DNA from: Qipengyuania sp. SS22
GTDB lineage: Bacteria > Pseudomonadota > Alphaproteobacteria > Sphingomonadales > Sphingomonadaceae
Direction: 5' to 3'
Assembly (NCBI RefSeq): GCF_025736935.1
Contig: NZ_CP107048.1
Coordinates: forward strand, 2,555,501-2,619,500
Length of the DNA stretch: 64,000 bases
Shown: positions 1 to 64,000 of the stretch, in pieces
Position numbering within the stretch: the first letter of the stretch is position 1
Layout of the letters: the number at the start of each line of letters is the position of its first letter
The notes under the pieces: model-generated
What the model was told of the DNA's origin: nothing
Database searches by the model: none
Seen by the model: only the letters and a program-made list of their open reading frames with translations
Made by a program: the position numbers and the translations under genes

Positions 1-1
1 G

Positions 2-442
2 ACGATCATCTGGCGCAATGCCGATATCGAGCAGGAACGGCGGATCGCGATCTTCGACCTGATCGAGGAAAATACCTTCAAGCCGCTGCGCGCGGTCGAA
101 CGCGGCGCCGATGGGCCCTATCGCCTCAAGCTCGCCGTGCGCGATGGGCGATTGCTGATGGAAATCGCCGACGAACAGCAGCAGTTGCTTGAGGAATTGC
201 TACTCGGCCTGGCGCGTTTCCGCCGCCCGATCCGCGAGTATTTCGCGATCTGCGACAGCTATTACCAAGCCATCCGCAAAGCCACGCCGTCCGAAATCGA
301 GACCATCGACATGGCCCGCCGCGGCGTCCACAATCAGGCCGCCGAATTGCTTATGGAGCGGCTCGAAGGCAAGATTGAAACCGATTTCGCCACCGCCCGC
401 CGCCTGTTCACGCTGATCTGCGTGCTGCATATCAAGGGCTGA
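2..442 (+). CDS. UPF0262 family protein (5' truncated by window edge)
   Basis: The reading frame is open from base 2 to the stop at 440-442, so the N-terminus lies outside the window. The visible 146 residues include the segments RNADIEQERRIAIFDLIEEN, ICDSYYQAI and ARRLFTLICVLHIKG, which I recognise as UPF0262 (COG5328), a family largely restricted to alphaproteobacteria and of unknown function. Internal ATGs exist, but upstream family-like sequence in the same frame shows that they are not the start. The GH25-like gene begins 10 nt downstream, so the two may be cotranscribed. Family assignment is by recall of conserved segments. Confidence 0.85.
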   Translation, partial: TIIWRNADIEQERRIAIFDLIEENTFKPLRAVERGADGPYRLKLAVRDGRLLMEIADEQQQLLEELLLGLARFRRPIREYFAICDSYYQAIRKATPSEIETIDMARRGVHNQAAELLMERLEGKIETDFATARRLFTLICVLHIKG

Positions 443-452
443 GGGAGAGCAC

Positions 453-1181
453 ATGGCCAGACGCGGACGCAAACGGCGCACGTTTCGCCTGCCCCCAGTG
501 CTGTCGCGCGCAGGCAAGACCGCCATGTTCCTGGCGCTCATCGCCCTGATCGGCGCGGCCTATGCTTGGTACGAAGGCCGCGACTGGCGGCCGGATGAAG
601 AGCTTTGGCCCGACCAGGGCGCGCTGGTGGGTGCGGGCGACGGCGCGGTCGATTTCGACACGCTGGCGGGGCTGGGCGCCCAGTTCGTCTATCTCGAGGC
701 CAGCGACGGGGCCGCACGCAAGGACGCCGGTTTCGGGCCGAACTTCGCCCGTGCGCGCAACGCCGGTCTGCAGGTCGGTGCGGCACATCGCTTCGATCCT
801 TGCGCGGTGGCCGATGGGCAATCGGGCAATTTCGTCACCATGGTCCCGCGCGATGCCGACCTGCTGCCGCCCGCGATCCTGCTCGAAACGACCGCGGATG
901 ACTGCCCGACGCGGATTTCGGACGCCGCGGTGCAGAGTGAACTGACGACGCTGGTCAACCAGATCGAGGCGCATGCGGGCAAACCCGCGATCCTGGCCCC
1001 GGTCGAGGAATTCGAGGCGGCCTATGCCCCGTCGCGCCGGTTCGACCGGCAATTGTGGCTGACGCGCAGCTGGTTCGAACCCGAATATGCCACACGGCCC
1101 TGGCTGATGTGGACCGCCAATCGCTGGTACCAGACCGAAGCGGCGCAGGAGCCGCTACGCTGGGTCGTGGTCCGGCCCTGA
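453..1181 (+). CDS. GH25 lysozyme-like membrane-anchored protein
   Basis: This is a 242-residue protein with a basic N-terminus (RRGRKRRTF) followed by one hydrophobic helix at about residues 25-41, predicting a type II membrane anchor with the rest in the periplasm. The remainder resembles glycoside hydrolase family 25: an early VDFDTLAGLGAQFVYLEASDG stretch matches the usual D-x-S/K-x-G start, and there is a WLTRSWFEPEYATRPWLMWTANRW end. In canonical GH25 enzymes the catalytic acids lie in D-x-E strands; here the pattern is degenerate, so activity on peptidoglycan is uncertain. It sits between UPF0262 and cytidine deaminase with short gaps (10 nt each side), consistent with one transcript. 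Confidence 0.7.
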   Translation: MARRGRKRRTFRLPPVLSRAGKTAMFLALIALIGAAYAWYEGRDWRPDEELWPDQGALVGAGDGAVDFDTLAGLGAQFVYLEASDGAARKDAGFGPNFARARNAGLQVGAAHRFDPCAVADGQSGNFVTMVPRDADLLPPAILLETTADDCPTRISDAAVQSELTTLVNQIEAHAGKPAILAPVEEFEAAYAPSRRFDRQLWLTRSWFEPEYATRPWLMWTANRWYQTEAAQEPLRWVVVRP

Positions 1182-1191
1182 GGACAGTGTG

Positions 1192-1596
1192 ATGACCGAC
1201 GAAGAGCTGATCGCCGCCGCCCGCGTGGCCTCGCGCCATTCCTATTCGCCCTATTCGAACTTCGCGGTGGGGGCCGCTTTGCGCTTTGCCGATGGCAGCG
1301 TGGTGACCGGCACCAATATCGAGAATGCGAGTTATGGCCTCGCGCTGTGCGCCGAGGCGGTCGCGGTCTCGAAGGCGATGGCCGATGGCGTGCGCGGCGG
1401 TCTCGAAGCGGTTGCGGTGACCGGGCCGGGACCCGATCCCATCACCCCCTGCGGGCGCTGTCGGCAAGTGCTCAACGAGCTCGCACAGCTTGGCGGGACC
1501 GATCCCGAAATACTCTGCGTGGGGCCGGATACCGTGCGCAAGGTGCGCCTATCCGACCTGCTGCCCGACGCGTTCGGACCCGCGAGCCTCGGATGA
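1192..1596 (+). CDS. cdd: cytidine deaminase
   Basis: This 134-residue protein is a typical-length homotetrameric cytidine deaminase. It hydrolyses cytidine and deoxycytidine to uridine and deoxyuridine in pyrimidine salvage. The zinc and catalytic motifs are visible: CAEAVAV carries the first Cys ligand and the proton-shuttle Glu, and PCGRCRQVL carries the other two Cys ligands. The substrate region SPYSNFAVGAAL is near the N-terminus. I chose the ATG at 1192 because AGGA at 1181-1184 is then 7 nt away; a GTG at 1189 is possible. Its stop overlaps the ATG of the next gene (ATGA), indicating translational coupling. Confidence 0.95.
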   Translation: MTDEELIAAARVASRHSYSPYSNFAVGAALRFADGSVVTGTNIENASYGLALCAEAVAVSKAMADGVRGGLEAVAVTGPGPDPITPCGRCRQVLNELAQLGGTDPEILCVGPDTVRKVRLSDLLPDAFGPASLG

Positions 1597-2612
1597 TCGC
1601 GCGGCGTACCGCGCTTGGCCTGCTCGGCGGGCTAGCGGGTGCAGCCGTGGTTCCGGGCCAGCTGGCGGCAGCATCTGTGCGCAAGCCGCCGCGGCTGCGG
1701 CAGGGCGATACGGTCGGCCTCGTCGCCCCCGCCAGTGCGGTGACGCTGCCCGATGAACTCGACCGCGCGATCCACTGGATCCGCGGAATGGGGCTGGTCC
1801 CCAGGCTCGGCGCGCATGTGGCGGACCAGAAAGGCTATCTCGCAGGCACCGATGCGGATCGTGCGGCGGATCTCGCGGTCATGTTCGCCGCGCCCGATGT
1901 CCGCGCGATTTTCGCGGTGCGCGGGGGCTGGGGCGGGGCACGTATCCTCCCGCTGCTCGATTGGGACACGATCCGCGCCAACCCCAAGCTGCTGATCGGT
2001 TACAGCGACACCAGCGCGCTGCATCTTGCGATTGCCGCACGCGCCGGTTTCCCGACACTGCACGGACCCAATGCGGCGAGCCGGTGGGACGGGGCAAGCT
2101 GGGACAGCCTGTGGCGTATCGCTTTTGCCGGGGGCATGCCCATGCTTGGTGGCGGGAGGATCGAGGAGGCGACCGGCCGACCTGCGCGAACGCTTGTCCC
2201 CGGCACCGCGCGCGGGCGGCTGTTGGGCGGTAATCTGACGATCCTCTCGACGCTGATGGGCACCGGCTGGCTTCCCGGTTTCGATGGCGCGGTCCTGTTT
2301 CTCGAGGATATCAATGAAGAGCCTTATCGCGTCGACCGCATGCTCCAGCAATTACGATTGGCCGGAGTATGCGATCGCGTGGCGGGGGTGGTGTTCGGCC
2401 AGTGCACCCGCTGCACCGGGCGCGATCCCGGCTATGCCGGGTTCACGCTCGACGAAGTGCTCGACCGACATCTGAGCGATCTGGGCAAGCCGGTGATCGC
2501 GGGCTTCAACACCGGCCATATCCGCAACCAGCTGTGTCTGCCCGTCAATGTTCCGGTCGAACTGGACGCCGCTTCGCGCACTTTACGGATGCTCGAACCC
2601 GCTGTTGCCTGA
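1593..2612 (+). CDS. LD-carboxypeptidase (peptidase S66), Tat-type leader
   Basis: A 339-residue S66 family protein that would cleave the L,D-peptide bond of murein tetrapeptides during cell-wall recycling. The N-terminus reads MIARRTALGLLGGLAGAA, a twin-arginine leader ending near ALA-type residues at about 30, so the enzyme is probably exported folded to the periplasm, whereas E. coli LdcA is cytoplasmic. The nucleophile region is LIGYSDTSALHLA. The Glu of the triad is in LFLEDINEEPYRVDRML and the His in AGFNTGHIRNQL. The start at 1593 is set by the Tat motif and the 4-nt overlap with cdd; an upstream in-frame ATG at 1347 lies inside cdd and is rejected. Confidence 0.88.
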   Translation: MIARRTALGLLGGLAGAAVVPGQLAAASVRKPPRLRQGDTVGLVAPASAVTLPDELDRAIHWIRGMGLVPRLGAHVADQKGYLAGTDADRAADLAVMFAAPDVRAIFAVRGGWGGARILPLLDWDTIRANPKLLIGYSDTSALHLAIAARAGFPTLHGPNAASRWDGASWDSLWRIAFAGGMPMLGGGRIEEATGRPARTLVPGTARGRLLGGNLTILSTLMGTGWLPGFDGAVLFLEDINEEPYRVDRMLQQLRLAGVCDRVAGVVFGQCTRCTGRDPGYAGFTLDEVLDRHLSDLGKPVIAGFNTGHIRNQLCLPVNVPVELDAASRTLRMLEPAVA

Positions 2613-2683
2613 GGCCACACGATCTTGATCGCTTCCCCGGCGGTTTCGGGCTATCGGGGCAGGGTCAGGAGACACCCCCCATT

Positions 2684-2857
2684 ATGAAATTCGTTGCCCT
2701 TGATTCGCGTGGCGGAAACTACCTCGTAGTTGCGTCCAACATCGCATGGCTGCGTACGGCCGAAAACGGCCAGACTACCGTCGGCATCGTCGGCGGCCAG
2801 CCGCTGCTGGTCACCGGCACCATGGACGAGGTTTCGCGCAAAATCCTCGGCGACTGA
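2684..2857 (+). CDS. small conserved-looking hypothetical protein (57 aa)
   Basis: This 57-residue open frame starts at an ATG with AGGAGAC about 10 nt upstream. It begins MKFVALDSRGGNYLVVASN and ends DEVSRKILGD. The composition is a normal soluble beta-rich domain without signal or membrane segment. I do not recognise a named family, though short proteins of this kind (one regular beta unit followed by a helix) are common in sphingomonads. It lies 71 nt after the LD-carboxypeptidase gene and converges with the M14 peptidase gene. The much longer frame reaching back to 2369 is an overlap shadow. Confidence 0.65.
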   Translation: MKFVALDSRGGNYLVVASNIAWLRTAENGQTTVGIVGGQPLLVTGTMDEVSRKILGD

Positions 2858-2866
2858 GGCCTGCGC

Positions 2867-4006
2867 TCAGCTGTCCTGCGTTTCGAGCAACTCGAGCAAT
2901 GACGCGAGGCAGTCGCGCGCCAGCATCTTGCAGCGCTCGGGGCTCCAGCCCTGCTCGGGCTCCGGATTGGCCTTATTGTCCTTGTAAGGCATTTCCAGCG
3001 TCATCGCGGTCGCGCCGAAGCGCTCGGCGACCTGGTTGGTGCTCATCGACAGATTGGCCCGGCCCGGTGCCGACTTGGTATAGCCGAGTTCGGTCTGGAA
3101 ATCGGGCGTGCGGCGGTCGAGGATCGCCTCGTAGCGATAATAGCGTTCGCCCTGTTCGTCGGTCCAGCTGGGGATGCCTTCGAAACCGGCAAGGAAGCTG
3201 ACGGGGATCGCCTCGTCGCCGTGTACGTCCATGGCGAAATCGACGCCGGTCTTGTCCATGTGGTTGCGGATCGCGAGGACTTCGGGCGATTTTTCCGCGG
3301 TCGGGTTTTCCCATTCGCGGTTGAGGTTCGATCCCGCGGCGTTGACGCGCAGATTGCCGCGCTTCGATCCGTCGGGATTGCAATTGGGCACCAGATGCAG
3401 GCGGCAGCGCTTGCGCAATTCGCGGCCCACGCTGTCGGCGGGGTCGGTCAGCACTTCCAGCGCGCCTTCCATCCACCATTCGGCCTGCGTTTCGCCAGGA
3501 TGCTGGCGCGCATAGAGCCACACGCTGAAGCGGCCTTCGCCCATTTCGAGGCAATCGAGCGGCTGCCCGTCGAGCGTCGTGCCCAGATGGACATGGTCGA
3601 CGCCTTCGGATGACGCGGCCTCGGCGACGAGGTCGTGATGGCGCTCCATCGAATAGGGCGCGAAATAGGCGAACCAGGCGATATCGCTGGCGGGCGTATA
3701 GCGGATCGTCAACGTACCGCAGTCGGCATCCTTGTCATAGGATGAGACAGCGCGGCCCCAATAGTCGCGATCCTCTGATACGCAGGCGTCGTAATCGGGC
3801 CAGCCGCCCGGATAGGCGCTCTGCTCGAGGCCGGTAATCATCAGCTCGAGCTCGCGTCCCGCAGCGCCTGCGACACGGAAATGGAACCACTGTTTGAAGT
3901 CGCTATTGGTGTCCTTCGGGATCGCCAGCTTCGCGCTGGCGCCATCCACCGACAGGACCTCGATATTGCCACTGTCGAAGGCAGAATCGATCCGGATATC
4001 GCTCAC
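2867..4006 (-). CDS. M14-family zinc carboxypeptidase
   Basis: This 379-residue protein has an N-terminal beta-sandwich-like part (about 1-130) followed by an M14 carboxypeptidase domain. Zinc ligands are visible as the H..E pair in [14 protein letters not shown] and the His of [10 protein letters not shown]; substrate-binding N-R occurs in GSNLNREW, and the catalytic Glu lies in [10 protein letters not shown]. The architecture matches the cytosolic carboxypeptidase-like (AGBL/Nna1-type) bacterial branch rather than secreted digestive enzymes, and no signal peptide is present. Its ATG overlaps the stop of the upstream DUF4136 gene by 4 nt, so the two are coupled. The actual substrate in bacteria is not established. 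Confidence 0.88.
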
Positions 4007-4608
4007 TCGGTAACCTCTACTTCTATCGTTTCGCCATTGTTGCCGGGGAACTCCCGGAACAGCGCTGAGGCGACCGTCTGGGCGTTCGCCTGTCCCCGCG
4101 CAAGGGGTGAATTCTCAGGCGGCTGGAAATCGGCGCGGCCTTCCCAGATGCTCTGACCGGTGGCCTCGTCGCGGATGGTCACGGCAAGCTCGGTGCCGAG
4201 ACGATCCTTCGCCCCGCCGCCAAGATTGATCCCGATGCCCACGCCGACACCCGAGCCATAACTGCCAGTCGATCCGCCCACGCCTACGCTGACCGGGCTG
4301 CGCTTTCCGCCACTGCCGATAACGTATTGCGCAAGCGATACCTGCGCGATCTGGCGCGCGCCGCTGCGGTCGCTTTCGCTATAGCCCAGCCGGCGAAGTT
4401 CCTTAGCGACTGCAGCCTTGTAGGGGGCCAGCGCAAGACTGTCGCCGCCGCTGCCCGGCGCGGTTTCGACGAAGATGCTGCCCTGACCCAATTGCGCCGC
4501 CTGCTCGGGCGCGACGAAGCGGGTCACCTCGACCGGGCCGACCGGCGTGGTGCACCCGGCCAGCGTCAGGGTGGCGGCGATGCCCAGTGCAAGGGGGAAG
4601 CGTTTCAT
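4003..4608 (-). CDS. DUF4136 lipoprotein
   Basis: A 201-residue exported lipoprotein: the leader [19 protein letters not shown] ends in a clear LAGC lipobox. The mature protein contains the DUF4136 pattern: an N-terminal strand VEVTRFV, the [13 protein letters not shown] helix, a glycine-rich central stretch ([20 protein letters not shown]) and the IWEGRADF segment. The family is of unknown function and is predicted to sit in the outer membrane or periplasm. It is the first gene of a two-gene minus-strand unit with the M14 peptidase and is divergent from galE, with about 140 nt between the starts. Confidence 0.85.
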
Positions 4609-4745
4609 CTGTGGCGATCCTTCTAACGTCTTGGCGGCCTTAATGCCTGCCCCTGCAACGCATGACGATGGAAATCCGCACCGGGGCGTTCGACCGGAAA
4701 TCTAGAAAGTTGCTGTTACCATTTGGTATGCTACGTCCGCAGCCC

Positions 4746-5756
4746 ATGAGCGAGACGACGAAAGCGCCCGTGCTGGTCACCGGCGGGGCGGGCTATATCG
4801 GTAGCCATGCGGTCCTGGCGCTGCGCGATGCAGGCTGGCCGGTGGCCGTGATCGACAATCTGTCGACCGGCTTCGCCTTTGCGGTGCCCGAAGACGTGCC
4901 GCTCTATGAAGGCGATATTTCCGACACCATCTTGCTCGAACAGATCTTCGCCGAACAGGGGATCGAGGCGATCATGCATTTCGCCGGTTCGATCATCGTG
5001 CCCGAATCGGTCGAAGACCCGCTTTCCTATTACGACAACAACACGGTGAAGAGCCGGGCGCTGATCGAGGCGGCAGTCGAGGGCGGGGTGCAGCATTTCA
5101 TCTTCAGCTCGACCGCGGCTACCTATGGCACGCCCGCAAGCTCGCCGGTTTCCGAAGACAGCCCGCGGCAGCCGATCAACCCCTATGGCTGGTCGAAGCT
5201 GATGACCGAGCAAATGCTCGCCGATTCGAGCGCGGCCTATGGCTTCAATTTCTGCGCGCTGCGCTATTTCAATGTCGCGGGGGCCGATCCGCAGGCGCGC
5301 ACCGGCCAGTCGACTGCAGGCGCAACGCATCTGATCAAGGTCGCCTGCGAGGCCGCCACTGGGAAGCGCGACGCCGTGGCGGTGTTCGGGACCGATTACG
5401 ACACGCCCGATGGCACCGGTGTGCGCGACTATATCCATGTCAGCGACCTTGCGAACGCGCATCTGCTGGCGCTCGAGGCGCTGATCGAACACCCCGACCG
5501 CTCGCTGACGATGAATTGCGGTTATGGGCGCGGGTTCTCGGTGCTTGAAGTGCTCGACGCGGTAGACCGCGTGACCAACCAGACGATCGAACGGCGGCTC
5601 GAAGCACGCCGCGCGGGCGATCCGGCGGAGCTTGTGTCCGATCCCTCACGCATCCGCGATACGCTGCCGTGGCAGCCCAAACATGCCGATTTGTCGCAGA
5701 TCATCACTCATGCGCTGCAATGGGAGCGCAAGCTGTCCGATCTGCGCGGTGAGTGA
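4746..5756 (+). CDS. galE: UDP-glucose 4-epimerase
   Basis: A 336-residue extended SDR that interconverts UDP-glucose and UDP-galactose for envelope polysaccharide synthesis. The NAD-binding motif VTGGAGYIGSHAVLALRDAG is at the N-terminus. The catalytic Ser/Tyr/Lys set is in SSTAATYG and NPYGWSKLMTEQ, and the GalE-typical RYFNVAGADP and VRDYIHVSDLANAH segments follow. I set the start at the ATG at 4746, directly before the Rossmann strand; ATGs at 4728 and 4662 would add residues not typical of the family. No strong ribosome-binding site is visible for any of these starts. The gene stands alone before the tol operon. Confidence 0.93.
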   Translation: MSETTKAPVLVTGGAGYIGSHAVLALRDAGWPVAVIDNLSTGFAFAVPEDVPLYEGDISDTILLEQIFAEQGIEAIMHFAGSIIVPESVEDPLSYYDNNTVKSRALIEAAVEGGVQHFIFSSTAATYGTPASSPVSEDSPRQPINPYGWSKLMTEQMLADSSAAYGFNFCALRYFNVAGADPQARTGQSTAGATHLIKVACEAATGKRDAVAVFGTDYDTPDGTGVRDYIHVSDLANAHLLALEALIEHPDRSLTMNCGYGRGFSVLEVLDAVDRVTNQTIERRLEARRAGDPAELVSDPSRIRDTLPWQPKHADLSQIITHALQWERKLSDLRGE

Positions 5757-5844
5757 CCCGCGTCCGGCTGGTCGCTTGAATAGGTCGTTTCGTCGTTCTG
5801 CATTGCCGCGGGAATAGCGGCTCGTCTAAGGGGCGCGCTTGCAT

Positions 5845-6309
5845 ATGACCTTGCCCACCTTCCCCGATGGCACGCTCGACGGCCACCGGCATTTCTATGC
5901 CGTGCGCGTCTATTATGAAGACACCGATCTTTCGGGGATCACCTATCACGCCAATTACCTGCGCTGGTTCGAACGCGCACGCAGCGACCTGCTGCGCCAG
6001 CTCGAGATCGACCAGCGGTCGGCGATCGAGGCGGGGGTGGGCGCTTATGCGGTGTCGGAGGTCAATCTGAAGTATCTTCGTCCCGCCAAGCTCGACGACG
6101 ATGTGCTGATCGAAACCCGCTGCACCGAACTGCGCGCGGCATCGTGCCGCATGCACCAGCTTGCGTTCAGGCTGGCGGGTCAAGAGCGCGAACTTCTGGC
6201 CGAGGCACAATTGCGCGTCGGCTTCGTTTCACCCGAAGGCCGGCCCAGGCGCCAGCCGGAGGAATGGCGCGCGGCCTTCGCGCGTTTTGCCGATCAAGGG
6301 AACCCATGA
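5845..6309 (+). CDS. ybgC: Tol-Pal-associated acyl-CoA thioesterase YbgC
   Basis: This 154-residue hot-dog-fold thioesterase is the first gene of the tol operon. The 4-hydroxybenzoyl-CoA thioesterase-type active-site segment is seen as YYEDTDLSGITYHANYLRWFERAR, with the catalytic Asp. It is thought to act on acyl-CoA or acyl-ACP at the inner membrane near phospholipid synthesis enzymes. I prefer the ATG at 5845; a TTG two codons upstream (5839) is an alternative. The stop overlaps the tolQ start by 4 nt. Confidence 0.92.
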   Translation: MTLPTFPDGTLDGHRHFYAVRVYYEDTDLSGITYHANYLRWFERARSDLLRQLEIDQRSAIEAGVGAYAVSEVNLKYLRPAKLDDDVLIETRCTELRAASCRMHQLAFRLAGQERELLAEAQLRVGFVSPEGRPRRQPEEWRAAFARFADQGNP

Positions 6310-7003
6310 GCTCGCTTACACTCCTTGCCGCCGTGGCACCGACCCGGCTCGATCCGATCCGTCTTTTCCTCGACGCCGATATCGTCGTCCAGTTGGTCAT
6401 GGCGGGCCTGTTGCTGGCCAGCATCTGGGTGTGGATGATCATCGTCAGTTTCAGCCTGCGGATGCGCAAGCTGCGTAGCCGGACGATCGCCTATGAAGGC
6501 GAGTTCTGGGAAGCCGACAGCTTCGACCGGCTGACTTCCGAGCGCGGCAACAAAGACATTCCCGCCGCCCGCGTGGCGCAGGCCGCGGTGGTGGAATACC
6601 GCCGCTCGACCAGGAACCCGGTGGGCGATCCCGAGGCCCTGCGCGGACGCATTGCGACGGCCATGGACAGCCAGATCGCGCTGGAAGCGGACGATATCGC
6701 CGAGCGGCTCAACTTTCTCGCCACTGTCGGGTCGGTTGCGCCCTTTGTGGGCCTGTTCGGTACCGTCTGGGGCATCATGAACAGCTTCTTCCAGATCGGT
6801 GCGCAGGAAAGCTCGTCGCTCGCCGTGGTCGCGCCCGGCATTTCCGAAGCGCTGTTCGCCACCGCCATCGGCCTGTTCGCGGCCATCCCGGCGGTGATCG
6901 CCTACAACCGCTTCAGCCACCGCGTCGATCGCTACGAGGCGCGCCTCCAGCGCTTTGCCGACAAGCTGAATGCGACTTTCAGCCGCCAGCTGGAAACGCG
7001 CTG

Positions 7004-7004
<1 letters not shown>
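6306..7004 (+). CDS. tolQ: Tol-Pal energising subunit TolQ
   Basis: A 232-residue inner-membrane protein of the MotA/TolQ/ExbB family. It has a first membrane segment at about residues 28-50 ([24 protein letters not shown]), a cytoplasmic loop, and two further helices in [20 protein letters not shown] and [20 protein letters not shown]. With TolR it forms the proton-driven motor that drives TolA during envelope constriction. The start at 6306 is fixed by the ATGA overlap with ybgC; the longer in-frame ATG at 6144 lies within ybgC. It overlaps tolR by one base (TGATG). Confidence 0.95.
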
Positions 7005-7480
<476 letters not shown>

Positions 7481-7489
7481 CGGCGATCC

Positions 7490-8338
7490 ATGGAGAGGAC
7501 AGGCATCAGCGGAGAGGAACGGACCGGCCTTGCGGTCGCGGTCGTGCTGCACCTCGCGCTGTTCGCGATGCTGATCGTGCAGGGCCTGTTCCCCGCCCCC
7601 GTGATCGATCCGCCGGAGCGGATGACGGTGAGCCTGGCCGAGGACGTCGGAATGGAAGCCACTGCGCCCGATCCGGTTACCGAAAGCCGGGCGTCCATCG
7701 CGCCGACGCTCGACATCAACCCCGCACCCGCGCCTGCGCAGGACCAGCCCGCGCCGCCGCAGATTACCCGGCCGACCCCGCCGCAGGTGCAATCACCCGC
7801 TCCCTCGCCCAATGCCCGCGCCGATACCAGCCCCCGGCGGCGCCCCGATCCGCCGCGCACGCAAAGCCCGGCACAGCGCAGCGAAGCGCAGCCGCAGCGC
7901 AGCCAGAGCCAGCCGCAAAGCAGCCCGCGCAGTGGCGGTTCGCGGCTGAGCGACAATTTCCTCGAAGGTTCGGGAAGCAGCACGACGACCGACGAAACGC
8001 GCGTTCCCGCATCGCAAATCGGTGCTAGTGCGAAAGCATCGCTGTTCCAGGCGGTGGCCCGTCAATTGCGTCCCCATTGGCGCCCCGTAGATGGCGCGGA
8101 TCGCGAGAAGCTGGTGTCGAAGATCCGCTTCCGACTCAATCCGGATGGAACGCTGGCGGGCGCGCCGACCCTGGTCGGCCAGCGCGGCGAAACCGAAGCC
8201 AATCGCGCGCAGGCGCCGCGCCATGCGGAAAATGCTATCAGGGCGGTTCAACTCGCCGCCCCTTTCGACCTCCCGCCCGAATATTACGAGGCGTGGAAGA
8301 CCGTAACCGTTGATTTCGACTGGAACCTGTCCCGATGA
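7490..8338 (+). CDS. tolA: TolA-like envelope-spanning energy transducer
   Basis: A 282-residue protein with the three-part TolA plan. It has one N-terminal membrane helix (LAVAVVLHLALFAMLIVQGLF, about residues 13-33) and a long Pro/Gln/Arg-rich periplasmic linker (about 45-165, with PQRSQSQPQSSP-type sequence instead of the Ala/Lys/Glu-rich helix of E. coli). It ends in a TolA/TonB-C-like domain (ARQLRPHWRPVDG to VTVDFDWNLSR). It should link the TolQR motor to Pal and TolB. Assignment rests on position and architecture. The stop overlaps the tolB ATG by 4 nt. Confidence 0.88.
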   Translation: MERTGISGEERTGLAVAVVLHLALFAMLIVQGLFPAPVIDPPERMTVSLAEDVGMEATAPDPVTESRASIAPTLDINPAPAPAQDQPAPPQITRPTPPQVQSPAPSPNARADTSPRRRPDPPRTQSPAQRSEAQPQRSQSQPQSSPRSGGSRLSDNFLEGSGSSTTTDETRVPASQIGASAKASLFQAVARQLRPHWRPVDGADREKLVSKIRFRLNPDGTLAGAPTLVGQRGETEANRAQAPRHAENAIRAVQLAAPFDLPPEYYEAWKTVTVDFDWNLSR

Positions 8339-9723
8339 AGCAATCAGCCCTGTTCGTCCTTTCGCTCCTGATCGCAGCCCCGCTCGCGGCGCAGAACCAG
8401 GATCTCGGCCAGCCGGTACTGGAGGGCGGCGAGGTCGAGACCATCGACGAGGGCGAAGGCCTCTCGGGAACGGTCAGCTTCGATGGCAATCTCGACGATC
8501 TCGGGATCGCCATCCCCGGCTTTGCGACCGATCGCGATGTCGCGACCCCGGCCAGTTCGTCGGGCACTGCGGCGTTGGGCAAGGAACTGGCGCGCGTCAT
8601 CACCGCCGATTTGCGTAACAACGGCCTGTTCAAGCCGACCGGCCCTGATGCGCTGCCGCAGCCGAGCTTTGGCGAAATCACCGCACCCAATTGGTCGACG
8701 TGGTCCAATCGCGGCGCGGAAATGCTGGTCCATGGTTATGTCCGCGGGCGCAGCGACGATCGGCTGACGGTCGGCTGCTATCTCTACGATATGGCGCTGC
8801 AGCAGGAACTGGTCCGTGAAGGCTGGGTGGTCCCGCCGGCCGACTGGCGCCGCGCGGCGCATAAGTGCGCCGATCTGATCTATGCGCGCCTGACCGGCGA
8901 AAGCCCGTTCTTCGACAGCCGCATCGCCTATATCGCCGAAACCGGCCCCAAGGATAACCGGACCAAGCGGCTCGCCATCATGGATAGCGACGGCGCCAAC
9001 CACCGCTTTATCACCACCGGTCGTTCCACTGCGCTGACGCCGCGCTATTCGCCTGACTACAAGCAGCTTGTCTATCTCAGCTATGTCGACGGCAATCCGC
9101 GGATTTATGTCTACGACATCGGCACGGGCCGCCAGACGTTGGTCACGCAAAGCAGCAATGCCACTTTCGCGCCGCGCTGGAGCCCGGACGGGCGCTGGAT
9201 TCTCTATTCGATGGCGGTCGGCGGGAATACCGACATCTACCGCGTTGCCGCGCGGGGCGGGGAAAGCCAGCGGCTGACCGATACGCCGGGGATCGACATC
9301 GGCGGGTCCTATTCGCCCGATGGCAGCCAGATCGTGTTCGAAAGTGACCGTTCGGGCAGCCAGCAGATCTACATCATGAATGCCGATGGTACGGGCCAGC
9401 GCCGCCTGTCCTTCTTCGGCGGCCGCGCGGCGACGCCCGAATGGAGCCCGCGCGGCGACCAGATTGCCTTCACGCACATCGCGGGCAATTTCAACGTCTC
9501 GGTAATGAGCCCCAATGGCCGCAATATGCGCTCGCTGACGAATGGCTGGCAGGACGAGGCCCCGACATGGGCGCCCAACGGCCGCATCATCCAGTTCTTC
9601 CGCACCGAGCGAAACAGCGGTAAGACGTCGCTGTGGCAGGTCGATCTGACCGGCGACAATCTGCGCCGCCTGCCAACGCCGGTCGATGCGTCGGACCCGG
9701 CTTGGGGACCGATCCTGCCGTAA
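8335..9723 (+). CDS. tolB: Tol-Pal system protein TolB
   Basis: A 462-residue periplasmic protein with a cleavable signal peptide (MKQSALFVLSLLIAAPLAAQ). Residues about 45-165 form the N-terminal TolB domain (ARVITADLRNNGLFKP and VHGYVRGRSDDRLTVGCYLYD). The rest is a beta-propeller with repeated WSPDGRWILYS, YSPDGSQIVFESDRSGSQQI and WSPRGDQIAFTH blades. TolB binds Pal and TolA and helps outer-membrane constriction and lipoprotein mobilisation. The length is close to that of other alphaproteobacterial TolB proteins. Confidence 0.95.
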   Translation: MKQSALFVLSLLIAAPLAAQNQDLGQPVLEGGEVETIDEGEGLSGTVSFDGNLDDLGIAIPGFATDRDVATPASSSGTAALGKELARVITADLRNNGLFKPTGPDALPQPSFGEITAPNWSTWSNRGAEMLVHGYVRGRSDDRLTVGCYLYDMALQQELVREGWVVPPADWRRAAHKCADLIYARLTGESPFFDSRIAYIAETGPKDNRTKRLAIMDSDGANHRFITTGRSTALTPRYSPDYKQLVYLSYVDGNPRIYVYDIGTGRQTLVTQSSNATFAPRWSPDGRWILYSMAVGGNTDIYRVAARGGESQRLTDTPGIDIGGSYSPDGSQIVFESDRSGSQQIYIMNADGTGQRRLSFFGGRAATPEWSPRGDQIAFTHIAGNFNVSVMSPNGRNMRSLTNGWQDEAPTWAPNGRIIQFFRTERNSGKTSLWQVDLTGDNLRRLPTPVDASDPAWGPILP

Positions 9724-9799
9724 CTGCATTGAAATACAACAGGGACCGAATTCGGGGGGCAAAACCGACTTCACCACGCTGTTTAAAAGGGGACAGCCT

Positions 9800-10309
9800 A
9801 TGAATACCCGTGTTGCTACCGGTCTGATGCTTGCATCGACCATCGCGCTTGCAGCCTGCCAGAAAAAGGCACCTGAGGAACTGCCGCCGCCGCCGACGAC
9901 CGAAACGCCTGCGCCGGCCCCCGCGCCGACGGGCCCGTCGGTCGGATCGCAGCAGCATTTCTTCAATGCCGTCGGGCAGGAGAATACGGTCGTTTACTTC
10001 GACACCGACCGCTTCAATATCGACGCCGAAGACCAGACCAAGCTGCAGCGCCAGGCGCAGTATTTCAGCCAGTATGCGCAGGTGACCTTCACCATCGAAG
10101 GCCATTGTGACGAACGCGGTACGCGTGACTACAACCTTGCGCTGGGCGAGCGCCGGGCCAATGCGGCGAAGAACTATCTCGTCTCGATCGGCATTCCTGC
10201 CAACCGTATCCGTACGGTAAGCTACGGCAAGGAACGCCCGATTGCGCTGGGTTCGAATGAATCGGCGTGGGCGCAGAACCGCCGCGCGGCGACCATCACC
10301 ATCAGCTGA
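9800..10309 (+). CDS. pal: peptidoglycan-associated lipoprotein Pal
   Basis: A 169-residue lipoprotein: the leader MNTRVATGLMLASTIALAAC ends in LAAC. A Pro/Ala/Thr-rich linker (about 24-48) leads to an OmpA-like peptidoglycan-binding domain with VYFDTDRFNI, IEGHCDERGTRDYNLALGER and NRIRTVSYGKERP. It anchors the outer membrane to murein and partners TolB. The start at 9800 is set by the lipoprotein leader; the earlier in-frame ATG at 9686 is within tolB. The 76-nt gap after tolB could hold a separate promoter. No cpoB/ybgF follows; a terminator does. Confidence 0.95.
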   Translation: MNTRVATGLMLASTIALAACQKKAPEELPPPPTTETPAPAPAPTGPSVGSQQHFFNAVGQENTVVYFDTDRFNIDAEDQTKLQRQAQYFSQYAQVTFTIEGHCDERGTRDYNLALGERRANAAKNYLVSIGIPANRIRTVSYGKERPIALGSNESAWAQNRRAATITIS

Positions 10310-10316
10310 TGAAACG

Positions 10317-10345
10317 AAAAGGGCTCCCGCCAGCGGGAGCCCTTT
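10317..10345 (+). terminator. intrinsic terminator after pal
   Basis: A near-perfect hairpin with arms 10321-10330 (gggctcccgc) and 10333-10342 (gcgggagccc) begins 12 nt after the pal stop. It is preceded by four A and followed by ttt. It closes the ybgC-tolQRAB-pal operon and may also act on transcription coming from the opposite strand, where a small gene ends at 10374. Confidence 0.85.
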
Positions 10346-10373
10346 CAAACCTGCACTTGTGTACAGGTAGCGT

Positions 10374-10535
10374 TTATTGCGAGGCGGTGAGGCTCACCAG
10401 CGGTGCCTGCGCGACCATCTGGTCTGCCGCGTCCGCATGTAGCCCGCCCCGGCCTGCGATCAATACGAAGACCGCCATCGACAGGACCGCGGCAGTCGCG
10501 GAAAGGCCCAGCTGTTTGCTCATTATCGGTCTCAT
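10374..10535 (-). CDS. small membrane or secreted protein (53 aa)
   Basis: This short minus-strand frame encodes 53 residues: a short start MRPIMSKQLGLSATAA, one hydrophobic stretch VLSMAVFVLIAG, then a hydrophilic tail ending LVSLTASQ. It could be a single-pass membrane protein or have an uncleaved signal. Support comes from an AGGA about 9 nt before the ATG at 10535, a following terminator hairpin at 10317-10345 that also works on this strand, and high third-position GC. A second ATG at 10523 is possible. I do not recognise a family. Its promoter region faces that of the DnaJ-domain gene. Confidence 0.6.
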   Translation of the reverse strand: MRPIMSKQLGLSATAAVLSMAVFVLIAGRGGLHADAADQMVAQAPLVSLTASQ

Positions 10536-10571
10536 CGATCGGTTTCCTAGGACGAAGATATTAAGTAATTC

Positions 10572-10597
10572 TTGCAGTGCAACATTTCAAATTGAAA
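10572..10597. promoter_or_regulatory. two adjacent palindromes in a divergent promoter region
   Basis: Between the 53-residue gene and the DnaJ-domain gene the DNA becomes AT-rich. It contains TTGCA-G-TGCAA at 10572-10582 and TTTCAA-A-TTGAAA at 10585-10597, both perfect inverted repeats. They could be operators for a regulator of either gene. No matching regulator is identified in the window. Confidence 0.4.
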
Positions 10598-10677
10598 CTT
10601 GTTCCTGAGCGCTTGCACCTTTCGCCTTTCCCCCTAGATTGACCCCATGCTTATCCGAAAAACGATTGTCCCGGCGC

Positions 10678-11211
10678 ATGGCTAAGCCGCGCCGTTCCAA
10701 CGATTGGGGCTTTCCGCGTTGGCGGGGCTATGGTTCGTCGCGCGAGGCGACGACGGTGCGCCTGTGCGATCGCCACGGGTGCGAAGAACCGGGTGCATGT
10801 CCTGCGCCCAAGGCACCGAACAGTCCCGAACGCTGGATGTTCTGTCAAAAGCACGCTGCCGAATACAATCGGAAGTGGGACTATTTCGAAGGCCTCGACA
10901 AGGCCGAGAAGGAAGCCCGCGCCACTGCCGAACGCAGTGAGAATGCGGGCTATGCCGAAGCCCAGCATTATGGCTGGAGCGGGAGCGGTGACGGATCGCG
11001 CAGCGCCGACGAAATGCGCGCGCTGGATGTGCTAGAGCTTGAAGCAGACGCCGAATTCGTTGCGATCAAGAAGGCGTGGCGTGACAAGGCCAAGACCGTC
11101 CACCCCGATGTCAAACCGGGCGACAAGGAAGCGGCTACCGAATTCCAGAAGCTGCAGCTCGCCTATGAAGTGCTCAAGGCCGCCGAAGAGCGCCGCGAGT
11201 GGAAGGGCTAG
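10678..11211 (+). CDS. C-terminal J-domain protein
   Basis: A 177-residue cytoplasmic protein with a C-terminal J-domain (about residues 112-177): ALDVLELEADAEFVAIKKAW, then the signature HPD in KTVHPDVKPGDKEAA, then FQKLQLAYEVLK. J-domains stimulate the ATPase of DnaK-type chaperones. The N-terminal part contains several Cys (CDRHGCEEPGACPAPK, MFCQKH), suggesting a small metal-binding module; no G/F region or canonical DnaJ zinc repeats are present. This layout is common in sphingomonad proteins annotated as J-domain-containing molecular chaperones. I chose the ATG at 10678; a TTG at 10639 is unlikely. Confidence 0.85.
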   Translation: MAKPRRSNDWGFPRWRGYGSSREATTVRLCDRHGCEEPGACPAPKAPNSPERWMFCQKHAAEYNRKWDYFEGLDKAEKEARATAERSENAGYAEAQHYGWSGSGDGSRSADEMRALDVLELEADAEFVAIKKAWRDKAKTVHPDVKPGDKEAATEFQKLQLAYEVLKAAEERREWKG

Positions 11212-11226
11212 CCGTCACGACGGCTA
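11209..11226. terminator. bidirectional hairpin spanning two stop codons
   Basis: The 18-nt sequence is a perfect 7-bp inverted repeat (TAGCCGT / ACGGCTA) with a CACG loop. Its left end is the TAG stop of the DnaJ-domain gene (11209-11211) and its right end is the TAG stop of the minus-strand SDR (11224-11226). A short T-rich stretch follows on the plus strand. It probably acts as a compact terminator or barrier for both convergent genes. Confidence 0.6.
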
Positions 11227-12015
11227 TTTCGGTTTGGTATCTATCGTCGGAATTGGATTGTCGTTCCACCATGGTGCATCGGTGAACGGTCGGACGTCCA
11301 CTTCATGGCTCCAGCAATTGCGCGGCTGGTGCGCGAGATGCCAGTAGGTTTCGGCCACCGCGCCAGGATCGATCACCCCGTCCTCGCCTTTCGCGGCTTT
11401 GTAGGCCTCGAACCTGTTACCGAGCAGCTTGCCCAGCGTGTCGGGTGCATCCACCGATCCATCGACCACAACATGGGCGACATGTACGCCCTGCGGCGCG
11501 AATTCGGCGTTGAGTGTCTGGCACAGCATGCGGCGTCCGCCCATCGCGGCAGCATGGCTGTGCTGACCCGAATTCCCGCGCACTGCAGCGGTGGCCGAAG
11601 TGACGAGGATGGTGCCGCTCCCGCGCGCGACCATCAGCGGCGCCACCGCATGCGCCAGCCGGAACAGGCCGAAGCATCCCAGCCGCCAGCCCAGTTCGAA
11701 GGTCCGGTGCGGGGTATCGCCGAGCGTGCGGTTCCCGATCTGCGCGCCCAGATTGTAGAGCACGGTGTCGATCGGCCCGATGTCGCGCTCAACCCGTTCG
11801 ACCAGTTCCTCGATCGAGCCATCCGCCGCCGCGTCGAGCAGCGTGCCCGTCGCCTTGCCGCCATCTTCCTCGATCGCGCCGACCAGGCTGGCCAGTCCCG
11901 CTTCGTCGGACCGCCGCGCGAGCACTGCGTGATAGCCCCCGCGGGCGAACCGCGCTGCCGCATGGCCGCCGATTCCCGCGCCCGCGCCGATTACCAGAAA
12001 CACCTTGTCCGTCAT
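11224..12015 (-). CDS. SDR-fold protein lacking the catalytic Tyr-Lys
   Basis: A 263-residue short-chain dehydrogenase/reductase-like protein. The nucleotide-binding strand is VFLVIGAGAGIGGHAAARFA (a G-x-x-x-G-x-G variant) and the structural NxG segment appears as YNLGAQIGN. The active-site region reads VTSATAAVRGNSGQHSHAAAM followed by GGRRML. The conserved Ser is present, but the expected Y-x-x-x-K is replaced by H-A-A-A-M. It may therefore bind NAD(P) without classic reductase activity, or use other residues. It sits just after the ATP-grasp gene (10 nt gap) in a minus-strand cluster with the Cys/Met enzyme. The substrate is unknown. Confidence 0.75.
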   Translation of the reverse strand: MTDKVFLVIGAGAGIGGHAAARFARGGYHAVLARRSDEAGLASLVGAIEEDGGKATGTLLDAAADGSIEELVERVERDIGPIDTVLYNLGAQIGNRTLGDTPHRTFELGWRLGCFGLFRLAHAVAPLMVARGSGTILVTSATAAVRGNSGQHSHAAAMGGRRMLCQTLNAEFAPQGVHVAHVVVDGSVDAPDTLGKLLGNRFEAYKAAKGEDGVIDPGAVAETYWHLAHQPRNCWSHEVDVRPFTDAPWWNDNPIPTIDTKPK

Positions 12016-12025
12016 GCCCGCCTCC

Positions 12026-12910
12026 CTACAGCCGGGCGACGATAGAAACTGCCAGCCTTTGGCCCAAGTCCGGACCCTGTTCGGGGTAGAGATAAGGCTC
12101 GATCAACTCCGCTTCCATTACCGCCAGTTCGCCCGATGGCAGGCGCACCATGTCGATCCGGCTATAGAGCGGAGCGTCGAATGGCAGCGCGGCCATGACC
12201 GCCGCGGCCGTCGCAAGATCCTCCGGTGTGGGCGCGTACTCGCGCTCGTAACCGCCGTAGAGCGACTGGATACGATAGTCGTCCGCGCCAGCGCATTTCA
12301 GGACGCCATGGCTGAAGGCGCCGTCGATGAAGACGAAGGTATATTCGCCTTCCTCGACCACGCTCGGCAAGAAGGGCTGGATCATGCAGGGGCGGCCCAT
12401 CGTCCAATCCGCGTCGGGAAGCGCGTCGCGGGTGAAGCTGTGCTGGCCCAGTCCGCCCGCGCCGACCTGGCGTTTGACCACGACGCGGTCGGTAGCGAAT
12501 TCATCCATCGCCGCACGCACATCGGCCGGGGCTGCATCGTCGAGCCAGAGCGTGGGCACAGTCGTCGCCTCGCGCTTGGCCAGTTCGCGCAAATAGCGTT
12601 TGTCAGCATTCCAGCGGACTACCTCGGGGGGATTGCAGACCGCGATCCCTTTCGCGGCGAGCGCGTGGAGCCGGTCGAGGAATTCCTCGAGATGGTCCTG
12701 ATAATCCCACGCGGTTCCGAGCAGGACCAGTGCGATGTCGCCGAACGCTTCCAGCGAAGCGCGCCAGTCGACCTCGACCAGCTCCAGTCCTGCCGCTTCG
12801 AATGCGGGCCGCAGCGCGCGCACTTCGAGATCGTGCTCGAACGCGTCTCCCCGGCGAGGACCCTCGCCGGGGAGCGTTTCGGGACAGGCGAGGAAGCCGA
12901 TCCGGGTCAG
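12026..12910 (-). CDS. ATP-grasp domain protein with probable CTG start
   Basis: A 294-residue ATP-grasp protein resembling the RimK/glutathione-synthetase-like group: RIGFLACPETLPG N-terminus, VVVKRQVGAGGLGQHSF (ATP-binding lysine and glycine loop), MIQPFLPSVVEEGEYTFVFI and YSRIDMVRLPSGELAVMEAE (metal-binding acids). Family-like sequence begins immediately after the stop of the upstream gene, and the only codon there is CTG at 12910-12908, overlapping that stop as CTGA. GGAGG lies 4 nt upstream. The next in-frame GTG is inside the domain. The ligase substrate is unknown; the neighbouring Cys/Met enzyme hints at amino-acid or thiol chemistry. Confidence 0.8.
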   Translation of the reverse strand: MTRIGFLACPETLPGEGPRRGDAFEHDLEVRALRPAFEAAGLELVEVDWRASLEAFGDIALVLLGTAWDYQDHLEEFLDRLHALAAKGIAVCNPPEVVRWNADKRYLRELAKREATTVPTLWLDDAAPADVRAAMDEFATDRVVVKRQVGAGGLGQHSFTRDALPDADWTMGRPCMIQPFLPSVVEEGEYTFVFIDGAFSHGVLKCAGADDYRIQSLYGGYEREYAPTPEDLATAAAVMAALPFDAPLYSRIDMVRLPSGELAVMEAELIEPYLYPEQGPDLGQRLAVSIVARL

Positions 12911-14214
12911 ACCGCCTCCAGCGCTTGGGTAAAGTCTGCGATCAGATCGTCGGGATCCTCGATACCGATGCTGATACGCACGAGGTTGTCCGAGATACCC
13001 AGTTCCGCACGGCGTCCTTCGGCAACCGACAGATGCGTCATCGAGGCCGGGTGGCTCGCCAGCGTTTCGGTCCCGCCGAGGCTGACCGCCAGCTTGGCGA
13101 TCTTGAGCGCGTCGAGGAAGCGGAAGCACTCCGCCTCACCGCCCTTGAGCAGCAGCGAGAAGGTGCTGCCCGCGCCTTTGCAGTGGCGATCGTAGATGTC
13201 CTGCTGGCGGGCATCCTTGATCATGCCGAGATAGCCGAGACCCTCGACCTTGGGATGCTGGGCAAGAAAGTCGCAGACCTTGGCGGCGTTCTCGCCCGCG
13301 CGATTCATGCGCAGTTCGACCGTCTCTAGGCTACGCATCAACATCCAGGCCGTGTTCGGATCGCAGATGCCGCCCATGGTGTTGCGCAGCATGCGCACCG
13401 GATCCATCCACTTCTTCGCGCCGGCAATGCTGCCCGCGACGAGATCCGAATGGCCGCCGACATACTTGGTCAGAGAATAGACCACGATGTCGGCCCCCTG
13501 GTCGAGCGGACGCTGCCACAGCGGGCCGAGGAAGGTGTTGTCGATCGCGATCGGGCAGTCGAGCTGCGCCGCATCTACCGACGCACGCACCGCTTCGACA
13601 TCGACCAGCGCATTAGTCGGGTTACCCGGGCTTTCCAGATAGATCATGCACACCTTGCCGCCCTGCTCGTCGGCCTGTGCCTTGGCCTTGGCGAGCACCG
13701 CGTCGATTTCCTCGCGCGTCGCACCGGCGGGGAAGTCGACATAGGTCACGCCGAACTTGGCGAGCACCTTGGCGACGAAGCCTTCGGAGGCGGCGTAGAG
13801 CGGGCCCGAATGGACGATCACGTCATTCTGGCTGGCATAGGCGAGCATCAGGACGCAGATCGCGGTCATGCCGCTGGAGAAGCTGAGCGCATCCTCGGCG
13901 CCGTCCCATACCGACAGGCGATCCTCGAGGATTTCCTGGTTGGGGGCATTGAAGCGCGAATAGACGAGACCGTCTGCGCCGCCCGGGCGCTTGCCGGTGA
14001 TGCCTTCAAAATGGCGCTTGCCGTCGGCGGCGCTGGGAAAGGCGAAGGTCGAGGTGAGGAAGATTGGCGGCTTGAGGCTGCCTTCGGACAACACCGGGTC
14101 ATAGCCATAACCCATCATCAGTGTGCTGGGCTTGAGTTCGCGCCCGTCGATTTTGGTGACTTCGGGCTTGGGTGCCATGCGCGGCGAGGTAGGGTCGATA
14201 TCGTGGTCGCTCAT
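12907..14214 (-). CDS. cystathionine gamma-synthase family PLP enzyme
   Basis: A 435-residue Cys/Met metabolism PLP-dependent enzyme. Visible features are SRFNAPNQEILEDRLSVWDG (tetramer and phosphate contacts), ALSFSSGMTAI, IYLESPGNPTNALVDV, AIDNTFLGPLWQRPL and the PLP lysine in VVYSLTKYVGGHSD, then SLGGTETLASHPASMTHLSV typical of the C-terminal domain. Members carry out trans-sulfuration steps (gamma-synthase, beta- or gamma-lyase); sequence alone does not tell which. It is the first gene of a minus-strand set with the ATP-grasp protein and SDR. A strong ribosome-binding site (AGGAAGGAGG) lies 8 nt upstream and can be masked by a pseudoknot, suggesting leader control. Confidence 0.9.
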   Translation of the reverse strand: MSDHDIDPTSPRMAPKPEVTKIDGRELKPSTLMMGYGYDPVLSEGSLKPPIFLTSTFAFPSAADGKRHFEGITGKRPGGADGLVYSRFNAPNQEILEDRLSVWDGAEDALSFSSGMTAICVLMLAYASQNDVIVHSGPLYAASEGFVAKVLAKFGVTYVDFPAGATREEIDAVLAKAKAQADEQGGKVCMIYLESPGNPTNALVDVEAVRASVDAAQLDCPIAIDNTFLGPLWQRPLDQGADIVVYSLTKYVGGHSDLVAGSIAGAKKWMDPVRMLRNTMGGICDPNTAWMLMRSLETVELRMNRAGENAAKVCDFLAQHPKVEGLGYLGMIKDARQQDIYDRHCKGAGSTFSLLLKGGEAECFRFLDALKIAKLAVSLGGTETLASHPASMTHLSVAEGRRAELGISDNLVRISIGIEDPDDLIADFTQALEAV

Positions 14215-14225
14215 CGGGCGAACCT

Positions 14226-14305
14226 CCTTCCTGATCTATGCTCCCAGGAAGGCGGGAGCCAAGGCGGATGGGCCGCGGCACCCGTTCCTAACCTCCGCAG
14301 GAACG
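14226..14305 (-). promoter_or_regulatory. candidate pseudoknot leader masking the ribosome-binding site
   Basis: Read on the minus strand, a first hairpin (14299-14305 with 14283-14289) is followed by an H-type pseudoknot. Stem 1 is GCTCCC (14259-14254) with GGGAGC (14245-14240). Its loop holds CCTTCCT (14252-14246), which is complementary to AGGAAGG (14232-14226), the 5' part of the ribosome-binding site. Loops of 1 nt and 7 nt fit classical pseudoknot geometry. It resembles SAM/SAH-class riboswitches in plan, but I see no match to a named consensus. Confidence 0.5.
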
Positions 14306-14542
14306 CTTCTCCGCCGACCGCCGCTGTGGGCCAGTCCATATGTTGGACCGAAGTTGGTTTCAACTGCGACGAGTCCCATGGGATGGAACGCATGGAACAC
14401 GGTCCTGAAGCAAAGAACGCTCAGCCCGGGGAAAAGCTATTGGAAGAGGGCGGAAATGCGGTGCAGCGGTCATGTAGCGGGGTCTAGCGCGACTGGGCCG
14501 AGGTAGGAAAGTTCCCTCGTCCCCACTCCATGCAGCATGGCG

Positions 14543-15952
14543 CTATGCCAGCGTCGCCATTCCCCACACCACGCCGACGATCATGAAGATGCCGGCGATG
14601 TCGAGCAACAGGCCCGCCTTCACCATGCGGTCGATGCGAATATGCCCGGTCGACCAGGCAATGGCATTCGGTCCGGTGCCTGCCGGCAGCATGAAGCCCC
14701 AGCTCGCCGCCAGCGCTGCGGGCATGGCGAGCAGGATCGGGTCCACGCCCAGTGCCACCACCAGCGCGGCGATTACCGGAATGATCCCGGTGGCCGTCGC
14801 GACATTGCTGGCAAATTCGGTGATCAGCACCACCATCGCGACAACCGCGAGAGCGACAAATACGAGCGGAAAGGCTTCGAGCGGAAGCAGCGCATTGCCG
14901 AGCCAGTCGGCCAGCCCGCTCGCGTTCATGCCCGCCGCCAGCGCCAGCCCGCCGCCGAACATCATGATGACGCCCCACGGCGCGCGGTTGGCTTCTTCCC
15001 ACACCAGCAGCGGCCGCCCGGTGCCATCGGGGAGCAGGAACAGCGCCAGGCTGGCAATGATGGCGATGGTGCCATCGGTCCACGACCCTTCCGGGAGGTA
15101 GGGCCCCAGCACCAGCCGCGTCATCCAGGCGGCGAAGGTCAGCGCGACGACGATCATCAGGCGCCGTTCGGCGGGTCCCATCGGCTGTTTGTTGACCACG
15201 GCGGCGCGGGCCGCGGCTACATCGAAAGGATGCGCGGAAACGCGCTGGACGCGCGCCACCAGGAAAGCCGCGAGCGGAACGCCGAGCAGCACGATGGGGA
15301 AGCCGTAGAACGACCATTCGGCAAAGCTGATCTGCGCGCCGATCATGGTATCGAGCAGCCCCACCGCAATCGCATTGGTCGGCGATCCGACCAGCGTGCC
15401 GAGCCCGCCGATGCTCGCTGCAAACGCGATCCCCATGGGCAAGGCGCCCGCCAGCCCGTCGCGGTCGCCGGCGAGCACCCCGCCGCCCGCGAGGACGGCG
15501 ACGGCCATGGGCATCATGATGAGAGTGGTGGAGGTGTTCGAAATCAGCATCGACAGGATCGCGGCGGCGATCATGAAGGCCAACAGCAGGCCGGCCTGTC
15601 CGCCGCGCCCGCCAAGCAGGCTGAGGATTCCCAGCGCAAGCCGCCGGTGCAGGCCGGTGCGCTCGATCGCCAGCGCGATGAACCCGCCGCCCAGCAGCAG
15701 GAACAGGATGTCGGAATAATAGGCGCTGGCGGTTTCCTTGGCGCTCATCACCCCGGCAAAGGGCAGCACGATGAACGGCATCAGCGCGGTCGCGGTCAGC
15801 GGCAGCGCCTCGGTCATCCACCAGGCGGCCATCAGCACCACCAGCCCGGCGACGATGAATGCCTCGCGTTCCATGCCCGCGGGCGTGGGCAGGAAAATGC
15901 TGGCCAGCAGCGCCGCAGCGCCCACCAGCAATCCGATATGTCTGGCCGCCAT
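14543..15952 (-). CDS. SLC13/DASS-type sodium-carboxylate transporter
   Basis: A 469-residue multi-pass inner-membrane protein of the divalent anion:sodium symporter family. Two SNT-type signature motifs are visible in SMLISNTSTTLIMMP and ITEFASNVATATGIIP, each preceded by hydrophobic helices and paired with GSPTNAIAVG and GTGPNAIAW, which form the sodium and carboxylate sites. Expected substrates are dicarboxylates such as succinate, malate or fumarate, or sulfate in some members. The ATG at 15952 gives a typical length; earlier in-frame starts (to 16069) would add a tail running into the infC terminator. A 328-nt gap separates its stop from the Cys/Met enzyme. Confidence 0.88.
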   Translation of the reverse strand: MAARHIGLLVGAAALLASIFLPTPAGMEREAFIVAGLVVLMAAWWMTEALPLTATALMPFIVLPFAGVMSAKETASAYYSDILFLLLGGGFIALAIERTGLHRRLALGILSLLGGRGGQAGLLLAFMIAAAILSMLISNTSTTLIMMPMAVAVLAGGGVLAGDRDGLAGALPMGIAFAASIGGLGTLVGSPTNAIAVGLLDTMIGAQISFAEWSFYGFPIVLLGVPLAAFLVARVQRVSAHPFDVAAARAAVVNKQPMGPAERRLMIVVALTFAAWMTRLVLGPYLPEGSWTDGTIAIIASLALFLLPDGTGRPLLVWEEANRAPWGVIMMFGGGLALAAGMNASGLADWLGNALLPLEAFPLVFVALAVVAMVVLITEFASNVATATGIIPVIAALVVALGVDPILLAMPAALAASWGFMLPAGTGPNAIAWSTGHIRIDRMVKAGLLLDIAGIFMIVGVVWGMATLA

Positions 15953-16035
15953 GTGCTGCGATCCCCCCTCGGCGCGAACTGCTAACAGCGGCGCGCGGGC
16001 GGGGCAACGCGCCAGGCGCATGGATGCCCGATACG

Positions 16036-16064
16036 AAAAGGGCGGCCCCGAAGCGCCGCCCTTT
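16036..16064 (-). terminator. intrinsic terminator after infC
   Basis: Perfect 10-bp hairpin with arms at 16037-16046 and 16055-16064 (aaagggcggc / gccgcccttt on the plus strand). On the minus strand it ends in TTTT, 24 nt after the infC stop. It separates infC from the downstream transporter gene. Confidence 0.85.
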
Positions 16065-16087
16065 CGCAATGCAGTGTGGTGCGCGCC

Positions 16088-16630
16088 TTACTTGGGCGCG
16101 AGCACCATGATCATCTGACGCCCTTCGAGGCGCGGGAAGGCTTCGACCTTGGCGATTTCCTCGACATCGTCGCGGACGCGGTTGAGGAGATCCATGCCGA
16201 GCTGCTGGTGCGCCATTTCGCGGCCGCGGAACCGCAGCGTGCATTTCACCTTGTCGCCGTTCTCGAGGAACTTGACGACATTGCGCATCTTCACCTCGTA
16301 ATCGTGGGTGTCGATGTTCGGGCGCATCTTGACCTCTTTGATTTCCTGGGTCTTCTGCGTCTTGCGGGCGAGGTTGGCTTTTTTCTGCGCTTCGTAGCGG
16401 TGCTTGCCGACATCGAGGAACTTGCACACCGGCGGGTCCGCATTGGGGGACACTTCGACGAGGTTGAGACCAAGTTCATTGGCCTGCTCGACCGCTTCGC
16501 GGGTGAACATAACGCCGATGTTTTCGCCTTCGTGATCGATCACGCGGACTTTCGGCACATTGATCATGTTATCGTAGCGCGGGCCGCTTTTCACGGGCAT
16601 TTGCATGCTGCGCCGGGGTGGACGGGCTAT
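16088..16630 (-). CDS. infC: translation initiation factor IF-3, probable AUA start
   Basis: A 180-residue IF-3 that binds the 30S subunit and enforces start-codon fidelity. The N-domain has [17 protein letters not shown] and [18 protein letters not shown], the linker is Lys/Gln-rich ([19 protein letters not shown]), and the C-domain reads [16 protein letters not shown] to [12 protein letters not shown]. The first in-frame ATG (16606) has no good ribosome-binding site. Eight codons upstream, an ATA at 16630 is preceded by GGAGAG with 6-nt spacing and gives an N-terminus ([12 protein letters not shown]) like other sphingomonad IF-3 proteins. Rare starts (AUU in E. coli) underlie infC autoregulation, so AUA here fits. 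Confidence 0.93.
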
Positions 16631-16760
16631 GGGGCACTCTCCTTTGGTGGCCGTATTTGGACATGTTGCGGTATTCGGAAAGCCAGCATGTAGGCATTCC
16701 CGGGCGGATTCGGAAGTGTGTTATGCGAATGGGGCGCATATTTGCGCGCTGTTGTTGCCA

Positions 16761-17465
16761 TCAGGCAGCGCGGTTCCACAGGTTGAAGCGCGCCAGCTGG
16801 CCCTTGGCCGGGACCACCGCATCGATCCGCTGCGCTGGCTGGAGCGCTTCCAAGATCGCCGGATCGGCGGCATCCATTCCCCCGGTAAAAGCGCCGAATG
16901 CGGGCAGGATCATGCGTCCGCCCGGCTTGCGGCCGGGGCCGTCGTTCGCACTGATCACCGCACAAGGACGGCGGATATGGCGCTGGCGCACCTTGAGCTG
17001 GAGGCGCGGATGGTAATGGCCCGACAGTTCGGGGCGGATTTCGCCCGCCTTGGCGCGGTGGCGCAGGATCAGCCCGCCGAGCTCGAGTTCTTCCGCCAGC
17101 GTGCCGCCGCAGCGCGCTTCCATTGCGGGATCGTGATTGCCGGTGATCCAGACCCAGTCGACCGTGCGGGTCAGCGCGTGAAGCATCCCCGCGGCGTGCT
17201 CTTCAAGCCGGGTCGAGCCGGCCGAATCGTGGAAATTGTCGCCCAGCGTGATGACCCGGCGCGCGCCCGTTTCGCGGATCGCCAGCGCCACGCGTTCCAG
17301 CGTTTCGCGGCTGTCATAGGGCGGGATCAGCTGCCCGTGCCGCGCGAAGAAACTGCCTTTTTCCAGATGCAGGTCGGCCACCAGCAGCGCGCGCTCGCGC
17401 GGCCAGTACAGCGCGCGGCCTTCGGTGAGGAGCCATTCCTCGCCTGCGAACGAAAGGGGAACCAT
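16761..17465 (-). CDS. pdeM: ligase-associated metallophosphoesterase PdeM-like
   Basis: A 234-residue calcineurin-like phosphoesterase. Di-metal motifs appear in order: LLVADLHLEKG, VITLGDNFHDS, VWITGNHDP and LSGHYHPR. The family is described as accompanying a DNA-ligase/helicase/exonuclease set in DNA damage response; those partners are not in this window, so the symbol rests on sequence type only. The gene is divergent from hemF with only about 45 nt between the starts. Confidence 0.85.
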   Translation of the reverse strand: MVPLSFAGEEWLLTEGRALYWPRERALLVADLHLEKGSFFARHGQLIPPYDSRETLERVALAIRETGARRVITLGDNFHDSAGSTRLEEHAAGMLHALTRTVDWVWITGNHDPAMEARCGGTLAEELELGGLILRHRAKAGEIRPELSGHYHPRLQLKVRQRHIRRPCAVISANDGPGRKPGGRMILPAFGAFTGGMDAADPAILEALQPAQRIDAVVPAKGQLARFNLWNRAA

Positions 17466-17510
17466 GGCTCGCTATTGCCGTAGCGAAGTGGGGATGGCAA
17501 GGCTTTTGCC

Positions 17511-18383
17511 ATGACCGACTGGACCCAGCAGACCGAGACCGCCCGCGCCTGGTTCGAAAGCCTGCGCGACCGCATCTGCACCGAATTCGAAGCCATCGAG
17601 CGCGAAGCGGGCAGCGATGCCGGCTTCCAGTACGACAGCTGGAGCCGCGAAGAGGAAAACAATGCCGATCCCGGCGGCGGGACGCGCGGCTTGATGAAGG
17701 GCAAGGTGTTCGAAAAGGTCGGCGTCAACGTCTCGACCGTGCGCGGCAATTTCGCGCAGGAATTCGCCGCCACGATCAATGGCGCCAGCGCGGACAGCCC
17801 GGGCTTCACCGCCACCGGCATCAGCCTGGTCGCGCATATGGCCAATCCGCATGTGCCCGCAGTGCATATGAACACGCGCTTCCTGACTACCGGCAAGGCG
17901 TGGTTCGGCGGCGGGGCGGATCTCAATCCGCCGATCCCCTATGCCGAGGACACGGACGAATTCCACGCCTGTTTCCGCGCGGCCTGTGCGGCGCACAACC
18001 CGACCTATTACGAACGATTCAAGAAGTGGGCCGACGACTATTTCTACATCCCCCACCGCGGCGTGCACCGCGGCGTGGGCGGGATATTCTACGACCACCT
18101 CGAATGTGAAGATCCTGCTATCGACGAAGGGGCCGCGTTCGACCGTAATCTCGCTTTCACCAAGGATGTGGGCGAGGCTTTTCTCGATATCTTCCCCAAG
18201 CTGGTGCGCCGGCGGATGGAGAGCGATTTCACTGATGCCGACAAGCTGACCCAGCTCGAATGGCGCGGGCGCTATGCCGAGTTCAATCTCGTCTATGACC
18301 GCGGCACGCTGTTCGGCCTCAAGACCGGCGGCAATATCGACGCGATTCTGATGAGCCTGCCCCCCGAAGCGGTGTGGAGCTGA
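17511..18383 (+). CDS. hemF: oxygen-dependent coproporphyrinogen III oxidase
   Basis: A 290-residue aerobic haem biosynthesis enzyme that converts coproporphyrinogen III to protoporphyrinogen IX using O2. Conserved blocks include DPGGGTRGLMKGKVFEKVGVN, HMNTRFLTTGKAWFGGGADL, the FYIPHRGVHRGVGGIFYDHL active-site region, RGRYAEFNLVYDRGTLFGL and the ending ILMSLPPEAVW. Length and motifs are standard. It is transcribed away from pdeM and followed by a monocistronic M1 peptidase gene. Confidence 0.97.
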   Translation: MTDWTQQTETARAWFESLRDRICTEFEAIEREAGSDAGFQYDSWSREEENNADPGGGTRGLMKGKVFEKVGVNVSTVRGNFAQEFAATINGASADSPGFTATGISLVAHMANPHVPAVHMNTRFLTTGKAWFGGGADLNPPIPYAEDTDEFHACFRAACAAHNPTYYERFKKWADDYFYIPHRGVHRGVGGIFYDHLECEDPAIDEGAAFDRNLAFTKDVGEAFLDIFPKLVRRRMESDFTDADKLTQLEWRGRYAEFNLVYDRGTLFGLKTGGNIDAILMSLPPEAVWS

Positions 18384-18459
18384 ACCGGCCACGCGCCCAA
18401 GCACTGCAAAAATAGACAAATAGCCGGGTCGCGTATCCGGCCTTCACCGGAGACCTTTC

Positions 18460-20364
18460 ATGCGTAAATTCGCCGCCCCGCTCGCCCTATTGCTCGCCAG
18501 CACCGCCTGTACCACGATGGAAGCGGCGCCCGCGCCGGTGGCTGCGGCAGCGGACCGTATGGTTTCGCCGATCCTGACCTCGCCCGAGGCAGTCGATACA
18601 CTGACCCATGCGCAGCCGCAGGTCGCGCGGGTGACGCATGTCGCGCTCGATCTGGACCTCGATTTCGACGCCAAGCGCGTCGGCGGGACGGCGCAGCTGA
18701 CCGTGTTGGCCGCGCCGGGGGCCGAGGAGATCGTGCTCGACACCAACGGGCTTGAGATCGCGCAGGTCACCGACGGGCAGGGCCGCGCGCTGTCCTATGC
18801 GGTGGGCGAGGCAGTAGCCGAAGGCGGCAAGGGCGCGCCGCTGACGATTCGGCTCGACGGGGCGGAGACGCTGCGCATTGCCTATCGCGCGCCCGCCGAT
18901 GCCAGCGCGCTGCAATGGCTCAGCCCGGAACAGACCAAGGGCGGGGAGCATCCCTTCCTCTTCAGCCAGGGACAGGCGATCCTCAACCGCAGCTGGATCC
19001 CGACGCAGGACAGCCCCGGCATCCGCCAGACGTGGGAAGCGCGGATCACCGCACCCGAGCCGCTCGATGTGGTAATGAGCGGCGTGCGCCAAGGCGAGCC
19101 CGAAGATCTGGGCGATGGTCGCCGTGCGTTCACCTTCGTGATGGACAAGCCGGTGCCGCCCTATCTCATCGCGCTGGCGGCGGGCGATATCGATTTCCGC
19201 GCGATCGGTCCGCGCACCGGCGTCTGGGCCGAACCCGCCACGCTCGACCGGGCATGGCGCGAAGTGAACGACACCGAGGAAATGGTCGTCGCGGCGGAGG
19301 AGCTCTACGGTGAATACCGCTGGGGCCGCTACGACATGATCGTGCTGCCGCCCGCCTTCCCCTATGGCGGGATGGAAAACCCGGTGATGACCTTCCTCAC
19401 CCCGACATTCATCGCGGGCGACCGGTCGAACAACGGCCTCGTCGCGCACGAACTGGCGCATAGCTGGTCGGGCAATCTCGTCACCAACGCCGTATGGGGA
19501 GACAGCTGGCTCAACGAGGGCGTGACCACCTATTTCGAGAACCGCATCGTCGAGGCGGTCTATGGCAAGCAGCGCGCCGAGCAGGAAGCCGCGCTGATGT
19601 TTGCCAATATCCAGGAAACGCTGGCCGAAGTGGGCGCGGATGCCCCCGGTACCGCGCTCAGCACCGATGGCGGCTACCAGCTCGGCAGCGCGATCGCTTA
19701 CGACAAGGGCGCGTTCTTCCTGCGCACGGTAGAAAGCGTGGTCGGCCGCGAGCGTTTCGATGCCTGGCTGCGCCAGTGGTTCGACAATCACGCGTTTCAG
19801 CCCGCTACCAGCGAGCTGTTCCTCGCGGACATGATGGAAAACCTGGTGCAGGGCGAGGCCGAGGCCGACCGGCTGCAACTCCGCGAATGGATCTTCGAGC
19901 CGGGCCTGCCCGCGAATGTCGCGCGGCCCGATCCGGCGGCCTTTGCCGCGGTCGATGCCGCGGTGTCCGCCTATGCCGCCGAGGGCACGATCCCGGACGG
20001 CTATGCGCAGTGGAGCAGCGCCGAGCGCCAGCGCTTCCTCGACAACATCCCCAAGCAGCGCACCGCCGAGCAACTGGCCGCGCTAAACAAGGCGCTAGGC
20101 CTGTCGGGCACGGGCAATAACGAAGAGCTGTTCCTGTGGCTCGAACTGGCGCTCGCCAACCGCTACGAACCCGCGGTGCCGCAGGCGGAGGAATTCCTCG
20201 CCGAGGTCGGCCGCGCGAAATTCGTGCGCCCGCTGTTCCGGGTGCTGTGGGATCAGGACGAATGGGGCCGGCCGATCGCGCAGCGCATCTATGCCGAGAC
20301 CCGCGGCCGCTACCACGCGGTAACGCGCGGCGGGGTCGACCGCATTCTCGGGACCGAGGGCTAA
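18460..20364 (+). CDS. exported M1-family metallopeptidase
   Basis: A 634-residue aminopeptidase of the M1 family, leukotriene-A4-hydrolase-like branch. The N-terminus (MRKFAAPLALLLASTACTTM) is an export signal with a possible though atypical lipobox. The exopeptidase loop is YGGMENPVMTF, zinc is held by VAHELAHSW and the downstream Glu in WLNEGVTTYFE, and an armadillo-like C-terminal region covers about residues 490-634. It is likely periplasmic or outer-membrane attached, feeding on peptides. Its stop is 1 nt from the convergent fumC stop. Confidence 0.92.
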   Translation: MRKFAAPLALLLASTACTTMEAAPAPVAAAADRMVSPILTSPEAVDTLTHAQPQVARVTHVALDLDLDFDAKRVGGTAQLTVLAAPGAEEIVLDTNGLEIAQVTDGQGRALSYAVGEAVAEGGKGAPLTIRLDGAETLRIAYRAPADASALQWLSPEQTKGGEHPFLFSQGQAILNRSWIPTQDSPGIRQTWEARITAPEPLDVVMSGVRQGEPEDLGDGRRAFTFVMDKPVPPYLIALAAGDIDFRAIGPRTGVWAEPATLDRAWREVNDTEEMVVAAEELYGEYRWGRYDMIVLPPAFPYGGMENPVMTFLTPTFIAGDRSNNGLVAHELAHSWSGNLVTNAVWGDSWLNEGVTTYFENRIVEAVYGKQRAEQEAALMFANIQETLAEVGADAPGTALSTDGGYQLGSAIAYDKGAFFLRTVESVVGRERFDAWLRQWFDNHAFQPATSELFLADMMENLVQGEAEADRLQLREWIFEPGLPANVARPDPAAFAAVDAAVSAYAAEGTIPDGYAQWSSAERQRFLDNIPKQRTAEQLAALNKALGLSGTGNNEELFLWLELALANRYEPAVPQAEEFLAEVGRAKFVRPLFRVLWDQDEWGRPIAQRIYAETRGRYHAVTRGGVDRILGTEG

Positions 20365-20365
20365 G

Positions 20366-21751
20366 TCACACCATATCGGCGGGGCGGACGAGGCGGTCGA
20401 AGGTCGGCTCGTCCACCAGCCCCAGCTCGAGGCTCGCCTGCTTGAGCGTCTGGCCGGTCTGGTGCGCATGCTTGGCGATCTTGGCGGCATTGTCGTAGCC
20501 GATCTCCGGCGCCAATGCCGTTACCAGCATCAAGGAGCGTTCGACCAGCGCGGCGATCTGTTCAATGTTCGCCTCGATCCCCTCGACGCAGCGGACGGCA
20601 AAGCCCTCCATCCCGATTGCGAGCAATTCGACCGAGCGGATCACGTTCGATCCAATCAGCGGCATGAACACGTTGAGCTCGAAATGGCCCTGCATTCCGC
20701 CCACCGTCACCGCCTGGTGATTGCCGATCACCTGGCCTGCGACCATGGTCAGCATCTCGCATTGGGTCGGGTTGACCTTGCCCGGCATGATCGAGCTGCC
20801 CGGTTCGTTTGCGGGTAGCGACAGTTCACCAAGGCCCGAGCGCGGACCCGAAGCGAGGAAGCGGATATCGTTGGCGATCTTGTTGAGCGCCACTGCGAGT
20901 GTGTTGAGCGCGCCCGAGAAGGACACCAGCCCGTCCTTTGCAGCGAGCTGTTCGAAGGTGTTGGGGGCAGGCTCGAAGGCAAAGCCGGTGATGTCGCTGA
21001 TCGCGCCAGCCATATCCGCAGCCCAGCCATCCGGCGCATTGAGCCCGGTGCCGACCGCGGTGCCGCCGATCGCGAGCTTGCGGATGTCGTTCTCCAATGC
21101 GCCCTCGATCCGCACCCGGCAGCTTTTCAGCTGCGCGACATAGCCGGAGAATTCCTGCCCCAGCGTCAGCGGGGTGGCGTCCTGCGTATGCGTGCGGCCG
21201 ATCTTGACGATATCGGCAAAGGCCAGCGCCTTGGCATCGAGTGCTGCGGCCAGCCGGTCGAGCGCGGGCAACAGCGCATCGCGCGACGTTAGCGCCGTGG
21301 CGATATGCAGTGCGGTGGGAAAGCTGTCGTTCGAGCTTTGCGACCGGTTTACATGGTCATTGGGATGGACCGGCTCCTTCCCGCCTCGGGTGCCCGCCAG
21401 CGCTTCGTTGGCGATCCCGGCAATGACCTCGTTGACGTTCATATTGGTTTGAGTCCCGCTGCCGGTCTGGAAGATGGTCAGTGGAAACTGGTTGTCATAA
21501 TCGCCTGCGCGGATCGCTGTGGCGGCGCGCTCGATCGCATCGGCAAGCGGTGCCTCCAGCCCGTGCTGGCGATTGATCCGCGCGGCAGCCTGTTTGACCG
21601 TCGCTTGCGCGTGGACGATCTGGATAGGCATGCGCTGGTGCGCGGGGAAAGGGAAATTTTCCAGGCTGCGCTGCGTCTGCGCGCCCCAGTAGGCGTCGGC
21701 AGGAACTTCGATGGGACCGATGGAATCGGTTTCGGTGCGCGTGTCGGTCAT
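20366..21751 (-). CDS. fumC: class II fumarate hydratase
   Basis: A 461-residue homotetrameric fumarase of the TCA cycle, hydrating fumarate to L-malate. Family blocks are IEVPADAYWGAQTQRSLENF, FQTGSGTQTNMNVNEVI, HPNDHVNRSQSSNDSFPTALH, KIGRTHTQDATPLTLGQEF and the lyase signature GSSIMPGKVNPTQCE with the catalytic Ser loop. The ATG at 21751 begins MTDTRTETDSIGPIEVPADA. An in-frame extension to 22021 overlaps the divergent rsh gene and is rejected. Confidence 0.97.
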   Translation of the reverse strand: MTDTRTETDSIGPIEVPADAYWGAQTQRSLENFPFPAHQRMPIQIVHAQATVKQAAARINRQHGLEAPLADAIERAATAIRAGDYDNQFPLTIFQTGSGTQTNMNVNEVIAGIANEALAGTRGGKEPVHPNDHVNRSQSSNDSFPTALHIATALTSRDALLPALDRLAAALDAKALAFADIVKIGRTHTQDATPLTLGQEFSGYVAQLKSCRVRIEGALENDIRKLAIGGTAVGTGLNAPDGWAADMAGAISDITGFAFEPAPNTFEQLAAKDGLVSFSGALNTLAVALNKIANDIRFLASGPRSGLGELSLPANEPGSSIMPGKVNPTQCEMLTMVAGQVIGNHQAVTVGGMQGHFELNVFMPLIGSNVIRSVELLAIGMEGFAVRCVEGIEANIEQIAALVERSLMLVTALAPEIGYDNAAKIAKHAHQTGQTLKQASLELGLVDEPTFDRLVRPADMV

Positions 21752-21847
21752 GGCCTGTCGGGTCTCCGGATTGCTCGATGCCACAGGTAGGATCACGAGG
21801 CGTCGCTTGCCACCCGCGATCATGATCGCTGAAGATTTCATCTGTTC

Positions 21848-23968
21848 ATGTCCGGCAGGCGAACCTATCTCGAAGATATGCTGCGCCAGTACGAACTCGT
21901 AGAACGGGTCAAGGAATACGACCCAGATGCCGACGAGGCGATGCTGAACCGCGCCTATGTCTATACCGTGCAAAAGCACGGCACGCAGACCCGCGCGAGC
22001 GGCGATCCCTATTTCAGCCACCCGGTCGAAGTTGCCGGCTTGATGACCGACCTCAAGCTCGACCAGGAAACGATCGCCACCGCGCTACTGCACGATACGG
22101 TCGAAGATACGCTGGCGACGATCGACGATATCGAAAACCACTTCGGCAAGGATGTCGCGCGGCTGGTCGACGGGGTGACCAAGCTGTCCAAGATCGAGCA
22201 AATGCCCGAGAACGAGCGCGCGGCGGAGAACCTGCGCAAGTTCCTGCTGGCGATGAGCGAGGATATCCGTGTGCTGCTGGTCAAGCTGGGTGACCGGTTG
22301 CACAACATGCGCACGCTGCATTTCATCAAGAAACCCGAGAAGCGCCAGCGGATCGCGCGCGAGACGATGGATATCTACGCCCCGCTGGCCGAACGGATCG
22401 GGCTGTACGAATATATGCGCGAGATGCAGATGCTCGCCTTCGAGCAGCTCGAGCCCGAGGCTTACGAGACGATCACGCAGCGGCTCAACCAGATCCGCAG
22501 CGAGGATGGCGGACAGGTCGATGCGATCGCGCTCGACATGAAACACGCGTTGTCCGAGGCGGGCGTCACCACCGAAGTGTCGGGGCGCGAAAAACATCCC
22601 TATTCGATCTGGCGCAAAATGGCCGAACGGCATGTATCGTTCGAGCAGGTCACCGACATCATGGCCTTCCGCATCATCTGCGAGGATGTGGCCGACTGCT
22701 ATCGCACGCTGGGGGTCCTGCACACGACCTGGCAATTCCTGCCGGGCAAGTTCAAGGACTATATCTCGACGCCGAAGAACAACGGCTATCGGTCGCTGCA
22801 CACCTCGCTGATCTACGGCAAATCGATGCGTGTCGAAGTGCAGATCCGCACGCAAGAGATGCACCGCGTGAACGAGTTCGGCTTTGCCGCACACTGGGCG
22901 TACAAGCAGGACGACCGGCCCGACGGACAGGTCGGCTGGCTGCGCGACCTGATCGAGATCGTCGACGCGAGCCACGATCCCGAAGAATTGCTCGAACATA
23001 CGCGCCTGGCGATCTACCAGGATCGGATCTTCGCCTTTACCCCCAAGGGCGCGCTGTTCCAGCTGCCCAAGGGCGCGACCCCGGTCGATTTCGCCTTTGC
23101 CGTGCACACCGATCTGGGCGCACAGACAGTCGGTGCGAAGATCAACGGGCGGCACATGCCGCTGCGCACCCAGCTCAACAATGGCGACGTGGTCGAGATC
23201 ATCAAGAGCGACAATGCCGATCCGCAGCTGAGCTGGCTGGGCTTCGTCGTGACCGGCAAGGCACGCGCTTCGATCCGCCGCGCCGTGCGCCTCAAGGAAC
23301 GCGCCGAAGTGGCGGAAATCGGGCAGAAGCTGTTCGACGAGATCGCGCTGCGTGTGCCCGCCAAGATCGGCAAGAAGGCGCTGCGCGAGGCCTTGAAGCG
23401 GCTCGATATGGAAGAGGAGGAAGACCTCTATTACGCCATCGGTGCGGCCAAGATCGAGGATCGCGCCGTCATGGAAGCGCTGGTCCCCGGCTGCACCGCC
23501 GAGCTGGAAAACGAGCCCGACTGGGCCAAGAGCGGCAGGGCGCTGTCGATCCGCGGGCTTACCCCGGGGGTCGGCTTCCAGCTGGCCGAATGCTGCCACC
23601 CGGTCCCGGGCGACCGGATCGTGGGCCTGCGCAAACCCGGCGAAGGGGTCGAGGTCCATACGATCGACTGCAATCACCTCGCCAGCGGGATCGATAACGA
23701 CTGGCTCGACCTGTCGTGGGGCAAGCGCTCGCGCGGCGCGGTCGGGCGGCTGCGTGTCACGCTGTACGACCGGCCCGGCACGCTGGCCGAAATGGCGGGC
23801 ATCTTCGCGCAGAACCACGTCAATGTGACCAGCCTCGAGCAGACCCAGCTCGACCATCCCTTCACCACTTACGAGATCGACCTCGAAGTGCAGGACGTGC
23901 CGCACCTGACGCGCATTCTCAGCGCGCTCAGGGCCAGCGATTCGATCGCCCAGGCCGAGCGCGTATGA
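21848..23968 (+). CDS. rsh: bifunctional (p)ppGpp synthetase/hydrolase (Rsh)
   Basis: A 706-residue RelA/SpoT homologue with the full domain order. The HD hydrolase domain (about 30-190) contains SHPVEVAGLM, ATALLHDTVEDT and LVKLGDRLHNMRTL. The synthetase domain (about 235-350) contains GREKHPYSIWRKM and GYRSLHTSLIYG, followed by a TGS domain (IFAFTPKGALFQLPKGATPVDF) and a C-terminal ACT domain (RLRVTLYDRPGTLAEMAGIF). Both catalytic signatures are intact, so it should be the stringent-response enzyme that makes and degrades ppGpp. ATGs at 21848 and 21878 are both possible. It overlaps the next gene by 4 nt. Confidence 0.95.
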   Translation: MSGRRTYLEDMLRQYELVERVKEYDPDADEAMLNRAYVYTVQKHGTQTRASGDPYFSHPVEVAGLMTDLKLDQETIATALLHDTVEDTLATIDDIENHFGKDVARLVDGVTKLSKIEQMPENERAAENLRKFLLAMSEDIRVLLVKLGDRLHNMRTLHFIKKPEKRQRIARETMDIYAPLAERIGLYEYMREMQMLAFEQLEPEAYETITQRLNQIRSEDGGQVDAIALDMKHALSEAGVTTEVSGREKHPYSIWRKMAERHVSFEQVTDIMAFRIICEDVADCYRTLGVLHTTWQFLPGKFKDYISTPKNNGYRSLHTSLIYGKSMRVEVQIRTQEMHRVNEFGFAAHWAYKQDDRPDGQVGWLRDLIEIVDASHDPEELLEHTRLAIYQDRIFAFTPKGALFQLPKGATPVDFAFAVHTDLGAQTVGAKINGRHMPLRTQLNNGDVVEIIKSDNADPQLSWLGFVVTGKARASIRRAVRLKERAEVAEIGQKLFDEIALRVPAKIGKKALREALKRLDMEEEEDLYYAIGAAKIEDRAVMEALVPGCTAELENEPDWAKSGRALSIRGLTPGVGFQLAECCHPVPGDRIVGLRKPGEGVEVHTIDCNHLASGIDNDWLDLSWGKRSRGAVGRLRVTLYDRPGTLAEMAGIFAQNHVNVTSLEQTQLDHPFTTYEIDLEVQDVPHLTRILSALRASDSIAQAERV

Positions 23969-24327
23969 CCGGCGTGCTGGGCATCGACCATGTCCAGCTG
24001 GCTATGCCGCATGGCGGGGAAGACCGGGCCCGCGCTTTCTACACCCTTCTGCTCGGCATGCGTGAAGTGGCCAAGCCGTCCAACCTTTCCCCCGCCGGAT
24101 GCTGGTTCGAATGCGGAGCGGTGCAGCTACACCTAGGGGTCGACCCCGATTTCCGCCCGGCGCGCAAGGCGCATCCGGCGTTGCTGGTTGCCGATCTGGC
24201 CGATTTTCGCGCCAGGCTTTCGCAAGCGGGGTCAATCGTCAGGGAAGGCAAGCCGATCGCGGGCTATCACCGCTGCTTTACCGAAGACCCTTTCGGCAAC
24301 CGTATCGAGTTGATGCAGAAGCTCTAG
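23965..24327 (+). CDS. VOC-fold (glyoxalase-like) protein
   Basis: A 120-residue vicinal-oxygen-chelate family protein: LGIDHVQLAMPHGGEDRARA with the first metal-ligand His, a PARKAHPALLVADL middle, and TEDPFGNRIELMQ with the last Glu ligand. The substrate is not evident. Its ATG overlaps the rsh stop. Its TAG stop lies in the palindrome CTAG (24324-24327), which also forms the stop of the convergent DUF1905 gene. Confidence 0.85.
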   Translation: MTGVLGIDHVQLAMPHGGEDRARAFYTLLLGMREVAKPSNLSPAGCWFECGAVQLHLGVDPDFRPARKAHPALLVADLADFRARLSQAGSIVREGKPIAGYHRCFTEDPFGNRIELMQKL

Positions 24328-24641
24328 ACAGGTCGCAGCGTGACCGCGACCGGATCACCCTCGGCGAGTTTCTCGGCCTTGCGCACCGGCGCCTTGACCG
24401 GCAGCATCCAGCCGCCCTCATCGTGCGGAAAGCATGATGTTTGCCAGACGGTTTTCCCGATGCATGCCTCGACCTTGAGCGAGCGGAAGCCGCGCTGGCC
24501 CCCCAGTTCGAGCCGCCGCATCGCTTCGGTTGCCGACAGCTCCTCGCCAGCATCGCCGTCCAGGGTCACGAAGAACCAGCTGACGCCGTTCTTCGCGGTC
24601 CACCGCCACAGCGGCGCGGTGACGGATACACTCTCGCTCAA
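24324..24641 (-). CDS. DUF1905 domain protein
   Basis: A 105-residue small cytoplasmic protein with the DUF1905 pattern: an N-terminal APLWRWTAKNGVSWFFVTLD, central RGFRSLKVEACIGKTVWQTS and end GDPVAVTLRPV. The family is a small beta-barrel of unknown function, often found as part of YdeI-like proteins. The ATG overlaps the stop of the upstream cyclophilin gene by 4 nt, so the two form one unit. Confidence 0.85.
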   Translation of the reverse strand: MSESVSVTAPLWRWTAKNGVSWFFVTLDGDAGEELSATEAMRRLELGGQRGFRSLKVEACIGKTVWQTSCFPHDEGGWMLPVKAPVRKAEKLAEGDPVAVTLRPV

Positions 24642-25624
24642 TCGGCCATCTGGCGCACGGGCACCGGAATGTTGCAGATATCCGCGCCGCCTGCGGCATG
24701 GATGAAGAACGGGTCGCGGCGGTTGGCGCGCGCTTCGGCATATCGCGCGAAGGTTTCGCCTTCAGTGGACAGATATTCGAACGCAGGACGCTGCGCTGCG
24801 GGCAGGTCGCTGGCGACGCGGACCGAACGGATCGGCATACGCTTGCCCGCCTCCTCGGCAGTGTAGAAGCCCAGCGCACCCGAACCGCGCGGCAGCGAAG
24901 ACAAGTGCTCCATCCCTTTCAAGATGCGACCGACCAGCGCGATATTGCGGTCGAGATGGCGCGGTGCATGGCCGATCACGGTGTAGAGCTCTGCGCCCGA
25001 TCCGGTGTCGGGCGAATAGCCGCGTCCAACGCCGACCATGCCGTAGCAGTGGACGGGAAAGCTGCGCACAACTTTGGTGTTTTCGGCAATCTCGATACCG
25101 ATGGGCCACCCTTCGGAGAAGGTTGCGATGGCAGCATAACTGTCACTGAGAGCCGGTTTCGGATGCCAAAGCACGATCGCGTCTTCATCGGATTCTGCCC
25201 CACGGGCCGAGTTCACATAATCGCTTTCTGGCATGGTCCGGAGACCTTCCGGCAGCGGTTTAGCCTCGCCCTCAGCCTCGGGATTGTCGTAATTGGGATC
25301 GCCCCATTGGACGACGTAATTGTCCTGCACGCGGTTGATCGTGATGCCGTCATACCATTCGGCGCGCGCTAGCGTGCGGATGTTCTCGACCCAGCCTTGC
25401 GAGAACGGTTCGGGCATCAGCTGGATCACCACCTGACGCGCGCTGCCGTCCGTTGCCGGTGCGAGCGTCATCACCAGCAGGTCCTCGGGCGCGATGTCGA
25501 CCCATGCATCGCGCGGGGCCTCGGCAACGATCTGGCCCGGGGACGGCGCGGCTGCCTCTTTCTGCGCCATCACGGGTGAACCCAGCGCAAGCAGCGCGGC
25601 GAGCGGGAGAAGCGATCTGGTCAT
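24638..25624 (-). CDS. exported cyclophilin-type peptidyl-prolyl isomerase
   Basis: A 328-residue protein with a signal peptide (MTRSLLPLAALLALGSPVMAQ). The cyclophilin-like domain spans about residues 55-280: ITINRVQDNYVVQWGDPN corresponds to the F-H-R-x-x-x-x-F-x-x-Q-x-G-D core with substitutions, and ELYTVIGHAPRHLDRNIALV and VGRILKGMEHLSSLPRG follow. It probably helps fold periplasmic or outer-membrane proteins. Some catalytic residues of canonical cyclophilins are altered, so isomerase strength is uncertain. It is the first gene of a unit with DUF1905. Confidence 0.85.
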   Translation of the reverse strand: MTRSLLPLAALLALGSPVMAQKEAAAPSPGQIVAEAPRDAWVDIAPEDLLVMTLAPATDGSARQVVIQLMPEPFSQGWVENIRTLARAEWYDGITINRVQDNYVVQWGDPNYDNPEAEGEAKPLPEGLRTMPESDYVNSARGAESDEDAIVLWHPKPALSDSYAAIATFSEGWPIGIEIAENTKVVRSFPVHCYGMVGVGRGYSPDTGSGAELYTVIGHAPRHLDRNIALVGRILKGMEHLSSLPRGSGALGFYTAEEAGKRMPIRSVRVASDLPAAQRPAFEYLSTEGETFARYAEARANRRDPFFIHAAGGADICNIPVPVRQMAD

Positions 25625-25725
25625 GGCGGAAGGGGTGCCACTCGCGCGGACAAAACGGAAGCCTTATCCGATCGTGGGGGAGGCCAGCGCAAGCGCGCGC
25701 CGCTGGCGCACTGAGTTGCATAACC

Positions 25726-25815
25726 AAAAACCCCCTCTCGCACATTGAAGGGGCGGGAGGGGGCTTCGAGACGGTGTTCGCAGGGGATGCCTGATCCGCG
25801 CAGCACCGTCGTTAA
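25726..25815 (-). ncRNA. candidate small RNA with intrinsic terminator
   Basis: On the minus strand a first hairpin (7-bp perfect outer stem, 25810-25804 with 25776-25770, and inner pairs 25800-25798 with 25781-25779) is followed by a second hairpin (CCCCCTC 25763-25757 with GAGGGGG 25737-25731) and a run of five T. The loop of the second hairpin is C-rich (CCGCCCCTTC), similar in spirit to anti-ribosome-binding-site loops of alphaproteobacterial small RNAs. It ends about 100 nt before the cyclophilin start. No gene lies on this strand upstream to need a terminator. The rest of the 25625-25965 gap shows nothing I recognise. Confidence 0.45.
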
Positions 25816-25965
25816 ACCGGCTTGTACCATGAAAAACGCCTGCCCGACCATCCCGGTTCCGCAGCGGCTTGCGATTCCCCTGCAGCGCCGCTAGACGCGC
25901 GCCTTCCTGTCAGCGCTATCGCCGCGCCCTCTGGGCGTCGGGATCGGTAGGCCGGACAGGAATGC

Positions 25966-26056
25966 GGAGCAGTGGCCGAGTGGTCGAAGGCGCACGCCTG
26001 GAAAGTGTGTATACGGTAACCCCGTATCGAGGGTTCGAATCCCTCCTGCTCCGCCA
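25966..26056 (+). tRNA. tRNA-Ser(GGA)
   Basis: A class II tRNA. The acceptor stem GGAGCAG (25966-25972) pairs with CTGCTCC (26046-26052), followed by G and an encoded CCA. The D-arm begins TGGCCGAGTGGT, the anticodon loop reads CTGGAAA giving GGA (Ser, codons UCC/UCU), a long variable arm follows, and the T-arm has GGTTCGAATCC. The long variable arm is diagnostic for Ser. Confidence 0.95.
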
Positions 26057-26169
26057 CCTTCTGCTACCAATTATCACGCTATCCCGCTTCTCGTCTGGAG
26101 AAGGGTGGCTGCGGCGTTACCCGCATTAGTGTTTCTCCAACCGCATACCGACCCTCTCACGCGCTGCGT

Positions 26170-26240
26170 AAATTGGTATGACAGAAGATAACCGATGGGT
26201 ATGTTATTACGGTTGACATATCTGGACTAGGCATTATCCC
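26170..26240 (+). promoter_or_regulatory. promoter and operator of the alginate TonB receptor
   Basis: A -35 TTGACA (26213-26218) with 16-nt spacing to TATCCC (26235-26240) lies about 34 nt before the receptor start. The half-operator AAATTGGTAT is at 26170-26179, and ATCTGGACT (26220-26228) sits inside the promoter spacer. The first element recurs before the regulator and the PL6 gene. The second recurs inverted before PL6 (30238-30246). The stretch 26057-26169 shows nothing else. Confidence 0.55.
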
Positions 26241-26273
26241 AAGCAACATAACAAAAACCCTTGGGAGGGAATT

Positions 26274-29200
26274 ATGTCGAATACCGTCGATGGCGGCCGT
26301 TTGGCCGTGTGCAATGCTCGTTCTCTGACTCGTTTTCTTACCGGTACCGCGCTTGCGGCCATGGCGCTTCCTGGCGTCGCGGCGGCGCAGGCGGTCGAGG
26401 AAGATGCAGGTGTCGTCGACGAGGTGGTGGATGATGAATTCGCGAATGCCGCCGCTGATGGCGACGTCATCCTGGTCACGGGGATCCGCAGTTCGCTGCA
26501 GAGCGCGCTGACCGAGAAGCGCGATGCCGCAAGCCTGATCGAGGTCATCCAGTCGGAAGATATCGGCAAGCTTCCCGACCAAAACCTCGCCGAAGTGCTC
26601 GAGAATGTGACCGGTGTGCAGATCACGCGCGAAGCCGGTGTCGGCACCGGTGTGCAGATTCGCGGTACCAATGACAACCGCATCGAAATCAACGGGGTCT
26701 CCACCGTCGGTTCGGGTACCGGCCGCGGCGGGATAAATTTCGAGGACGTCAACGCCGCAATCATCGCTTCGGTCGAAGTGATCAAGGCGCCCGAGGCCAA
26801 GACGGTCGAAGGTTCGGTCGGCGGGACGATCAACCTGCGCACCATCCGCCCGCTGGATTTGCGCGAGCCCTTGCTCGTCGTGCGCGCGCAGGGCGAGTAT
26901 AGCGAGTTGTCCGACGGCATCTCGCCCCGCTTCGCCGCAAGCTTTGGCGATGTTTGGGAAGTGGGCGGGGGCGAAATCGGCGTTGTGCTCGCGGGTAGCT
27001 ACTCGAAGCAGGAAGCGACCTCGTTTCGTCCGCGTGTCGACCGCGACAATGTCGTACCCGCTGGTGGTGCGGTCACGGCGGGCGGCGCGGCAGGCCCGAC
27101 CACGCCCTTCCTCGGCATCCAGTTCCTCAACCAGGAGCTGGAGAACTTCGAGTACGAAACCATCAATTTCGCCGGCAGCCTCGAGTGGGCTCCGAGCGAC
27201 AATGTGAAGGTCTATTTCGACGCGATCATCAACGATCAGGAGCGCCGGCAGGACAGCTCGCGCGTGCAGGGGTCGGGCGTCAGCGCGCTCATCGGCAACA
27301 ATGTTCCGGACACGTTCGAAACGGTCGATTTCGGCTCGCTCGACGGGGTGGCTCTCGGCAGTATCGATGCGGCCGAATCGGGCACCATCCAGCCGAATCT
27401 CGCGGTCGACGAAGACGACCCCAACCTCCGGTTCTCGAGCGATACCGGCGCGCGCCTGACCGACAGCAAGATATTCCGGCTGGGGACCGAATTCACTACC
27501 GGGCGTTTCTGGGGACGGGTCGAGGCATCGACCTCGCGGTCGGATTCGCGTAGTCCGGACCTCAGCACCACGCTGAATTTCATCAATCCCAATACGCCGA
27601 CCAACGGGACCAGCAACGACAATGCGGTGCCGTTCCGCTACGACCTGTCAGGCGGGGCGCTGACCTTCGGCATCGACTTCGATTCGCCGTTTGCGCCTAC
27701 GGTCGAGCAATTGCTCGATCCCAATAACGTCGTGCTCGACGCGGTCACGGTCGGCAACAATCGGACCGAGAACAAGGAAGATGCGTTCCGGCTCGACGGT
27801 TCGCTCGATCTCGACGGGTTGACCGGCTTCTTCACCTCGTTCGATGCCGGCTACCGCTATAACAAGACCTCGACCAATTTCGATCTTGTCCGTTCCAGTT
27901 TCGGAACCAGCGCGATTGATTCGAGCCCCAACGGCTCGGCTTTTGCCGATCTCCTGGTCCCTGGACCGAGCAATTTCGGCGAGTTCGACGGGCGCGAATT
28001 GGCATTTCGCAACTTCCTGTTGATTGATCCGGATCGCGCATTCTCGGATCCCGATGGCACGCTGGAGACGCTGCAGGCCGTGCTGCTGCAGACGCCGAAT
28101 ATGGTGGTCCTGGACGATGCGTCCTCGGATCCGGCAGGCTTCTTCGACATCAGAGAGACCACGCATTCGGTCTATGGCCAGCTCAATTTCGAAGCAGGCA
28201 TATTGCGCGGCAATGCCGGGGTGCGCTGGGTTACGAGTTCGGTGGAATCGCTCGGCAATAGCGTTGCCGACGGCGTGGTTACGCCGGTCACCGCCCAAGG
28301 GAACTATGCAGAGTGGTTGCCGCGGGTCAATCTGAGCGCCGAACTCACGCCCGATCTGGTGTTGCGTGCCAGCTATACCGAGGACATCAATCGGCCGGAC
28401 TTCAACGATCTGTCGCTATCGGTGAATTTCCCGACAGGGCCGAACAATGCCGTGGCGATCGGCAATCCGAACCTCGCGCCCGAAACGGTACAGAGCTACG
28501 ATGCCTCGCTTTCGTGGTATTTCGCGCCCGCCTCGGTCGTCAGCGTCGGGGTCTTCCACAAGAAGCGCAAGAACCTGTTCGTGACCCAGCTCGAAGATGC
28601 CTTCGAAGATGCCGATGGCTTCCGCGATATCACTGCGCCGTGCGAACAGGGTGGCATTTTCAATCCGCTCCCTGATCGCAACGTGCTGTCGCCCGTCCCG
28701 GGCAACGGGCTGTGCGTCCCGATCCAGACGACTATCAACGATACCGGGAGCACCACGCAGACCGGGATCGAGGTTGCCGTCCAGTATGATTTGTCGCAGT
28801 TTGAAAATACTCTCGGCTTCGCTTCGGGCTTCGGCATCCTCGCCAATTACACCTATCAGGACTTCGGAGGTGGCGAGGCCACCAACGAGGCCTCGGGTCG
28901 CGGCGAAGACATCTTCCAGGCGATCAACCCCGGGATTGCAACGCCGGTCACCGCGGTCCAGGGCCTGCTCGATTTCTCGCCACATGCGTACAATGTGACG
29001 CTTTATTATGAGAAGTTCGGGCTCTCGGCGCGGGCGCGTTACACCTGGCGGGATTCTTTCCGCACGCTCGACACCGCGGGCGGCGCGACGCTCAACAGCA
29101 CGCTGGGCTTCCCGGTCGTGACTCGCGCGCGCGGCCAGCTCAATGCGGGCATTACCTACGACGTGACCGATTGGCTGAATATCGGCGTCGAAGGCGTGAA

Positions 29201-29309
29201 CCTGACCAAGTCGAAGATCGAGCAATATTGCGTCAACGACGGGGCCTTGCTTTGCTTCCAGGGCCTGCCCGACCGCCGGATCACCTTCGGCGCTACACTT
29301 AAACTCTGA
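26274..29309 (+). CDS. TonB-dependent receptor, probable alginate oligosaccharide uptake
   Basis: A 1011-residue outer-membrane receptor. It has a signal peptide (about 1-40, ending VAAAQA) and an acidic spacer with a TonB-box-like DVILVTGIRSS at about residues 63-73. The plug domain contains LIEVIQSEDIGKLPDQNLAE and GVQIRGTNDNRIEINGV, and the rest is a 22-strand-type barrel. The IGKLPDQNLAE motif is typical of the large carbohydrate-associated TonB receptor group of sphingomonads and Caulobacter. Substrate assignment to alginate fragments is by neighbourhood: regulator, PL6, PL17, KdgF, transporter, reductase and kinase follow. It has its own promoter and a hairpin after the stop. Confidence 0.9.
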   Translation: MSNTVDGGRLAVCNARSLTRFLTGTALAAMALPGVAAAQAVEEDAGVVDEVVDDEFANAAADGDVILVTGIRSSLQSALTEKRDAASLIEVIQSEDIGKLPDQNLAEVLENVTGVQITREAGVGTGVQIRGTNDNRIEINGVSTVGSGTGRGGINFEDVNAAIIASVEVIKAPEAKTVEGSVGGTINLRTIRPLDLREPLLVVRAQGEYSELSDGISPRFAASFGDVWEVGGGEIGVVLAGSYSKQEATSFRPRVDRDNVVPAGGAVTAGGAAGPTTPFLGIQFLNQELENFEYETINFAGSLEWAPSDNVKVYFDAIINDQERRQDSSRVQGSGVSALIGNNVPDTFETVDFGSLDGVALGSIDAAESGTIQPNLAVDEDDPNLRFSSDTGARLTDSKIFRLGTEFTTGRFWGRVEASTSRSDSRSPDLSTTLNFINPNTPTNGTSNDNAVPFRYDLSGGALTFGIDFDSPFAPTVEQLLDPNNVVLDAVTVGNNRTENKEDAFRLDGSLDLDGLTGFFTSFDAGYRYNKTSTNFDLVRSSFGTSAIDSSPNGSAFADLLVPGPSNFGEFDGRELAFRNFLLIDPDRAFSDPDGTLETLQAVLLQTPNMVVLDDASSDPAGFFDIRETTHSVYGQLNFEAGILRGNAGVRWVTSSVESLGNSVADGVVTPVTAQGNYAEWLPRVNLSAELTPDLVLRASYTEDINRPDFNDLSLSVNFPTGPNNAVAIGNPNLAPETVQSYDASLSWYFAPASVVSVGVFHKKRKNLFVTQLEDAFEDADGFRDITAPCEQGGIFNPLPDRNVLSPVPGNGLCVPIQTTINDTGSTTQTGIEVAVQYDLSQFENTLGFASGFGILANYTYQDFGGGEATNEASGRGEDIFQAINPGIATPVTAVQGLLDFSPHAYNVTLYYEKFGLSARARYTWRDSFRTLDTAGGATLNSTLGFPVVTRARGQLNAGITYDVTDWLNIGVEGVNLTKSKIEQYCVNDGALLCFQGLPDRRITFGATLKL

Positions 29310-29340
29310 TCAGCGCGGGCCACAGCGCAGGATCAAGCAA

Positions 29341-29377
29341 ACCGCCGGTGCCGCATCTCTCTCCCGGCATCGGCGGT
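29341..29377 (+). terminator. 13-bp hairpin after the TonB receptor
   Basis: Arms 29341-29353 and 29365-29377 pair over 13 bp with one G-U pair and an 11-nt loop, 31 nt after the receptor stop. No T-run follows, so it may protect the mRNA 3' end or act as a weak terminator before the regulator gene. Confidence 0.5.
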
Positions 29378-29414
29378 AATGCTGTCTGGTCAGAGCCTCG
29401 CAGAGTGTTTAGGG

Positions 29415-29424
29415 AAATTGGTAT
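29415..29424 (+). promoter_or_regulatory. half-operator before the GntR regulator
   Basis: AAATTGGTAT, identical over 10 bases to the element before the TonB receptor and one base different from that before PL6. It lies 37 nt upstream of the regulator ATG, consistent with autoregulation. It matches one half of the AAATTGGTATACCAATTT-type site known for UxuR/ExuR-like FadR-subfamily regulators; the second half is degenerate. Confidence 0.5.
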
Positions 29425-29461
29425 AGTATCGAGCGGCTGAACTTATCGGAGACACGGGCGC

Positions 29462-30202
29462 ATGGCCAATAAGAGACTCTTCCAATCTGTCGCAGAACAG
29501 ATCGCTGAGTTGATCGACCAGGGCGCCTATCCTCCGGGGACAAGGCTGCCGGGCGAACGCGAACTGGCCGAGAAGCTGGGCGTCAGCCGCGTGACCATCC
29601 GCGAGGCGGAAATCGCTCTGCAGGCGGTCGGGCGGCTCGAAATCAAGACCGGATCGGGCGTCTATGTCAGCGAGAAGAAACCCGCGAGCATCGGTGCGCT
29701 GCCGCAGGCGAGCGCGTTCGAGGTGACCGAGGCGCGGCTGATGATCGAAGCGGAATCGGCAGCGCTGGCGGCGCATAACATTTCCGAAGAAGGGATCGCC
29801 AAGCTGGAGCGGCTGATCGAGCAGATGAGCTCTCCCGATGAGGAAGCGGCCAATGCCGCGGACGAACAATTCCATCTCACCATCGCCGAAGCGTCCAATA
29901 ATGCGGCCATGGTCCATACCGTCAAATCGCTGTGGCAGATGCGCGAAGGTCTGCCCGAGGTGAAGGCAACCTATGAAGCGGTCTGCGTCCATGATGCTGC
30001 ATCGCGCACCGAAGAGCACCGCGCGATCTTCGACGCACTGAAGGCGCGTGATCCGGGCGCTGCCCGTCAGGCCATGCGCGAGCATTTCCAGCGCCTGCTG
30101 GAATCCATGCTCGAGGCGACCGAGCGCCAGGCGCTTGAGGAGGTCCAGCAGCGTGCATCGCGCAGCCGCGAGCGCTTCCTCGCCGCCTCCAAGTTCGGTT
30201 AA
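29462..30202 (+). CDS. GntR family, FadR-subfamily transcription regulator
   Basis: A 246-residue regulator. The N-terminal winged helix (about 5-75) shows the GntR signature: IAELIDQGAYPPGTRLPGER, ELAEKLGVSRVTIREAEIAL and IKTGSGVYVSE. The C-terminal all-helical FCD domain has metal and ligand residues of the FadR type (EARLMIEAESAALAA, DEQFHLTIAEASNNAAMV, EEHRAIFDALKARD). Uronate-responsive members include UxuR, ExuR and alginate regulators. Here it sits between the receptor and the lyases and probably represses the locus until an unsaturated uronate or KDG is present. That role is inferred from context. Confidence 0.88.
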   Translation: MANKRLFQSVAEQIAELIDQGAYPPGTRLPGERELAEKLGVSRVTIREAEIALQAVGRLEIKTGSGVYVSEKKPASIGALPQASAFEVTEARLMIEAESAALAAHNISEEGIAKLERLIEQMSSPDEEAANAADEQFHLTIAEASNNAAMVHTVKSLWQMREGLPEVKATYEAVCVHDAASRTEEHRAIFDALKARDPGAARQAMREHFQRLLESMLEATERQALEEVQQRASRSRERFLAASKFG

Positions 30203-30205
30203 GCC

Positions 30206-30277
30206 AAACTGGTATTACAAATAAATTCGATTCTATCAGTCCAGATTGATTGACAAGACGGAAAGGCTCCGTATGGT
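30206..30277 (+). promoter_or_regulatory. promoter and operator of the lyase operon
   Basis: TTGACA at 30250-30255 with 16-nt spacing to TATGGT (30272-30277) lies about 30 nt before the PL6 start. Upstream are AAACTGGTAT (30206-30215) and AGTCCAGAT (30238-30246). Both elements also occur at the TonB receptor promoter, the second in inverted orientation. This should drive the whole PL6-PL17-kdgF-MFS-SDR-kdgK unit. Confidence 0.55.
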
Positions 30278-30307
30278 TTGCGCATAACTATACGAAAGGG
30301 CTGAGGG

Positions 30308-32569
30308 ATGTTTGCAGGGCGTAGCCTTGTTTGCGCGATATTGGGGCTTGCTGCCGCGCCTGCCGCAGCAGACCAATTTCTCGTCCATGATCAAGCCGAC
30401 TATGCCCGCGCATTGAAACGCGCGGAAGCGGGCGACACGATCATGCTGGCCGATGGCGAATGGCATGATTTCGACATGGTGGTGACCGGGTCCGGGGATG
30501 AGGACGCACCGATCATGGTCACCGCGCAAACCAAGGGCGGGGCGATCCTGACCGGTCGGTCGAGCCTGAGGATCGGTGGTGAATACCTCCTGGTGTCGGG
30601 TCTGGTATTCAAGGACGGTTACAGCCCGCGCGGCGAAGTCATCGCTTTTCGTGTGAGCGAAGACAATCTGGCCCGCCACAGCCGCGTCACCGAAGTAGTG
30701 ATCGATGGCTTCAGCAAACCCGATCGCTACGAATCCGATTACTGGGTCGGCATCTACGGACGCGGCAATCGCTTCGATCACAACCATCTTGTCGGCAAGA
30801 CCAACAAGGGGGTTACGCTGGCGGTCCGCCTCGATAGCGAGGAAAGCCGCGAGAACGCGCACCGCATCGATCACAATTATTTCGGTCCGCGCCAGTCGCT
30901 TGGCTCCAATGGCGGCGAAACGCTGCGGATCGGCACCAGCCATTATTCGATGTTCAATTCGAATACACTGGTCGAGAACAATGTCTTCGATCGCACCGAT
31001 GGCGAGGTCGAAATCATCTCGTCCAAATCGGGCGGCAATATCTTTCGCGGCAATCTCTTCCTGCGCTCGCGCGGGAACCTGACGTTGCGCCATGGCGACG
31101 GCAATCTCGTCGAACGCAATGTCTTCATGGGCCATGGCAAGGATTACACCGGCGGTATTCGCGTTATCAATCGCGACCAGATCGTGCGTGACAATTACAT
31201 GGAAGGTCTGCGCGGCACGGGCTTTTCCAGCGCGCTGGCGATCATGAACGGCGTGCCCAACTCGCCCGTCAATCGCTACGTCGAAGTCGAAAATGCGCGA
31301 GTGACGAACAATTCGATCCTCGACAGCGCGCGTATCGGGTTTGGCGTCGGGGCCGACGAGGAACGCTCCGCTGTGCCCAGCAAAACGGTGTTCGCCGGCA
31401 ATCTGATGAGTGCGAGCGGGAGCGATGCCTTCATCACGGTCGACTCCCCGGTTTCGGGTATCACTTTCAGCGATAATCGGGTGCTTTCCGGCGATATTGA
31501 TCCCGCGCTATCCGCGCTCAAGAGCGGCGCTGCCGAACTGCTTCGCGCGGAGAATGGGCTGCTTTATCCAGCTGATCCGGCGCTGGCGGGCGTGGGTGCG
31601 CCGCGTGATCTGGCACCTGTTGCGCTCGAGGATGTCGGGGTGACCTGGTATGCCAAGCCGGACGATGGCAGCCCGTTCGGCGCGAGCGGGACCGTCACCC
31701 CGGTCGCGCCCGGCAACGACACGTTGGTGGACGCAATTACCGCGGCGCAATCGGGCGATGTGCTTGAACTCGCGGCGGGCCGCTATGTCGTCGAACGCAC
31801 GATCGGTTTGGACAAGGCGGTGACGCTGAGGGGCGCGGGCGACGAGGCCACGGTTATCGTCTTCGCACGCCCATCGCTGATCGAACTGCGCGAAGGCGCA
31901 CACCTCCAGCTCGCCAATTTGCTGATCGACGGCGAACTCGCCCCGGATTCGGTCGGCAATTCGGTAATCCGGACCACGATCTACCCAATCCAGTCGAACA
32001 TGCAGATCGAGATGGATGGGGTAGCGGTACGCAATCTGACGGTGAATAAGTCCTTCAGCGTACTGACGCTGGGCAAGAGCACTTTTGCTGACCGCATTAA
32101 GATTAGCAGGAGCAGCTTTTCGGATATTTCCGGAGCGATCGTCTCCGCCGCCGCCGAGACCGAAGATTACGGGCAATACAATGTCGAATATCTCGACATC
32201 ACCCGCAGCAGCTTCGCCAATATCGGCGGTCCGGTCGCCGATATCTATCGCGGAGGCCGCGACGAAAGCACCTTTGGCCCTGCGGTCACGATCGCCCGCA
32301 ACACGTTCGTGAACGTCGGCCAGGCGGCCACCAATGGCTTGAGTGCATCGGTGAATCTGCACGGCGTCCAGACCGCGACCATTGCAAGGAATGCGTTCAC
32401 CGCGTCGGCTCCGCTGCGCGTGGTCCATACGGTAGGCACGCCGATGACTTCGGTGGCCAAGAACAGCTTCACCGACACGCCCGCACCCGTGCTTGTCGAA
32501 CTTGTGTTCGACGGCGAACCGCGCGTTTCGCTCGCGGACAATGCGTTCGGCGGGGTGGGGGTCGAATGA
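30308..32569 (+). CDS. PL6 family alginate lyase with two beta-helix domains
   Basis: A 753-residue exported lyase (signal [21 protein letters not shown]). The first parallel beta-helix (about 22-400) matches PL6: SSLRIGGEYLLVSGLVFKDG, RFDHNHLVGKTNKGV and the catalytic Lys240 and Arg261 in EIISSKSGGN and LTLRHGDGN, where calcium-assisted Lys/Arg chemistry is known for the family. A second helix-type domain (about 465-745) starts LVDAITAAQSGDVLELAAGR. This two-helix plan is known for exo-acting PL6 enzymes such as AlyGC. It cleaves alginate (probably guluronate-containing) to unsaturated products. The stop overlaps the PL17 start by 4 nt. Confidence 0.9.
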   Translation: MFAGRSLVCAILGLAAAPAAADQFLVHDQADYARALKRAEAGDTIMLADGEWHDFDMVVTGSGDEDAPIMVTAQTKGGAILTGRSSLRIGGEYLLVSGLVFKDGYSPRGEVIAFRVSEDNLARHSRVTEVVIDGFSKPDRYESDYWVGIYGRGNRFDHNHLVGKTNKGVTLAVRLDSEESRENAHRIDHNYFGPRQSLGSNGGETLRIGTSHYSMFNSNTLVENNVFDRTDGEVEIISSKSGGNIFRGNLFLRSRGNLTLRHGDGNLVERNVFMGHGKDYTGGIRVINRDQIVRDNYMEGLRGTGFSSALAIMNGVPNSPVNRYVEVENARVTNNSILDSARIGFGVGADEERSAVPSKTVFAGNLMSASGSDAFITVDSPVSGITFSDNRVLSGDIDPALSALKSGAAELLRAENGLLYPADPALAGVGAPRDLAPVALEDVGVTWYAKPDDGSPFGASGTVTPVAPGNDTLVDAITAAQSGDVLELAAGRYVVERTIGLDKAVTLRGAGDEATVIVFARPSLIELREGAHLQLANLLIDGELAPDSVGNSVIRTTIYPIQSNMQIEMDGVAVRNLTVNKSFSVLTLGKSTFADRIKISRSSFSDISGAIVSAAAETEDYGQYNVEYLDITRSSFANIGGPVADIYRGGRDESTFGPAVTIARNTFVNVGQAATNGLSASVNLHGVQTATIARNAFTASAPLRVVHTVGTPMTSVAKNSFTDTPAPVLVELVFDGEPRVSLADNAFGGVGVE

Positions 32570-34737
32570 GGCATCTCCTGCTCCTTTTCGCCGCGATCAT
32601 GCTGGCGATGGCCGGTCTGATCGCACCCATCAGTGCCACGGGGCAGGATGTCGCCCAATCCGATCTACCGCCGCTTTACCGCGCGGAGATGACGCGGGCG
32701 CAGACTTTCGTGTCGGAGATGATGGAGCAGGGCGTTGTGGTGCCCGTGCCCCAGGACCCGGGCGGGGGCTACACGCATGAACAGCACAAGCGGAACTACC
32801 GGGCGATCTATCTGGCGGGGCAGCTTTATCGCATCACGCGCGAGCAGGCCTATGCCGATTACGTCCGCGATATGCTGCTCGCCTATGCCGCGCTTTATCC
32901 GACGCTTGGCGATCACCCCGCCAAGGCGAACCAGAATGTCGGCCGTATCTTCTGGCAGGTGCTCAACGATGCCGTCTGGCTGGTCCATGCAGTGCAGGGA
33001 TATGGCGATATTCGCGACGGGCTGAGCGATGCCGACCGCACCCGGATCGATGAGGACGTGTTCCGCCGCGCGGCGCATTTCCTCTCGGTGGAATCGCAGC
33101 GGACCTTCGACCGCATTCACAACCATGCGACCTGGGCCACCGCCGGTGTCGGGATGACCGGCTATCTCCTCGATGACCAGGACCTGATCGACCGCGCGCT
33201 GCTGGGATCGGACAAGACCGGTACCACCGGCTTCCTGCGCCAGACCGAACTGCTGTTCTCGCCCGACGGCTATTATACCGAGGGTCCGTATTACCAGCGC
33301 TATGCGCTGATGCCCTTCATGGTATTCGCCGATGCGATTGCGCAGAACGATCCCGATCGCCGCATTTTCGCCTATCGCGACGGGATCCTGCTCAAGGCGC
33401 TGCGGACCACGATCCAGCTCACCTACGGGGGCTATTTCTTCCCCTTCAACGATGCAGTTCGCGACAAGAGCCTCAACACCGACGAACTCTATCACGGTGT
33501 CGCCATTGCTTATGCCGAAACGCACGATCCCGGGTTGCTGGCGATCGCCGAGTGGCAGGACCGCACCATCCTGACCGCCGACGGGCTCGAGCTTGCGCGC
33601 GATCTGGCTGCAGGCAGGGCGCAGCCGTTCGACTTCGGTTCGATGCTGCTGTCTGACGGACCCGAAGGCAAGCAGGGCGCGGTGGCCATTTTGCGTCATG
33701 GCGAGGGGCCCGATCATACTGCGCTTGTTGCGAAGAACAGCTCGCAAGGCATGGGCCACGGCCATTTCGACAAGCTGAGCTGGCAATTCTACGACGATGG
33801 TCACGAGATCGTGCGCGATTATGGCGCCGCACGCTTCCTCAACATCGTTGCCAAGGATGGCGGGCGTTACCTCCCGGAGAACGAGAGCTGGGCCAAGCAG
33901 ACCGTCGCGCACAACGCGCTGGTGGTGAACCAGGCGAGCCATTTCGGCGGCGATGTGGATCTGGCCGACAGGCACGCCCCGACGCAGCTCCATTTCTCGG
34001 CAGAACCTGACCTGCAGGTCAGCACGGCGCGTATCGACAGCGCCTATCCGCAAGATCATGTGACCATGCTGCGCACGCTCGCGCTGCTCGATGTGGCGGG
34101 GCTCGAGGCCCCCGTGGTGGTGGACCTATTGCGCGCCGAGGGTGAGGGCGGGCTGACCTTCGATCTGCCGCTCCACTATTCGGGCCACATCGTCGAAACC
34201 GGCTTCGCAGCCGACCGCAATCTGACGGGGCGCCCGGTGCTAGGCGCGGACCATGGTTACCAGCATATCTGGGTCGATGGCACCGCCGTACCCAACGCCG
34301 ACGAGGCCTTCATGACCTGGATCCTTGGCGGGCGCTTCTACACTTATCGTTTTGTGCCGCAGCCCGGCGCGCAAACGATCCTCGGCGAAAGCGGCGCGAA
34401 CGACCCGGCCTTCAACCTGCGCCGCGAACCGCTGGTGATCCAGCGCGTGTCAGGCGCCGCCGATGCGACATTCGTCAGCATGCTTGAGCCGCACGGGCTC
34501 TATGATGGGGCGACCGAGCAGACTGTCGACAGCCGCAGCCTGATCGCCTCGCTGCGCCACGAGAAATACAACAGCTACGATCTGGTGATCGTCGAAACCA
34601 AGGGCGGCGAACAGACCGTTCTCGCGATCTCCTATGACGACGACCCTGCCCAGCGCCACAACGCGACCGTCGATGGTCGCACGTTGAGCTGGACGGGCTT
34701 CGCCGCGCGGATCGAGCTCGACCAGGAGAGGAACTGA
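32566..34737 (+). CDS. PL17 family oligoalginate lyase
   Basis: A 723-residue exported protein (signal MRHLLLLFAAIMLAMAGLIA). It has an N-terminal alpha/alpha-toroid (about 30-380) and a C-terminal heparinase II/III-type beta-sandwich. Active-site elements are N186-H187 in HNHATWATAGVGM, the Tyr cluster DGYYTEGPYYQRYALMPF (residues 234-251) and HGHFDKLSW. PL17 enzymes release 4-deoxy-L-erythro-5-hexoseulose uronate (DEH) monomers exolytically from oligoalginate. Coupling to PL6 by ATGA overlap and to KdgF (1-nt gap) supports this function. Location is probably periplasmic. Confidence 0.92.
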   Translation: MRHLLLLFAAIMLAMAGLIAPISATGQDVAQSDLPPLYRAEMTRAQTFVSEMMEQGVVVPVPQDPGGGYTHEQHKRNYRAIYLAGQLYRITREQAYADYVRDMLLAYAALYPTLGDHPAKANQNVGRIFWQVLNDAVWLVHAVQGYGDIRDGLSDADRTRIDEDVFRRAAHFLSVESQRTFDRIHNHATWATAGVGMTGYLLDDQDLIDRALLGSDKTGTTGFLRQTELLFSPDGYYTEGPYYQRYALMPFMVFADAIAQNDPDRRIFAYRDGILLKALRTTIQLTYGGYFFPFNDAVRDKSLNTDELYHGVAIAYAETHDPGLLAIAEWQDRTILTADGLELARDLAAGRAQPFDFGSMLLSDGPEGKQGAVAILRHGEGPDHTALVAKNSSQGMGHGHFDKLSWQFYDDGHEIVRDYGAARFLNIVAKDGGRYLPENESWAKQTVAHNALVVNQASHFGGDVDLADRHAPTQLHFSAEPDLQVSTARIDSAYPQDHVTMLRTLALLDVAGLEAPVVVDLLRAEGEGGLTFDLPLHYSGHIVETGFAADRNLTGRPVLGADHGYQHIWVDGTAVPNADEAFMTWILGGRFYTYRFVPQPGAQTILGESGANDPAFNLRREPLVIQRVSGAADATFVSMLEPHGLYDGATEQTVDSRSLIASLRHEKYNSYDLVIVETKGGEQTVLAISYDDDPAQRHNATVDGRTLSWTGFAARIELDQERN

Positions 34738-34738
34738 C

Positions 34739-35101
34739 ATGGCCACGAAAGTGCGCGAACACAGCGAGGCCTTCGTTGCGGCCAACAGGGTCGCGAAAGA
34801 AGACCTTGGCGGCGGGATCGCCCGCCAGATTCTTGGCTACGGCCCCGATCTGATGGTGGTCCGCGTATGGTTTGAAAAGGACGCTGTGGGCGAAGTCCAT
34901 GCGCATCCGCATAGCCAGTCGACCTATGTCGAAAGCGGTCGCTTCGAAGTCGTGATCGACGGCGAGAAACGCGTGCTCGGCGCGGGTGACGGCTTCTATG
35001 TTGCGCCGCATCTCGACCATGGCGCGGTATGCCTCGAAGCGGGTGTCCTGATCGACACCTTCAGCCCCGCGCGCGAAGACTTCCTAGGACGGGGAGACTG
35101 A
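34739..35101 (+). CDS. kdgF: KdgF-type cupin, uronate linearisation
   Basis: A 120-residue single-domain cupin. The metal-binding motif is EVHAHPHSQSTYVESGRFEV (motif 1), with a second His in VAPHLDHGAVCLEAG. KdgF converts cyclic 4,5-unsaturated galacturonate or mannuronate/guluronate monomers to linear ketonised forms (DKI or DEH), feeding the reductase. No signal peptide is present, so it is cytoplasmic. It starts 1 nt after the PL17 stop. Confidence 0.9.
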   Translation: MATKVREHSEAFVAANRVAKEDLGGGIARQILGYGPDLMVVRVWFEKDAVGEVHAHPHSQSTYVESGRFEVVIDGEKRVLGAGDGFYVAPHLDHGAVCLEAGVLIDTFSPAREDFLGRGD

Positions 35102-35106
35102 CCGTG

Positions 35107-36378
35107 ATGAAGGGCAAGCTCCGCTACTGGATCGTCGCATTGGTCGCGCTGGCGACCATCATCAATTACATCGACCGCGGCGCGCTGGCGGTGCTGTGGC
35201 CCGAGATTTCCGAAGAACTCGGGCTGACCAAGGTCGAATATGCGATCATCATCAACGTCTTCACCTTCGCCTATGCCTTCGGGCAGACGATCTTCGGCAA
35301 GATATTCGACTGGATCGGCGTGCGGCTGGGCTTTGTACTGGCCATCGCGGCATGGTCGCTCGCAACGATGCTCCATGCGGTCGCCAGCGGGCTGACCAGC
35401 TTCGCCGTATTCCGCGGGCTGCTGGGCGTCGCCGAGGCGGGCAATTGGCCCGGGGCGACCAAGGCCAATGCCGAATGGTTTCCGATCAACGAGCGGGCCC
35501 TCGCGCAAGGCATCTTCAATTCGGGCGCGGCAATCGGCGGGATCGTTTCCGCCCCGATCGTCGGGCTGCTGTTCGTCTTCCTCGGCTCGTGGCAGGCGAC
35601 TTTCATCGCCATCGGCGTGTTGGGCCTGCTGTGGCTGTTGCCCTGGCTGATCGTCTACAAGAGCGGACCCGAAGCGCACCCCTGGATCAGCGAGGAAGAG
35701 CGTCAGTTCATCCTCACCGGCCAGCGCAACAAGGATGTCGGCGAGGTTGCCGATTATGCCCCGGGCTCGGGCGAGATCCTCTCGCGCAAGGAAAGCTGGG
35801 GCGTGATCATGGCGTCCTTCTTCCTCGATCCGATCTGGTGGCTGTTTGTCGGCTGGCTGCCGCTCTATCTCTACGAAACATACGGCTTCGGGGTCGAAGA
35901 AATCGCCACTTATGCTGCGGTCCCCTATGTCGGCGCCATGTTCGGTGCCTGGTTCGGCGGACTGCTGGCGCAGAACCGTATCAAGGCGGGCTGGACGGTC
36001 AATCGCACGCGCAAATCGGTGATCGGCCTTGGCGGGTTGATCATGCTGGTCGCGCTGCTGGCCACGACGCAGGCGGCCACGCCGTTGATCGCCGTGCTGT
36101 TGATGGCGGTCATCCTGTTCGGTTTCCAGACCGCGGTGGGCAATATCCAGACGCTGCCGAGCGATTTCTACAGTGGCGCTTCGGTGGGGACGCTGGCGGG
36201 TTATGCCGGCACCGCTGCCAAGCTCGCCGTCGTCGGCCTCAACTTCCTGATCCCGATCATCACCGTGGACAGCTATGCGCCGGCCTTCGTCGTCGGCGCG
36301 GGGCTCGCGATCATGACCGTGCTTTCCGTGCTCGTACTGTGCCCGGAAATCAAACCTCTCAAACCCAGATCCGCCTAG
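35107..36378 (+). CDS. MFS transporter, hexuronate/ACS family
   Basis: A 423-residue 12-helix major facilitator. The N-half has INYIDRGALAVLWPEISEEL, AYAFGQTIFGKIFDWIGVRLG (the inter-helix 2-3 loop motif) and GVAEAGNWPGATKANAEWFP, strongly like ExuT-type anion:cation symporters. It should import DEH or other unsaturated uronates across the inner membrane. I place the start at ATG 35107 (MKGKLRYWIV); a GTG at 35104 is adjacent. Frames beginning at 35029 overlap kdgF. Confidence 0.92.
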   Translation: MKGKLRYWIVALVALATIINYIDRGALAVLWPEISEELGLTKVEYAIIINVFTFAYAFGQTIFGKIFDWIGVRLGFVLAIAAWSLATMLHAVASGLTSFAVFRGLLGVAEAGNWPGATKANAEWFPINERALAQGIFNSGAAIGGIVSAPIVGLLFVFLGSWQATFIAIGVLGLLWLLPWLIVYKSGPEAHPWISEEERQFILTGQRNKDVGEVADYAPGSGEILSRKESWGVIMASFFLDPIWWLFVGWLPLYLYETYGFGVEEIATYAAVPYVGAMFGAWFGGLLAQNRIKAGWTVNRTRKSVIGLGGLIMLVALLATTQAATPLIAVLLMAVILFGFQTAVGNIQTLPSDFYSGASVGTLAGYAGTAAKLAVVGLNFLIPIITVDSYAPAFVVGAGLAIMTVLSVLVLCPEIKPLKPRSA

Positions 36379-36409
36379 CGCGGCCAACCCAAAGACGGGG
36401 ACAAATCAC

Positions 36410-37165
36410 ATGAAATTCCAAGGCAAAACCGCAATTGTCACCGGTGGCAGCCGCGATATCGGCCGGGCCATCTCGGTCAAACTGGCCAGTGAAGGCGCCA
36501 ATGTCGTCGTCAATTACTTCAGCAATGAAGGCGATGCCGATGCCACGCTGGCAGCGATCGAGGCCGCTGGCGGCGGCAAGGCGATCAAGGTCCGTGCCGA
36601 CGTGACCAAGCCCGATGACGTCGCCAAGCTGGTGGCGGCTGCGACCGATGCGTTCGGCGAAGGGATCGACATTCTCGTCAACAATGCCGGCGGGCTGGTC
36701 GCGCGCAAGCCGCTTGCCGAGATGGACGAGGAGTTTTTCAACCACGTCATGCAGCTCAATTTGACCTCGACCTTCCTCGCGACCAAGGCTGCGGCCGAGC
36801 ACATGGGTGAAGGCGGCGCGATCGTCAATCTCGCCTCGCTCGCAGGCCGCGATGGCGGCGGCGGTGGTGCCGCGGCCTATGCGACCTCGAAGGGCGCGGT
36901 GATGACCTTCACTCGCGCGATGGCGAAGGAACTGGGTCCCAGGGGAATCCGTGTGAATGCCCTGTGCCCGGGAATGATTGCGACGGCCTTCCACGACAAG
37001 TTCACCCCCGATGCCGCGCGCGAAAACGTCGCCAATTCGACCCCGCTGCGCCGTCAGGGCCGGGCGGAAGAAGCCGCGGATGCGGTCGCCTATCTCGCGT
37101 CGGACGAGGCGTCGTTCATCAATGGTGCGAATGTCGATATCAACGGCGGCCTCGGCTTCTCCTGA
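36410..37165 (+). CDS. SDR, probable DEH reductase
   Basis: A 251-residue classical short-chain dehydrogenase: cofactor motif VTGGSRDIGRAI, NNAG at about residue 88, catalytic Ser in VNLASLAGRDGG, Tyr-x-x-x-Lys in AAYATSKGAVM, and a C-terminal FINGANVDINGGLGFS. In alginate pathways such enzymes reduce DEH to 2-keto-3-deoxy-D-gluconate (KDG) with NAD(P)H. The assignment is by position between the uronate transporter and KDG kinase; the fold class is certain, the substrate inferred. All four catalytic residues are intact, unlike the SDR at 11224-12015. Confidence 0.85.
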   Translation: MKFQGKTAIVTGGSRDIGRAISVKLASEGANVVVNYFSNEGDADATLAAIEAAGGGKAIKVRADVTKPDDVAKLVAAATDAFGEGIDILVNNAGGLVARKPLAEMDEEFFNHVMQLNLTSTFLATKAAAEHMGEGGAIVNLASLAGRDGGGGGAAAYATSKGAVMTFTRAMAKELGPRGIRVNALCPGMIATAFHDKFTPDAARENVANSTPLRRQGRAEEAADAVAYLASDEASFINGANVDINGGLGFS

Positions 37166-37189
37166 GCGCCGCGCAAGTCGGGATCCACG

Positions 37190-38077
37190 ATGACCACTTT
37201 CATCTTCGGCGAGGCAATGCTGGAGTATCACAGCCATGGCGGAGCAGGGCTTCGCTATGGCGGTGATACACTCAACACGGCGATCCATCTCGCGCGTGCG
37301 GGGCATGAGGTCGCTTATGTCACCGCAGTCGGGACCGATCCGATCAGCGATGCGCTGGTCGCGGCATGGGCGGCCGAGGGTATCGATACGCGCCATGTCC
37401 TGCGCCACCCCGATCGCAATCCCGGCATCTATGCGATCCATTTGGACGAGCATGGCGAACGCAGCTTCCTCTACTGGCGCGACCGCAGCGCCGCGCGGGA
37501 AATGTTCGCGCTTCCGGGAATGGCAGAGGCGCTTGAGGCGGCGGCTTCGGCCCGGCTCGTCTATTTCAGCCTGATCTCGCTCGCGATTGTCGACGATGCG
37601 GGGCGCGATGCGCTGATTACGCTGGGGGGCCAACGCAAACGAGCGCGGCAGGCGGTCGCCTATGACAGCAATTTCCGGCCCAATCTGTGGCCGGACCATG
37701 CAACCGCCGCCGCCATATCGCAGCGCGCCGTGCACAATTGCACCATCGGCCTGCCGACCAACACGGATGAGCGTGACCTATGGGGCTCGGACGAAGGGGA
37801 AGGCGCCATCGCAAGCCGCTGGGCGGCCGGCGGGTGCGATCTGGTCGCGGTGAAGGCGGCAGAGAAGGGCTGCGTGCTATCGACCTCGGAGGCGGGAGAG
37901 CCCGAGATCATTGCCGCAGTGCCAACCGATGTGGTCGATTCGAGCGGGGCAGGCGATGCCTTCAACGGCGGCTTCCTCGATGGCTGGCTGAGAGGCAAGG
38001 CGGTCGGCGAATGTGTGGAATCGGGCCAACAAAAGGCGCGGGAAACGCTCGCGCACAGGGGTGCGATCCTGCTCTGA
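37190..38077 (+). CDS. kdgK: 2-keto-3-deoxygluconate kinase
   Basis: A 295-residue PfkB/ribokinase-family sugar kinase. The N-terminal FGEAMLEYHSHGGAGLRYGGDTL gives the substrate glycines, and the C-terminal VVDSSGAGDAFNGGFLDGWL holds the anion-hole GAGD with the catalytic Asp. It phosphorylates KDG to KDPG, which an aldolase (not in this window) would split to pyruvate and glyceraldehyde-3-phosphate. It is the last gene of the alginate unit, 24 nt after the reductase. Confidence 0.92.
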   Translation: MTTFIFGEAMLEYHSHGGAGLRYGGDTLNTAIHLARAGHEVAYVTAVGTDPISDALVAAWAAEGIDTRHVLRHPDRNPGIYAIHLDEHGERSFLYWRDRSAAREMFALPGMAEALEAAASARLVYFSLISLAIVDDAGRDALITLGGQRKRARQAVAYDSNFRPNLWPDHATAAAISQRAVHNCTIGLPTNTDERDLWGSDEGEGAIASRWAAGGCDLVAVKAAEKGCVLSTSEAGEPEIIAAVPTDVVDSSGAGDAFNGGFLDGWLRGKAVGECVESGQQKARETLAHRGAILL

Positions 38078-38101
38078 GCGGGAACTCTTGGAATACTTTC
38101 T

Positions 38102-38251
38102 TTGACCGACCTCAATCGGTCGCTGCGTAGCGTGGAGACGCTGAGCGACGTGCGCCGCATCGTCACCCCGTCGAGTCTTGACGGAATAGAGGTCGAGGTC
38201 TGGGTGGCCGTGCCGCCCGATTATCTCTTAGGCCCCATCCGATCGTACTAA
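38102..38251 (+). CDS. possible small ORF or gene remnant (49 aa)
   Basis: In the 217-nt gap after kdgK, a frame from TTG 38102 to TAA 38249-38251 encodes 49 residues (TDLNRSLRSVETLSDVRRIV and on to AVPPDYLLGPIRSY) with clearly GC-rich third positions, like real genes here. There is no strong ribosome-binding site and I recognise no family. It may be a small protein, or the broken end of a gene lost when the neighbouring loci were joined. Confidence 0.35.
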   Translation: MTDLNRSLRSVETLSDVRRIVTPSSLDGIEVEVWVAVPPDYLLGPIRSY

Positions 38252-38294
38252 AGTCGATACGGCCAAATGGCGCCAGTCGTGCTATCCTGGCCCG

Positions 38295-40157
38295 ATGGTC
38301 AGCGAGCTGAGCGATATCCGGTCTTTTCTCGAGCACACGGCCCCGTTCGACGCACTCGACCGCGACACGCTGGTCTCTGCCGTACGCCGGGTGACGGTTC
38401 GCTATTACCGGTCGGGCGAGGAAATCCTGGCCAGCGGCGGACACAATGAACATCTCTATGTCGTCCGTTCGGGATCGGTCGAACTGCGGCTTGCTGGAGA
38501 CGATCTGATGGCGCATCTCGATGCGGGAAGCTGCTTTGCCTTTCCCTCGCTTCTGCGCGAGGGCGAGGTGCGCAATACGACCGTCGCGCTGGAGGATACG
38601 CTCGCCTATCTTTTGCCGGGGGACCTTTTTCGCGAGCTGCGCCAGAAATCGACCCCCTTTCGTGAGTTCTTTGCCGAGAACGAGAGCGCGCGCATCCGCA
38701 ATGCCGTGCGCGACCTGAAAAGCAGGCATTCCAGCCTGCTGGGGCAGCGCAGTATCGGGGAACTCCTCACGCATCGCCGACCGGTCTCGTGCAATCCGGA
38801 TACGCTTGTTTCGGATGCCGCCACGCTGATGAGCCATCACGATGTGAGCACGCTGGCCATTTGCACCACCGAAAAGCTTGTCGGGATCTTCACCGATAAG
38901 GATTTGCGCAACCGGGTGGTCGCCACGGGGCGCAGTTTCGATACGCCTGTCAGCGCCGTGATGACCTCGGCGCCATGCACATTGCCCGAAAGTGCGACTA
39001 TTTCGGAGGCGATGGCCATGATGGCGGCCGGGGGTTTCCGCCACATACCCGTGCTCGGCCCGGGCGGTGAACTGCTCGCCATTCTGAGCGCGACCGACAT
39101 CCTGGCCCATCTCGGCGACAGCGCGATCGATACGGGAATGCTCGTCGCACGCGCGGCAACGCCGGGGGCGCTGGTTGCTGCAGCCGAGCGTATTCCCGAA
39201 GGTTTCACACGGATGGATGCGGGCGGGTTTCACGCCGAGCATACCATGCGTTTCACCTCCGCGCTGGGCGAGGCAGTGCACCGCCGGGCGGCAGAGCTGG
39301 CGGAGGCTGAGCTTGGTCCCCCTCCGGTCCCCTATGCGCTGATGGTGTTCGGCTCGCTTGCGCGGGGCGAACAATTGGTCGGGTCCGACCAGGACAATGG
39401 CCTGGTAATCGACGACCGGGTCGACGCGGCCGGAAGAGCCTATTTCGAGGCGCTGGGCACGCGCATATCCGATACGCTGCATCAGGCGGGCTTCGTTTAC
39501 TGCAATGGCGGGATCATGGCTCGCAATGCCGACCAGCGGCTGACCTTGGGCGAGTGGCAATCGCGGTACGACGACTGGATCGACAATCCCGACGAGGACA
39601 AGATCCTGCGCGCGACGATCTTCTTCGACATGCGCGTGGTCCACGGGCGGCTCGAGGTGGAGCGCGATTTGCGCGACTATGTCCTCGGGAGAGTGGCGAG
39701 CAACCGGCTGTTCCTGAGTTACCTCGCGCGCGATGCGCAGCGCAGCCGCATCCCGCTCGGCATCTTCCGCAACCTCGTGCTGGAAAAGACCGCCGACGGC
39801 GCCAAGGGCTTCGATGCCAAGGCACAGGCGATCCTGCCGCTGATCGCCATCGCGCGCACTTTTGCCCTGTCCGAAGGCCTATCGGCAGTCGGCACGCTCG
39901 AACGGCTCGCTGCGCTGGCCGCAGCGGGACGCATGGCCAAGGGCGATGCAGAGAGCCTCAAGGACGCGTTCCTGCTCGTCAACGAGCTGCGGATCACCCA
40001 CCAGGCGGCACAGCTTCGCCGGGGCAAGGCGCCCGACAATGTGATTGCCCCCTCATCGCTGTCCCCGCTGGAGCGGGATTATCTCAAGGATGCCTTTTCC
40101 GTCATTCGCGGCGGGCTGGAATCGCTCAAGCGCAATCTGGCGGGCGGCATTGCGTGA
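38295..40157 (+). CDS. cNMP-CBS-DUF294 nucleotidyltransferase-like protein
   Basis: A 620-residue cytoplasmic protein. It has a cyclic-nucleotide-binding-like domain (about 5-130, YYRSGEEILASGGHNEHLYV), two CBS motifs (about 150-275, VSDAATLMSHHDVSTLAI and TISEAMAMMAAGGFRHIPVL) and a DUF294 nucleotidyltransferase-like domain with ALMVFGSLARGEQLVGSDQD. This G-S-x9-D-x-D pattern is related to GlnD uridylyltransferase. A C-terminal helical DUF294_C domain ends the protein. In many proteobacteria it precedes an exonuclease and the DUF4212/SSS transporter exactly as here, suggesting a role in regulating acetate or carboxylate uptake. The molecular activity is unproven. Confidence 0.88.
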   Translation: MVSELSDIRSFLEHTAPFDALDRDTLVSAVRRVTVRYYRSGEEILASGGHNEHLYVVRSGSVELRLAGDDLMAHLDAGSCFAFPSLLREGEVRNTTVALEDTLAYLLPGDLFRELRQKSTPFREFFAENESARIRNAVRDLKSRHSSLLGQRSIGELLTHRRPVSCNPDTLVSDAATLMSHHDVSTLAICTTEKLVGIFTDKDLRNRVVATGRSFDTPVSAVMTSAPCTLPESATISEAMAMMAAGGFRHIPVLGPGGELLAILSATDILAHLGDSAIDTGMLVARAATPGALVAAAERIPEGFTRMDAGGFHAEHTMRFTSALGEAVHRRAAELAEAELGPPPVPYALMVFGSLARGEQLVGSDQDNGLVIDDRVDAAGRAYFEALGTRISDTLHQAGFVYCNGGIMARNADQRLTLGEWQSRYDDWIDNPDEDKILRATIFFDMRVVHGRLEVERDLRDYVLGRVASNRLFLSYLARDAQRSRIPLGIFRNLVLEKTADGAKGFDAKAQAILPLIAIARTFALSEGLSAVGTLERLAALAAAGRMAKGDAESLKDAFLLVNELRITHQAAQLRRGKAPDNVIAPSSLSPLERDYLKDAFSVIRGGLESLKRNLAGGIA

Positions 40158-40824
40158 GGCGCTACGGTCGTGGCGTTTTGCGCGCGGCCTCAAGGCCTGC
40201 GCGGCCAAGGGCGATGCGCGGCTCGCGCATTATGCGCAGGCCGACTGGCCCGAAGCTGACACGCTCATCGGCGATGCATCCTTGCTCGCGCTCGATTTCG
40301 AGCTTGATGGTCTGTCGAGCAATGCGCATGTGCTGCAGGCCGGTTGGCTGGCGTTCGACGTGCGCGAAATCGATCTGGGCACTGCACAATCCTTCGACGT
40401 CAAAAGCGCTCGCAGGCTCGATGACGATGCGGTCGTGGTCCACGGGATCGGCGAGCAGCGGGCGCGTGCCGGGGATAGTCTCGACGGTGTCGTAGGCGAA
40501 TTGGTCGCGGCGCTCGCTGGTCGCATCATGGTTGCCCATAGTGCGTCGATCGAACGCGAGGTGATTGCCCGCGTGACCCGGGCGCGCTTCGGCCTTGCGC
40601 TCCCGGTTCGGTCGATCTGCACGCTGGCGCTCGAGCGCAGGCTCAATCCCAACCTCGTCGGCAGCGGGGCATATCGTCTCGCTGCAACCCGCGCGCGGTA
40701 CGGCCTGCCCGCCTACAGCCAGCATGATGCGCTGTCCGATGCGCTGGCGGCCGGCGAGCTGCTGCTCGCGCAGTTATCCCGCATGCCGAGGGACACCCGC
40801 CTCGGCCGTCTGGAAGCGCTCTAG
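40150..40824 (+). CDS. DEDD-type 3'-5' exonuclease (DnaQ-like)
   Basis: A 224-residue protein with the exonuclease fold: Exo I LLALDFELDGLSSN (D-x-E), Exo II IMVAHSASIEREV and Exo III AYSQHDALSDALAAGELLLAQ (H-x(4)-D). The frame has no ATG near the N-terminus; TTG at 40150 overlaps the end of the DUF294 gene by 8 nt and gives MREALRSWRFARGLKAC, the most plausible start. Homologues at this position accompany DUF294 proteins. The substrate (DNA, RNA or small nucleotide) is unknown. Confidence 0.82.
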   Translation: MREALRSWRFARGLKACAAKGDARLAHYAQADWPEADTLIGDASLLALDFELDGLSSNAHVLQAGWLAFDVREIDLGTAQSFDVKSARRLDDDAVVVHGIGEQRARAGDSLDGVVGELVAALAGRIMVAHSASIEREVIARVTRARFGLALPVRSICTLALERRLNPNLVGSGAYRLAATRARYGLPAYSQHDALSDALAAGELLLAQLSRMPRDTRLGRLEAL

Positions 40825-40940
40825 ACCCGCCCCCATTAGACTTATGTCGCGCTCGCCGTGTGTCTGCGCGCAGCATAGCCTCCCTTCGCAAAGCTTCCCA
40901 ATTCCTGGGCGCTTTGCACATATGAGAGGGAGGGGATGCC

Positions 40941-41219
40941 ATGTCCGACGAGAACGAAACCCATCAGACGAGCGAAGCGGAGGGCGCCTACTGGCGCGAC
41001 AATATCCGCCTGCTGGTCACGCTGATGGCGATCTGGTTCGCCTGTTCATTCGGCGCCGGAATCCTGTTCCGCGACTTCCTCGACCAGTTCATGGTCGGCG
41101 GATATCCGCTCGGCTTCTGGTTCGCCCAGCAGGGCTCGATCTACATCTTCATTGCTCTGATCTTCTACTACGTCGTCAAGATGAGGAAGCTCGAGCGCAA
41201 GTACGATCTCGACGATTGA
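40941..41219 (+). CDS. DUF4212 small subunit of a sodium/solute symporter
   Basis: A 92-residue protein with two membrane helices (about 25-47 LLVTLMAIWFACSFGAGILF and 58-82 WFAQQGSIYIFIALIFYYVV) and a charged C-terminus MRKLERKYDLDD. This is the DUF4212 small subunit that accompanies VC_2705-subfamily SSS transporters. It starts with a GGGAGGGG ribosome-binding site and ends 10 nt before the large subunit gene. Confidence 0.92.
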   Translation: MSDENETHQTSEAEGAYWRDNIRLLVTLMAIWFACSFGAGILFRDFLDQFMVGGYPLGFWFAQQGSIYIFIALIFYYVVKMRKLERKYDLDD

Positions 41220-41229
41220 GGAGGGGACG

Positions 41230-43005
41230 ATGGACACGCAAACTCTGATCTATCTCTTCGTCGGCGCCAGCTTCGCCCTCTACATCGGCATTGCCCTGTG
41301 GAGCAGGGCAGGTTCGACGAAGGAATTCTACGTCGCCGGCGGCGGGGTCAACCCGGTCGTCAACGGCATGGCGACCGCCGCCGACTGGATGAGCGCGGCA
41401 AGCTTCATCTCGATGGCTGGCCTCATCGCATTCCTCGGCTATGACGGGTCGGTCTACCTGATGGGCTGGACCGGCGGATACGTCATGCTGGCGCTGCTAT
41501 TGGCGCCGTACCTGCGCAAGTTCGGACAGTTTACCGTGCCCGATTTTATTGGCACGCGGTATTATTCCAACGCAGCGCGGGTGGTCGCGGTGATCTGCCT
41601 GATCTTCATCAGCTTCACCTACATCGCGGGGCAGATGCGCGGTGTGGGAATCGTGTTCTCGCGCTTCCTCGACGTGGACATCACCATGGGCGTGATCATC
41701 GGGATGGGGATCGTCTTCGTTTACGCCGTGCTCGGCGGGATGAAGGGCATCACCTATACGCAGGTCGCGCAATATTGCGTGCTGATCTTCGCATATATGG
41801 TGCCGGCCTTCTTCCTCAGCTTCATGATCACGGGCAACCCGATTCCGCAATTCGGCCTCGGTAGCGAGATCAACGACGGGTCGGGGCTATACGTGCTCCA
41901 GAAACTCAATCTGGTGCTCACCGATCTCGGTTTCGGCGAATATACCGACGGGTCGAAGAGCATGGTGGATGTGTTCTGCATCACGCTGGCGCTAATGGTC
42001 GGGACCGCGGGTCTGCCGCATGTGATTGTGCGGTTCTTTACCGTCCCCAAGGCGTCCGATGCTCGCAAGTCGGCCGGTTGGGCGCTGGTGTTCATCGCAC
42101 TGCTCTACACCACGGCGCCGGCCGTGGGTGCTTTCGCCCGCCTCAACTTCATCGATACGGTGAACGAGACGAGCTATTCGGAGGCACCCGGCTGGTTCAA
42201 GAACTGGGAGCGCAACGATCTCATCGCCTTCAAGGACAAGAACGGCGACGGTGTGATGCAATATCGCAGCGGGGCTGCCTTCGAAGGGGCACCCGCCTTT
42301 GGTGAAGGGACCGGGCCTTCGGGAGAACGCGTGGTCACCAACGCACCCGACGCCGACAGCGCGAACGAGGTCTATGTCGACCGGGACATCATGGTTCTTG
42401 CCAACCCGGAAATCGGCAATCTGCCGGGCTGGGTCATCGCGCTGGTCGCTGCCGGGGGTCTCGCCGCGGCTCTGTCGACCGCAGCCGGTCTGCTGCTGGT
42501 GATCTCCAGCTCGATCAGCCACGATCTGCTCAAGTCGACCTTCAAGCCCGACATAACGGAGAAAGGGGAATTGCGCGCGGCGCGTATCGCGGCGACCGCG
42601 GCGATCGTGGTTGCCGGCTATCTCGGCATCTACCCTCCGGGCTGGGTGGCACAGGTGGTGGCATTCGCCTTCGGGCTTGCTGCAGCCAGCCTGTTCCCCG
42701 CCATCTTCATGGGCATCTTTTCCAAACGGATGAACAAGGAAGGAGCGATTGCGGGCATGGTGACCGGCCTGGCCTTTACCTTCGGCTATATCTTCTACTT
42801 CAAGCTGGCCAATCCGGAGGCGAATGTAGCGGAGAACTGGCTGTTAGGAGTTTCGCCCGAAGGGATCGGTGTGGTCGGCATGGTGCTGAACTTCGTGATC
42901 GCCATCGTAGTCTCGAGGATGACGGCAAGCCCGCCGGTCGAGATCCGCAAGCTGGTGGATTCGATCCGCGTGCCGCGCGGTGCCGGAGATGCCCACGCAC
43001 ACTAG
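41230..43005 (+). CDS. SSS-family symporter, VC_2705 subfamily (acetate-type)
   Basis: A 591-residue sodium/solute symporter with about 13-14 helices: FYVAGGGVNPVVNGMATAADWMSAASFI, the SSS signature regions AVLGGMKGITYTQVAQY and GLPHVIVRFFTVPKASDAR, plus the ALVAAGGLAAALSTAAGLLL helix. An insertion of about 90 soluble residues (about 310-400, WFKNWERNDLIAFKDKNGDG) is typical of this subfamily. Together with DUF4212 it probably takes up acetate or short-chain carboxylates, supported by nearby acs. A terminator follows. Confidence 0.9.
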   Translation: MDTQTLIYLFVGASFALYIGIALWSRAGSTKEFYVAGGGVNPVVNGMATAADWMSAASFISMAGLIAFLGYDGSVYLMGWTGGYVMLALLLAPYLRKFGQFTVPDFIGTRYYSNAARVVAVICLIFISFTYIAGQMRGVGIVFSRFLDVDITMGVIIGMGIVFVYAVLGGMKGITYTQVAQYCVLIFAYMVPAFFLSFMITGNPIPQFGLGSEINDGSGLYVLQKLNLVLTDLGFGEYTDGSKSMVDVFCITLALMVGTAGLPHVIVRFFTVPKASDARKSAGWALVFIALLYTTAPAVGAFARLNFIDTVNETSYSEAPGWFKNWERNDLIAFKDKNGDGVMQYRSGAAFEGAPAFGEGTGPSGERVVTNAPDADSANEVYVDRDIMVLANPEIGNLPGWVIALVAAGGLAAALSTAAGLLLVISSSISHDLLKSTFKPDITEKGELRAARIAATAAIVVAGYLGIYPPGWVAQVVAFAFGLAAASLFPAIFMGIFSKRMNKEGAIAGMVTGLAFTFGYIFYFKLANPEANVAENWLLGVSPEGIGVVGMVLNFVIAIVVSRMTASPPVEIRKLVDSIRVPRGAGDAHAH

Positions 43006-43028
43006 GGCCTATCGGGCCGGTCGCAGGG

Positions 43029-43060
43029 AAGGGCGGTGCTGCCGGGCGCCGCCCTTTCTT
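43029..43060 (+). terminator. intrinsic terminator after the symporter
   Basis: AAGGGCGG (43029-43036) pairs with CCGCCCTT (43049-43056) around a 12-nt loop and is followed by TCTT. It lies 24 nt after the symporter stop and separates it from the kinase gene. Confidence 0.8.
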
Positions 43061-43107
43061 GCATGAAGCGCCAGTTGCGATAGTCTGGTACACGGAGGGA
43101 GACAGCC

Positions 43108-46100
43108 ATGCTGTTCGGTGCAGCGATCATTGCGGCGACGCTCTACCTGGCGCTGCTGTTCTGGATCGCCGCGCGGCAGGACCGGCTGGCCGACGCGGGA
43201 CAAATCGTGTCCGCGCGCAGGCGCGACTGGACCTATGGTCTCAGCCTGGCGGTCTATTGCACCAGCTGGACCTTTTTCGGCGGCGTGGGTTCGGCCGCAA
43301 GTTCGGGCTGGCATTACCTGCCGATCTATCTCGGCCCGGTGCTGGTCTTCACCCTCGGCTTCGGATTGGTGCGGCGCATTCTCGCGCAGGCCAAGGCGCA
43401 GCACTCGACCTCGATCGCCGACTTCCTGTCTGCCCGTTATGGTAAGAGCGCCATCGTCGCGGCACTGGTGACGATCTTCGCCACGATCGGTTCGCTTCCC
43501 TACATGGCATTGCAGCTGCAATCGGTGGGCGCCTCGCTGCTCGCGCTCGATCCCGAGCTCAAGGCCAGGGTTTCGGCCAACGAGCTGGTCCTGCTGGTCG
43601 CAGGCAGCATGGCGCTGTTCGCCATCCTGTTTGGCTCGCGCCGCGTCGGCCGGGCGGGCGACAATGCGGGCCTGGTGCTCACCATCGCGGTGGAATCGGC
43701 GGTCAAAATTCTCGCGCTATTGGCCGTGGCGGCATTCGCGCTGACAATCGTCGCCGACCGGCCGGAGGTGATTGCACCCTCGGTTTCCCCGTTTTCGGCC
43801 CGCCAGTTCGATGCCCGGTTTGCCGTACTCACATTGATCGCGGCCTGCGCCGCATTGTGCCTTCCGCGCCAGTTCCACATGAGCTTCGTCGAGGCCCAGA
43901 CCGACCGCGCCGGCCCGCGGATGCAGTGGATCTTTCCCGCCTATCTTGTGGTCACTTCGCTGGTCATCGTGCCGATCGTGCTGGCGGGGATCGCCGTGCT
44001 TCCCGCTTCGACGCCCGCCGACCTGATCGTCATGGAGCTGCCGCTCAAAAGCGGCAATGCGGTGCTCGCGCTATTCGTCTTTATCGGCGGGTTTGCCGCC
44101 TCAACCGGCATGATCGTGGTCGCCAGCGTGGCTCTCTCGACGATGATCACCAACGACCTCGTCTCGCCGCTGGTGTTCCGGCGCGAACTCAAGGGCCGGG
44201 GCGACCGGACCCGGCTCGCGACCCGCCTGCTGATGATCCGCCGGCTCGTCATCGCCGCGCTGCTGTTTTTCGCCTACCTCGTCTATCTCGGCTTCGGCAA
44301 CACGGCGAACCTTGCCGGTCTCGGGACACTGGCCTTTGCCGCCATGGCGCAATTCGCGCCGGGGCTCGTGCTCGGCATGATCACGCGGAACGGCAACAAG
44401 GTGGGCATGGTCTGCGGCTTGCTGGCTGGCTTTGCCTGCTGGTTGGTGCTGCTCATTCTCCCGCCCGCTACGGGACAGATGCCGATATTCCTCATCCACC
44501 CGGATCCACTGGTCTCGGGCGTTCTGATGAGCCTTGGCGCCAATACAGCGGCCTTCTGGGCAGGTTCGGCACTGGGGCGCGAAACGCTGGTCGATGCCGC
44601 GCAGGCGGCGGCCTTCGTCGGCACGGCGGCACCGGGAGCGCGCCCGGCCTTCACTACCGCCAAGCGCATCGCCGACGTCCGCCTGCTGCTCGCCCAGTTT
44701 GTCGGGGAGAAGCGGGCGAGCGAGACGCTCGGCGCGGGGTATCGCGACAGCGATCCGGCCGATCCCCAAATCCTCGCGATGGCCGAGCGGACCATTGCCG
44801 GCGTGGTCGGCACCCCTTCGGCGCGCATGCTGATGTCGAGCTGGTCGCAAGGGGATCCGGTACCGCTCGAGCAGGTCGTCGCCATGTTCGACGAAACCAA
44901 CCGCCGCCTCTCCTTCAGCGGCGACCTGCTGCAGCTTGCGATCGAGAACATCGACCAGGGCGTCGCGCTTGTCGATCTGGACATGAACCTCGTCGCCTGG
45001 AACAGCCGCTACCAGGATATGTTCTCGCTGCCCGACGAAATGGCGAGCGTGGGCACGCCTATCGCCGACCTCATCCGCTACAATCTCGAACAGGGCGGCG
45101 TGCCCGAGCGGGAAATCGAGCTACAGGTCGCTCGCAGGCTCGAACATATGCGCGCCGGGCGCACGCATCGCCTCGAGCGCGAACAGCATGATGGGCGGGT
45201 CATGCGCATCATCGGCAATCCCGCACCCGGCGGCGGCTATGTCACCAGTTATAGCGATGTCACTGCCGACCGCCGCGCCGAGCAGGCGCTTGAACACAAG
45301 GTCGCCGAACGGACCCGGCAGCTGAGCGAGGCGAATACCAAGCTGGAGGCGGCGACCCGTTCGAAGACCCGCTTCCTCGCCGCGGCCAGCCACGATCTCA
45401 TCCAGCCGCTCAACGCCGCGCGGCTCTTCGCCTCGGCGCTGGGCGAGGAAGTTCGGGGCCGCGAACCGCTCGAGGCGCTGGTCAAGGATCTCGACGGGTC
45501 GATCACCTCGGCGGACCGGCTGATCCGCACGCTGCTCGACATCTCCAAGCTCGACGGGGGAGGGATCGAGCCGAAGCACGAACCCGTCGCGCTCGACGAT
45601 ATCTTCGACGAAATTATGCGTGAGTTCTCGGTGCAGGCGGAGAACAAGGGGCTCACCTTTCGCCGCGTCTCGACAAGCGCGTGGATCCAAACCGACCGCG
45701 CGCTGCTCGCAAGCGTAGTGCGAAACCTGATGAGCAATGCGATCCGCTACACCGAAAGCGGGGGCGTGTTGCTCGGCGTGCGACGGGTGGGCGCCGACAT
45801 CGAGCTTTGCGTCTTCGACACCGGACGGGGCATTGCCGAGGAGGATGTCGAACGGCTCTTCGGCGAGTTCCAGCGCGGGCGAACGCCCGACCGCGAGGGC
45901 CTTGGCCTGGGCCTGGCCATCGTACGGCGCATCACCGCGCTACTTTCGATCGACATTGTCACCCGCTCTGTTCTCGGGCGCGGAAGCAGCTTCTCGGTCC
46001 GGCTGCCGGTCCTGCGCTGGAGCGCCCGCGCAGAACCCGAGCGCCGGGGGCGCAAGGCGTCGACAATTGCGAATGCGCGCATCCTCGTGGTCGACAACGA

Positions 46101-46473
46101 TCCGGGCGCTCTCAACGCGACCGCCGCGCTACTCGACCGATGGGAGCTCGAGGTGACCTGCGCTTCGGGCGAGGCGGAAGCGCTCGCAGTCGCGCCGACC
46201 GCGCCGGATGTGGTTATCATGGACTTCCGTCTCGATGACGGCGCGCGTGGCGACGGTGTTTACGAGGTCCTGTGCGCTGCATGGGGCACCCGCCCGCCAG
46301 CGATCCTGCTGACTGCCGAAGCGAGCGAGGAAACCGAGGCAGCCGCGGCGCGCATGGGGGCGAACCGGCTGCTGAAACCGTCCTCGCCAGCCGCGCTGCG
46401 AGCACTCTTTTCGGATTGCGTGGCGCGCAGCAGGCCCGAAAATCAGGCCGAGGTCGGGGTCGCTAAGTCCTGA
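43108..46473 (+). CDS. CrbS-like symporter-sensor hybrid histidine kinase
   Basis: A 1121-residue fusion. Residues about 1-480 form an SSS-like transporter domain (DWTYGLSLAVYCTSWTFFGG, LCLPRQFHMSFVEAQ). Then come a PAS domain (about 600-720, VALVDLDMNLVAWNSRYQDM), a coiled linker, HisKA with the phospho-acceptor His in FLAAASHDLIQPLNAARLF, HATPase (NLMSNAIRYTESGG, DTGRGIAEED, GLGLGLAIV) and a C-terminal receiver (ILVVDNDPGALNATAALLD, acceptor Asp in VVIMDFRLDDG). This is the architecture of CrbS, CbrA and NahK. CrbS senses acetate-linked signals and, through CrbR, controls acs and uptake genes, all present here. Its 3' end overlaps the response regulator gene tail by 31 nt. Confidence 0.9.
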   Translation: MLFGAAIIAATLYLALLFWIAARQDRLADAGQIVSARRRDWTYGLSLAVYCTSWTFFGGVGSAASSGWHYLPIYLGPVLVFTLGFGLVRRILAQAKAQHSTSIADFLSARYGKSAIVAALVTIFATIGSLPYMALQLQSVGASLLALDPELKARVSANELVLLVAGSMALFAILFGSRRVGRAGDNAGLVLTIAVESAVKILALLAVAAFALTIVADRPEVIAPSVSPFSARQFDARFAVLTLIAACAALCLPRQFHMSFVEAQTDRAGPRMQWIFPAYLVVTSLVIVPIVLAGIAVLPASTPADLIVMELPLKSGNAVLALFVFIGGFAASTGMIVVASVALSTMITNDLVSPLVFRRELKGRGDRTRLATRLLMIRRLVIAALLFFAYLVYLGFGNTANLAGLGTLAFAAMAQFAPGLVLGMITRNGNKVGMVCGLLAGFACWLVLLILPPATGQMPIFLIHPDPLVSGVLMSLGANTAAFWAGSALGRETLVDAAQAAAFVGTAAPGARPAFTTAKRIADVRLLLAQFVGEKRASETLGAGYRDSDPADPQILAMAERTIAGVVGTPSARMLMSSWSQGDPVPLEQVVAMFDETNRRLSFSGDLLQLAIENIDQGVALVDLDMNLVAWNSRYQDMFSLPDEMASVGTPIADLIRYNLEQGGVPEREIELQVARRLEHMRAGRTHRLEREQHDGRVMRIIGNPAPGGGYVTSYSDVTADRRAEQALEHKVAERTRQLSEANTKLEAATRSKTRFLAAASHDLIQPLNAARLFASALGEEVRGREPLEALVKDLDGSITSADRLIRTLLDISKLDGGGIEPKHEPVALDDIFDEIMREFSVQAENKGLTFRRVSTSAWIQTDRALLASVVRNLMSNAIRYTESGGVLLGVRRVGADIELCVFDTGRGIAEEDVERLFGEFQRGRTPDREGLGLGLAIVRRITALLSIDIVTRSVLGRGSSFSVRLPVLRWSARAEPERRGRKASTIANARILVVDNDPGALNATAALLDRWELEVTCASGEAEALAVAPTAPDVVIMDFRLDDGARGDGVYEVLCAAWGTRPPAILLTAEASEETEAAAARMGANRLLKPSSPAALRALFSDCVARSRPENQAEVGVAKS

Positions 46474-47078
46474 GCCACCTCCAGCTTGCCCGCCAGCAGG
46501 ACCGCCTGCGTACGGTTCACCACGCCCAGCTTGCGGAAAATGGCGGTGATGTGCGCCTTTACGGTCGCCTCGCTGATGTCGAGCTCATAGGCGATCTGCT
46601 TGTTGAGCAGCCCCTGGCTCAACTGGCCGAGAATCCGGCGCTGGGCGGGCGTGAGGTTGGCAATGCGGGCGAGGTCGTCGTCGGTTGCGCCGTCGCTTTC
46701 GGGAAACCAGTCGTCTCCCTCGCGCACGCACGACAGCGCTTCGCGCATGAGTTCCAGGCTCGCCGACTTGGGAATGAACGCCGCCGCGCCCAGCTGGCTC
46801 GCCGCATCATACACGCGGGGCTCCTCGCTCGCGGAGATGATGGCAACCGGAAGCGCGGGAAAATCCTGCCGGAAGTCCATCAGGGCGCTCAGTCCGTTCG
46901 AATCCTCCATGTGGAGGTCCAACAGCAGGACTTCGGCGCCCCGGTCCAGCTCGCGCCGTGCTTCGGTCGCGCTCGACGTTTCGACGATCTCGGCCCCGGG
47001 CCAGACCTTGGCTACCGCGTGGCTTAACGCCGTGCGGAACAAGGGGTGATCGTCGGCGATGATGATGCGACTTGCCAT
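46443..47078 (-). CDS. LuxR-type response regulator (CrbR-like)
   Basis: A 211-residue two-domain regulator. The receiver (about 4-120) shows IIIADDHPLFRTAL, acceptor Asp in LLLDLHMEDSNGL and the Lys in AAFIPKSASLELM. The LuxR helix-turn-helix (about 145-205) reads LTPAQRRILGQLSQGLLNKQ and ISEATVKAHITAIFRKLGV. It lies 5 nt upstream of nothing on its own strand; rather it is downstream of acs with a 5-nt gap, so acs and the regulator share an operon. Convergent overlap with the CrbS-like kinase gene supports a dedicated pair. Confidence 0.9.
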   Translation of the reverse strand: MASRIIIADDHPLFRTALSHAVAKVWPGAEIVETSSATEARRELDRGAEVLLLDLHMEDSNGLSALMDFRQDFPALPVAIISASEEPRVYDAASQLGAAAFIPKSASLELMREALSCVREGDDWFPESDGATDDDLARIANLTPAQRRILGQLSQGLLNKQIAYELDISEATVKAHITAIFRKLGVVNRTQAVLLAGKLEVAQDLATPTSA

Positions 47079-47083
47079 CTCGA

Positions 47084-49015
<1,932 letters not shown>

Positions 49016-49072
49016 GAAATGTCTCCCTTCTTTATCGACCCAGATAGCAGCCCCGGCACCATACGCGCTGTC

Positions 49073-49084
49073 AGACCAAGGTCT
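49073..49084. promoter_or_regulatory. palindrome between acs and the porin gene
   Basis: AGACC-AA-GGTCT is an inverted repeat at the centre of the 142-nt divergent region, about 58 nt from acs and 74 nt from the porin start. It is well placed for one dimeric LuxR-type regulator to control both genes. The assignment to the CrbR-like regulator is inference. Confidence 0.4.
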
Positions 49085-49157
49085 TACGACCATCTGCCGA
49101 TTTATCTGTCCCACCCGAAGTGCATCATCCCCCGGATAATATCTGAGGGAGGCTAAC

Positions 49158-50546
49158 ATGGGTGGCAGCGCATTCGGAAAATTCATGCGGGCAGGACTTC
49201 TTGCCGGAACCTGCCTTGCGGCGGCCCCGGCGGCAGCACAGGACGACGATGTCGAGGCTCGGTTGGACCGGCTCGAAAGGCTGGTCACGCAATTGGTCGA
49301 ACGGCTTGACGCCAAGGACGGCGAACTGGATGCCCGGCAAGCCGAAACGGTCGCCCAGACGCAGCAGGCGCTGGCCGAGACCCGTATTCTCCATGAACGC
49401 CAGGAACAACTTGCCGCGCAGATCGACGAGCCGAAGAAGGACGAAGGCAAGGGTTTCCGGGTTGGCAGCACGCTCGTCTCCTACGCCGGTTATGTGAAGC
49501 TCGATGCGATTACCCAGCGCACCAGTGCCGGGCAGGTGGGCTCAAGCAGTATAGTGCGCGATTTTCTCATCCCCGGCGCCATCCCCGTGGGCGGGGATGC
49601 ATCGGGTTGGGACACCGATTTCAACGCGCGCCAGAGCCGCCTTGTGTTCAAGACCGCGACCGATGTCGGGGGCGAGCATACGCTCGGCTCGCAGATCGAA
49701 CTCGACTTCATGGTCACACCCGATGGCGATGAGCGCATTTCCAACAGCTACCAGCCGCGCTTGCGGCAAGCCTTCGTCACCTATGACAATTGGCTGTTCG
49801 GTCAGGCATGGTCGACCTTCCAGAATGTCGGCGCTCTGCCCGAAAGCCTCGACTTCATCGGGACCACGCCGGGCACGGTATTCGTCCGCCAGCCGATGAT
49901 CCGATATACCGCCGGCGGCTTCATGCTGGCGACGGAGCAGCCGGAAACCACCGTGACCGCGAGCAATGGCGCGCGCGTGCTGCCCGGCGACGACACCATT
50001 CCCGACATGGTGGTGCGATATAATCTCACCGGCGACTGGGGCTCTCTCACCGCAGCGGGCATCCTCAGGAACCTGCGTATCGCAGACGATGACTTCGGGA
50101 CGGGTTCGGACAGCGCGTTCGGCTATGGCCTGAGCGTCTCGGGCAGGGTCCGGCTGGGCGAGCGCGACGATTTCCGATTCATGGGGACGGCCGGCGACGG
50201 GCTGGGGCGCTACATCGGGCTCAACATCGTCAACGATGCCGCAGTAGACGCTGATGGCGACCTCGACCCGATCTTTACCTATTCGGGCTTCGGCGCCTTC
50301 CGCCACCAATGGTCGGACCAGCTGCGTTCGAGTATCGCGGGGTCCTATTTCAAGGCCGACAACCCGGTCCTGCTGACATCGGGCGCAGTCACCGACGAAA
50401 GCTGGAACGTCCTGGCGAACCTCATCTATTCGCCCGTCCGCCCGATCGATATCGGGATCGAGTACATGTATGCCGAGCGGACCACCGAAGACGGCCAGTC
50501 GGGCAATCTCCAGAAGGTCCAGGTCTCGACCAAATATTCGTTTTGA
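49158..50546 (+). CDS. DcaP-type outer-membrane porin
   Basis: A 462-residue outer-membrane protein. It has a signal peptide (about 1-29, ending APAAAQ) and a coiled-coil N-terminal extension (about 31-85, [20 protein letters not shown]) as in trimeric DcaP. A 16-strand-type barrel follows, beginning [19 protein letters not shown] and ending VQVSTKYSF with the terminal Phe needed for assembly. DcaP proteins pass dicarboxylates and other anions. It is divergent from acs, matching a carboxylate-uptake role. The ribosome-binding site GGGAGG is 5 nt from the ATG. Confidence 0.88.
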
Positions 50547-50613
50547 GCGCGGCCCGTTTGCTGGATTTCCGGTTAGCCGCGGGTCTTATCGATTTCCTGC
50601 TTCCGCCCCCCGG

Positions 50614-51591
50614 TTAGGCCCCCAAGCGGCGGCGTAGTTCGGCGGTCGAGGTGCGGGAGACCGGGGCCGGTACGGGGCAGCCCTTGACGAGTAACTCAAG
50701 ATCCTGCCCGCCCGGGCGGCGGCGCAGGAGTTCGACCAGCCGGATATTGACGAGGGTCGAACGATGGACCCGCAGGAAATCTTGGTCGGGCAGGACCGAC
50801 TGCCACCAGCGCAGCGGGCGGTCGTCGGTCAGTTGGGTGCCGTCGCGCAGGCCGACCAGCGACCCGTCGCGATCGGCGCGAACCGACGCGATAGACGCCA
50901 ATGGCACGCCGCGGGCCGACCTGCCCGACTGGAGATAGATCGGGACCGAGAATTCCTCGTCCGCCGGTTTGCGTTTGGGGGCGCCTTCGGTGTTCGCCAC
51001 CCCCATCAACGCAGCGATCTGGATCAGCGCGTGGACTTCGTCGATGGTCCAGCGGCGCGGGCTGCGCGCGGCATCGAGCCCGATACACGCGATCAACCGG
51101 CCGTCATCATTATGGACCGGGACCGTCAGCGTGCTCTGGATCTGCTGATGCCTGAATTCGACCTGCAGGCTGCGCAGGCTGCGGGGCAGCGTGGCCACAT
51201 CGTTGATGGCGACACTGCGCCCCTCCCGCAGGGGGGCCAACATTTCTCCCATCATGCTAACCGGGACGTTCTGCAGATTCGCGACATGCGACGACACGCC
51301 CTCTTGGCACCATTCGTTCGAATTGCGCAGCAGCGTGACATCGTCGTTGAAACGCATCACCCACGCGCGATCGACCCTGGCCGCCACCCCGATATATTCA
51401 AGGACCTGCGGAATCGCCTCCTCGAACGGGAGCGACAGCAGGAACCGCGAGGCGATGACCGCCCAACACGGCGGATCGAGATATTCGGGCAATTGGGCCA
51501 GCTGCCAGATGTCCACCTCGCTGCCGAAACGTCGAGGTCCCCCTTCGAGCTCGATCAGGTTTTCACTCCATTCAGATGCCATGCTTGCCAT
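50614..51591 (-). CDS. GAF-LytTR transcription regulator
   Basis: A 325-residue cytoplasmic protein. A GAF-like sensory domain covers about residues 45-200 (FEEAIPQVLEYIGVAARVDR, STLTVPVHNDDGRLIACIGL) and a LytTR DNA-binding domain about residues 215-323 (IYLQSGRSARGVPLASIASV, SVLPDQDFLRVHRSTLVNI, VELLRRRPGGQDLELLVKG). No receiver domain is present, so it responds to a ligand or redox signal rather than phosphorylation. It converges with the porin gene and is divergent from the YadA-like adhesin gene, either of which could be its target. Confidence 0.88.
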   Translation of the reverse strand: MASMASEWSENLIELEGGPRRFGSEVDIWQLAQLPEYLDPPCWAVIASRFLLSLPFEEAIPQVLEYIGVAARVDRAWVMRFNDDVTLLRNSNEWCQEGVSSHVANLQNVPVSMMGEMLAPLREGRSVAINDVATLPRSLRSLQVEFRHQQIQSTLTVPVHNDDGRLIACIGLDAARSPRRWTIDEVHALIQIAALMGVANTEGAPKRKPADEEFSVPIYLQSGRSARGVPLASIASVRADRDGSLVGLRDGTQLTDDRPLRWWQSVLPDQDFLRVHRSTLVNIRLVELLRRRPGGQDLELLVKGCPVPAPVSRTSTAELRRRLGA

Positions 51592-51939
51592 TCGCCGGAA
51601 TCCCCCTTGCCTGAATTCGTCCGAAATTGTCTGCCTTCGCCGAGCTAACTAGCCGCTTGGGCTCGTATTCAAAGGTTTCAGGGATTCGGGAAGATCAAGT
51701 AAACGAGGGAGCATAAAACGCGCGCAGCGATCGGGAGCTGCGCGTCACCTCGTGTGCGGGTCTTTGCTGGGCCTCGCATGCGCCGGGCTGCGAGCATCTG
51801 CGACAGATAGCCTCACCCGGCCACGTCACCGCCTGCCCACCGGCGCGGCGACAAGGCGTGTTTCCAAGCGATTGATCACATCCAGCAGCGGCCGCGGGCC
51901 GCGGCGGATCCAATTTGACTACCTGGGAGGGGGATAATC
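51592..51939. other. 348-nt divergent intergenic region (regulator / adhesin)
   Basis: No gene is visible here. It contains a perfect 8-bp hairpin (CGCGCAGC 51721-51728, GCTGCGCG 51737-51744, 8-nt loop). It ends with a strong GGGAGGGGG ribosome-binding site before the adhesin ATG. I find neither a sigma-54 element nor TTGCA repeats like those at 61.1 and 63.7 kb. Confidence 0.5.
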
Positions 51940-54900
51940 ATGTCTATTTCTACGAGAGATTTCCGGCGCAGCTTGCTCGTCGCGACCGGCATCGGCGCGA
52001 TCGCGGTATCCAGTCCGGCCATGGCCGAGGATTGCTTCCTCGACCGGGACGACGATGGCGCCATCGATGCAGCCACCGACGATGACGGTGGCGCGGATTC
52101 CGGCGATCTCGACACTAACCTTGCCTGCGGTGTCGACGCGACGGCGACGGGCGCTGACAGCACGGCGACGGGTGCATCCAGCACGGCGACCGGCGTCAGC
52201 AGCACAGCGACCGGGGCTGGAAGTGTCGCCAGTGCCACGCAAAGCACGGCAACCGGACGGTTCAGCACGGCCAGCGGAATGAATGGTACCGCCACGGGCG
52301 CCTTCACCTCCGCCGGGGGGGTAAGTTCCACAGCCACGGGTGCGTTTAGCAATGCAAGCAACCAGAATAGCACAGCGACCGGGGCGAACAGCGCGGCAAC
52401 AGGCAATCTAAGCACGGCCACCGGAAAAAGTAGCGCGGCTTCGGGCACAGACAGCACCGCCACCGGCGGGAGCAGTGCGGCGAGCGCCACGAGCAGCACG
52501 GCCACCGGGGCGAGCAGTCTCGCAAGCGGTGTGCAAAGCACGGCGACCGGCGCCAGCAGCGAAGCCAGCGGTTTCAACAGCACGACGACAGGCGCATACA
52601 GCACCGCCACAGCCGTTAACGCGACCGCAAACGGATACGACAGTGACGCCACCGGCATGGACAGTACCGCAGCCGGCGCTTTCAGCGAGGCGAGCGGCGC
52701 AAACGCCACTACCACCGGTGCATCCAGCGCAGCGAGCGGCGAGAATGCCACCGCAAACGGCTATTCCAGCGCCGCCAGCGGAACCGACAGCACCGCCCTC
52801 GGCGCAGAAAGTACCGCATCCGCCGTCAGGAGCACGGCCACAGGGGCGAACAGCACGGCCAGCGGGCTGCAAAGCATGGCCAACGGCTATGGCAGTCAGG
52901 CCACGGCGTTCAACAGCCTTGCCGTGGGGGCCTTGAGCAGCGCGACCGGCAACAAGTCTACGGCCGTCGGGACCGATAGCACCGCGAGTGCCGAGAACAG
53001 CACTGCCGCGGGTTTTTCCAGCGTAGCGACCTTCTTCGACAGCACTGCCATCGGTGCCAGCAGCTCCGCCACCCAAACGAGCGCCACCGCGACCGGCGCG
53101 AACAGCACGGCCAGCGGCCAGAGCAGCACCGCTACCGGCACCAGCAGCACAGCTTCTGGTAGCAACAGCACCGCCACCGGGGCGAGCAGTGCGGCAACCG
53201 GGACCCAGACCGTCGCCATGGGTACGGCCAGCCAGGCGACCGGCTTCGATGCCAGCGCATTCGGTGCTTCCAGCAAAGCCACCGCTACCTTCACGACAGC
53301 GATCGGCGGTTTCAGCGAGGCTAGCGGCAGCAATAGTACCGCCGCCGGCACCTATGCAGTGGCGAGCGGTACGCGGTCGATCGCCATCGGCAGCGATGGT
53401 AGCGACAGCGGCTTTATCGGCGCGATGGCATCGGCGACCAATAGCATCGCGATCGGGAATGATGCGCTCGCCGATTTCGCCAGTGCCATAGCGTTGGGCG
53501 GGAACGCGCAGGCCAGCGCGGCCAATGCGGTTGCGCTGGGCACGGGCTCGATCGCCGACCGCGCCAATACGGTCTCTCTCGGAAGCACCGGCAGCGAGCG
53601 GCAGATCGTCAACCTTGCCGCCGGAACGCAAGCGACCGATGCAGTCAACAAGGGCCAGCTCGACAACGTGGCGACATCGGCCGCCACCGCGCAGACGACT
53701 GCGAATACCGCAGTAGCCAACGCTGCCACTGCCCAGGCCACCGGGAATACCGCGCTTGCCGATGCCGCGACGGCTCAGGCCGCGGCCGAAGCGGCGCAGA
53801 CGACCGCCGACACTGCGGTGACTGCTGCCGCCTCGGCTCAGGCCACCGGGGATACAGCCCTCGCGAATGCGGCGACGGCTCAGGCTGCGGCGGAAGCTGC
53901 GCAGACGACCGCCGACGGTGCGGTGACCGCTGCCGCGTCGGCTCAGGCGACCGGGGATACGGCCCTAGCGAATGCAGCGACGGCTCAAGCTACTGCGGCG
54001 ACGGCGCAGACAACCGCCGATACGGCGCTCACCAATGCCGCTGCCGCGCAGGGAACTGCCAACACGGCGTTGGACAATGCCGCGACGGCGCAGAGCACGG
54101 CGAACACCGCTCGCACCGAAGCGGCAAATGCTCAAAGCCGCGCGGATGCCGCGTTCGACACCGCAGCCACCGCGCAGAGCACTGCCGACACGGCGCGTGC
54201 CGAAGCGCGCGCGGCCCAGCAGGCGGCCGATCAAGCTGGGTCCGGCGCGATAGCGGCCCAGGCCCGGGCCGATGCCGCTTTCGAAAATGCGGTGGATGCG
54301 CAGGCGAGCGCCAACCTAGCACGCACCGAGGCGCAGCAGGCGCAAACCGACGCCAACACTGCCCTGGCACGGGCCGAGGCGAACAGTGATGAATTGGCGT
54401 TCTTCGACAGCAACAGCAGCGGGCCGGGGGCATCGGCCACCGGCACCGATGCACTCGCGATCGGTACGGGCAGCCTTGCCAGCGGCGAACAGTCGGTGGC
54501 GATGGGGGCGAACGCGCAAGCGATAAACGGGCAGGCGGTCTCGATCGGGGCGGGCAATATCGCTTCGGGCAACGGCGCCGTCGCGATCGGCGATCCCAAT
54601 TTGGCAACCGGCACCGGTGCAGTGGCGCTGGGCGCGGACAACACCGCGACCGGCACCGGCGCGGTTGCCATCGGCAATCTGAACAGCGCGGTGGGGAATG
54701 GCGCTATCGCGCTGGGCAACGGCGCCTCCGCCAATGGCGCCGGTGCAATAGCGATCGGCAATGGCGCGATTGCGGCGCTGGACGGACAGGTCGCTCTGGG
54801 CGGCAGCGACAGCACCTATACGTTCGCCGGGTTGAATTCGGCCGAAAGCGCCGCGCGCCAGTCCGGGCCGGTGGCCCTGGTTACCGCGGATGCTGCGGGC

Positions 54901-55248
54901 AATCTGGGCGTAAGCACCTTCGACGTGGGGTCCCTTCAGAACATGGCCGGGCAGATGGATATGCTCCAGGGCAGTGTCGACACACTGTTCGATCTGGCAG
55001 CCGTCGAGCGTCGCGAGACCAATCGCGGGATCGCTGCCGCAGTGGCGCTGACGCCGGCGCCCATGCCGTCGGAAGTGGGCCGGGTCAGCTATGCGGCTAA
55101 CGCTTCGGTCTATCGCGGAGAGCTGGGTCTGGGCGCATCGCTGGCGGCGCGGGTCAATTCCGAGACGCCGCTCGCAGTCACGATGGGCGTGTCCTACAGC
55201 GGCGGCAAGAATACCGCCGCGCGGGTCGGAGTGGCGGGCGAGTTCTGA
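51940..55248 (+). CDS. YadA-like trimeric autotransporter adhesin
   Basis: A 1102-residue type Vc secreted adhesin. It has a signal peptide (about 1-29, ending SPAMA) and an Asp-rich patch resembling calcium-binding loops (FLDRDDDGAIDAATDDDGG). A very long head of Ser/Thr/Ala/Gly repeats follows (STATGASS, SAASGTDS types, about 64-500), then a YadA-type neck (NTVSLGSTGSERQIVNLAAG, then TQATDAVNKGQL). Next come an alanine-rich coiled-coil stalk (about 580-830), a second head (SVAMGANAQAINGQAVSIGA) and a C-terminal anchor (RGIAAAVALTPAPMPSEVGR to ARVGVAGEF) that forms the membrane barrel as a trimer. It should mediate surface attachment. Low complexity makes read-assembly errors possible. Confidence 0.92.
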   Translation: MSISTRDFRRSLLVATGIGAIAVSSPAMAEDCFLDRDDDGAIDAATDDDGGADSGDLDTNLACGVDATATGADSTATGASSTATGVSSTATGAGSVASATQSTATGRFSTASGMNGTATGAFTSAGGVSSTATGAFSNASNQNSTATGANSAATGNLSTATGKSSAASGTDSTATGGSSAASATSSTATGASSLASGVQSTATGASSEASGFNSTTTGAYSTATAVNATANGYDSDATGMDSTAAGAFSEASGANATTTGASSAASGENATANGYSSAASGTDSTALGAESTASAVRSTATGANSTASGLQSMANGYGSQATAFNSLAVGALSSATGNKSTAVGTDSTASAENSTAAGFSSVATFFDSTAIGASSSATQTSATATGANSTASGQSSTATGTSSTASGSNSTATGASSAATGTQTVAMGTASQATGFDASAFGASSKATATFTTAIGGFSEASGSNSTAAGTYAVASGTRSIAIGSDGSDSGFIGAMASATNSIAIGNDALADFASAIALGGNAQASAANAVALGTGSIADRANTVSLGSTGSERQIVNLAAGTQATDAVNKGQLDNVATSAATAQTTANTAVANAATAQATGNTALADAATAQAAAEAAQTTADTAVTAAASAQATGDTALANAATAQAAAEAAQTTADGAVTAAASAQATGDTALANAATAQATAATAQTTADTALTNAAAAQGTANTALDNAATAQSTANTARTEAANAQSRADAAFDTAATAQSTADTARAEARAAQQAADQAGSGAIAAQARADAAFENAVDAQASANLARTEAQQAQTDANTALARAEANSDELAFFDSNSSGPGASATGTDALAIGTGSLASGEQSVAMGANAQAINGQAVSIGAGNIASGNGAVAIGDPNLATGTGAVALGADNTATGTGAVAIGNLNSAVGNGAIALGNGASANGAGAIAIGNGAIAALDGQVALGGSDSTYTFAGLNSAESAARQSGPVALVTADAAGNLGVSTFDVGSLQNMAGQMDMLQGSVDTLFDLAAVERRETNRGIAAAVALTPAPMPSEVGRVSYAANASVYRGELGLGASLAARVNSETPLAVTMGVSYSGGKNTAARVGVAGEF
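53767..54021 (+). repeat. 105-bp tandem repeat in the adhesin stalk
   Basis: The phrase gcgacggctca recurs at 53767, 53872 and 53977, giving a 105-bp period. The first two units are near-identical and the third diverges in its second half. The period equals 35 residues, exactly five heptads, so unit gain or loss changes stalk length without breaking the coiled coil. Confidence 0.8.
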
Positions 55249-55410
55249 TTATTTGACCTCGGGGAGGGGCGGGCGGCTTGGGGCCGGCGATATGCCGGTC
55301 TCAAGACGCTTGCCACCGAACTGTCGCTAATCCAGCATATGTGTGGGCCGGCAGAGGCTTTGCGCCGGGACAGCGAGGTGTTGTCCGGGAGGCTTGCGAG
55401 GAGAAGCGAA

Positions 55411-56736
55411 GTGCAGATCGATCGTCGAGGATTCATGAGCGCGACCGGGGCGGCCTTCAGCGGGTTGCTGCTGAACGGGTGCATGGGCCGGACCGGCTCA
55501 GCCATGGCGACGCGGGCTTCTTTCTCGGATTACGGGCCGCTGGTGTCCGATCCGGCGGGAATGCTCGATCTGCCCCGCGGGTTTACCTACTGGCTGCTAT
55601 CGAGCCTGGGCGATGCCATGGCCGATGGCGGGGCCGTACCCGACAAGGCGGATGGCATGGGCTGCCTGCCTCTGGGCGGGGATGAAATCGTCCTCATCCG
55701 CAACCATGAACTGGTCCCGGGCGACGATGCGGGCGGCACGCTCGCCCATGGCTATGGCACACATAACGGATCAATCGTCCCCGGTGGAACGACCAATGTG
55801 GTGCTCGATGCGCGCACGCTCGAAGTGAAGCGCGAATTCCGCACTCTGGCGGGCACGATCCGCAATTGTTCGGGGGGGATTACCCCGTGGGGCAGCTGGC
55901 TGACCTGCGAGGAAGCGCCGACCGGCCCCGGACAGCGCTATGGCGACGGGCTCGCGCTCGACCATGGCTGGGTGTTCGAAGTCCCTGCAGCTGCGACGGG
56001 GCTGGTCGACGCGGTGCCGCTGAAGGCGATGGGCCGGTTCAACCACGAAGCCGCCTGCGTCGATCCTTCGACGGGTGCCGTCTATCTGACCGAGGATCGC
56101 GGCGACAGCGTGCTCTACCGGTTCATTCCGAACTCGCCGGGGCGTCTGGGTGAAGGCGGGCGGCTGCAGGCCATGGTCGTCGATGGCCTTGCGGATACGC
56201 GCAATTGGTCGGCGCCCGATATGCCCGTCGGTGCGAGCTATCCCGTGCGCTGGGTCGACTGCGACCACGTCGAAGCGCCCGAAGATGATTTGCGCCAGCG
56301 GTCGGCAGCGCAAGGCGCCACCCTCATCGCCCGGGGCGAAGGTATCCACATGGGCACCGATGAACTGTTCATCTGCTCGACCAATGGCGGGCAGCGCAAG
56401 CTCGGCCAGATATTCAAGCTCGTCCCGGGGCGGGGCGGGGGCCATGACACGATCGAGCTGTTCTTCGAGAGCGAAAGCGAGGACCAGTTCAATTACGGCG
56501 ACAACCTCACCGTCGGTCCCAACGGCCATCTGATCGTCTGCGAAGACCAATATACCGATGTCGTCGACAACCATTTGCGCGGCATCACGCCCGATGGCCG
56601 GGCCTATACATTCGGCCGCCTGCGGATGCAGACCGAACTGGCCGGCGGGTGCTTCTCGCCCGATGGCAAATGGTTCTTCGTCAACGCCTATTCGCCGACC
56701 CGGACGCTTGCGATTACGGGGCCTTGGGCAGTGTAA
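55411..56736 (+). CDS. PhoX-like DUF839 protein with Tat leader and lipobox
   Basis: A 441-residue exported protein of the alkaline phosphatase PhoX/DUF839 group: IRNHELVPGDDAGG, GGTTNVVLDARTLEV, NCSGGITPWGSWLTCEEAPT, GRFNHEAACVDPSTGAVYLT and AGGCFSPDGKWFFVNAYSPT are hallmark segments. PhoX is a calcium/iron phosphatase used under phosphate stress. The leader has the twin arginines (IDRRGFMSATGAAFSGLLL) and ends LNGC, so it may be a Tat-exported lipoprotein. I chose GTG 55411 because AGGAGA lies 6 nt upstream; an ATG at 55339 lacks this. Whether it hydrolyses phosphate esters is unproven. Confidence 0.85.
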   Translation: MQIDRRGFMSATGAAFSGLLLNGCMGRTGSAMATRASFSDYGPLVSDPAGMLDLPRGFTYWLLSSLGDAMADGGAVPDKADGMGCLPLGGDEIVLIRNHELVPGDDAGGTLAHGYGTHNGSIVPGGTTNVVLDARTLEVKREFRTLAGTIRNCSGGITPWGSWLTCEEAPTGPGQRYGDGLALDHGWVFEVPAAATGLVDAVPLKAMGRFNHEAACVDPSTGAVYLTEDRGDSVLYRFIPNSPGRLGEGGRLQAMVVDGLADTRNWSAPDMPVGASYPVRWVDCDHVEAPEDDLRQRSAAQGATLIARGEGIHMGTDELFICSTNGGQRKLGQIFKLVPGRGGGHDTIELFFESESEDQFNYGDNLTVGPNGHLIVCEDQYTDVVDNHLRGITPDGRAYTFGRLRMQTELAGGCFSPDGKWFFVNAYSPTRTLAITGPWAV

Positions 56737-56801
56737 GGCGCCTGCCCGACGGCAGCGAGAAGGGCTAAGAGATCGGCCGTTTCCGCGGTCGGAAGGGCAG
56801 C

Positions 56802-58655
<1,854 letters not shown>

Positions 58656-58746
58656 GCGCGGCCCCTTAACAGCCAATTGCGCTGTGCCCAAAGGAAATAG
58701 GGGCGGGGGAGTTTGCACCCTGCGCCCGGTGCGCTAGCGCGGGGGA

Positions 58747-59007
58747 ATGGAGATGCAAGATTTGTTGCAGCGCTATTTCGGAACGCCCGATCTGGCCGAG
58801 GTTGATCCGGTGGCACTGCCAGCGGGGATCGATCGCATGCGTGTCGATTTCGGGCTCGAGCGCGACAGCGGTCGGCGGTTTGCGCTGTGGACGTTGCTCT
58901 ACATGCTCGACGCCGCTCCCGATCTGGATGTCGCGTTCGAAGACCCGGCCGAGCGCGAGGCGGCACGCAATATCATGGACATGATCGCCAGCGCCTCACC
59001 GTCCTGA
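58747..59007 (+). CDS. small acidic protein (86 aa), unknown function
   Basis: An 86-residue soluble protein starting MEMQDLLQRYFGTPDLAEVD, with a central GRRFALWTLLYMLDAAPDLD and ending NIMDMIASASPS. It looks mostly helical and acidic, without signal or motif that I recognise. Codon use matches the neighbours. It is divergent from the ABC-F gene (91 nt) and converges with the sigma-54 regulator gene 22 nt away. Confidence 0.7.
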   Translation: MEMQDLLQRYFGTPDLAEVDPVALPAGIDRMRVDFGLERDSGRRFALWTLLYMLDAAPDLDVAFEDPAEREAARNIMDMIASASPS

Positions 59008-59029
59008 CGCGAGCGACCGAGGCATGCGC

Positions 59030-60445
59030 TCAATTGGTTTCGGCGCGCTGCTTTTCCAGTTTCCGGTAGATCGTCGAGGGGTTCACCGCCAGCTCCTTGG
59101 CGGCGCGGGTTACATTGCCGCCGTGTCGCTGCAGCGCCGCCTCGATCGCGATCTGCTCGATCTGTGCCAGCGTCATGCCGTCGAAGGCCATTGCGGTCGG
59201 GGGGGAAGGCAAGGGCTGCGCGGGCGTGCTCGCGAACTCGGAATATGCCGGCTCGAACGAGGCGGGAGGCAGGGCTTCCGGCATCGCAGCATGACCAGTC
59301 GGCAGCGAGATGTCGATCTCGTTGCCTTCGCCGATCACAACCGACCGCCGCAGGGCGTTCTGGAGCTCGCGGACATTGCCCGGCCAGGAATGGGCGCGAA
59401 TTTTCGCCCGGCTTGCTGCACTCAGCTGGAGCCCGGGGCGGCGCTCTTCCTGGGCGATCGTTTCAGTCAGCCGGTCCGCCAGCAGGACGATGTCGTCGCC
59501 GCGATCTCGCAAGGGCGGCAAGTGGATCGGGATGACATTGAGGCGATAGAGCAGGTCTTCGCGAAAGCGCCCCTCGGCGACTTCGCGCAAGGGATCGCGA
59601 TTGGTGGCGCAGACGATGCGGACGTCAACCGGTTCGGCCTGGGCCGATCCGACCCGCTGGATCATCCCGGTCTGGATGAACCGCAGCAGCTTGACCTGGA
59701 GCTTGAGCTCCATCTCGCAAATCTCGTCGAGGAACAGCGTGCCGCCGTCGGCCGCCTTGGCGGCGCCGATGCGGTTCTCGACCGCTCCGGTGAAAGCGCC
59801 TTTGACATGGCCGAAGAGCTCGCTTTCGAGCAGGTTTTCGGGAATGGCGCCGCAATTGATCGCGACAAAAGCCTTGTTCCGGCGGCGCGATTCCGCATGC
59901 AGCGCTTCGGCGGTTACTTCCTTGCCCGTCCCGCTCTCGCCGGTGACGAAGACGCTCGCGCGCGAATCGGCGACCTGTTCGATCGTCCGGAACACCGCGC
60001 GCATGACGGGCGACTGGCCGATAAAGCCATGGAAGCGCGTGCCGTCCTCGACCGGCTTGATGACTGCCTTGGCGGGTGCGGTCTTCGATTGTTCGACCGC
60101 TGCCCGGATCGTCGCCAGCAGGCGGGTGCCTGCAACCGGTTTGACGAGGAAGTCGAACGCCCCCAGCCGCATCGCCGCGATCGCGCGCGACAGCGAACCA
60201 TCGGCAGTGATGACGACAAAGGCGGGTGAGGTCTCGTCGCGCTGTTCGAGCAGCGAGAGGCCATCCCCGTCGGGCAATTGCAAATCGAGCAGCGCAGCGG
60301 AAAACCGCGTGTTGGCGAGCGCATCGCGCGCTTCGGCAAGCGTGGCGGCAAGCGCGACTTCATACCCCGCCTCTTCCAATTGGGCGGCAAAGCCGAGGGC
60401 CAGCGAAGCGCTGTCCTCGATGATCAGAATGGCGGGTTTCGACAT
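59030..60445 (-). CDS. sigma-54-dependent NtrC-type response regulator
   Basis: A 471-residue regulator with three domains. The receiver (1-115) has acidic pocket E10-D11, acceptor D54, T80 and K102. The AAA+ domain (about 140-370) has Walker A GESGTGKE (169-176), the sigma-54-contacting GAFTGA loop (216-221) and Walker B GGTLFLDE (234-241). The Fis-type helix-turn-helix (about 428-470) includes AALQRHGGNVTRAAKELAVN. All parts are intact, so it should activate sigma-54 promoters when phosphorylated. Its ATG is 2 nt after the H-NOX stop, so both are cotranscribed. No histidine kinase lies beside it. It may bind the TTGCA-N3-TGCAA repeats at 61.1 and 63.7 kb. Confidence 0.93.
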   Translation of the reverse strand: MSKPAILIIEDSASLALGFAAQLEEAGYEVALAATLAEARDALANTRFSAALLDLQLPDGDGLSLLEQRDETSPAFVVITADGSLSRAIAAMRLGAFDFLVKPVAGTRLLATIRAAVEQSKTAPAKAVIKPVEDGTRFHGFIGQSPVMRAVFRTIEQVADSRASVFVTGESGTGKEVTAEALHAESRRRNKAFVAINCGAIPENLLESELFGHVKGAFTGAVENRIGAAKAADGGTLFLDEICEMELKLQVKLLRFIQTGMIQRVGSAQAEPVDVRIVCATNRDPLREVAEGRFREDLLYRLNVIPIHLPPLRDRGDDIVLLADRLTETIAQEERRPGLQLSAASRAKIRAHSWPGNVRELQNALRRSVVIGEGNEIDISLPTGHAAMPEALPPASFEPAYSEFASTPAQPLPSPPTAMAFDGMTLAQIEQIAIEAALQRHGGNVTRAAKELAVNPSTIYRKLEKQRAETN

Positions 60446-60447
60446 AC

Positions 60448-60981
60448 TTATCCCGTCAGTGCGAATTCGGCGCGCGAGCCATCGTCATTTGCGCCGACCC
60501 AGTTGAGCGCGCGGTGGTCGCCGAAATGGGTCATAGCCCCGGCCACCAGCCCATGCGCGATATGCGCGAAGGGGCGATGCGAGGCGTATTCGACGCGCAA
60601 TACATCGCCTTCATCGTAAACGGTCACCTGCGGCGGCCGCGCATCGGGATAAAGAATCCGCACTTCCTCGTGGATGTGATCCCCGACATGCAACAGCAAT
60701 TCCTCTGCGCTGGCATAGCGGCCGACGATATCGCCATAGAGCACGGTAAAGCGCTCGAAGAGATACGCGCCGAACTGATGACACAGATCGGCGAATTCGG
60801 CCCCCGTCTCGCGCGAGGCGGCTTCGACAACGCGGACGGCTTCCTGCCACGGATACTGGCCGACACGCGTATAGGCGCCGCCATGCGGCAGGCCGGCATC
60901 GGCCAACACCTTCTCGGCGAGCTCGGGCCCGCCGGCGCGATCGAGAAAACCGACCAGTTCCGAAAAGATAATACCTTTCAC
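60448..60981 (-). CDS. H-NOX haem nitric oxide/oxygen-binding sensor
   Basis: A 177-residue stand-alone H-NOX (HNOB) domain of standard length. Features are the N-terminal MKGIIFSELVGFL, FERFTVLYGD, the proximal haem His (H104, in DHIHEEVRILYPDA; H102 is nearby) and the haem-propionate motif Y-x-S-x-R at residues 132-136 (YASHR). Free-standing H-NOX proteins sense nitric oxide and act on histidine kinases or cyclic-di-GMP enzymes in other bacteria. The start is GTG 60981, with GGAGG 5 nt upstream; the in-frame ATG at 61371 would add non-family residues. A sigma-54-type promoter lies about 40 nt upstream. No kinase or GGDEF/EAL gene adjoins it. Confidence 0.92.
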   Translation of the reverse strand: MKGIIFSELVGFLDRAGGPELAEKVLADAGLPHGGAYTRVGQYPWQEAVRVVEAASRETGAEFADLCHQFGAYLFERFTVLYGDIVGRYASAEELLLHVGDHIHEEVRILYPDARPPQVTVYDEGDVLRVEYASHRPFAHIAHGLVAGAMTHFGDHRALNWVGANDDGSRAEFALTG

Positions 60982-61021
60982 CGTAACCTCCGAATGCTTT
61001 GCCAAGATGTGAAAGCATCGA

Positions 61022-61038
61022 TGCAAAGGCCGTGCCGG
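61022..61038 (-). promoter_or_regulatory. sigma-54 promoter of the H-NOX-regulator operon
   Basis: Read on the minus strand from 61038 the sequence is CCGGCACGGCCTTTGCA. It fits the sigma-54 consensus YTGGCACGrNNNTTGCW with one mismatch; GG (-25/-24) and GC (-13/-12) are exactly 10 nt apart. The predicted start near 61011 leaves a leader of about 30 nt before the H-NOX GTG. Confidence 0.65.
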
Positions 61039-61099
61039 AATGAGGACAGGCGTATCGGGGCAAAACGGCGTCATAATTGCCGTACTATGCAACAGTCCC

Positions 61100-61134
61100 T
61101 TGCATTTTGCAAAAACGACTCTCGCATATTGCAA
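61100..61134. promoter_or_regulatory. tandem activator sites before H-NOX
   Basis: Two inverted repeats are present: TTGCA-TTT-TGCAA (61100-61112, perfect) and TCGCA-TAT-TGCAA (61122-61134, one mismatch). A further TGCAA half-site is at 61088-61092. Centres are 22 bp apart, two helical turns, and about 95 and 117 bp upstream of the predicted start, the usual position of NtrC-type enhancers. The rest of the 60982-61338 gap shows no gene. Confidence 0.6.
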
Positions 61135-61338
61135 CGAAGCTTTGGCGATTTGGCTTTTTGTGAGGTTCGCGATGCGAAATGCGGCTGGCACAGTCTGGGG
61201 GGTAACCCCATGGTACTCGTGAAAATCGCAGATGCTCGCGAAAATATGATCGTCGCTACCATGCTTCCGGCGCTTTGCGCTGCGGAGATGGACGAGTTCA
61301 TGAGAGCCGCTCGGCTGGCCGGGTAGTTCGTAAAGTTT

Positions 61339-61372
61339 GGTGGCCCGCACTGCGCTTGCAGTACGGGCCACC
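61339..61372 (-). terminator. long hairpin after hfaD
   Basis: Arms 61339-61353 and 61358-61372 form a 15-bp stem (one G-U on the transcribed strand) with a 4-nt loop, 8 nt beyond the hfaD stop. It is followed by AAACTTT rather than a pure T-run. It separates the hfa operon from the H-NOX promoter. Confidence 0.7.
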
Positions 61373-61380
61373 GGGGGAAG

Positions 61381-62409
61381 TTATTCGACGTTGATGCTGA
61401 CACTGTTGCCGATAGCGGCCGCAGTCGCGGCGGCGTTCGTGCTGGCACCGATGCTGGCAGCGACCTTCGCGACCTGACCGCCGTTGTTCCACTGGTTCAT
61501 CGAGCTGGAAACGTTGCCTGCGATATCGCTGTCGACGCTGGTCAGAGCATAGCTGTTGCCGATCGCCGCCGCGGTCGCGGTGTAATCGACGGTAGCCCCG
61601 ATCATGCCCGTCAGATCGGCGATCATCGTACCGGAATTGCTCTGCGCGGCGGTTACCGTGCTGCCACCCGGCATCTCCACGGCCAGGGAATTGCCGATCG
61701 ATGCAGCCGTGCTCGTGGCCTCGGAGACCATGTTCTGGATGGTAACCAGCTGCGAGGTCTGACCACCAAGATTGGTCTGGTCGATCGCCAGGTCGAGGAG
61801 CGCGCCTTCGGCATTGAACGACGCCGAGTTTCCGATCGTCGCGGCAGTCTCGGTCACTTCGCTGACGGCGTTGTAGGCAGTCGCAACCGAACTGGTGCCA
61901 TTGCCACGGTTGGTCTGGGTCAGGTCCGCCACGACATTTGCAGCTGCATCCAGCGCAAAGCTGTTGCCGATGCTGGCTGCGGTCGCATTGACGCTGGCAA
62001 CCGAGTTTGCCGTAGCATTGAGGATCGAATCCTGGTTGCCATCATTGGTCTGGCCAGTGACATAGTCGGCGGTGCGGGCAGTGGTGCCAACAAGACTTTC
62101 GAACGCGCTGACCAGTTCCGAGCCGCCCAGTGTCTCCAGAGCGGTGAGGATGGTTCCGTCGAGCAGCTGAACATTGCTGCCGCCGGTCGAGCCTTCGATC
62201 AGGCCAAGATAGACGTTGAGCAGTTCGTCGCCGCCAACCTCGACCACCGCATCGAGAACCGAGCGGTCGCCGAGAAGCGCGCCCGTCGAAAGACCAATAT
62301 CGACCGCAACCAGCGGGTCGGGTTCGGTCGGCAGCGAAACCTGCGCGGTTGCAGGGGCTGCGGCCATGGCGAGCAGGCCCGCCGTCGTCATCAGGTAAAA
62401 CTTCGTCAT
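61381..62409 (-). CDS. hfaD: HfaD-like holdfast anchor protein
   Basis: A 342-residue exported protein (signal MTKFYLMTTAGLLAMAAAPATAQ). The second half contains five repeats ending in the same phrase: TAASIGNSFAL, TAATIGNSASF, TAASIGNSLAV, TAAAIGNSYAL and TAAAIGNSVSI, each about 40-50 residues apart and rich in Ser/Thr/Ala/Asn. This suggests a stacked beta or amyloid-like surface protein. In Caulobacter, HfaA, HfaB and HfaD together anchor the holdfast adhesin to the envelope. Assignment here rests on repeat style and on being third in an hfaA-hfaB-hfaD order, 2 nt after hfaB. Confidence 0.65.
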   Translation of the reverse strand: MTKFYLMTTAGLLAMAAAPATAQVSLPTEPDPLVAVDIGLSTGALLGDRSVLDAVVEVGGDELLNVYLGLIEGSTGGSNVQLLDGTILTALETLGGSELVSAFESLVGTTARTADYVTGQTNDGNQDSILNATANSVASVNATAASIGNSFALDAAANVVADLTQTNRGNGTSSVATAYNAVSEVTETAATIGNSASFNAEGALLDLAIDQTNLGGQTSQLVTIQNMVSEATSTAASIGNSLAVEMPGGSTVTAAQSNSGTMIADLTGMIGATVDYTATAAAIGNSYALTSVDSDIAGNVSSSMNQWNNGGQVAKVAASIGASTNAAATAAAIGNSVSINVE

Positions 62410-62411
62410 TT

Positions 62412-63296
62412 TTAGTCTCCTTCAGGTTGAGTTTGCGGGCTTGCCGCTTGTTCTACGGCGTAGCTCACCGATTGAACGTTGGTTGGACAGAGAGGCGCGT
62501 CGGCGCCCCTTTGTTCGCGCATCAGATCGATCACCGCCTTTTCGACGATAGCTCTGATCGCTCCATGCACCGGCTCCTGGCGGCGGCGTCCGACGCCGAG
62601 ATCCAGAGTAGTGTTGCCGATGAATTCGAAGATGCCGGCGCGGATTTCACGGCCGCGGATCTGTTTTTGCAGGCTGGCGACGTTGACGACGCGCAGGCTG
62701 CGGGCATCGATCAGGCGCAGGTCCACGCCGACCGACATGACATAGGAACGTGCTCCGCCGCCGACCGGACCGATCGAGGCTTCGGCCACATCGCTGCGAA
62801 TATTGAAATCCAGTTCGGTGATACCGCCCAAGACGATCAAATCGGCTTCCGCAATCGACCCCGAATAGATCCGCCGGTAGTCGTCGGTTGGCTGCCCGTC
62901 CGGGCCGAGCAACTTGCTGTTGGCGTAATCGAGTTCCTGCAGGGCAATCCGCAGGTCCAGTCTTTCGGCAAGCGGAAAGCCTCCCTTGGCCAGAGCGGAA
63001 ATCACCATGAGCGCAGCCCCTTGGGGAGCTACCGAACCGTTCAGCCCATCCAGGCGACCGGTGTAATCAGCAACTTCCCCCACCGCGATCCGCGGTTGCG
63101 CGGCAGCGCGTGTTTGCGAAGCCATGCAGCGCAGAATGCTCGAATAGGCGGTGTCACCATCGATAACGCGCGCGCCGCTGAGAGGCGTGATCCGCTGGGG
63201 AGGCGTGTCGGCAAAGCTTGCGCAGCCCCCCAGTGACAGGCCAGTCGCTGCAAGCGCGATTGCCCGATGGATGAGTTTCTTTCCCCCGATCATCAT
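62412..63296 (-). CDS. hfaB: HfaB, CsgG-family outer-membrane secretion lipoprotein
   Basis: A 294-residue lipoprotein with leader MMIGGKKLIHRAIALAATGL followed by a LGGC lipobox. The CsgG/HfaB domain shows RITPLSGARVIDGDTAYSSI, PRIAVGEVADYTGRLDG, GGFPLAERLDLRIALQELDY, LIVLGGITELDFNIRSDVAE and YVMSVGVDLRLIDARSLRVV. CsgG forms the secretion pore for curli subunits; HfaB does the matching job for HfaA and HfaD. The start at 63296 has GGAGGG about 5 nt upstream and follows the hfaA stop by 1 nt; extension to 63338 is not needed. Confidence 0.85.
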   Translation of the reverse strand: MMIGGKKLIHRAIALAATGLSLGGCASFADTPPQRITPLSGARVIDGDTAYSSILRCMASQTRAAAQPRIAVGEVADYTGRLDGLNGSVAPQGAALMVISALAKGGFPLAERLDLRIALQELDYANSKLLGPDGQPTDDYRRIYSGSIAEADLIVLGGITELDFNIRSDVAEASIGPVGGGARSYVMSVGVDLRLIDARSLRVVNVASLQKQIRGREIRAGIFEFIGNTTLDLGVGRRRQEPVHGAIRAIVEKAVIDLMREQRGADAPLCPTNVQSVSYAVEQAASPQTQPEGD

Positions 63297-63297
63297 C

Positions 63298-63630
63298 TTA
63301 CCCTCCCTGGCCGAGCGAGGAAGCGCTGGTCGCGACAACGGCCCGCTGGTTGCCCGAGCTGGCTTGGCGGGCGTTCACGACCACCGTGTTGTTGCTGCCG
63401 TGAACCGTGACGTTGATCATGTTGGCGATCGCAATCGCGCGGCTATCCTGACGATTCCGCAGAGCGGGATTGGTCATCAGTTTGCCGCCTTGCGAGGCGG
63501 AGCCCGCAATGATGACGCGATTGTTGTCGGCATCGCGCTCGAAAGACATCGGCGCGCTCTGCGGCCGGCCGGCGTCGGAGGCCTGCGTACCTGCCAGAGC
63601 TGCTGCTTGTGCGAGAACTAGAAGTATCAT
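63298..63630 (-). CDS. hfaA: HfaA-like holdfast anchor subunit
   Basis: A 110-residue exported protein: short signal MILLVLAQAAALAGTQA, then MSFERDADNNRVIIAGSASQ and the C-terminal repeat-like AIAIANMINVTVHGSNNTVV and VNARQASSGNQRAVV. The A-I-x-N-x-I-N-V-x-V-x-G-x-x-N-T-V-x-V pattern matches Caulobacter HfaA, an amyloid-forming curlin-like protein. GAGGA lies 6 nt before the ATG. It is first in the hfaABD operon and has a sigma-54-like -24 element about 40 nt upstream. Confidence 0.75.
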   Translation of the reverse strand: MILLVLAQAAALAGTQASDAGRPQSAPMSFERDADNNRVIIAGSASQGGKLMTNPALRNRQDSRAIAIANMINVTVHGSNNTVVVNARQASSGNQRAVVATSASSLGQGG

Positions 63631-63667
63631 GTGTCATCCTCATTCGAAGTGATCTGGCCCTTGCTTT

Positions 63668-63683
63668 TCACAACCCGTGCCAA
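63668..63683 (-). promoter_or_regulatory. possible sigma-54 promoter of hfaABD
   Basis: On the minus strand TTGGCACG is a perfect -24 element. At the correct distance the -12 box reads GTGA instead of TTGC, so the match is incomplete: G at -13 is kept and C at -12 is lost. The predicted start near 63656 is about 26 nt before hfaA. Confidence 0.4.
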
Positions 63684-63738
63684 AAACACATAAAGGTCTA
63701 AAATCAGCTACTTATGCTCCTAGCCCACCGATGGCGGA

Positions 63739-63772
63739 TTGCATTCCGCACCGCTGGCCTTGCAAAATGCGA
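63739..63772. promoter_or_regulatory. tandem TTGCA-type sites before hfaA
   Basis: TTGCA-AAA-TGCGA (63760-63772, one mismatch to TTGCA-N3-TGCAA) and a weaker TTGCA-TTC-CGCAC (63739-63751) have centres 21 bp apart. They lie about 89 and 110 bp upstream of the predicted hfaA start, nearly the same layout as before H-NOX. The remainder of 63631-63931 shows no gene I can support. Confidence 0.5.
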
Positions 63773-63931
63773 CAAGCAGGCGCCGCAGATTGCGAAACGC
63801 GCATCGGGCTCACACCCGAAACTAGAGCGAGGGAAAGCTGTCAGATTATCAGTGCCTTGCCGTGATTGGCGTGGGGGCCTCGGCTTCAAGGCAACTTTGT
63901 CCGACGAGTCCGGCGACGCGGAGCTGTTGGG

Positions 63932-64000
63932 CTAGGAGGGTCTATGAGGAGGTGGACGAACCTTCCCGGCGATCAATTCCCGCTCGATGTTGGCCGATGC
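63932..64000 (-). CDS. possible C-terminal end of a minus-strand gene at the window edge
   Basis: On the minus strand a frame enters from beyond 64000 and reads ASANIERELIAGKVRPPPHR then PS before a TAG at 63932-63934. It looks protein-like but is too short to assign. A competing plus-strand frame starts at ATG 63944 with AGGAGG 4 nt upstream (MRRWTNLPGDQFPLDVGRC, open at the edge). I cannot decide between them. Confidence 0.25.
   Translation of the reverse strand, partial: ASANIERELIAGKVRPPPHRPS

Follow-up and report, generated by a model that had tools for sequence, protein, structure and literature searches.

What might an H-NOX gas sensor and a sigma54-dependent response regulator control when their genes lie beside three genes resembling those for the holdfast anchor, and through which partners would the sensor act? 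We addressed these questions in a 64,000-nucleotide stretch of DNA (the window) and in the sequence just past its end. The DNA comes from a marine relative of Qipengyuania citrea.

Layout of the locus

The genes follow one another on the minus strand in the order hfaA, hfaB, hfaD, H-NOX and LuxO-like regulator, with the following features.

59030..60445, minus strand: LuxO-like sigma54 response regulator, REC-AAA-Fis HTH, intact (NCBIfam LuxO, 503 bits)
60448..60981, minus strand: H-NOX gene, 177 aa, GTG start (Pfam HNOB, 92.3 bits, above the cut-off of 25.5)
61020..61039, minus strand: -24/-12 promoter predicted for H-NOX/regulator, sigma54 type, GGCACGGCCTTTGC (top-ranked among the 603350 positions scored in 302 kb of own DNA)
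61100..61112, no strand assigned: LuxO-type box TTGCAAAATGCAA in minus-strand reading, perfect half-sites (sequence match)
61122..61134, no strand assigned: LuxO-type box TTGCAATATGCGA in minus-strand reading, 22 bp from the first (perfect TYGCAWWWTGCRA site)
61339..61372, minus strand: 15-bp hairpin just 3' of hfaD, between the two units (-34 kcal/mol, z -7.6)
61381..62409, minus strand: hfaD-like gene, 342 aa (NCBIfam HfaD, E 7e-11, 42 bits, under the cut-off of 100)
62412..63338, minus strand: hfaB-like gene of the CsgG family, 308 aa (CsgG 74 bits, above cut-off; HfaB 235 bits, under the cut-off of 300)
63298..63630, minus strand: hfaA-like gene, 110 aa (NCBIfam HfaA, 33.5 bits, under the cut-off of 50)
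63665..63684, minus strand: sigma54-like element of hfaA, TTTGGCACGGGTTGTGAAAA (rank 17 of 603350 positions)
63739..63751, no strand assigned: weak second hfaA box, differing from TTGCANNNTGCAA at two positions and spaced 21 bp from its neighbour at 63760 (read by eye)
63760..63772, no strand assigned: LuxO-type box upstream of hfaA, TTGCAAAATGCGA (perfect TYGCAWWWTGCRA site)

The coordinates agree with an earlier note on this DNA, which placed H-NOX 2 nt upstream of an intact response regulator; the domains are HNOB and REC-AAA-Fis. The hfaA-hfaB-hfaD genes that it named upstream on the same strand were likewise recovered, by NCBIfam matches that are all below cut-off, and their products are HfaABD-like proteins forming a putative holdfast anchor. 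H-NOX is not, as was claimed, immediately downstream of them, as 399 nt with the hairpin and a predicted promoter intervene. The hairpin, which has no U run and is largely kept in an alignment of three species, is predicted to be a terminator or a 3' stabiliser. Because of this gap with its hairpin and predicted sigma54/LuxO-type promoter, hfaABD and H-NOX/regulator probably form separate transcription units, and a single operon spanning all five genes is rejected on the same grounds.

In the H-NOX protein, H104, P117 and Y132-x-S134-x-R136 are invariant among 21 aligned sequences. A proximal His and Y-x-S-x-R constitute the H-NOX haem motif, and O2-binding members have a distal tyrosine (Tyr140 in the Thermoanaerobacter protein) that the NO-selective type lacks. 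The equivalent place, located from the motif only (R136+5), is occupied here by Ile, making NO the likelier ligand under this rule, and the protein presumably senses NO through haem. Of the two signals previously suggested, nitric oxide therefore stands and oxygen has become less likely. With regard to a plasmid origin, H-NOX matched 2/72,556 plasmid records (E 1e-20), all below 60% identity.

For the regulator, the designation NtrC-type proved right in that it is a sigma54 regulator and too broad in that, of the NCBIfam models, LuxO scores highest (503 bits, against 393 for the runner-up). We call it LuxO-like rather than LuxO, since this score is below the cut-off of 800 for the Vibrio LuxO equivalog; its nearest PDB relative by sequence is LuxO (5ep0). 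D54, T80, K102 and GAFTGA (216-221) are invariant in nine orthologues, and the REC Asp, GAFTGA and Fis-type HTH of LuxO/SypG-like activators are thus all present.

LuxO-type boxes and predicted sigma54 promoters

We spotted the box by eye before testing it genome-wide. Its Y/R and A/T-spacer forms were fixed after relatives and own sites had been viewed, and the case for it draws on the A/T-spacer form together with position; the loose form TYGCANNNTGCRA was not enriched genome-wide relative to a reversed control (8 versus 7). Perfect TYGCAWWWTGCRA sites number three in the 2.68-Mb genome and all lie here, two before H-NOX and one before hfaA, while six of the 29 genomic sites with at most one mismatch fall within 5.6 kb at the locus. 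The box at 61100..61112 is moreover one of two perfect TTGCANNNTGCAA sites genome-wide; the other (C1:2325393), where a short-chain dehydrogenase gene begins, looks like chance. Sites of the type TTGCAWWWTGCAA, quoted as the LuxO/SypG-type site in PMC10162802, are present at the expected promoters, where the regulator is predicted to bind. When a matrix from outside the genus was run over 302 kb of own DNA, which included stretches fetched for their candidate boxes, the two H-NOX boxes, the hfaA box and one at GT2 (see below) came first to fourth. GT2 also ranked second for the sigma54 motif in these 302 kb; an RpoN motif was not found in the ~302 kb scanned.

Across three species, the promoter at 61020..61039 shows one change within the element and the box at 61122..61134 is identical, while the sole difference of the box at 61100..61112 in two relatives is one spacer base. 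The hfaA element also has a single change (T/C), and its -12 part is imperfect, as it reads GG-N10-GA with GA instead of GC. The box at 63760..63772 is identical in G318 and has one mismatch in Q. citrea (G317), and the weak box beside it is partly conserved in the aligned relatives. At the level of sequence, the perfect box and the conserved sigma54-like element before hfaA lend support to the earlier proposal that a sigma54 activator paired with H-NOX controls hfa.

Relay genes, conservation and alternative readings

Beyond base 64,000, the same strand carries genes for two glycosyltransferases (GT2 and GT4), a HisKA-REC-HPt protein and a membrane histidine kinase, the likely relay genes starting ~2.7 kb past the window end, at ~3-8 kb on the upstream side of hfaA. 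The statement that no histidine kinase is nearby therefore holds inside the window and fails just past it, the regulator can no longer be called an orphan, and the "distant kinase" invoked for H-NOX is more likely this close relay. The membrane kinase contains HAMP, PAS, HisKA and HATPase domains, with a dCache match under cut-off. The HPt protein reads coil-PAS-HisKA-REC-HPt, has no kinase ATPase domain, and keeps its relay residues H281, D410 and H543 in 5/5 sequences. Kinase, HPt protein, H-NOX and regulator genes are consecutive in G146 and G003. In our genome, G317 and G318, H-NOX is linked in one locus with a kinase, an HPt protein and a sigma54 activator, which is the gene set of the HnoX-HahK-SypF-SypG type; its direct neighbour is the regulator, and not a kinase or c-di-GMP enzyme as in the canonical H-NOX operons.

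For the fetched loci, gene calling relied on a simple script and labelling on phmmer searches with our own query proteins. H-NOX is found in 47 of 298 family genomes and lies directly before a LuxO-like regulator in 28 of the 47, so that the pairing, recurring in 28/298 genomes, exceeds chance. Orthologues of the regulator (at least 53% identity and 364 bits; paralogues at most 43% and 321 bits) occur in 33/298 genomes, 32 of which belong to the 47 with H-NOX. In all 28 adjacent pairs H-NOX is preceded by at least two LuxO-type boxes (one mismatch at most) and by a sigma54 motif, the latter by a loose counting pattern that was also found before H-NOX in 5/15 scored non-adjacent genomes, two of them devoid of any box. 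The strict box is present in 26/28 pairs; the shuffled mean was 0.02 of 28. Box scoring omitted four of the 47 genomes (L050, L051, L053 and L055), which gave no match to our H-NOX at threshold. A wza-wzz-wzy block lies beside 23/28 pairs; in our genome and two other Qipengyuania genomes hfaABD occupies this slot, and our genome has no match to the Wzz of the relatives' block. In a tree read without regard to support values, the hfa type branches from within the polysaccharide types.

Within the genus, H-NOX is missing from 49/60 genomes and HfaB matches at E 0.001 occur in 17/60, three at 95-100% identity and the other 14 at no more than 38 bits; the layout is identical in the three with this hfaB (ours, Q. 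citrea G317 and G318). The HfaB model matches 28/298 family genomes (E 0.001), none above cut-off and eight strongly (E 4e-55 or better), and only one of the 28, G000, has hfaB beside H-NOX, which rules out hfa linkage as a family-wide rule. Nor was hfaABD seen next to any of the remaining 46 H-NOX genes in this sample, for each of which 6 to 17 kb of surrounding sequence was fetched. As a query at E 1e-50, our HfaB matched 1/397 genomes. The earlier note had staked its reading on a neighbourhood conserved in relatives, and the survey divides it: linkage to hfa is confined to the Q. citrea group, and the pair with its surface-polysaccharide link is widely conserved.

Could H-NOX act directly on the adjacent regulator and need no kinase? 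Besides their adjacency in 28/47 H-NOX genomes, the two genes are paired in 55/80 loci, and for 44 of these 55 pairs the fetched flanks contained no gene recognised as part of a relay, both counts referring to the best 80 of 130 named loci, which overlap with the 298-genome sample. Against this reading stands an N-terminal coil shared among H-NOX partners of several phyla (kinases, GGDEF-EAL proteins and HPt proteins), a candidate sequence signature that would bear on how H-NOX finds its partner. A first profile of it, made from eight GGDEF-EAL rows, several badly cut, gave HPt-family ORFs only at E 0.003 to 0.7; the second had 19 rows picked from the first output and from neighbouring partners, with HPt-family rows excluded and row L049 badly cut. 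The partner coil profile matched 10/18 HPt-family ORFs, 0/17 cache-kinase ORFs and 0/98 LuxO-like ORFs (repeat copies of loci counted). Our own HPt protein was not detected by the profile, and its coil is suggested by 60% identity to a detected relative. In addition, G014 has a hybrid kinase between H-NOX and regulator, in G020 and G236 a hybrid kinase adjoins H-NOX and the regulator is 10-13 kb away, and G204 has the regulator and the polysaccharide block without H-NOX. Direct action, which the earlier note had also entertained, is thus unlikely; with the coil found in relatives of the HPt protein and in no regulator, H-NOX probably acts on the relay.

It is decidedly unlikely that hfaABD merely landed by an unrelated H-NOX/regulator pair and stands outside its control. 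The arrangement is limited to 3/60 genus genomes, the eight hfaB loci of the other seven strong-HfaB family genomes are free of LuxO-type boxes within the 19 kb fetched around each (in G234, which has the pair as well as hfaB, the hfaB locus is elsewhere and boxless), and relatives close to our HfaB (78-88% identity) are named as Sphingomonas, suggesting that the hfa genes may have moved; a plasmid origin for them found no support (7/72,556 plasmid records at E 1e-30, all below 60% identity). However, hfaA is closely preceded by one of the genome's three perfect boxes and by a conserved sigma54-like element, and relatives have in the same slot polysaccharide genes whose box region is common with H-NOX. 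We consider it highly improbable that the regulator controls hfaABD while the NO signal goes from H-NOX to a separate c-di-GMP enzyme, in the manner of another of the family's H-NOX classes. A GGDEF-EAL gene is near H-NOX in 9/47 H-NOX genomes, and loss of hnox in Caulobacter is reported to raise c-di-GMP and increase biofilm (PMC10746521), but the layout puts H-NOX and regulator behind a single box-controlled promoter, and our own loci L078 and L095 contained no recognised GGDEF-EAL relative.

A putative NO-modulated phosphorelay

The genes present, their intact key residues and the conserved boxes and promoter motifs make it probable that the locus encodes an NO-modulated phosphorelay controlling surface attachment via the LuxO-like regulator. 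From these features we infer the transcription units, the flow of phosphate, the partner of H-NOX, the direction of the NO effect and the attachment phenotype. The membrane kinase, with its likely cache sensor, and the ATPase-less HPt protein would pass phosphate to the regulator, which would then bind the TYGCAWWWTGCRA boxes and drive the sigma54 promoters of three adjacent units, namely GT2-GT4, hfaABD and, by positive autoregulation, H-NOX/regulator itself. H-NOX, made with the regulator, would most likely dock on the HPt protein's N-terminal coil and so restrain the relay, and NO would lower phosphorylation, collapse the self-activating loop and stop anchor production. Since H-NOX and the activator share the promoter that the activator would drive, commitment to attach would install its own NO-operated off switch. 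More tentative, and possible rather than probable, is the complete version, in which H-NOX gates a split phosphorelay via the HPt-protein coil, the self-driven promoter turns NO into an off switch, and this bistable module captured a holdfast anchor that replaced the polysaccharide-export block in the Q. citrea group.

The closest parallel is Vibrio fischeri, in which NO is reported to curb polysaccharide through HnoX-HahK-SypF-SypG (PMC12369376) and SypG and LuxO have overlapping sites at qrr1 (PMC12369376, PMC10162802). Both systems combine an NO sensor, a kinase, an HPt relay (SypF in V. fischeri), a LuxO-like sigma54 activator and surface polysaccharide genes (syp), but H-NOX is operonic with the kinase in V. 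fischeri. Here it is paired with the activator, boxes lie before the pair itself, a kinase ATPase domain is missing from the HPt protein, and hfaABD would be among the targets. The H-NOX/HqsK-LuxU-LuxO quorum circuit of V. harveyi (PMC3759921) also feeds an HPt protein and a LuxO regulator, but its output is LuxR and NO raises biofilm, opposite in sign to our proposal. The same paper summarises an NO-to-biofilm logic for the Shewanella and Legionella H-NOX proteins with their kinase or c-di-GMP enzyme, where the output is c-di-GMP, whereas here a sigma54 activator lies next door.

Caulobacter shares the A-B-D order of hfa, and the family matches here are sub-threshold; we know of no LuxO-type control of Caulobacter hfa, and we take its H-NOX gene to lie elsewhere. 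In the open PMC literature we found nothing pairing H-NOX with Erythrobacter, hfaABD with Sphingomon-, or TacA with hfaA and holdfast; three papers there matched H-NOX together with holdfast. What would be new is the use of the NO/H-NOX/HPt/LuxO-SypG logic on holdfast-anchor genes. If our proposal is true, this vibrio logic would extend to a large sphingomonad group (Erythrobacteraceae and kin), in which circuit and target genes can share one locus, and NO would be directly linked to holdfast-anchor genes, such that it may decide whether a cell glues itself to a surface.

Gene content of the locus

The genome of Qipengyuania sp. SS22 is a single contig (C1) of 2.68 Mb, of which the window covers C1:2555501-2619500. 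The genes and elements around the H-NOX gene are as follows.

Features of the locus, inside the window and beyond its edge
Minus strand, in order of transcription: hfaA, hfaB, hfaD, a 399-nt gap, the H-NOX gene, the response regulator gene
61339-61372: perfect 15-bp hairpin (-34 kcal/mol) directly 3' of hfaD, with no U run, largely kept across three species
58747-59007 (+): 86-aa ORF of unknown kind, flanking the regulator gene
56802-58718 (-): ABC-F ATPase gene, flanking the regulator gene
51940-55248 (+): 1102-aa YadA-head repeat protein, likely a surface adhesin, 4 kb from the regulator gene
Past base 64,000, upstream, same strand as hfaA: GT4 and GT2 glycosyltransferase genes
Further upstream, same strand: 601-aa HisKA-REC-HPt protein (the HPt protein), then a 1019-aa kinase (the cache kinase)

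The earlier note had reported no histidine kinase nearby, which proved wrong: kinase and HPt protein, together termed the relay, are encoded on the same strand beyond the window's edge at base 64,000, so that their apparent absence was an artefact of the window cut. The kinase has HAMP, PAS, HisKA and HATPase domains. Pfam found no ATPase domain in the HPt protein, whose HPt domain scored 22.2 bits, just under the Pfam cut-off of 24.6, and whose residues H281, D410 and H543 are conserved in five of five relatives.

H104 and Y132-S134-R136 of the H-NOX protein are invariant in 21 relatives. O2-binding H-NOX proteins carry a distal tyrosine; the window protein has isoleucine at that place. The H-NOX of G317, one of two genomes grouped with SS22 in the Q. 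citrea group (the other being G318), is 96% identical to it. The nearest solved structures by sequence, PDB 6bde and 6bdd, are named as aldolase, apparently a misannotation. The regulator retains the phospho-acceptor aspartate and the GAFTGA loop; its best family model is LuxO (503 bits, where the cut-off for the Vibrio protein is 800), and LuxO is also its closest solved relative by sequence (5ep0). Since the curated cut-offs of the LuxO and HfaABD family models were not reached, we call neither the regulator LuxO nor the hfa genes bona fide HfaABD. G317 and G318 carry 629-aa and 86-aa ORFs at the place of the ABC-F gene and the 86-aa ORF, the 629-aa ORF of G318 being ABC-type by Pfam.

Distribution of the H-NOX/regulator pair

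Of the 298 family genomes, 47 carry H-NOX, and in 28 of these a LuxO-like gene comes directly after it. Regulator orthologues, separated from paralogues by a score gap, were found in 33 of the 298, and 32 of these also have H-NOX; the exception, G204, lacks H-NOX, and its regulator still adjoins wza-wzz-wzy and GT2-GT4. At least two genes of this polysaccharide block stand beside the pair in 23 of the 28 adjacent-pair genomes; block and pair are transcribed divergently, and GT2-GT4 usually lie beyond the block. Poly_export and Wzy_C matches were found among the block proteins; the middle gene has no Pfam match and owes the name wzz to its position and to weak similarity to the NCBIfam EpsF model.

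Among 60 genomes of the genus, SS22 included, 11 have H-NOX, the loci comprising three with hfaABD (SS22, G317 and G318), six with the polysaccharide block, one with block and relay (G310) and one with the relay alone (G146). The best 80 of 130 named loci held 55 adjacent pairs, with polysaccharide genes (41), the relay (8), both (2), hfa and relay (1) or neither (3). A second class of H-NOX gene has a GGDEF-EAL neighbour (L048, L049, L052, L054, L056, L057, L058, L062 and L066), and no strict LuxO-type box precedes H-NOX in any of these nine loci.

A FastTree phylogeny places the hfa-type regulators among those of the polysaccharide types; hfaABD therefore probably replaced the block, in one event. 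The SS22 genome has two other Poly_export genes and gave no match to the block Wzz in a search that carried no positive control of its own.

Predicted LuxO-type boxes and sigma54 promoters

The LuxO site is given as TTGCAWWWTGCAA in passages of PMC10162802 and PMC11443567. Within 250 bp upstream of H-NOX, every one of the 28 adjacent pairs carries a sigma54 motif together with two or more boxes that differ from TYGCANNNTGCRA at no more than one position. A strict box is present in 26 of the 28, against 0.02 of 28 in shuffled sequence. Of the 19 genomes with non-adjacent H-NOX, 15 could be scored, and a strict box was present in four: G020 (whose regulator is 12 kb away), G014 (regulator after a kinase), G130 and G211. 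In the last two, H-NOX and the regulator appear to be broken (L046 and L047, respectively), so some lineages may be losing the circuit. Among the best 80 of 130 named loci, 52 of the 55 adjacent pairs had some form of the box, which was strict in 44; of the 25 other loci, 3 had a strict box.

In the SS22 genome, the loose form TYGCANNNTGCRA alone was not enriched, as it occurred at 8 places versus 7 for the reversed control. The A/T-spacer form has three perfect sites genome-wide, all in the locus, two before H-NOX and one before hfaA; with one mismatch allowed it has 29 sites versus 7 in the control, of which six fall within 5.6 kb at the locus, including three that lie in register before GT2, 21-22 bp apart. 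Two perfect sites of TTGCANNNTGCAA were found; its only perfect site elsewhere, C1:2325393, lies where a short-chain dehydrogenase gene begins. When 302 kb of SS22 DNA was scored with a matrix derived from 76 sites in relatives from other genera, the four highest scores fell on both H-NOX sites, the hfaA site and a GT2 site. A sigma54 matrix built from 25 relatives ranked the H-NOX promoter 1, GT2 2 and hfaA 17 among 603,350 positions. By eye, boxes and promoter elements look more conserved than flanking DNA in three species. The YadA-head protein region had no LuxO-type box among the 25 best box scores listed.

The family's eight remaining loci with a strong hfaB match, in seven genomes including G234, which has its own H-NOX/regulator pair, showed no LuxO-type box in the 19 kb covered around each; the hfa link is thus peculiar to the Q. 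citrea group. In two polysaccharide-type loci (L177:2-967 and L181:2-1075, the latter also with Bac_transf), a LuxO-type box and a sigma54 motif lie close to the start of a WecG-like glycosyltransferase gene, which is transcribed divergently from a gene for a Wzx-like flippase.

Candidate H-NOX partner and proposed circuit

GGDEF-EAL proteins and hybrid kinases adjoining H-NOX share a short N-terminal coil (L255:10540-12681, L264:7013-9238 and L066:5892-7958, among others), which may be an H-NOX docking module. A 19-row profile, spanning several phyla by record title and excluding HPt-family rows, was used to scan the 13,465 ORFs in the fetched loci and matched 48 below E 0.001, 19 of them training rows; the next ORF had E 2.8. 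Nine matches are GGDEF-EAL proteins, 25 are closest to a hybrid-kinase query and 10 to the HPt protein; the remaining four match none of the queries used and lie directly downstream of H-NOX. Because the coil occurs in 10 of 18 HPt-family ORFs (several being repeat copies of one locus, and L182 being the one hit whose domains were checked by Pfam) and in none of 98 LuxO-like and 17 cache-kinase ORFs, the HPt protein is likely the partner of H-NOX. HPt proteins of the SS22 type gave no coil match but share 60% identity with L182, which is among the matches.

According to passages of PMC12369376, the V. fischeri kinase HahK is inhibited by HnoX; HahK signals through the Hpt domain of SypF (and through LuxU) to SypG, a sigma54 activator that turns on syp polysaccharide, and NO inhibits biofilm through HnoX. 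By analogy, the locus would work like this HnoX-SypG route: NO acting on H-NOX would probably restrain the relay, leaving less phosphorylated regulator and shutting off the GT2-GT4, hfaABD and H-NOX/regulator units. Loss of hnox in Caulobacter gave more biofilm and higher c-di-GMP (passages of PMC10746521). The direction of the NO effect is uncertain, because NO raises biofilm in V. harveyi (passages of PMC3759921).

We infer all regulation at the locus from sequence, and the predicted promoter of the H-NOX/regulator unit suggests that it is self-activating. As far as our literature searches reach, the pairing of H-NOX with an activator under its own predicted boxes, the spread of this pairing in sphingomonads and hfa genes as its predicted target are new.
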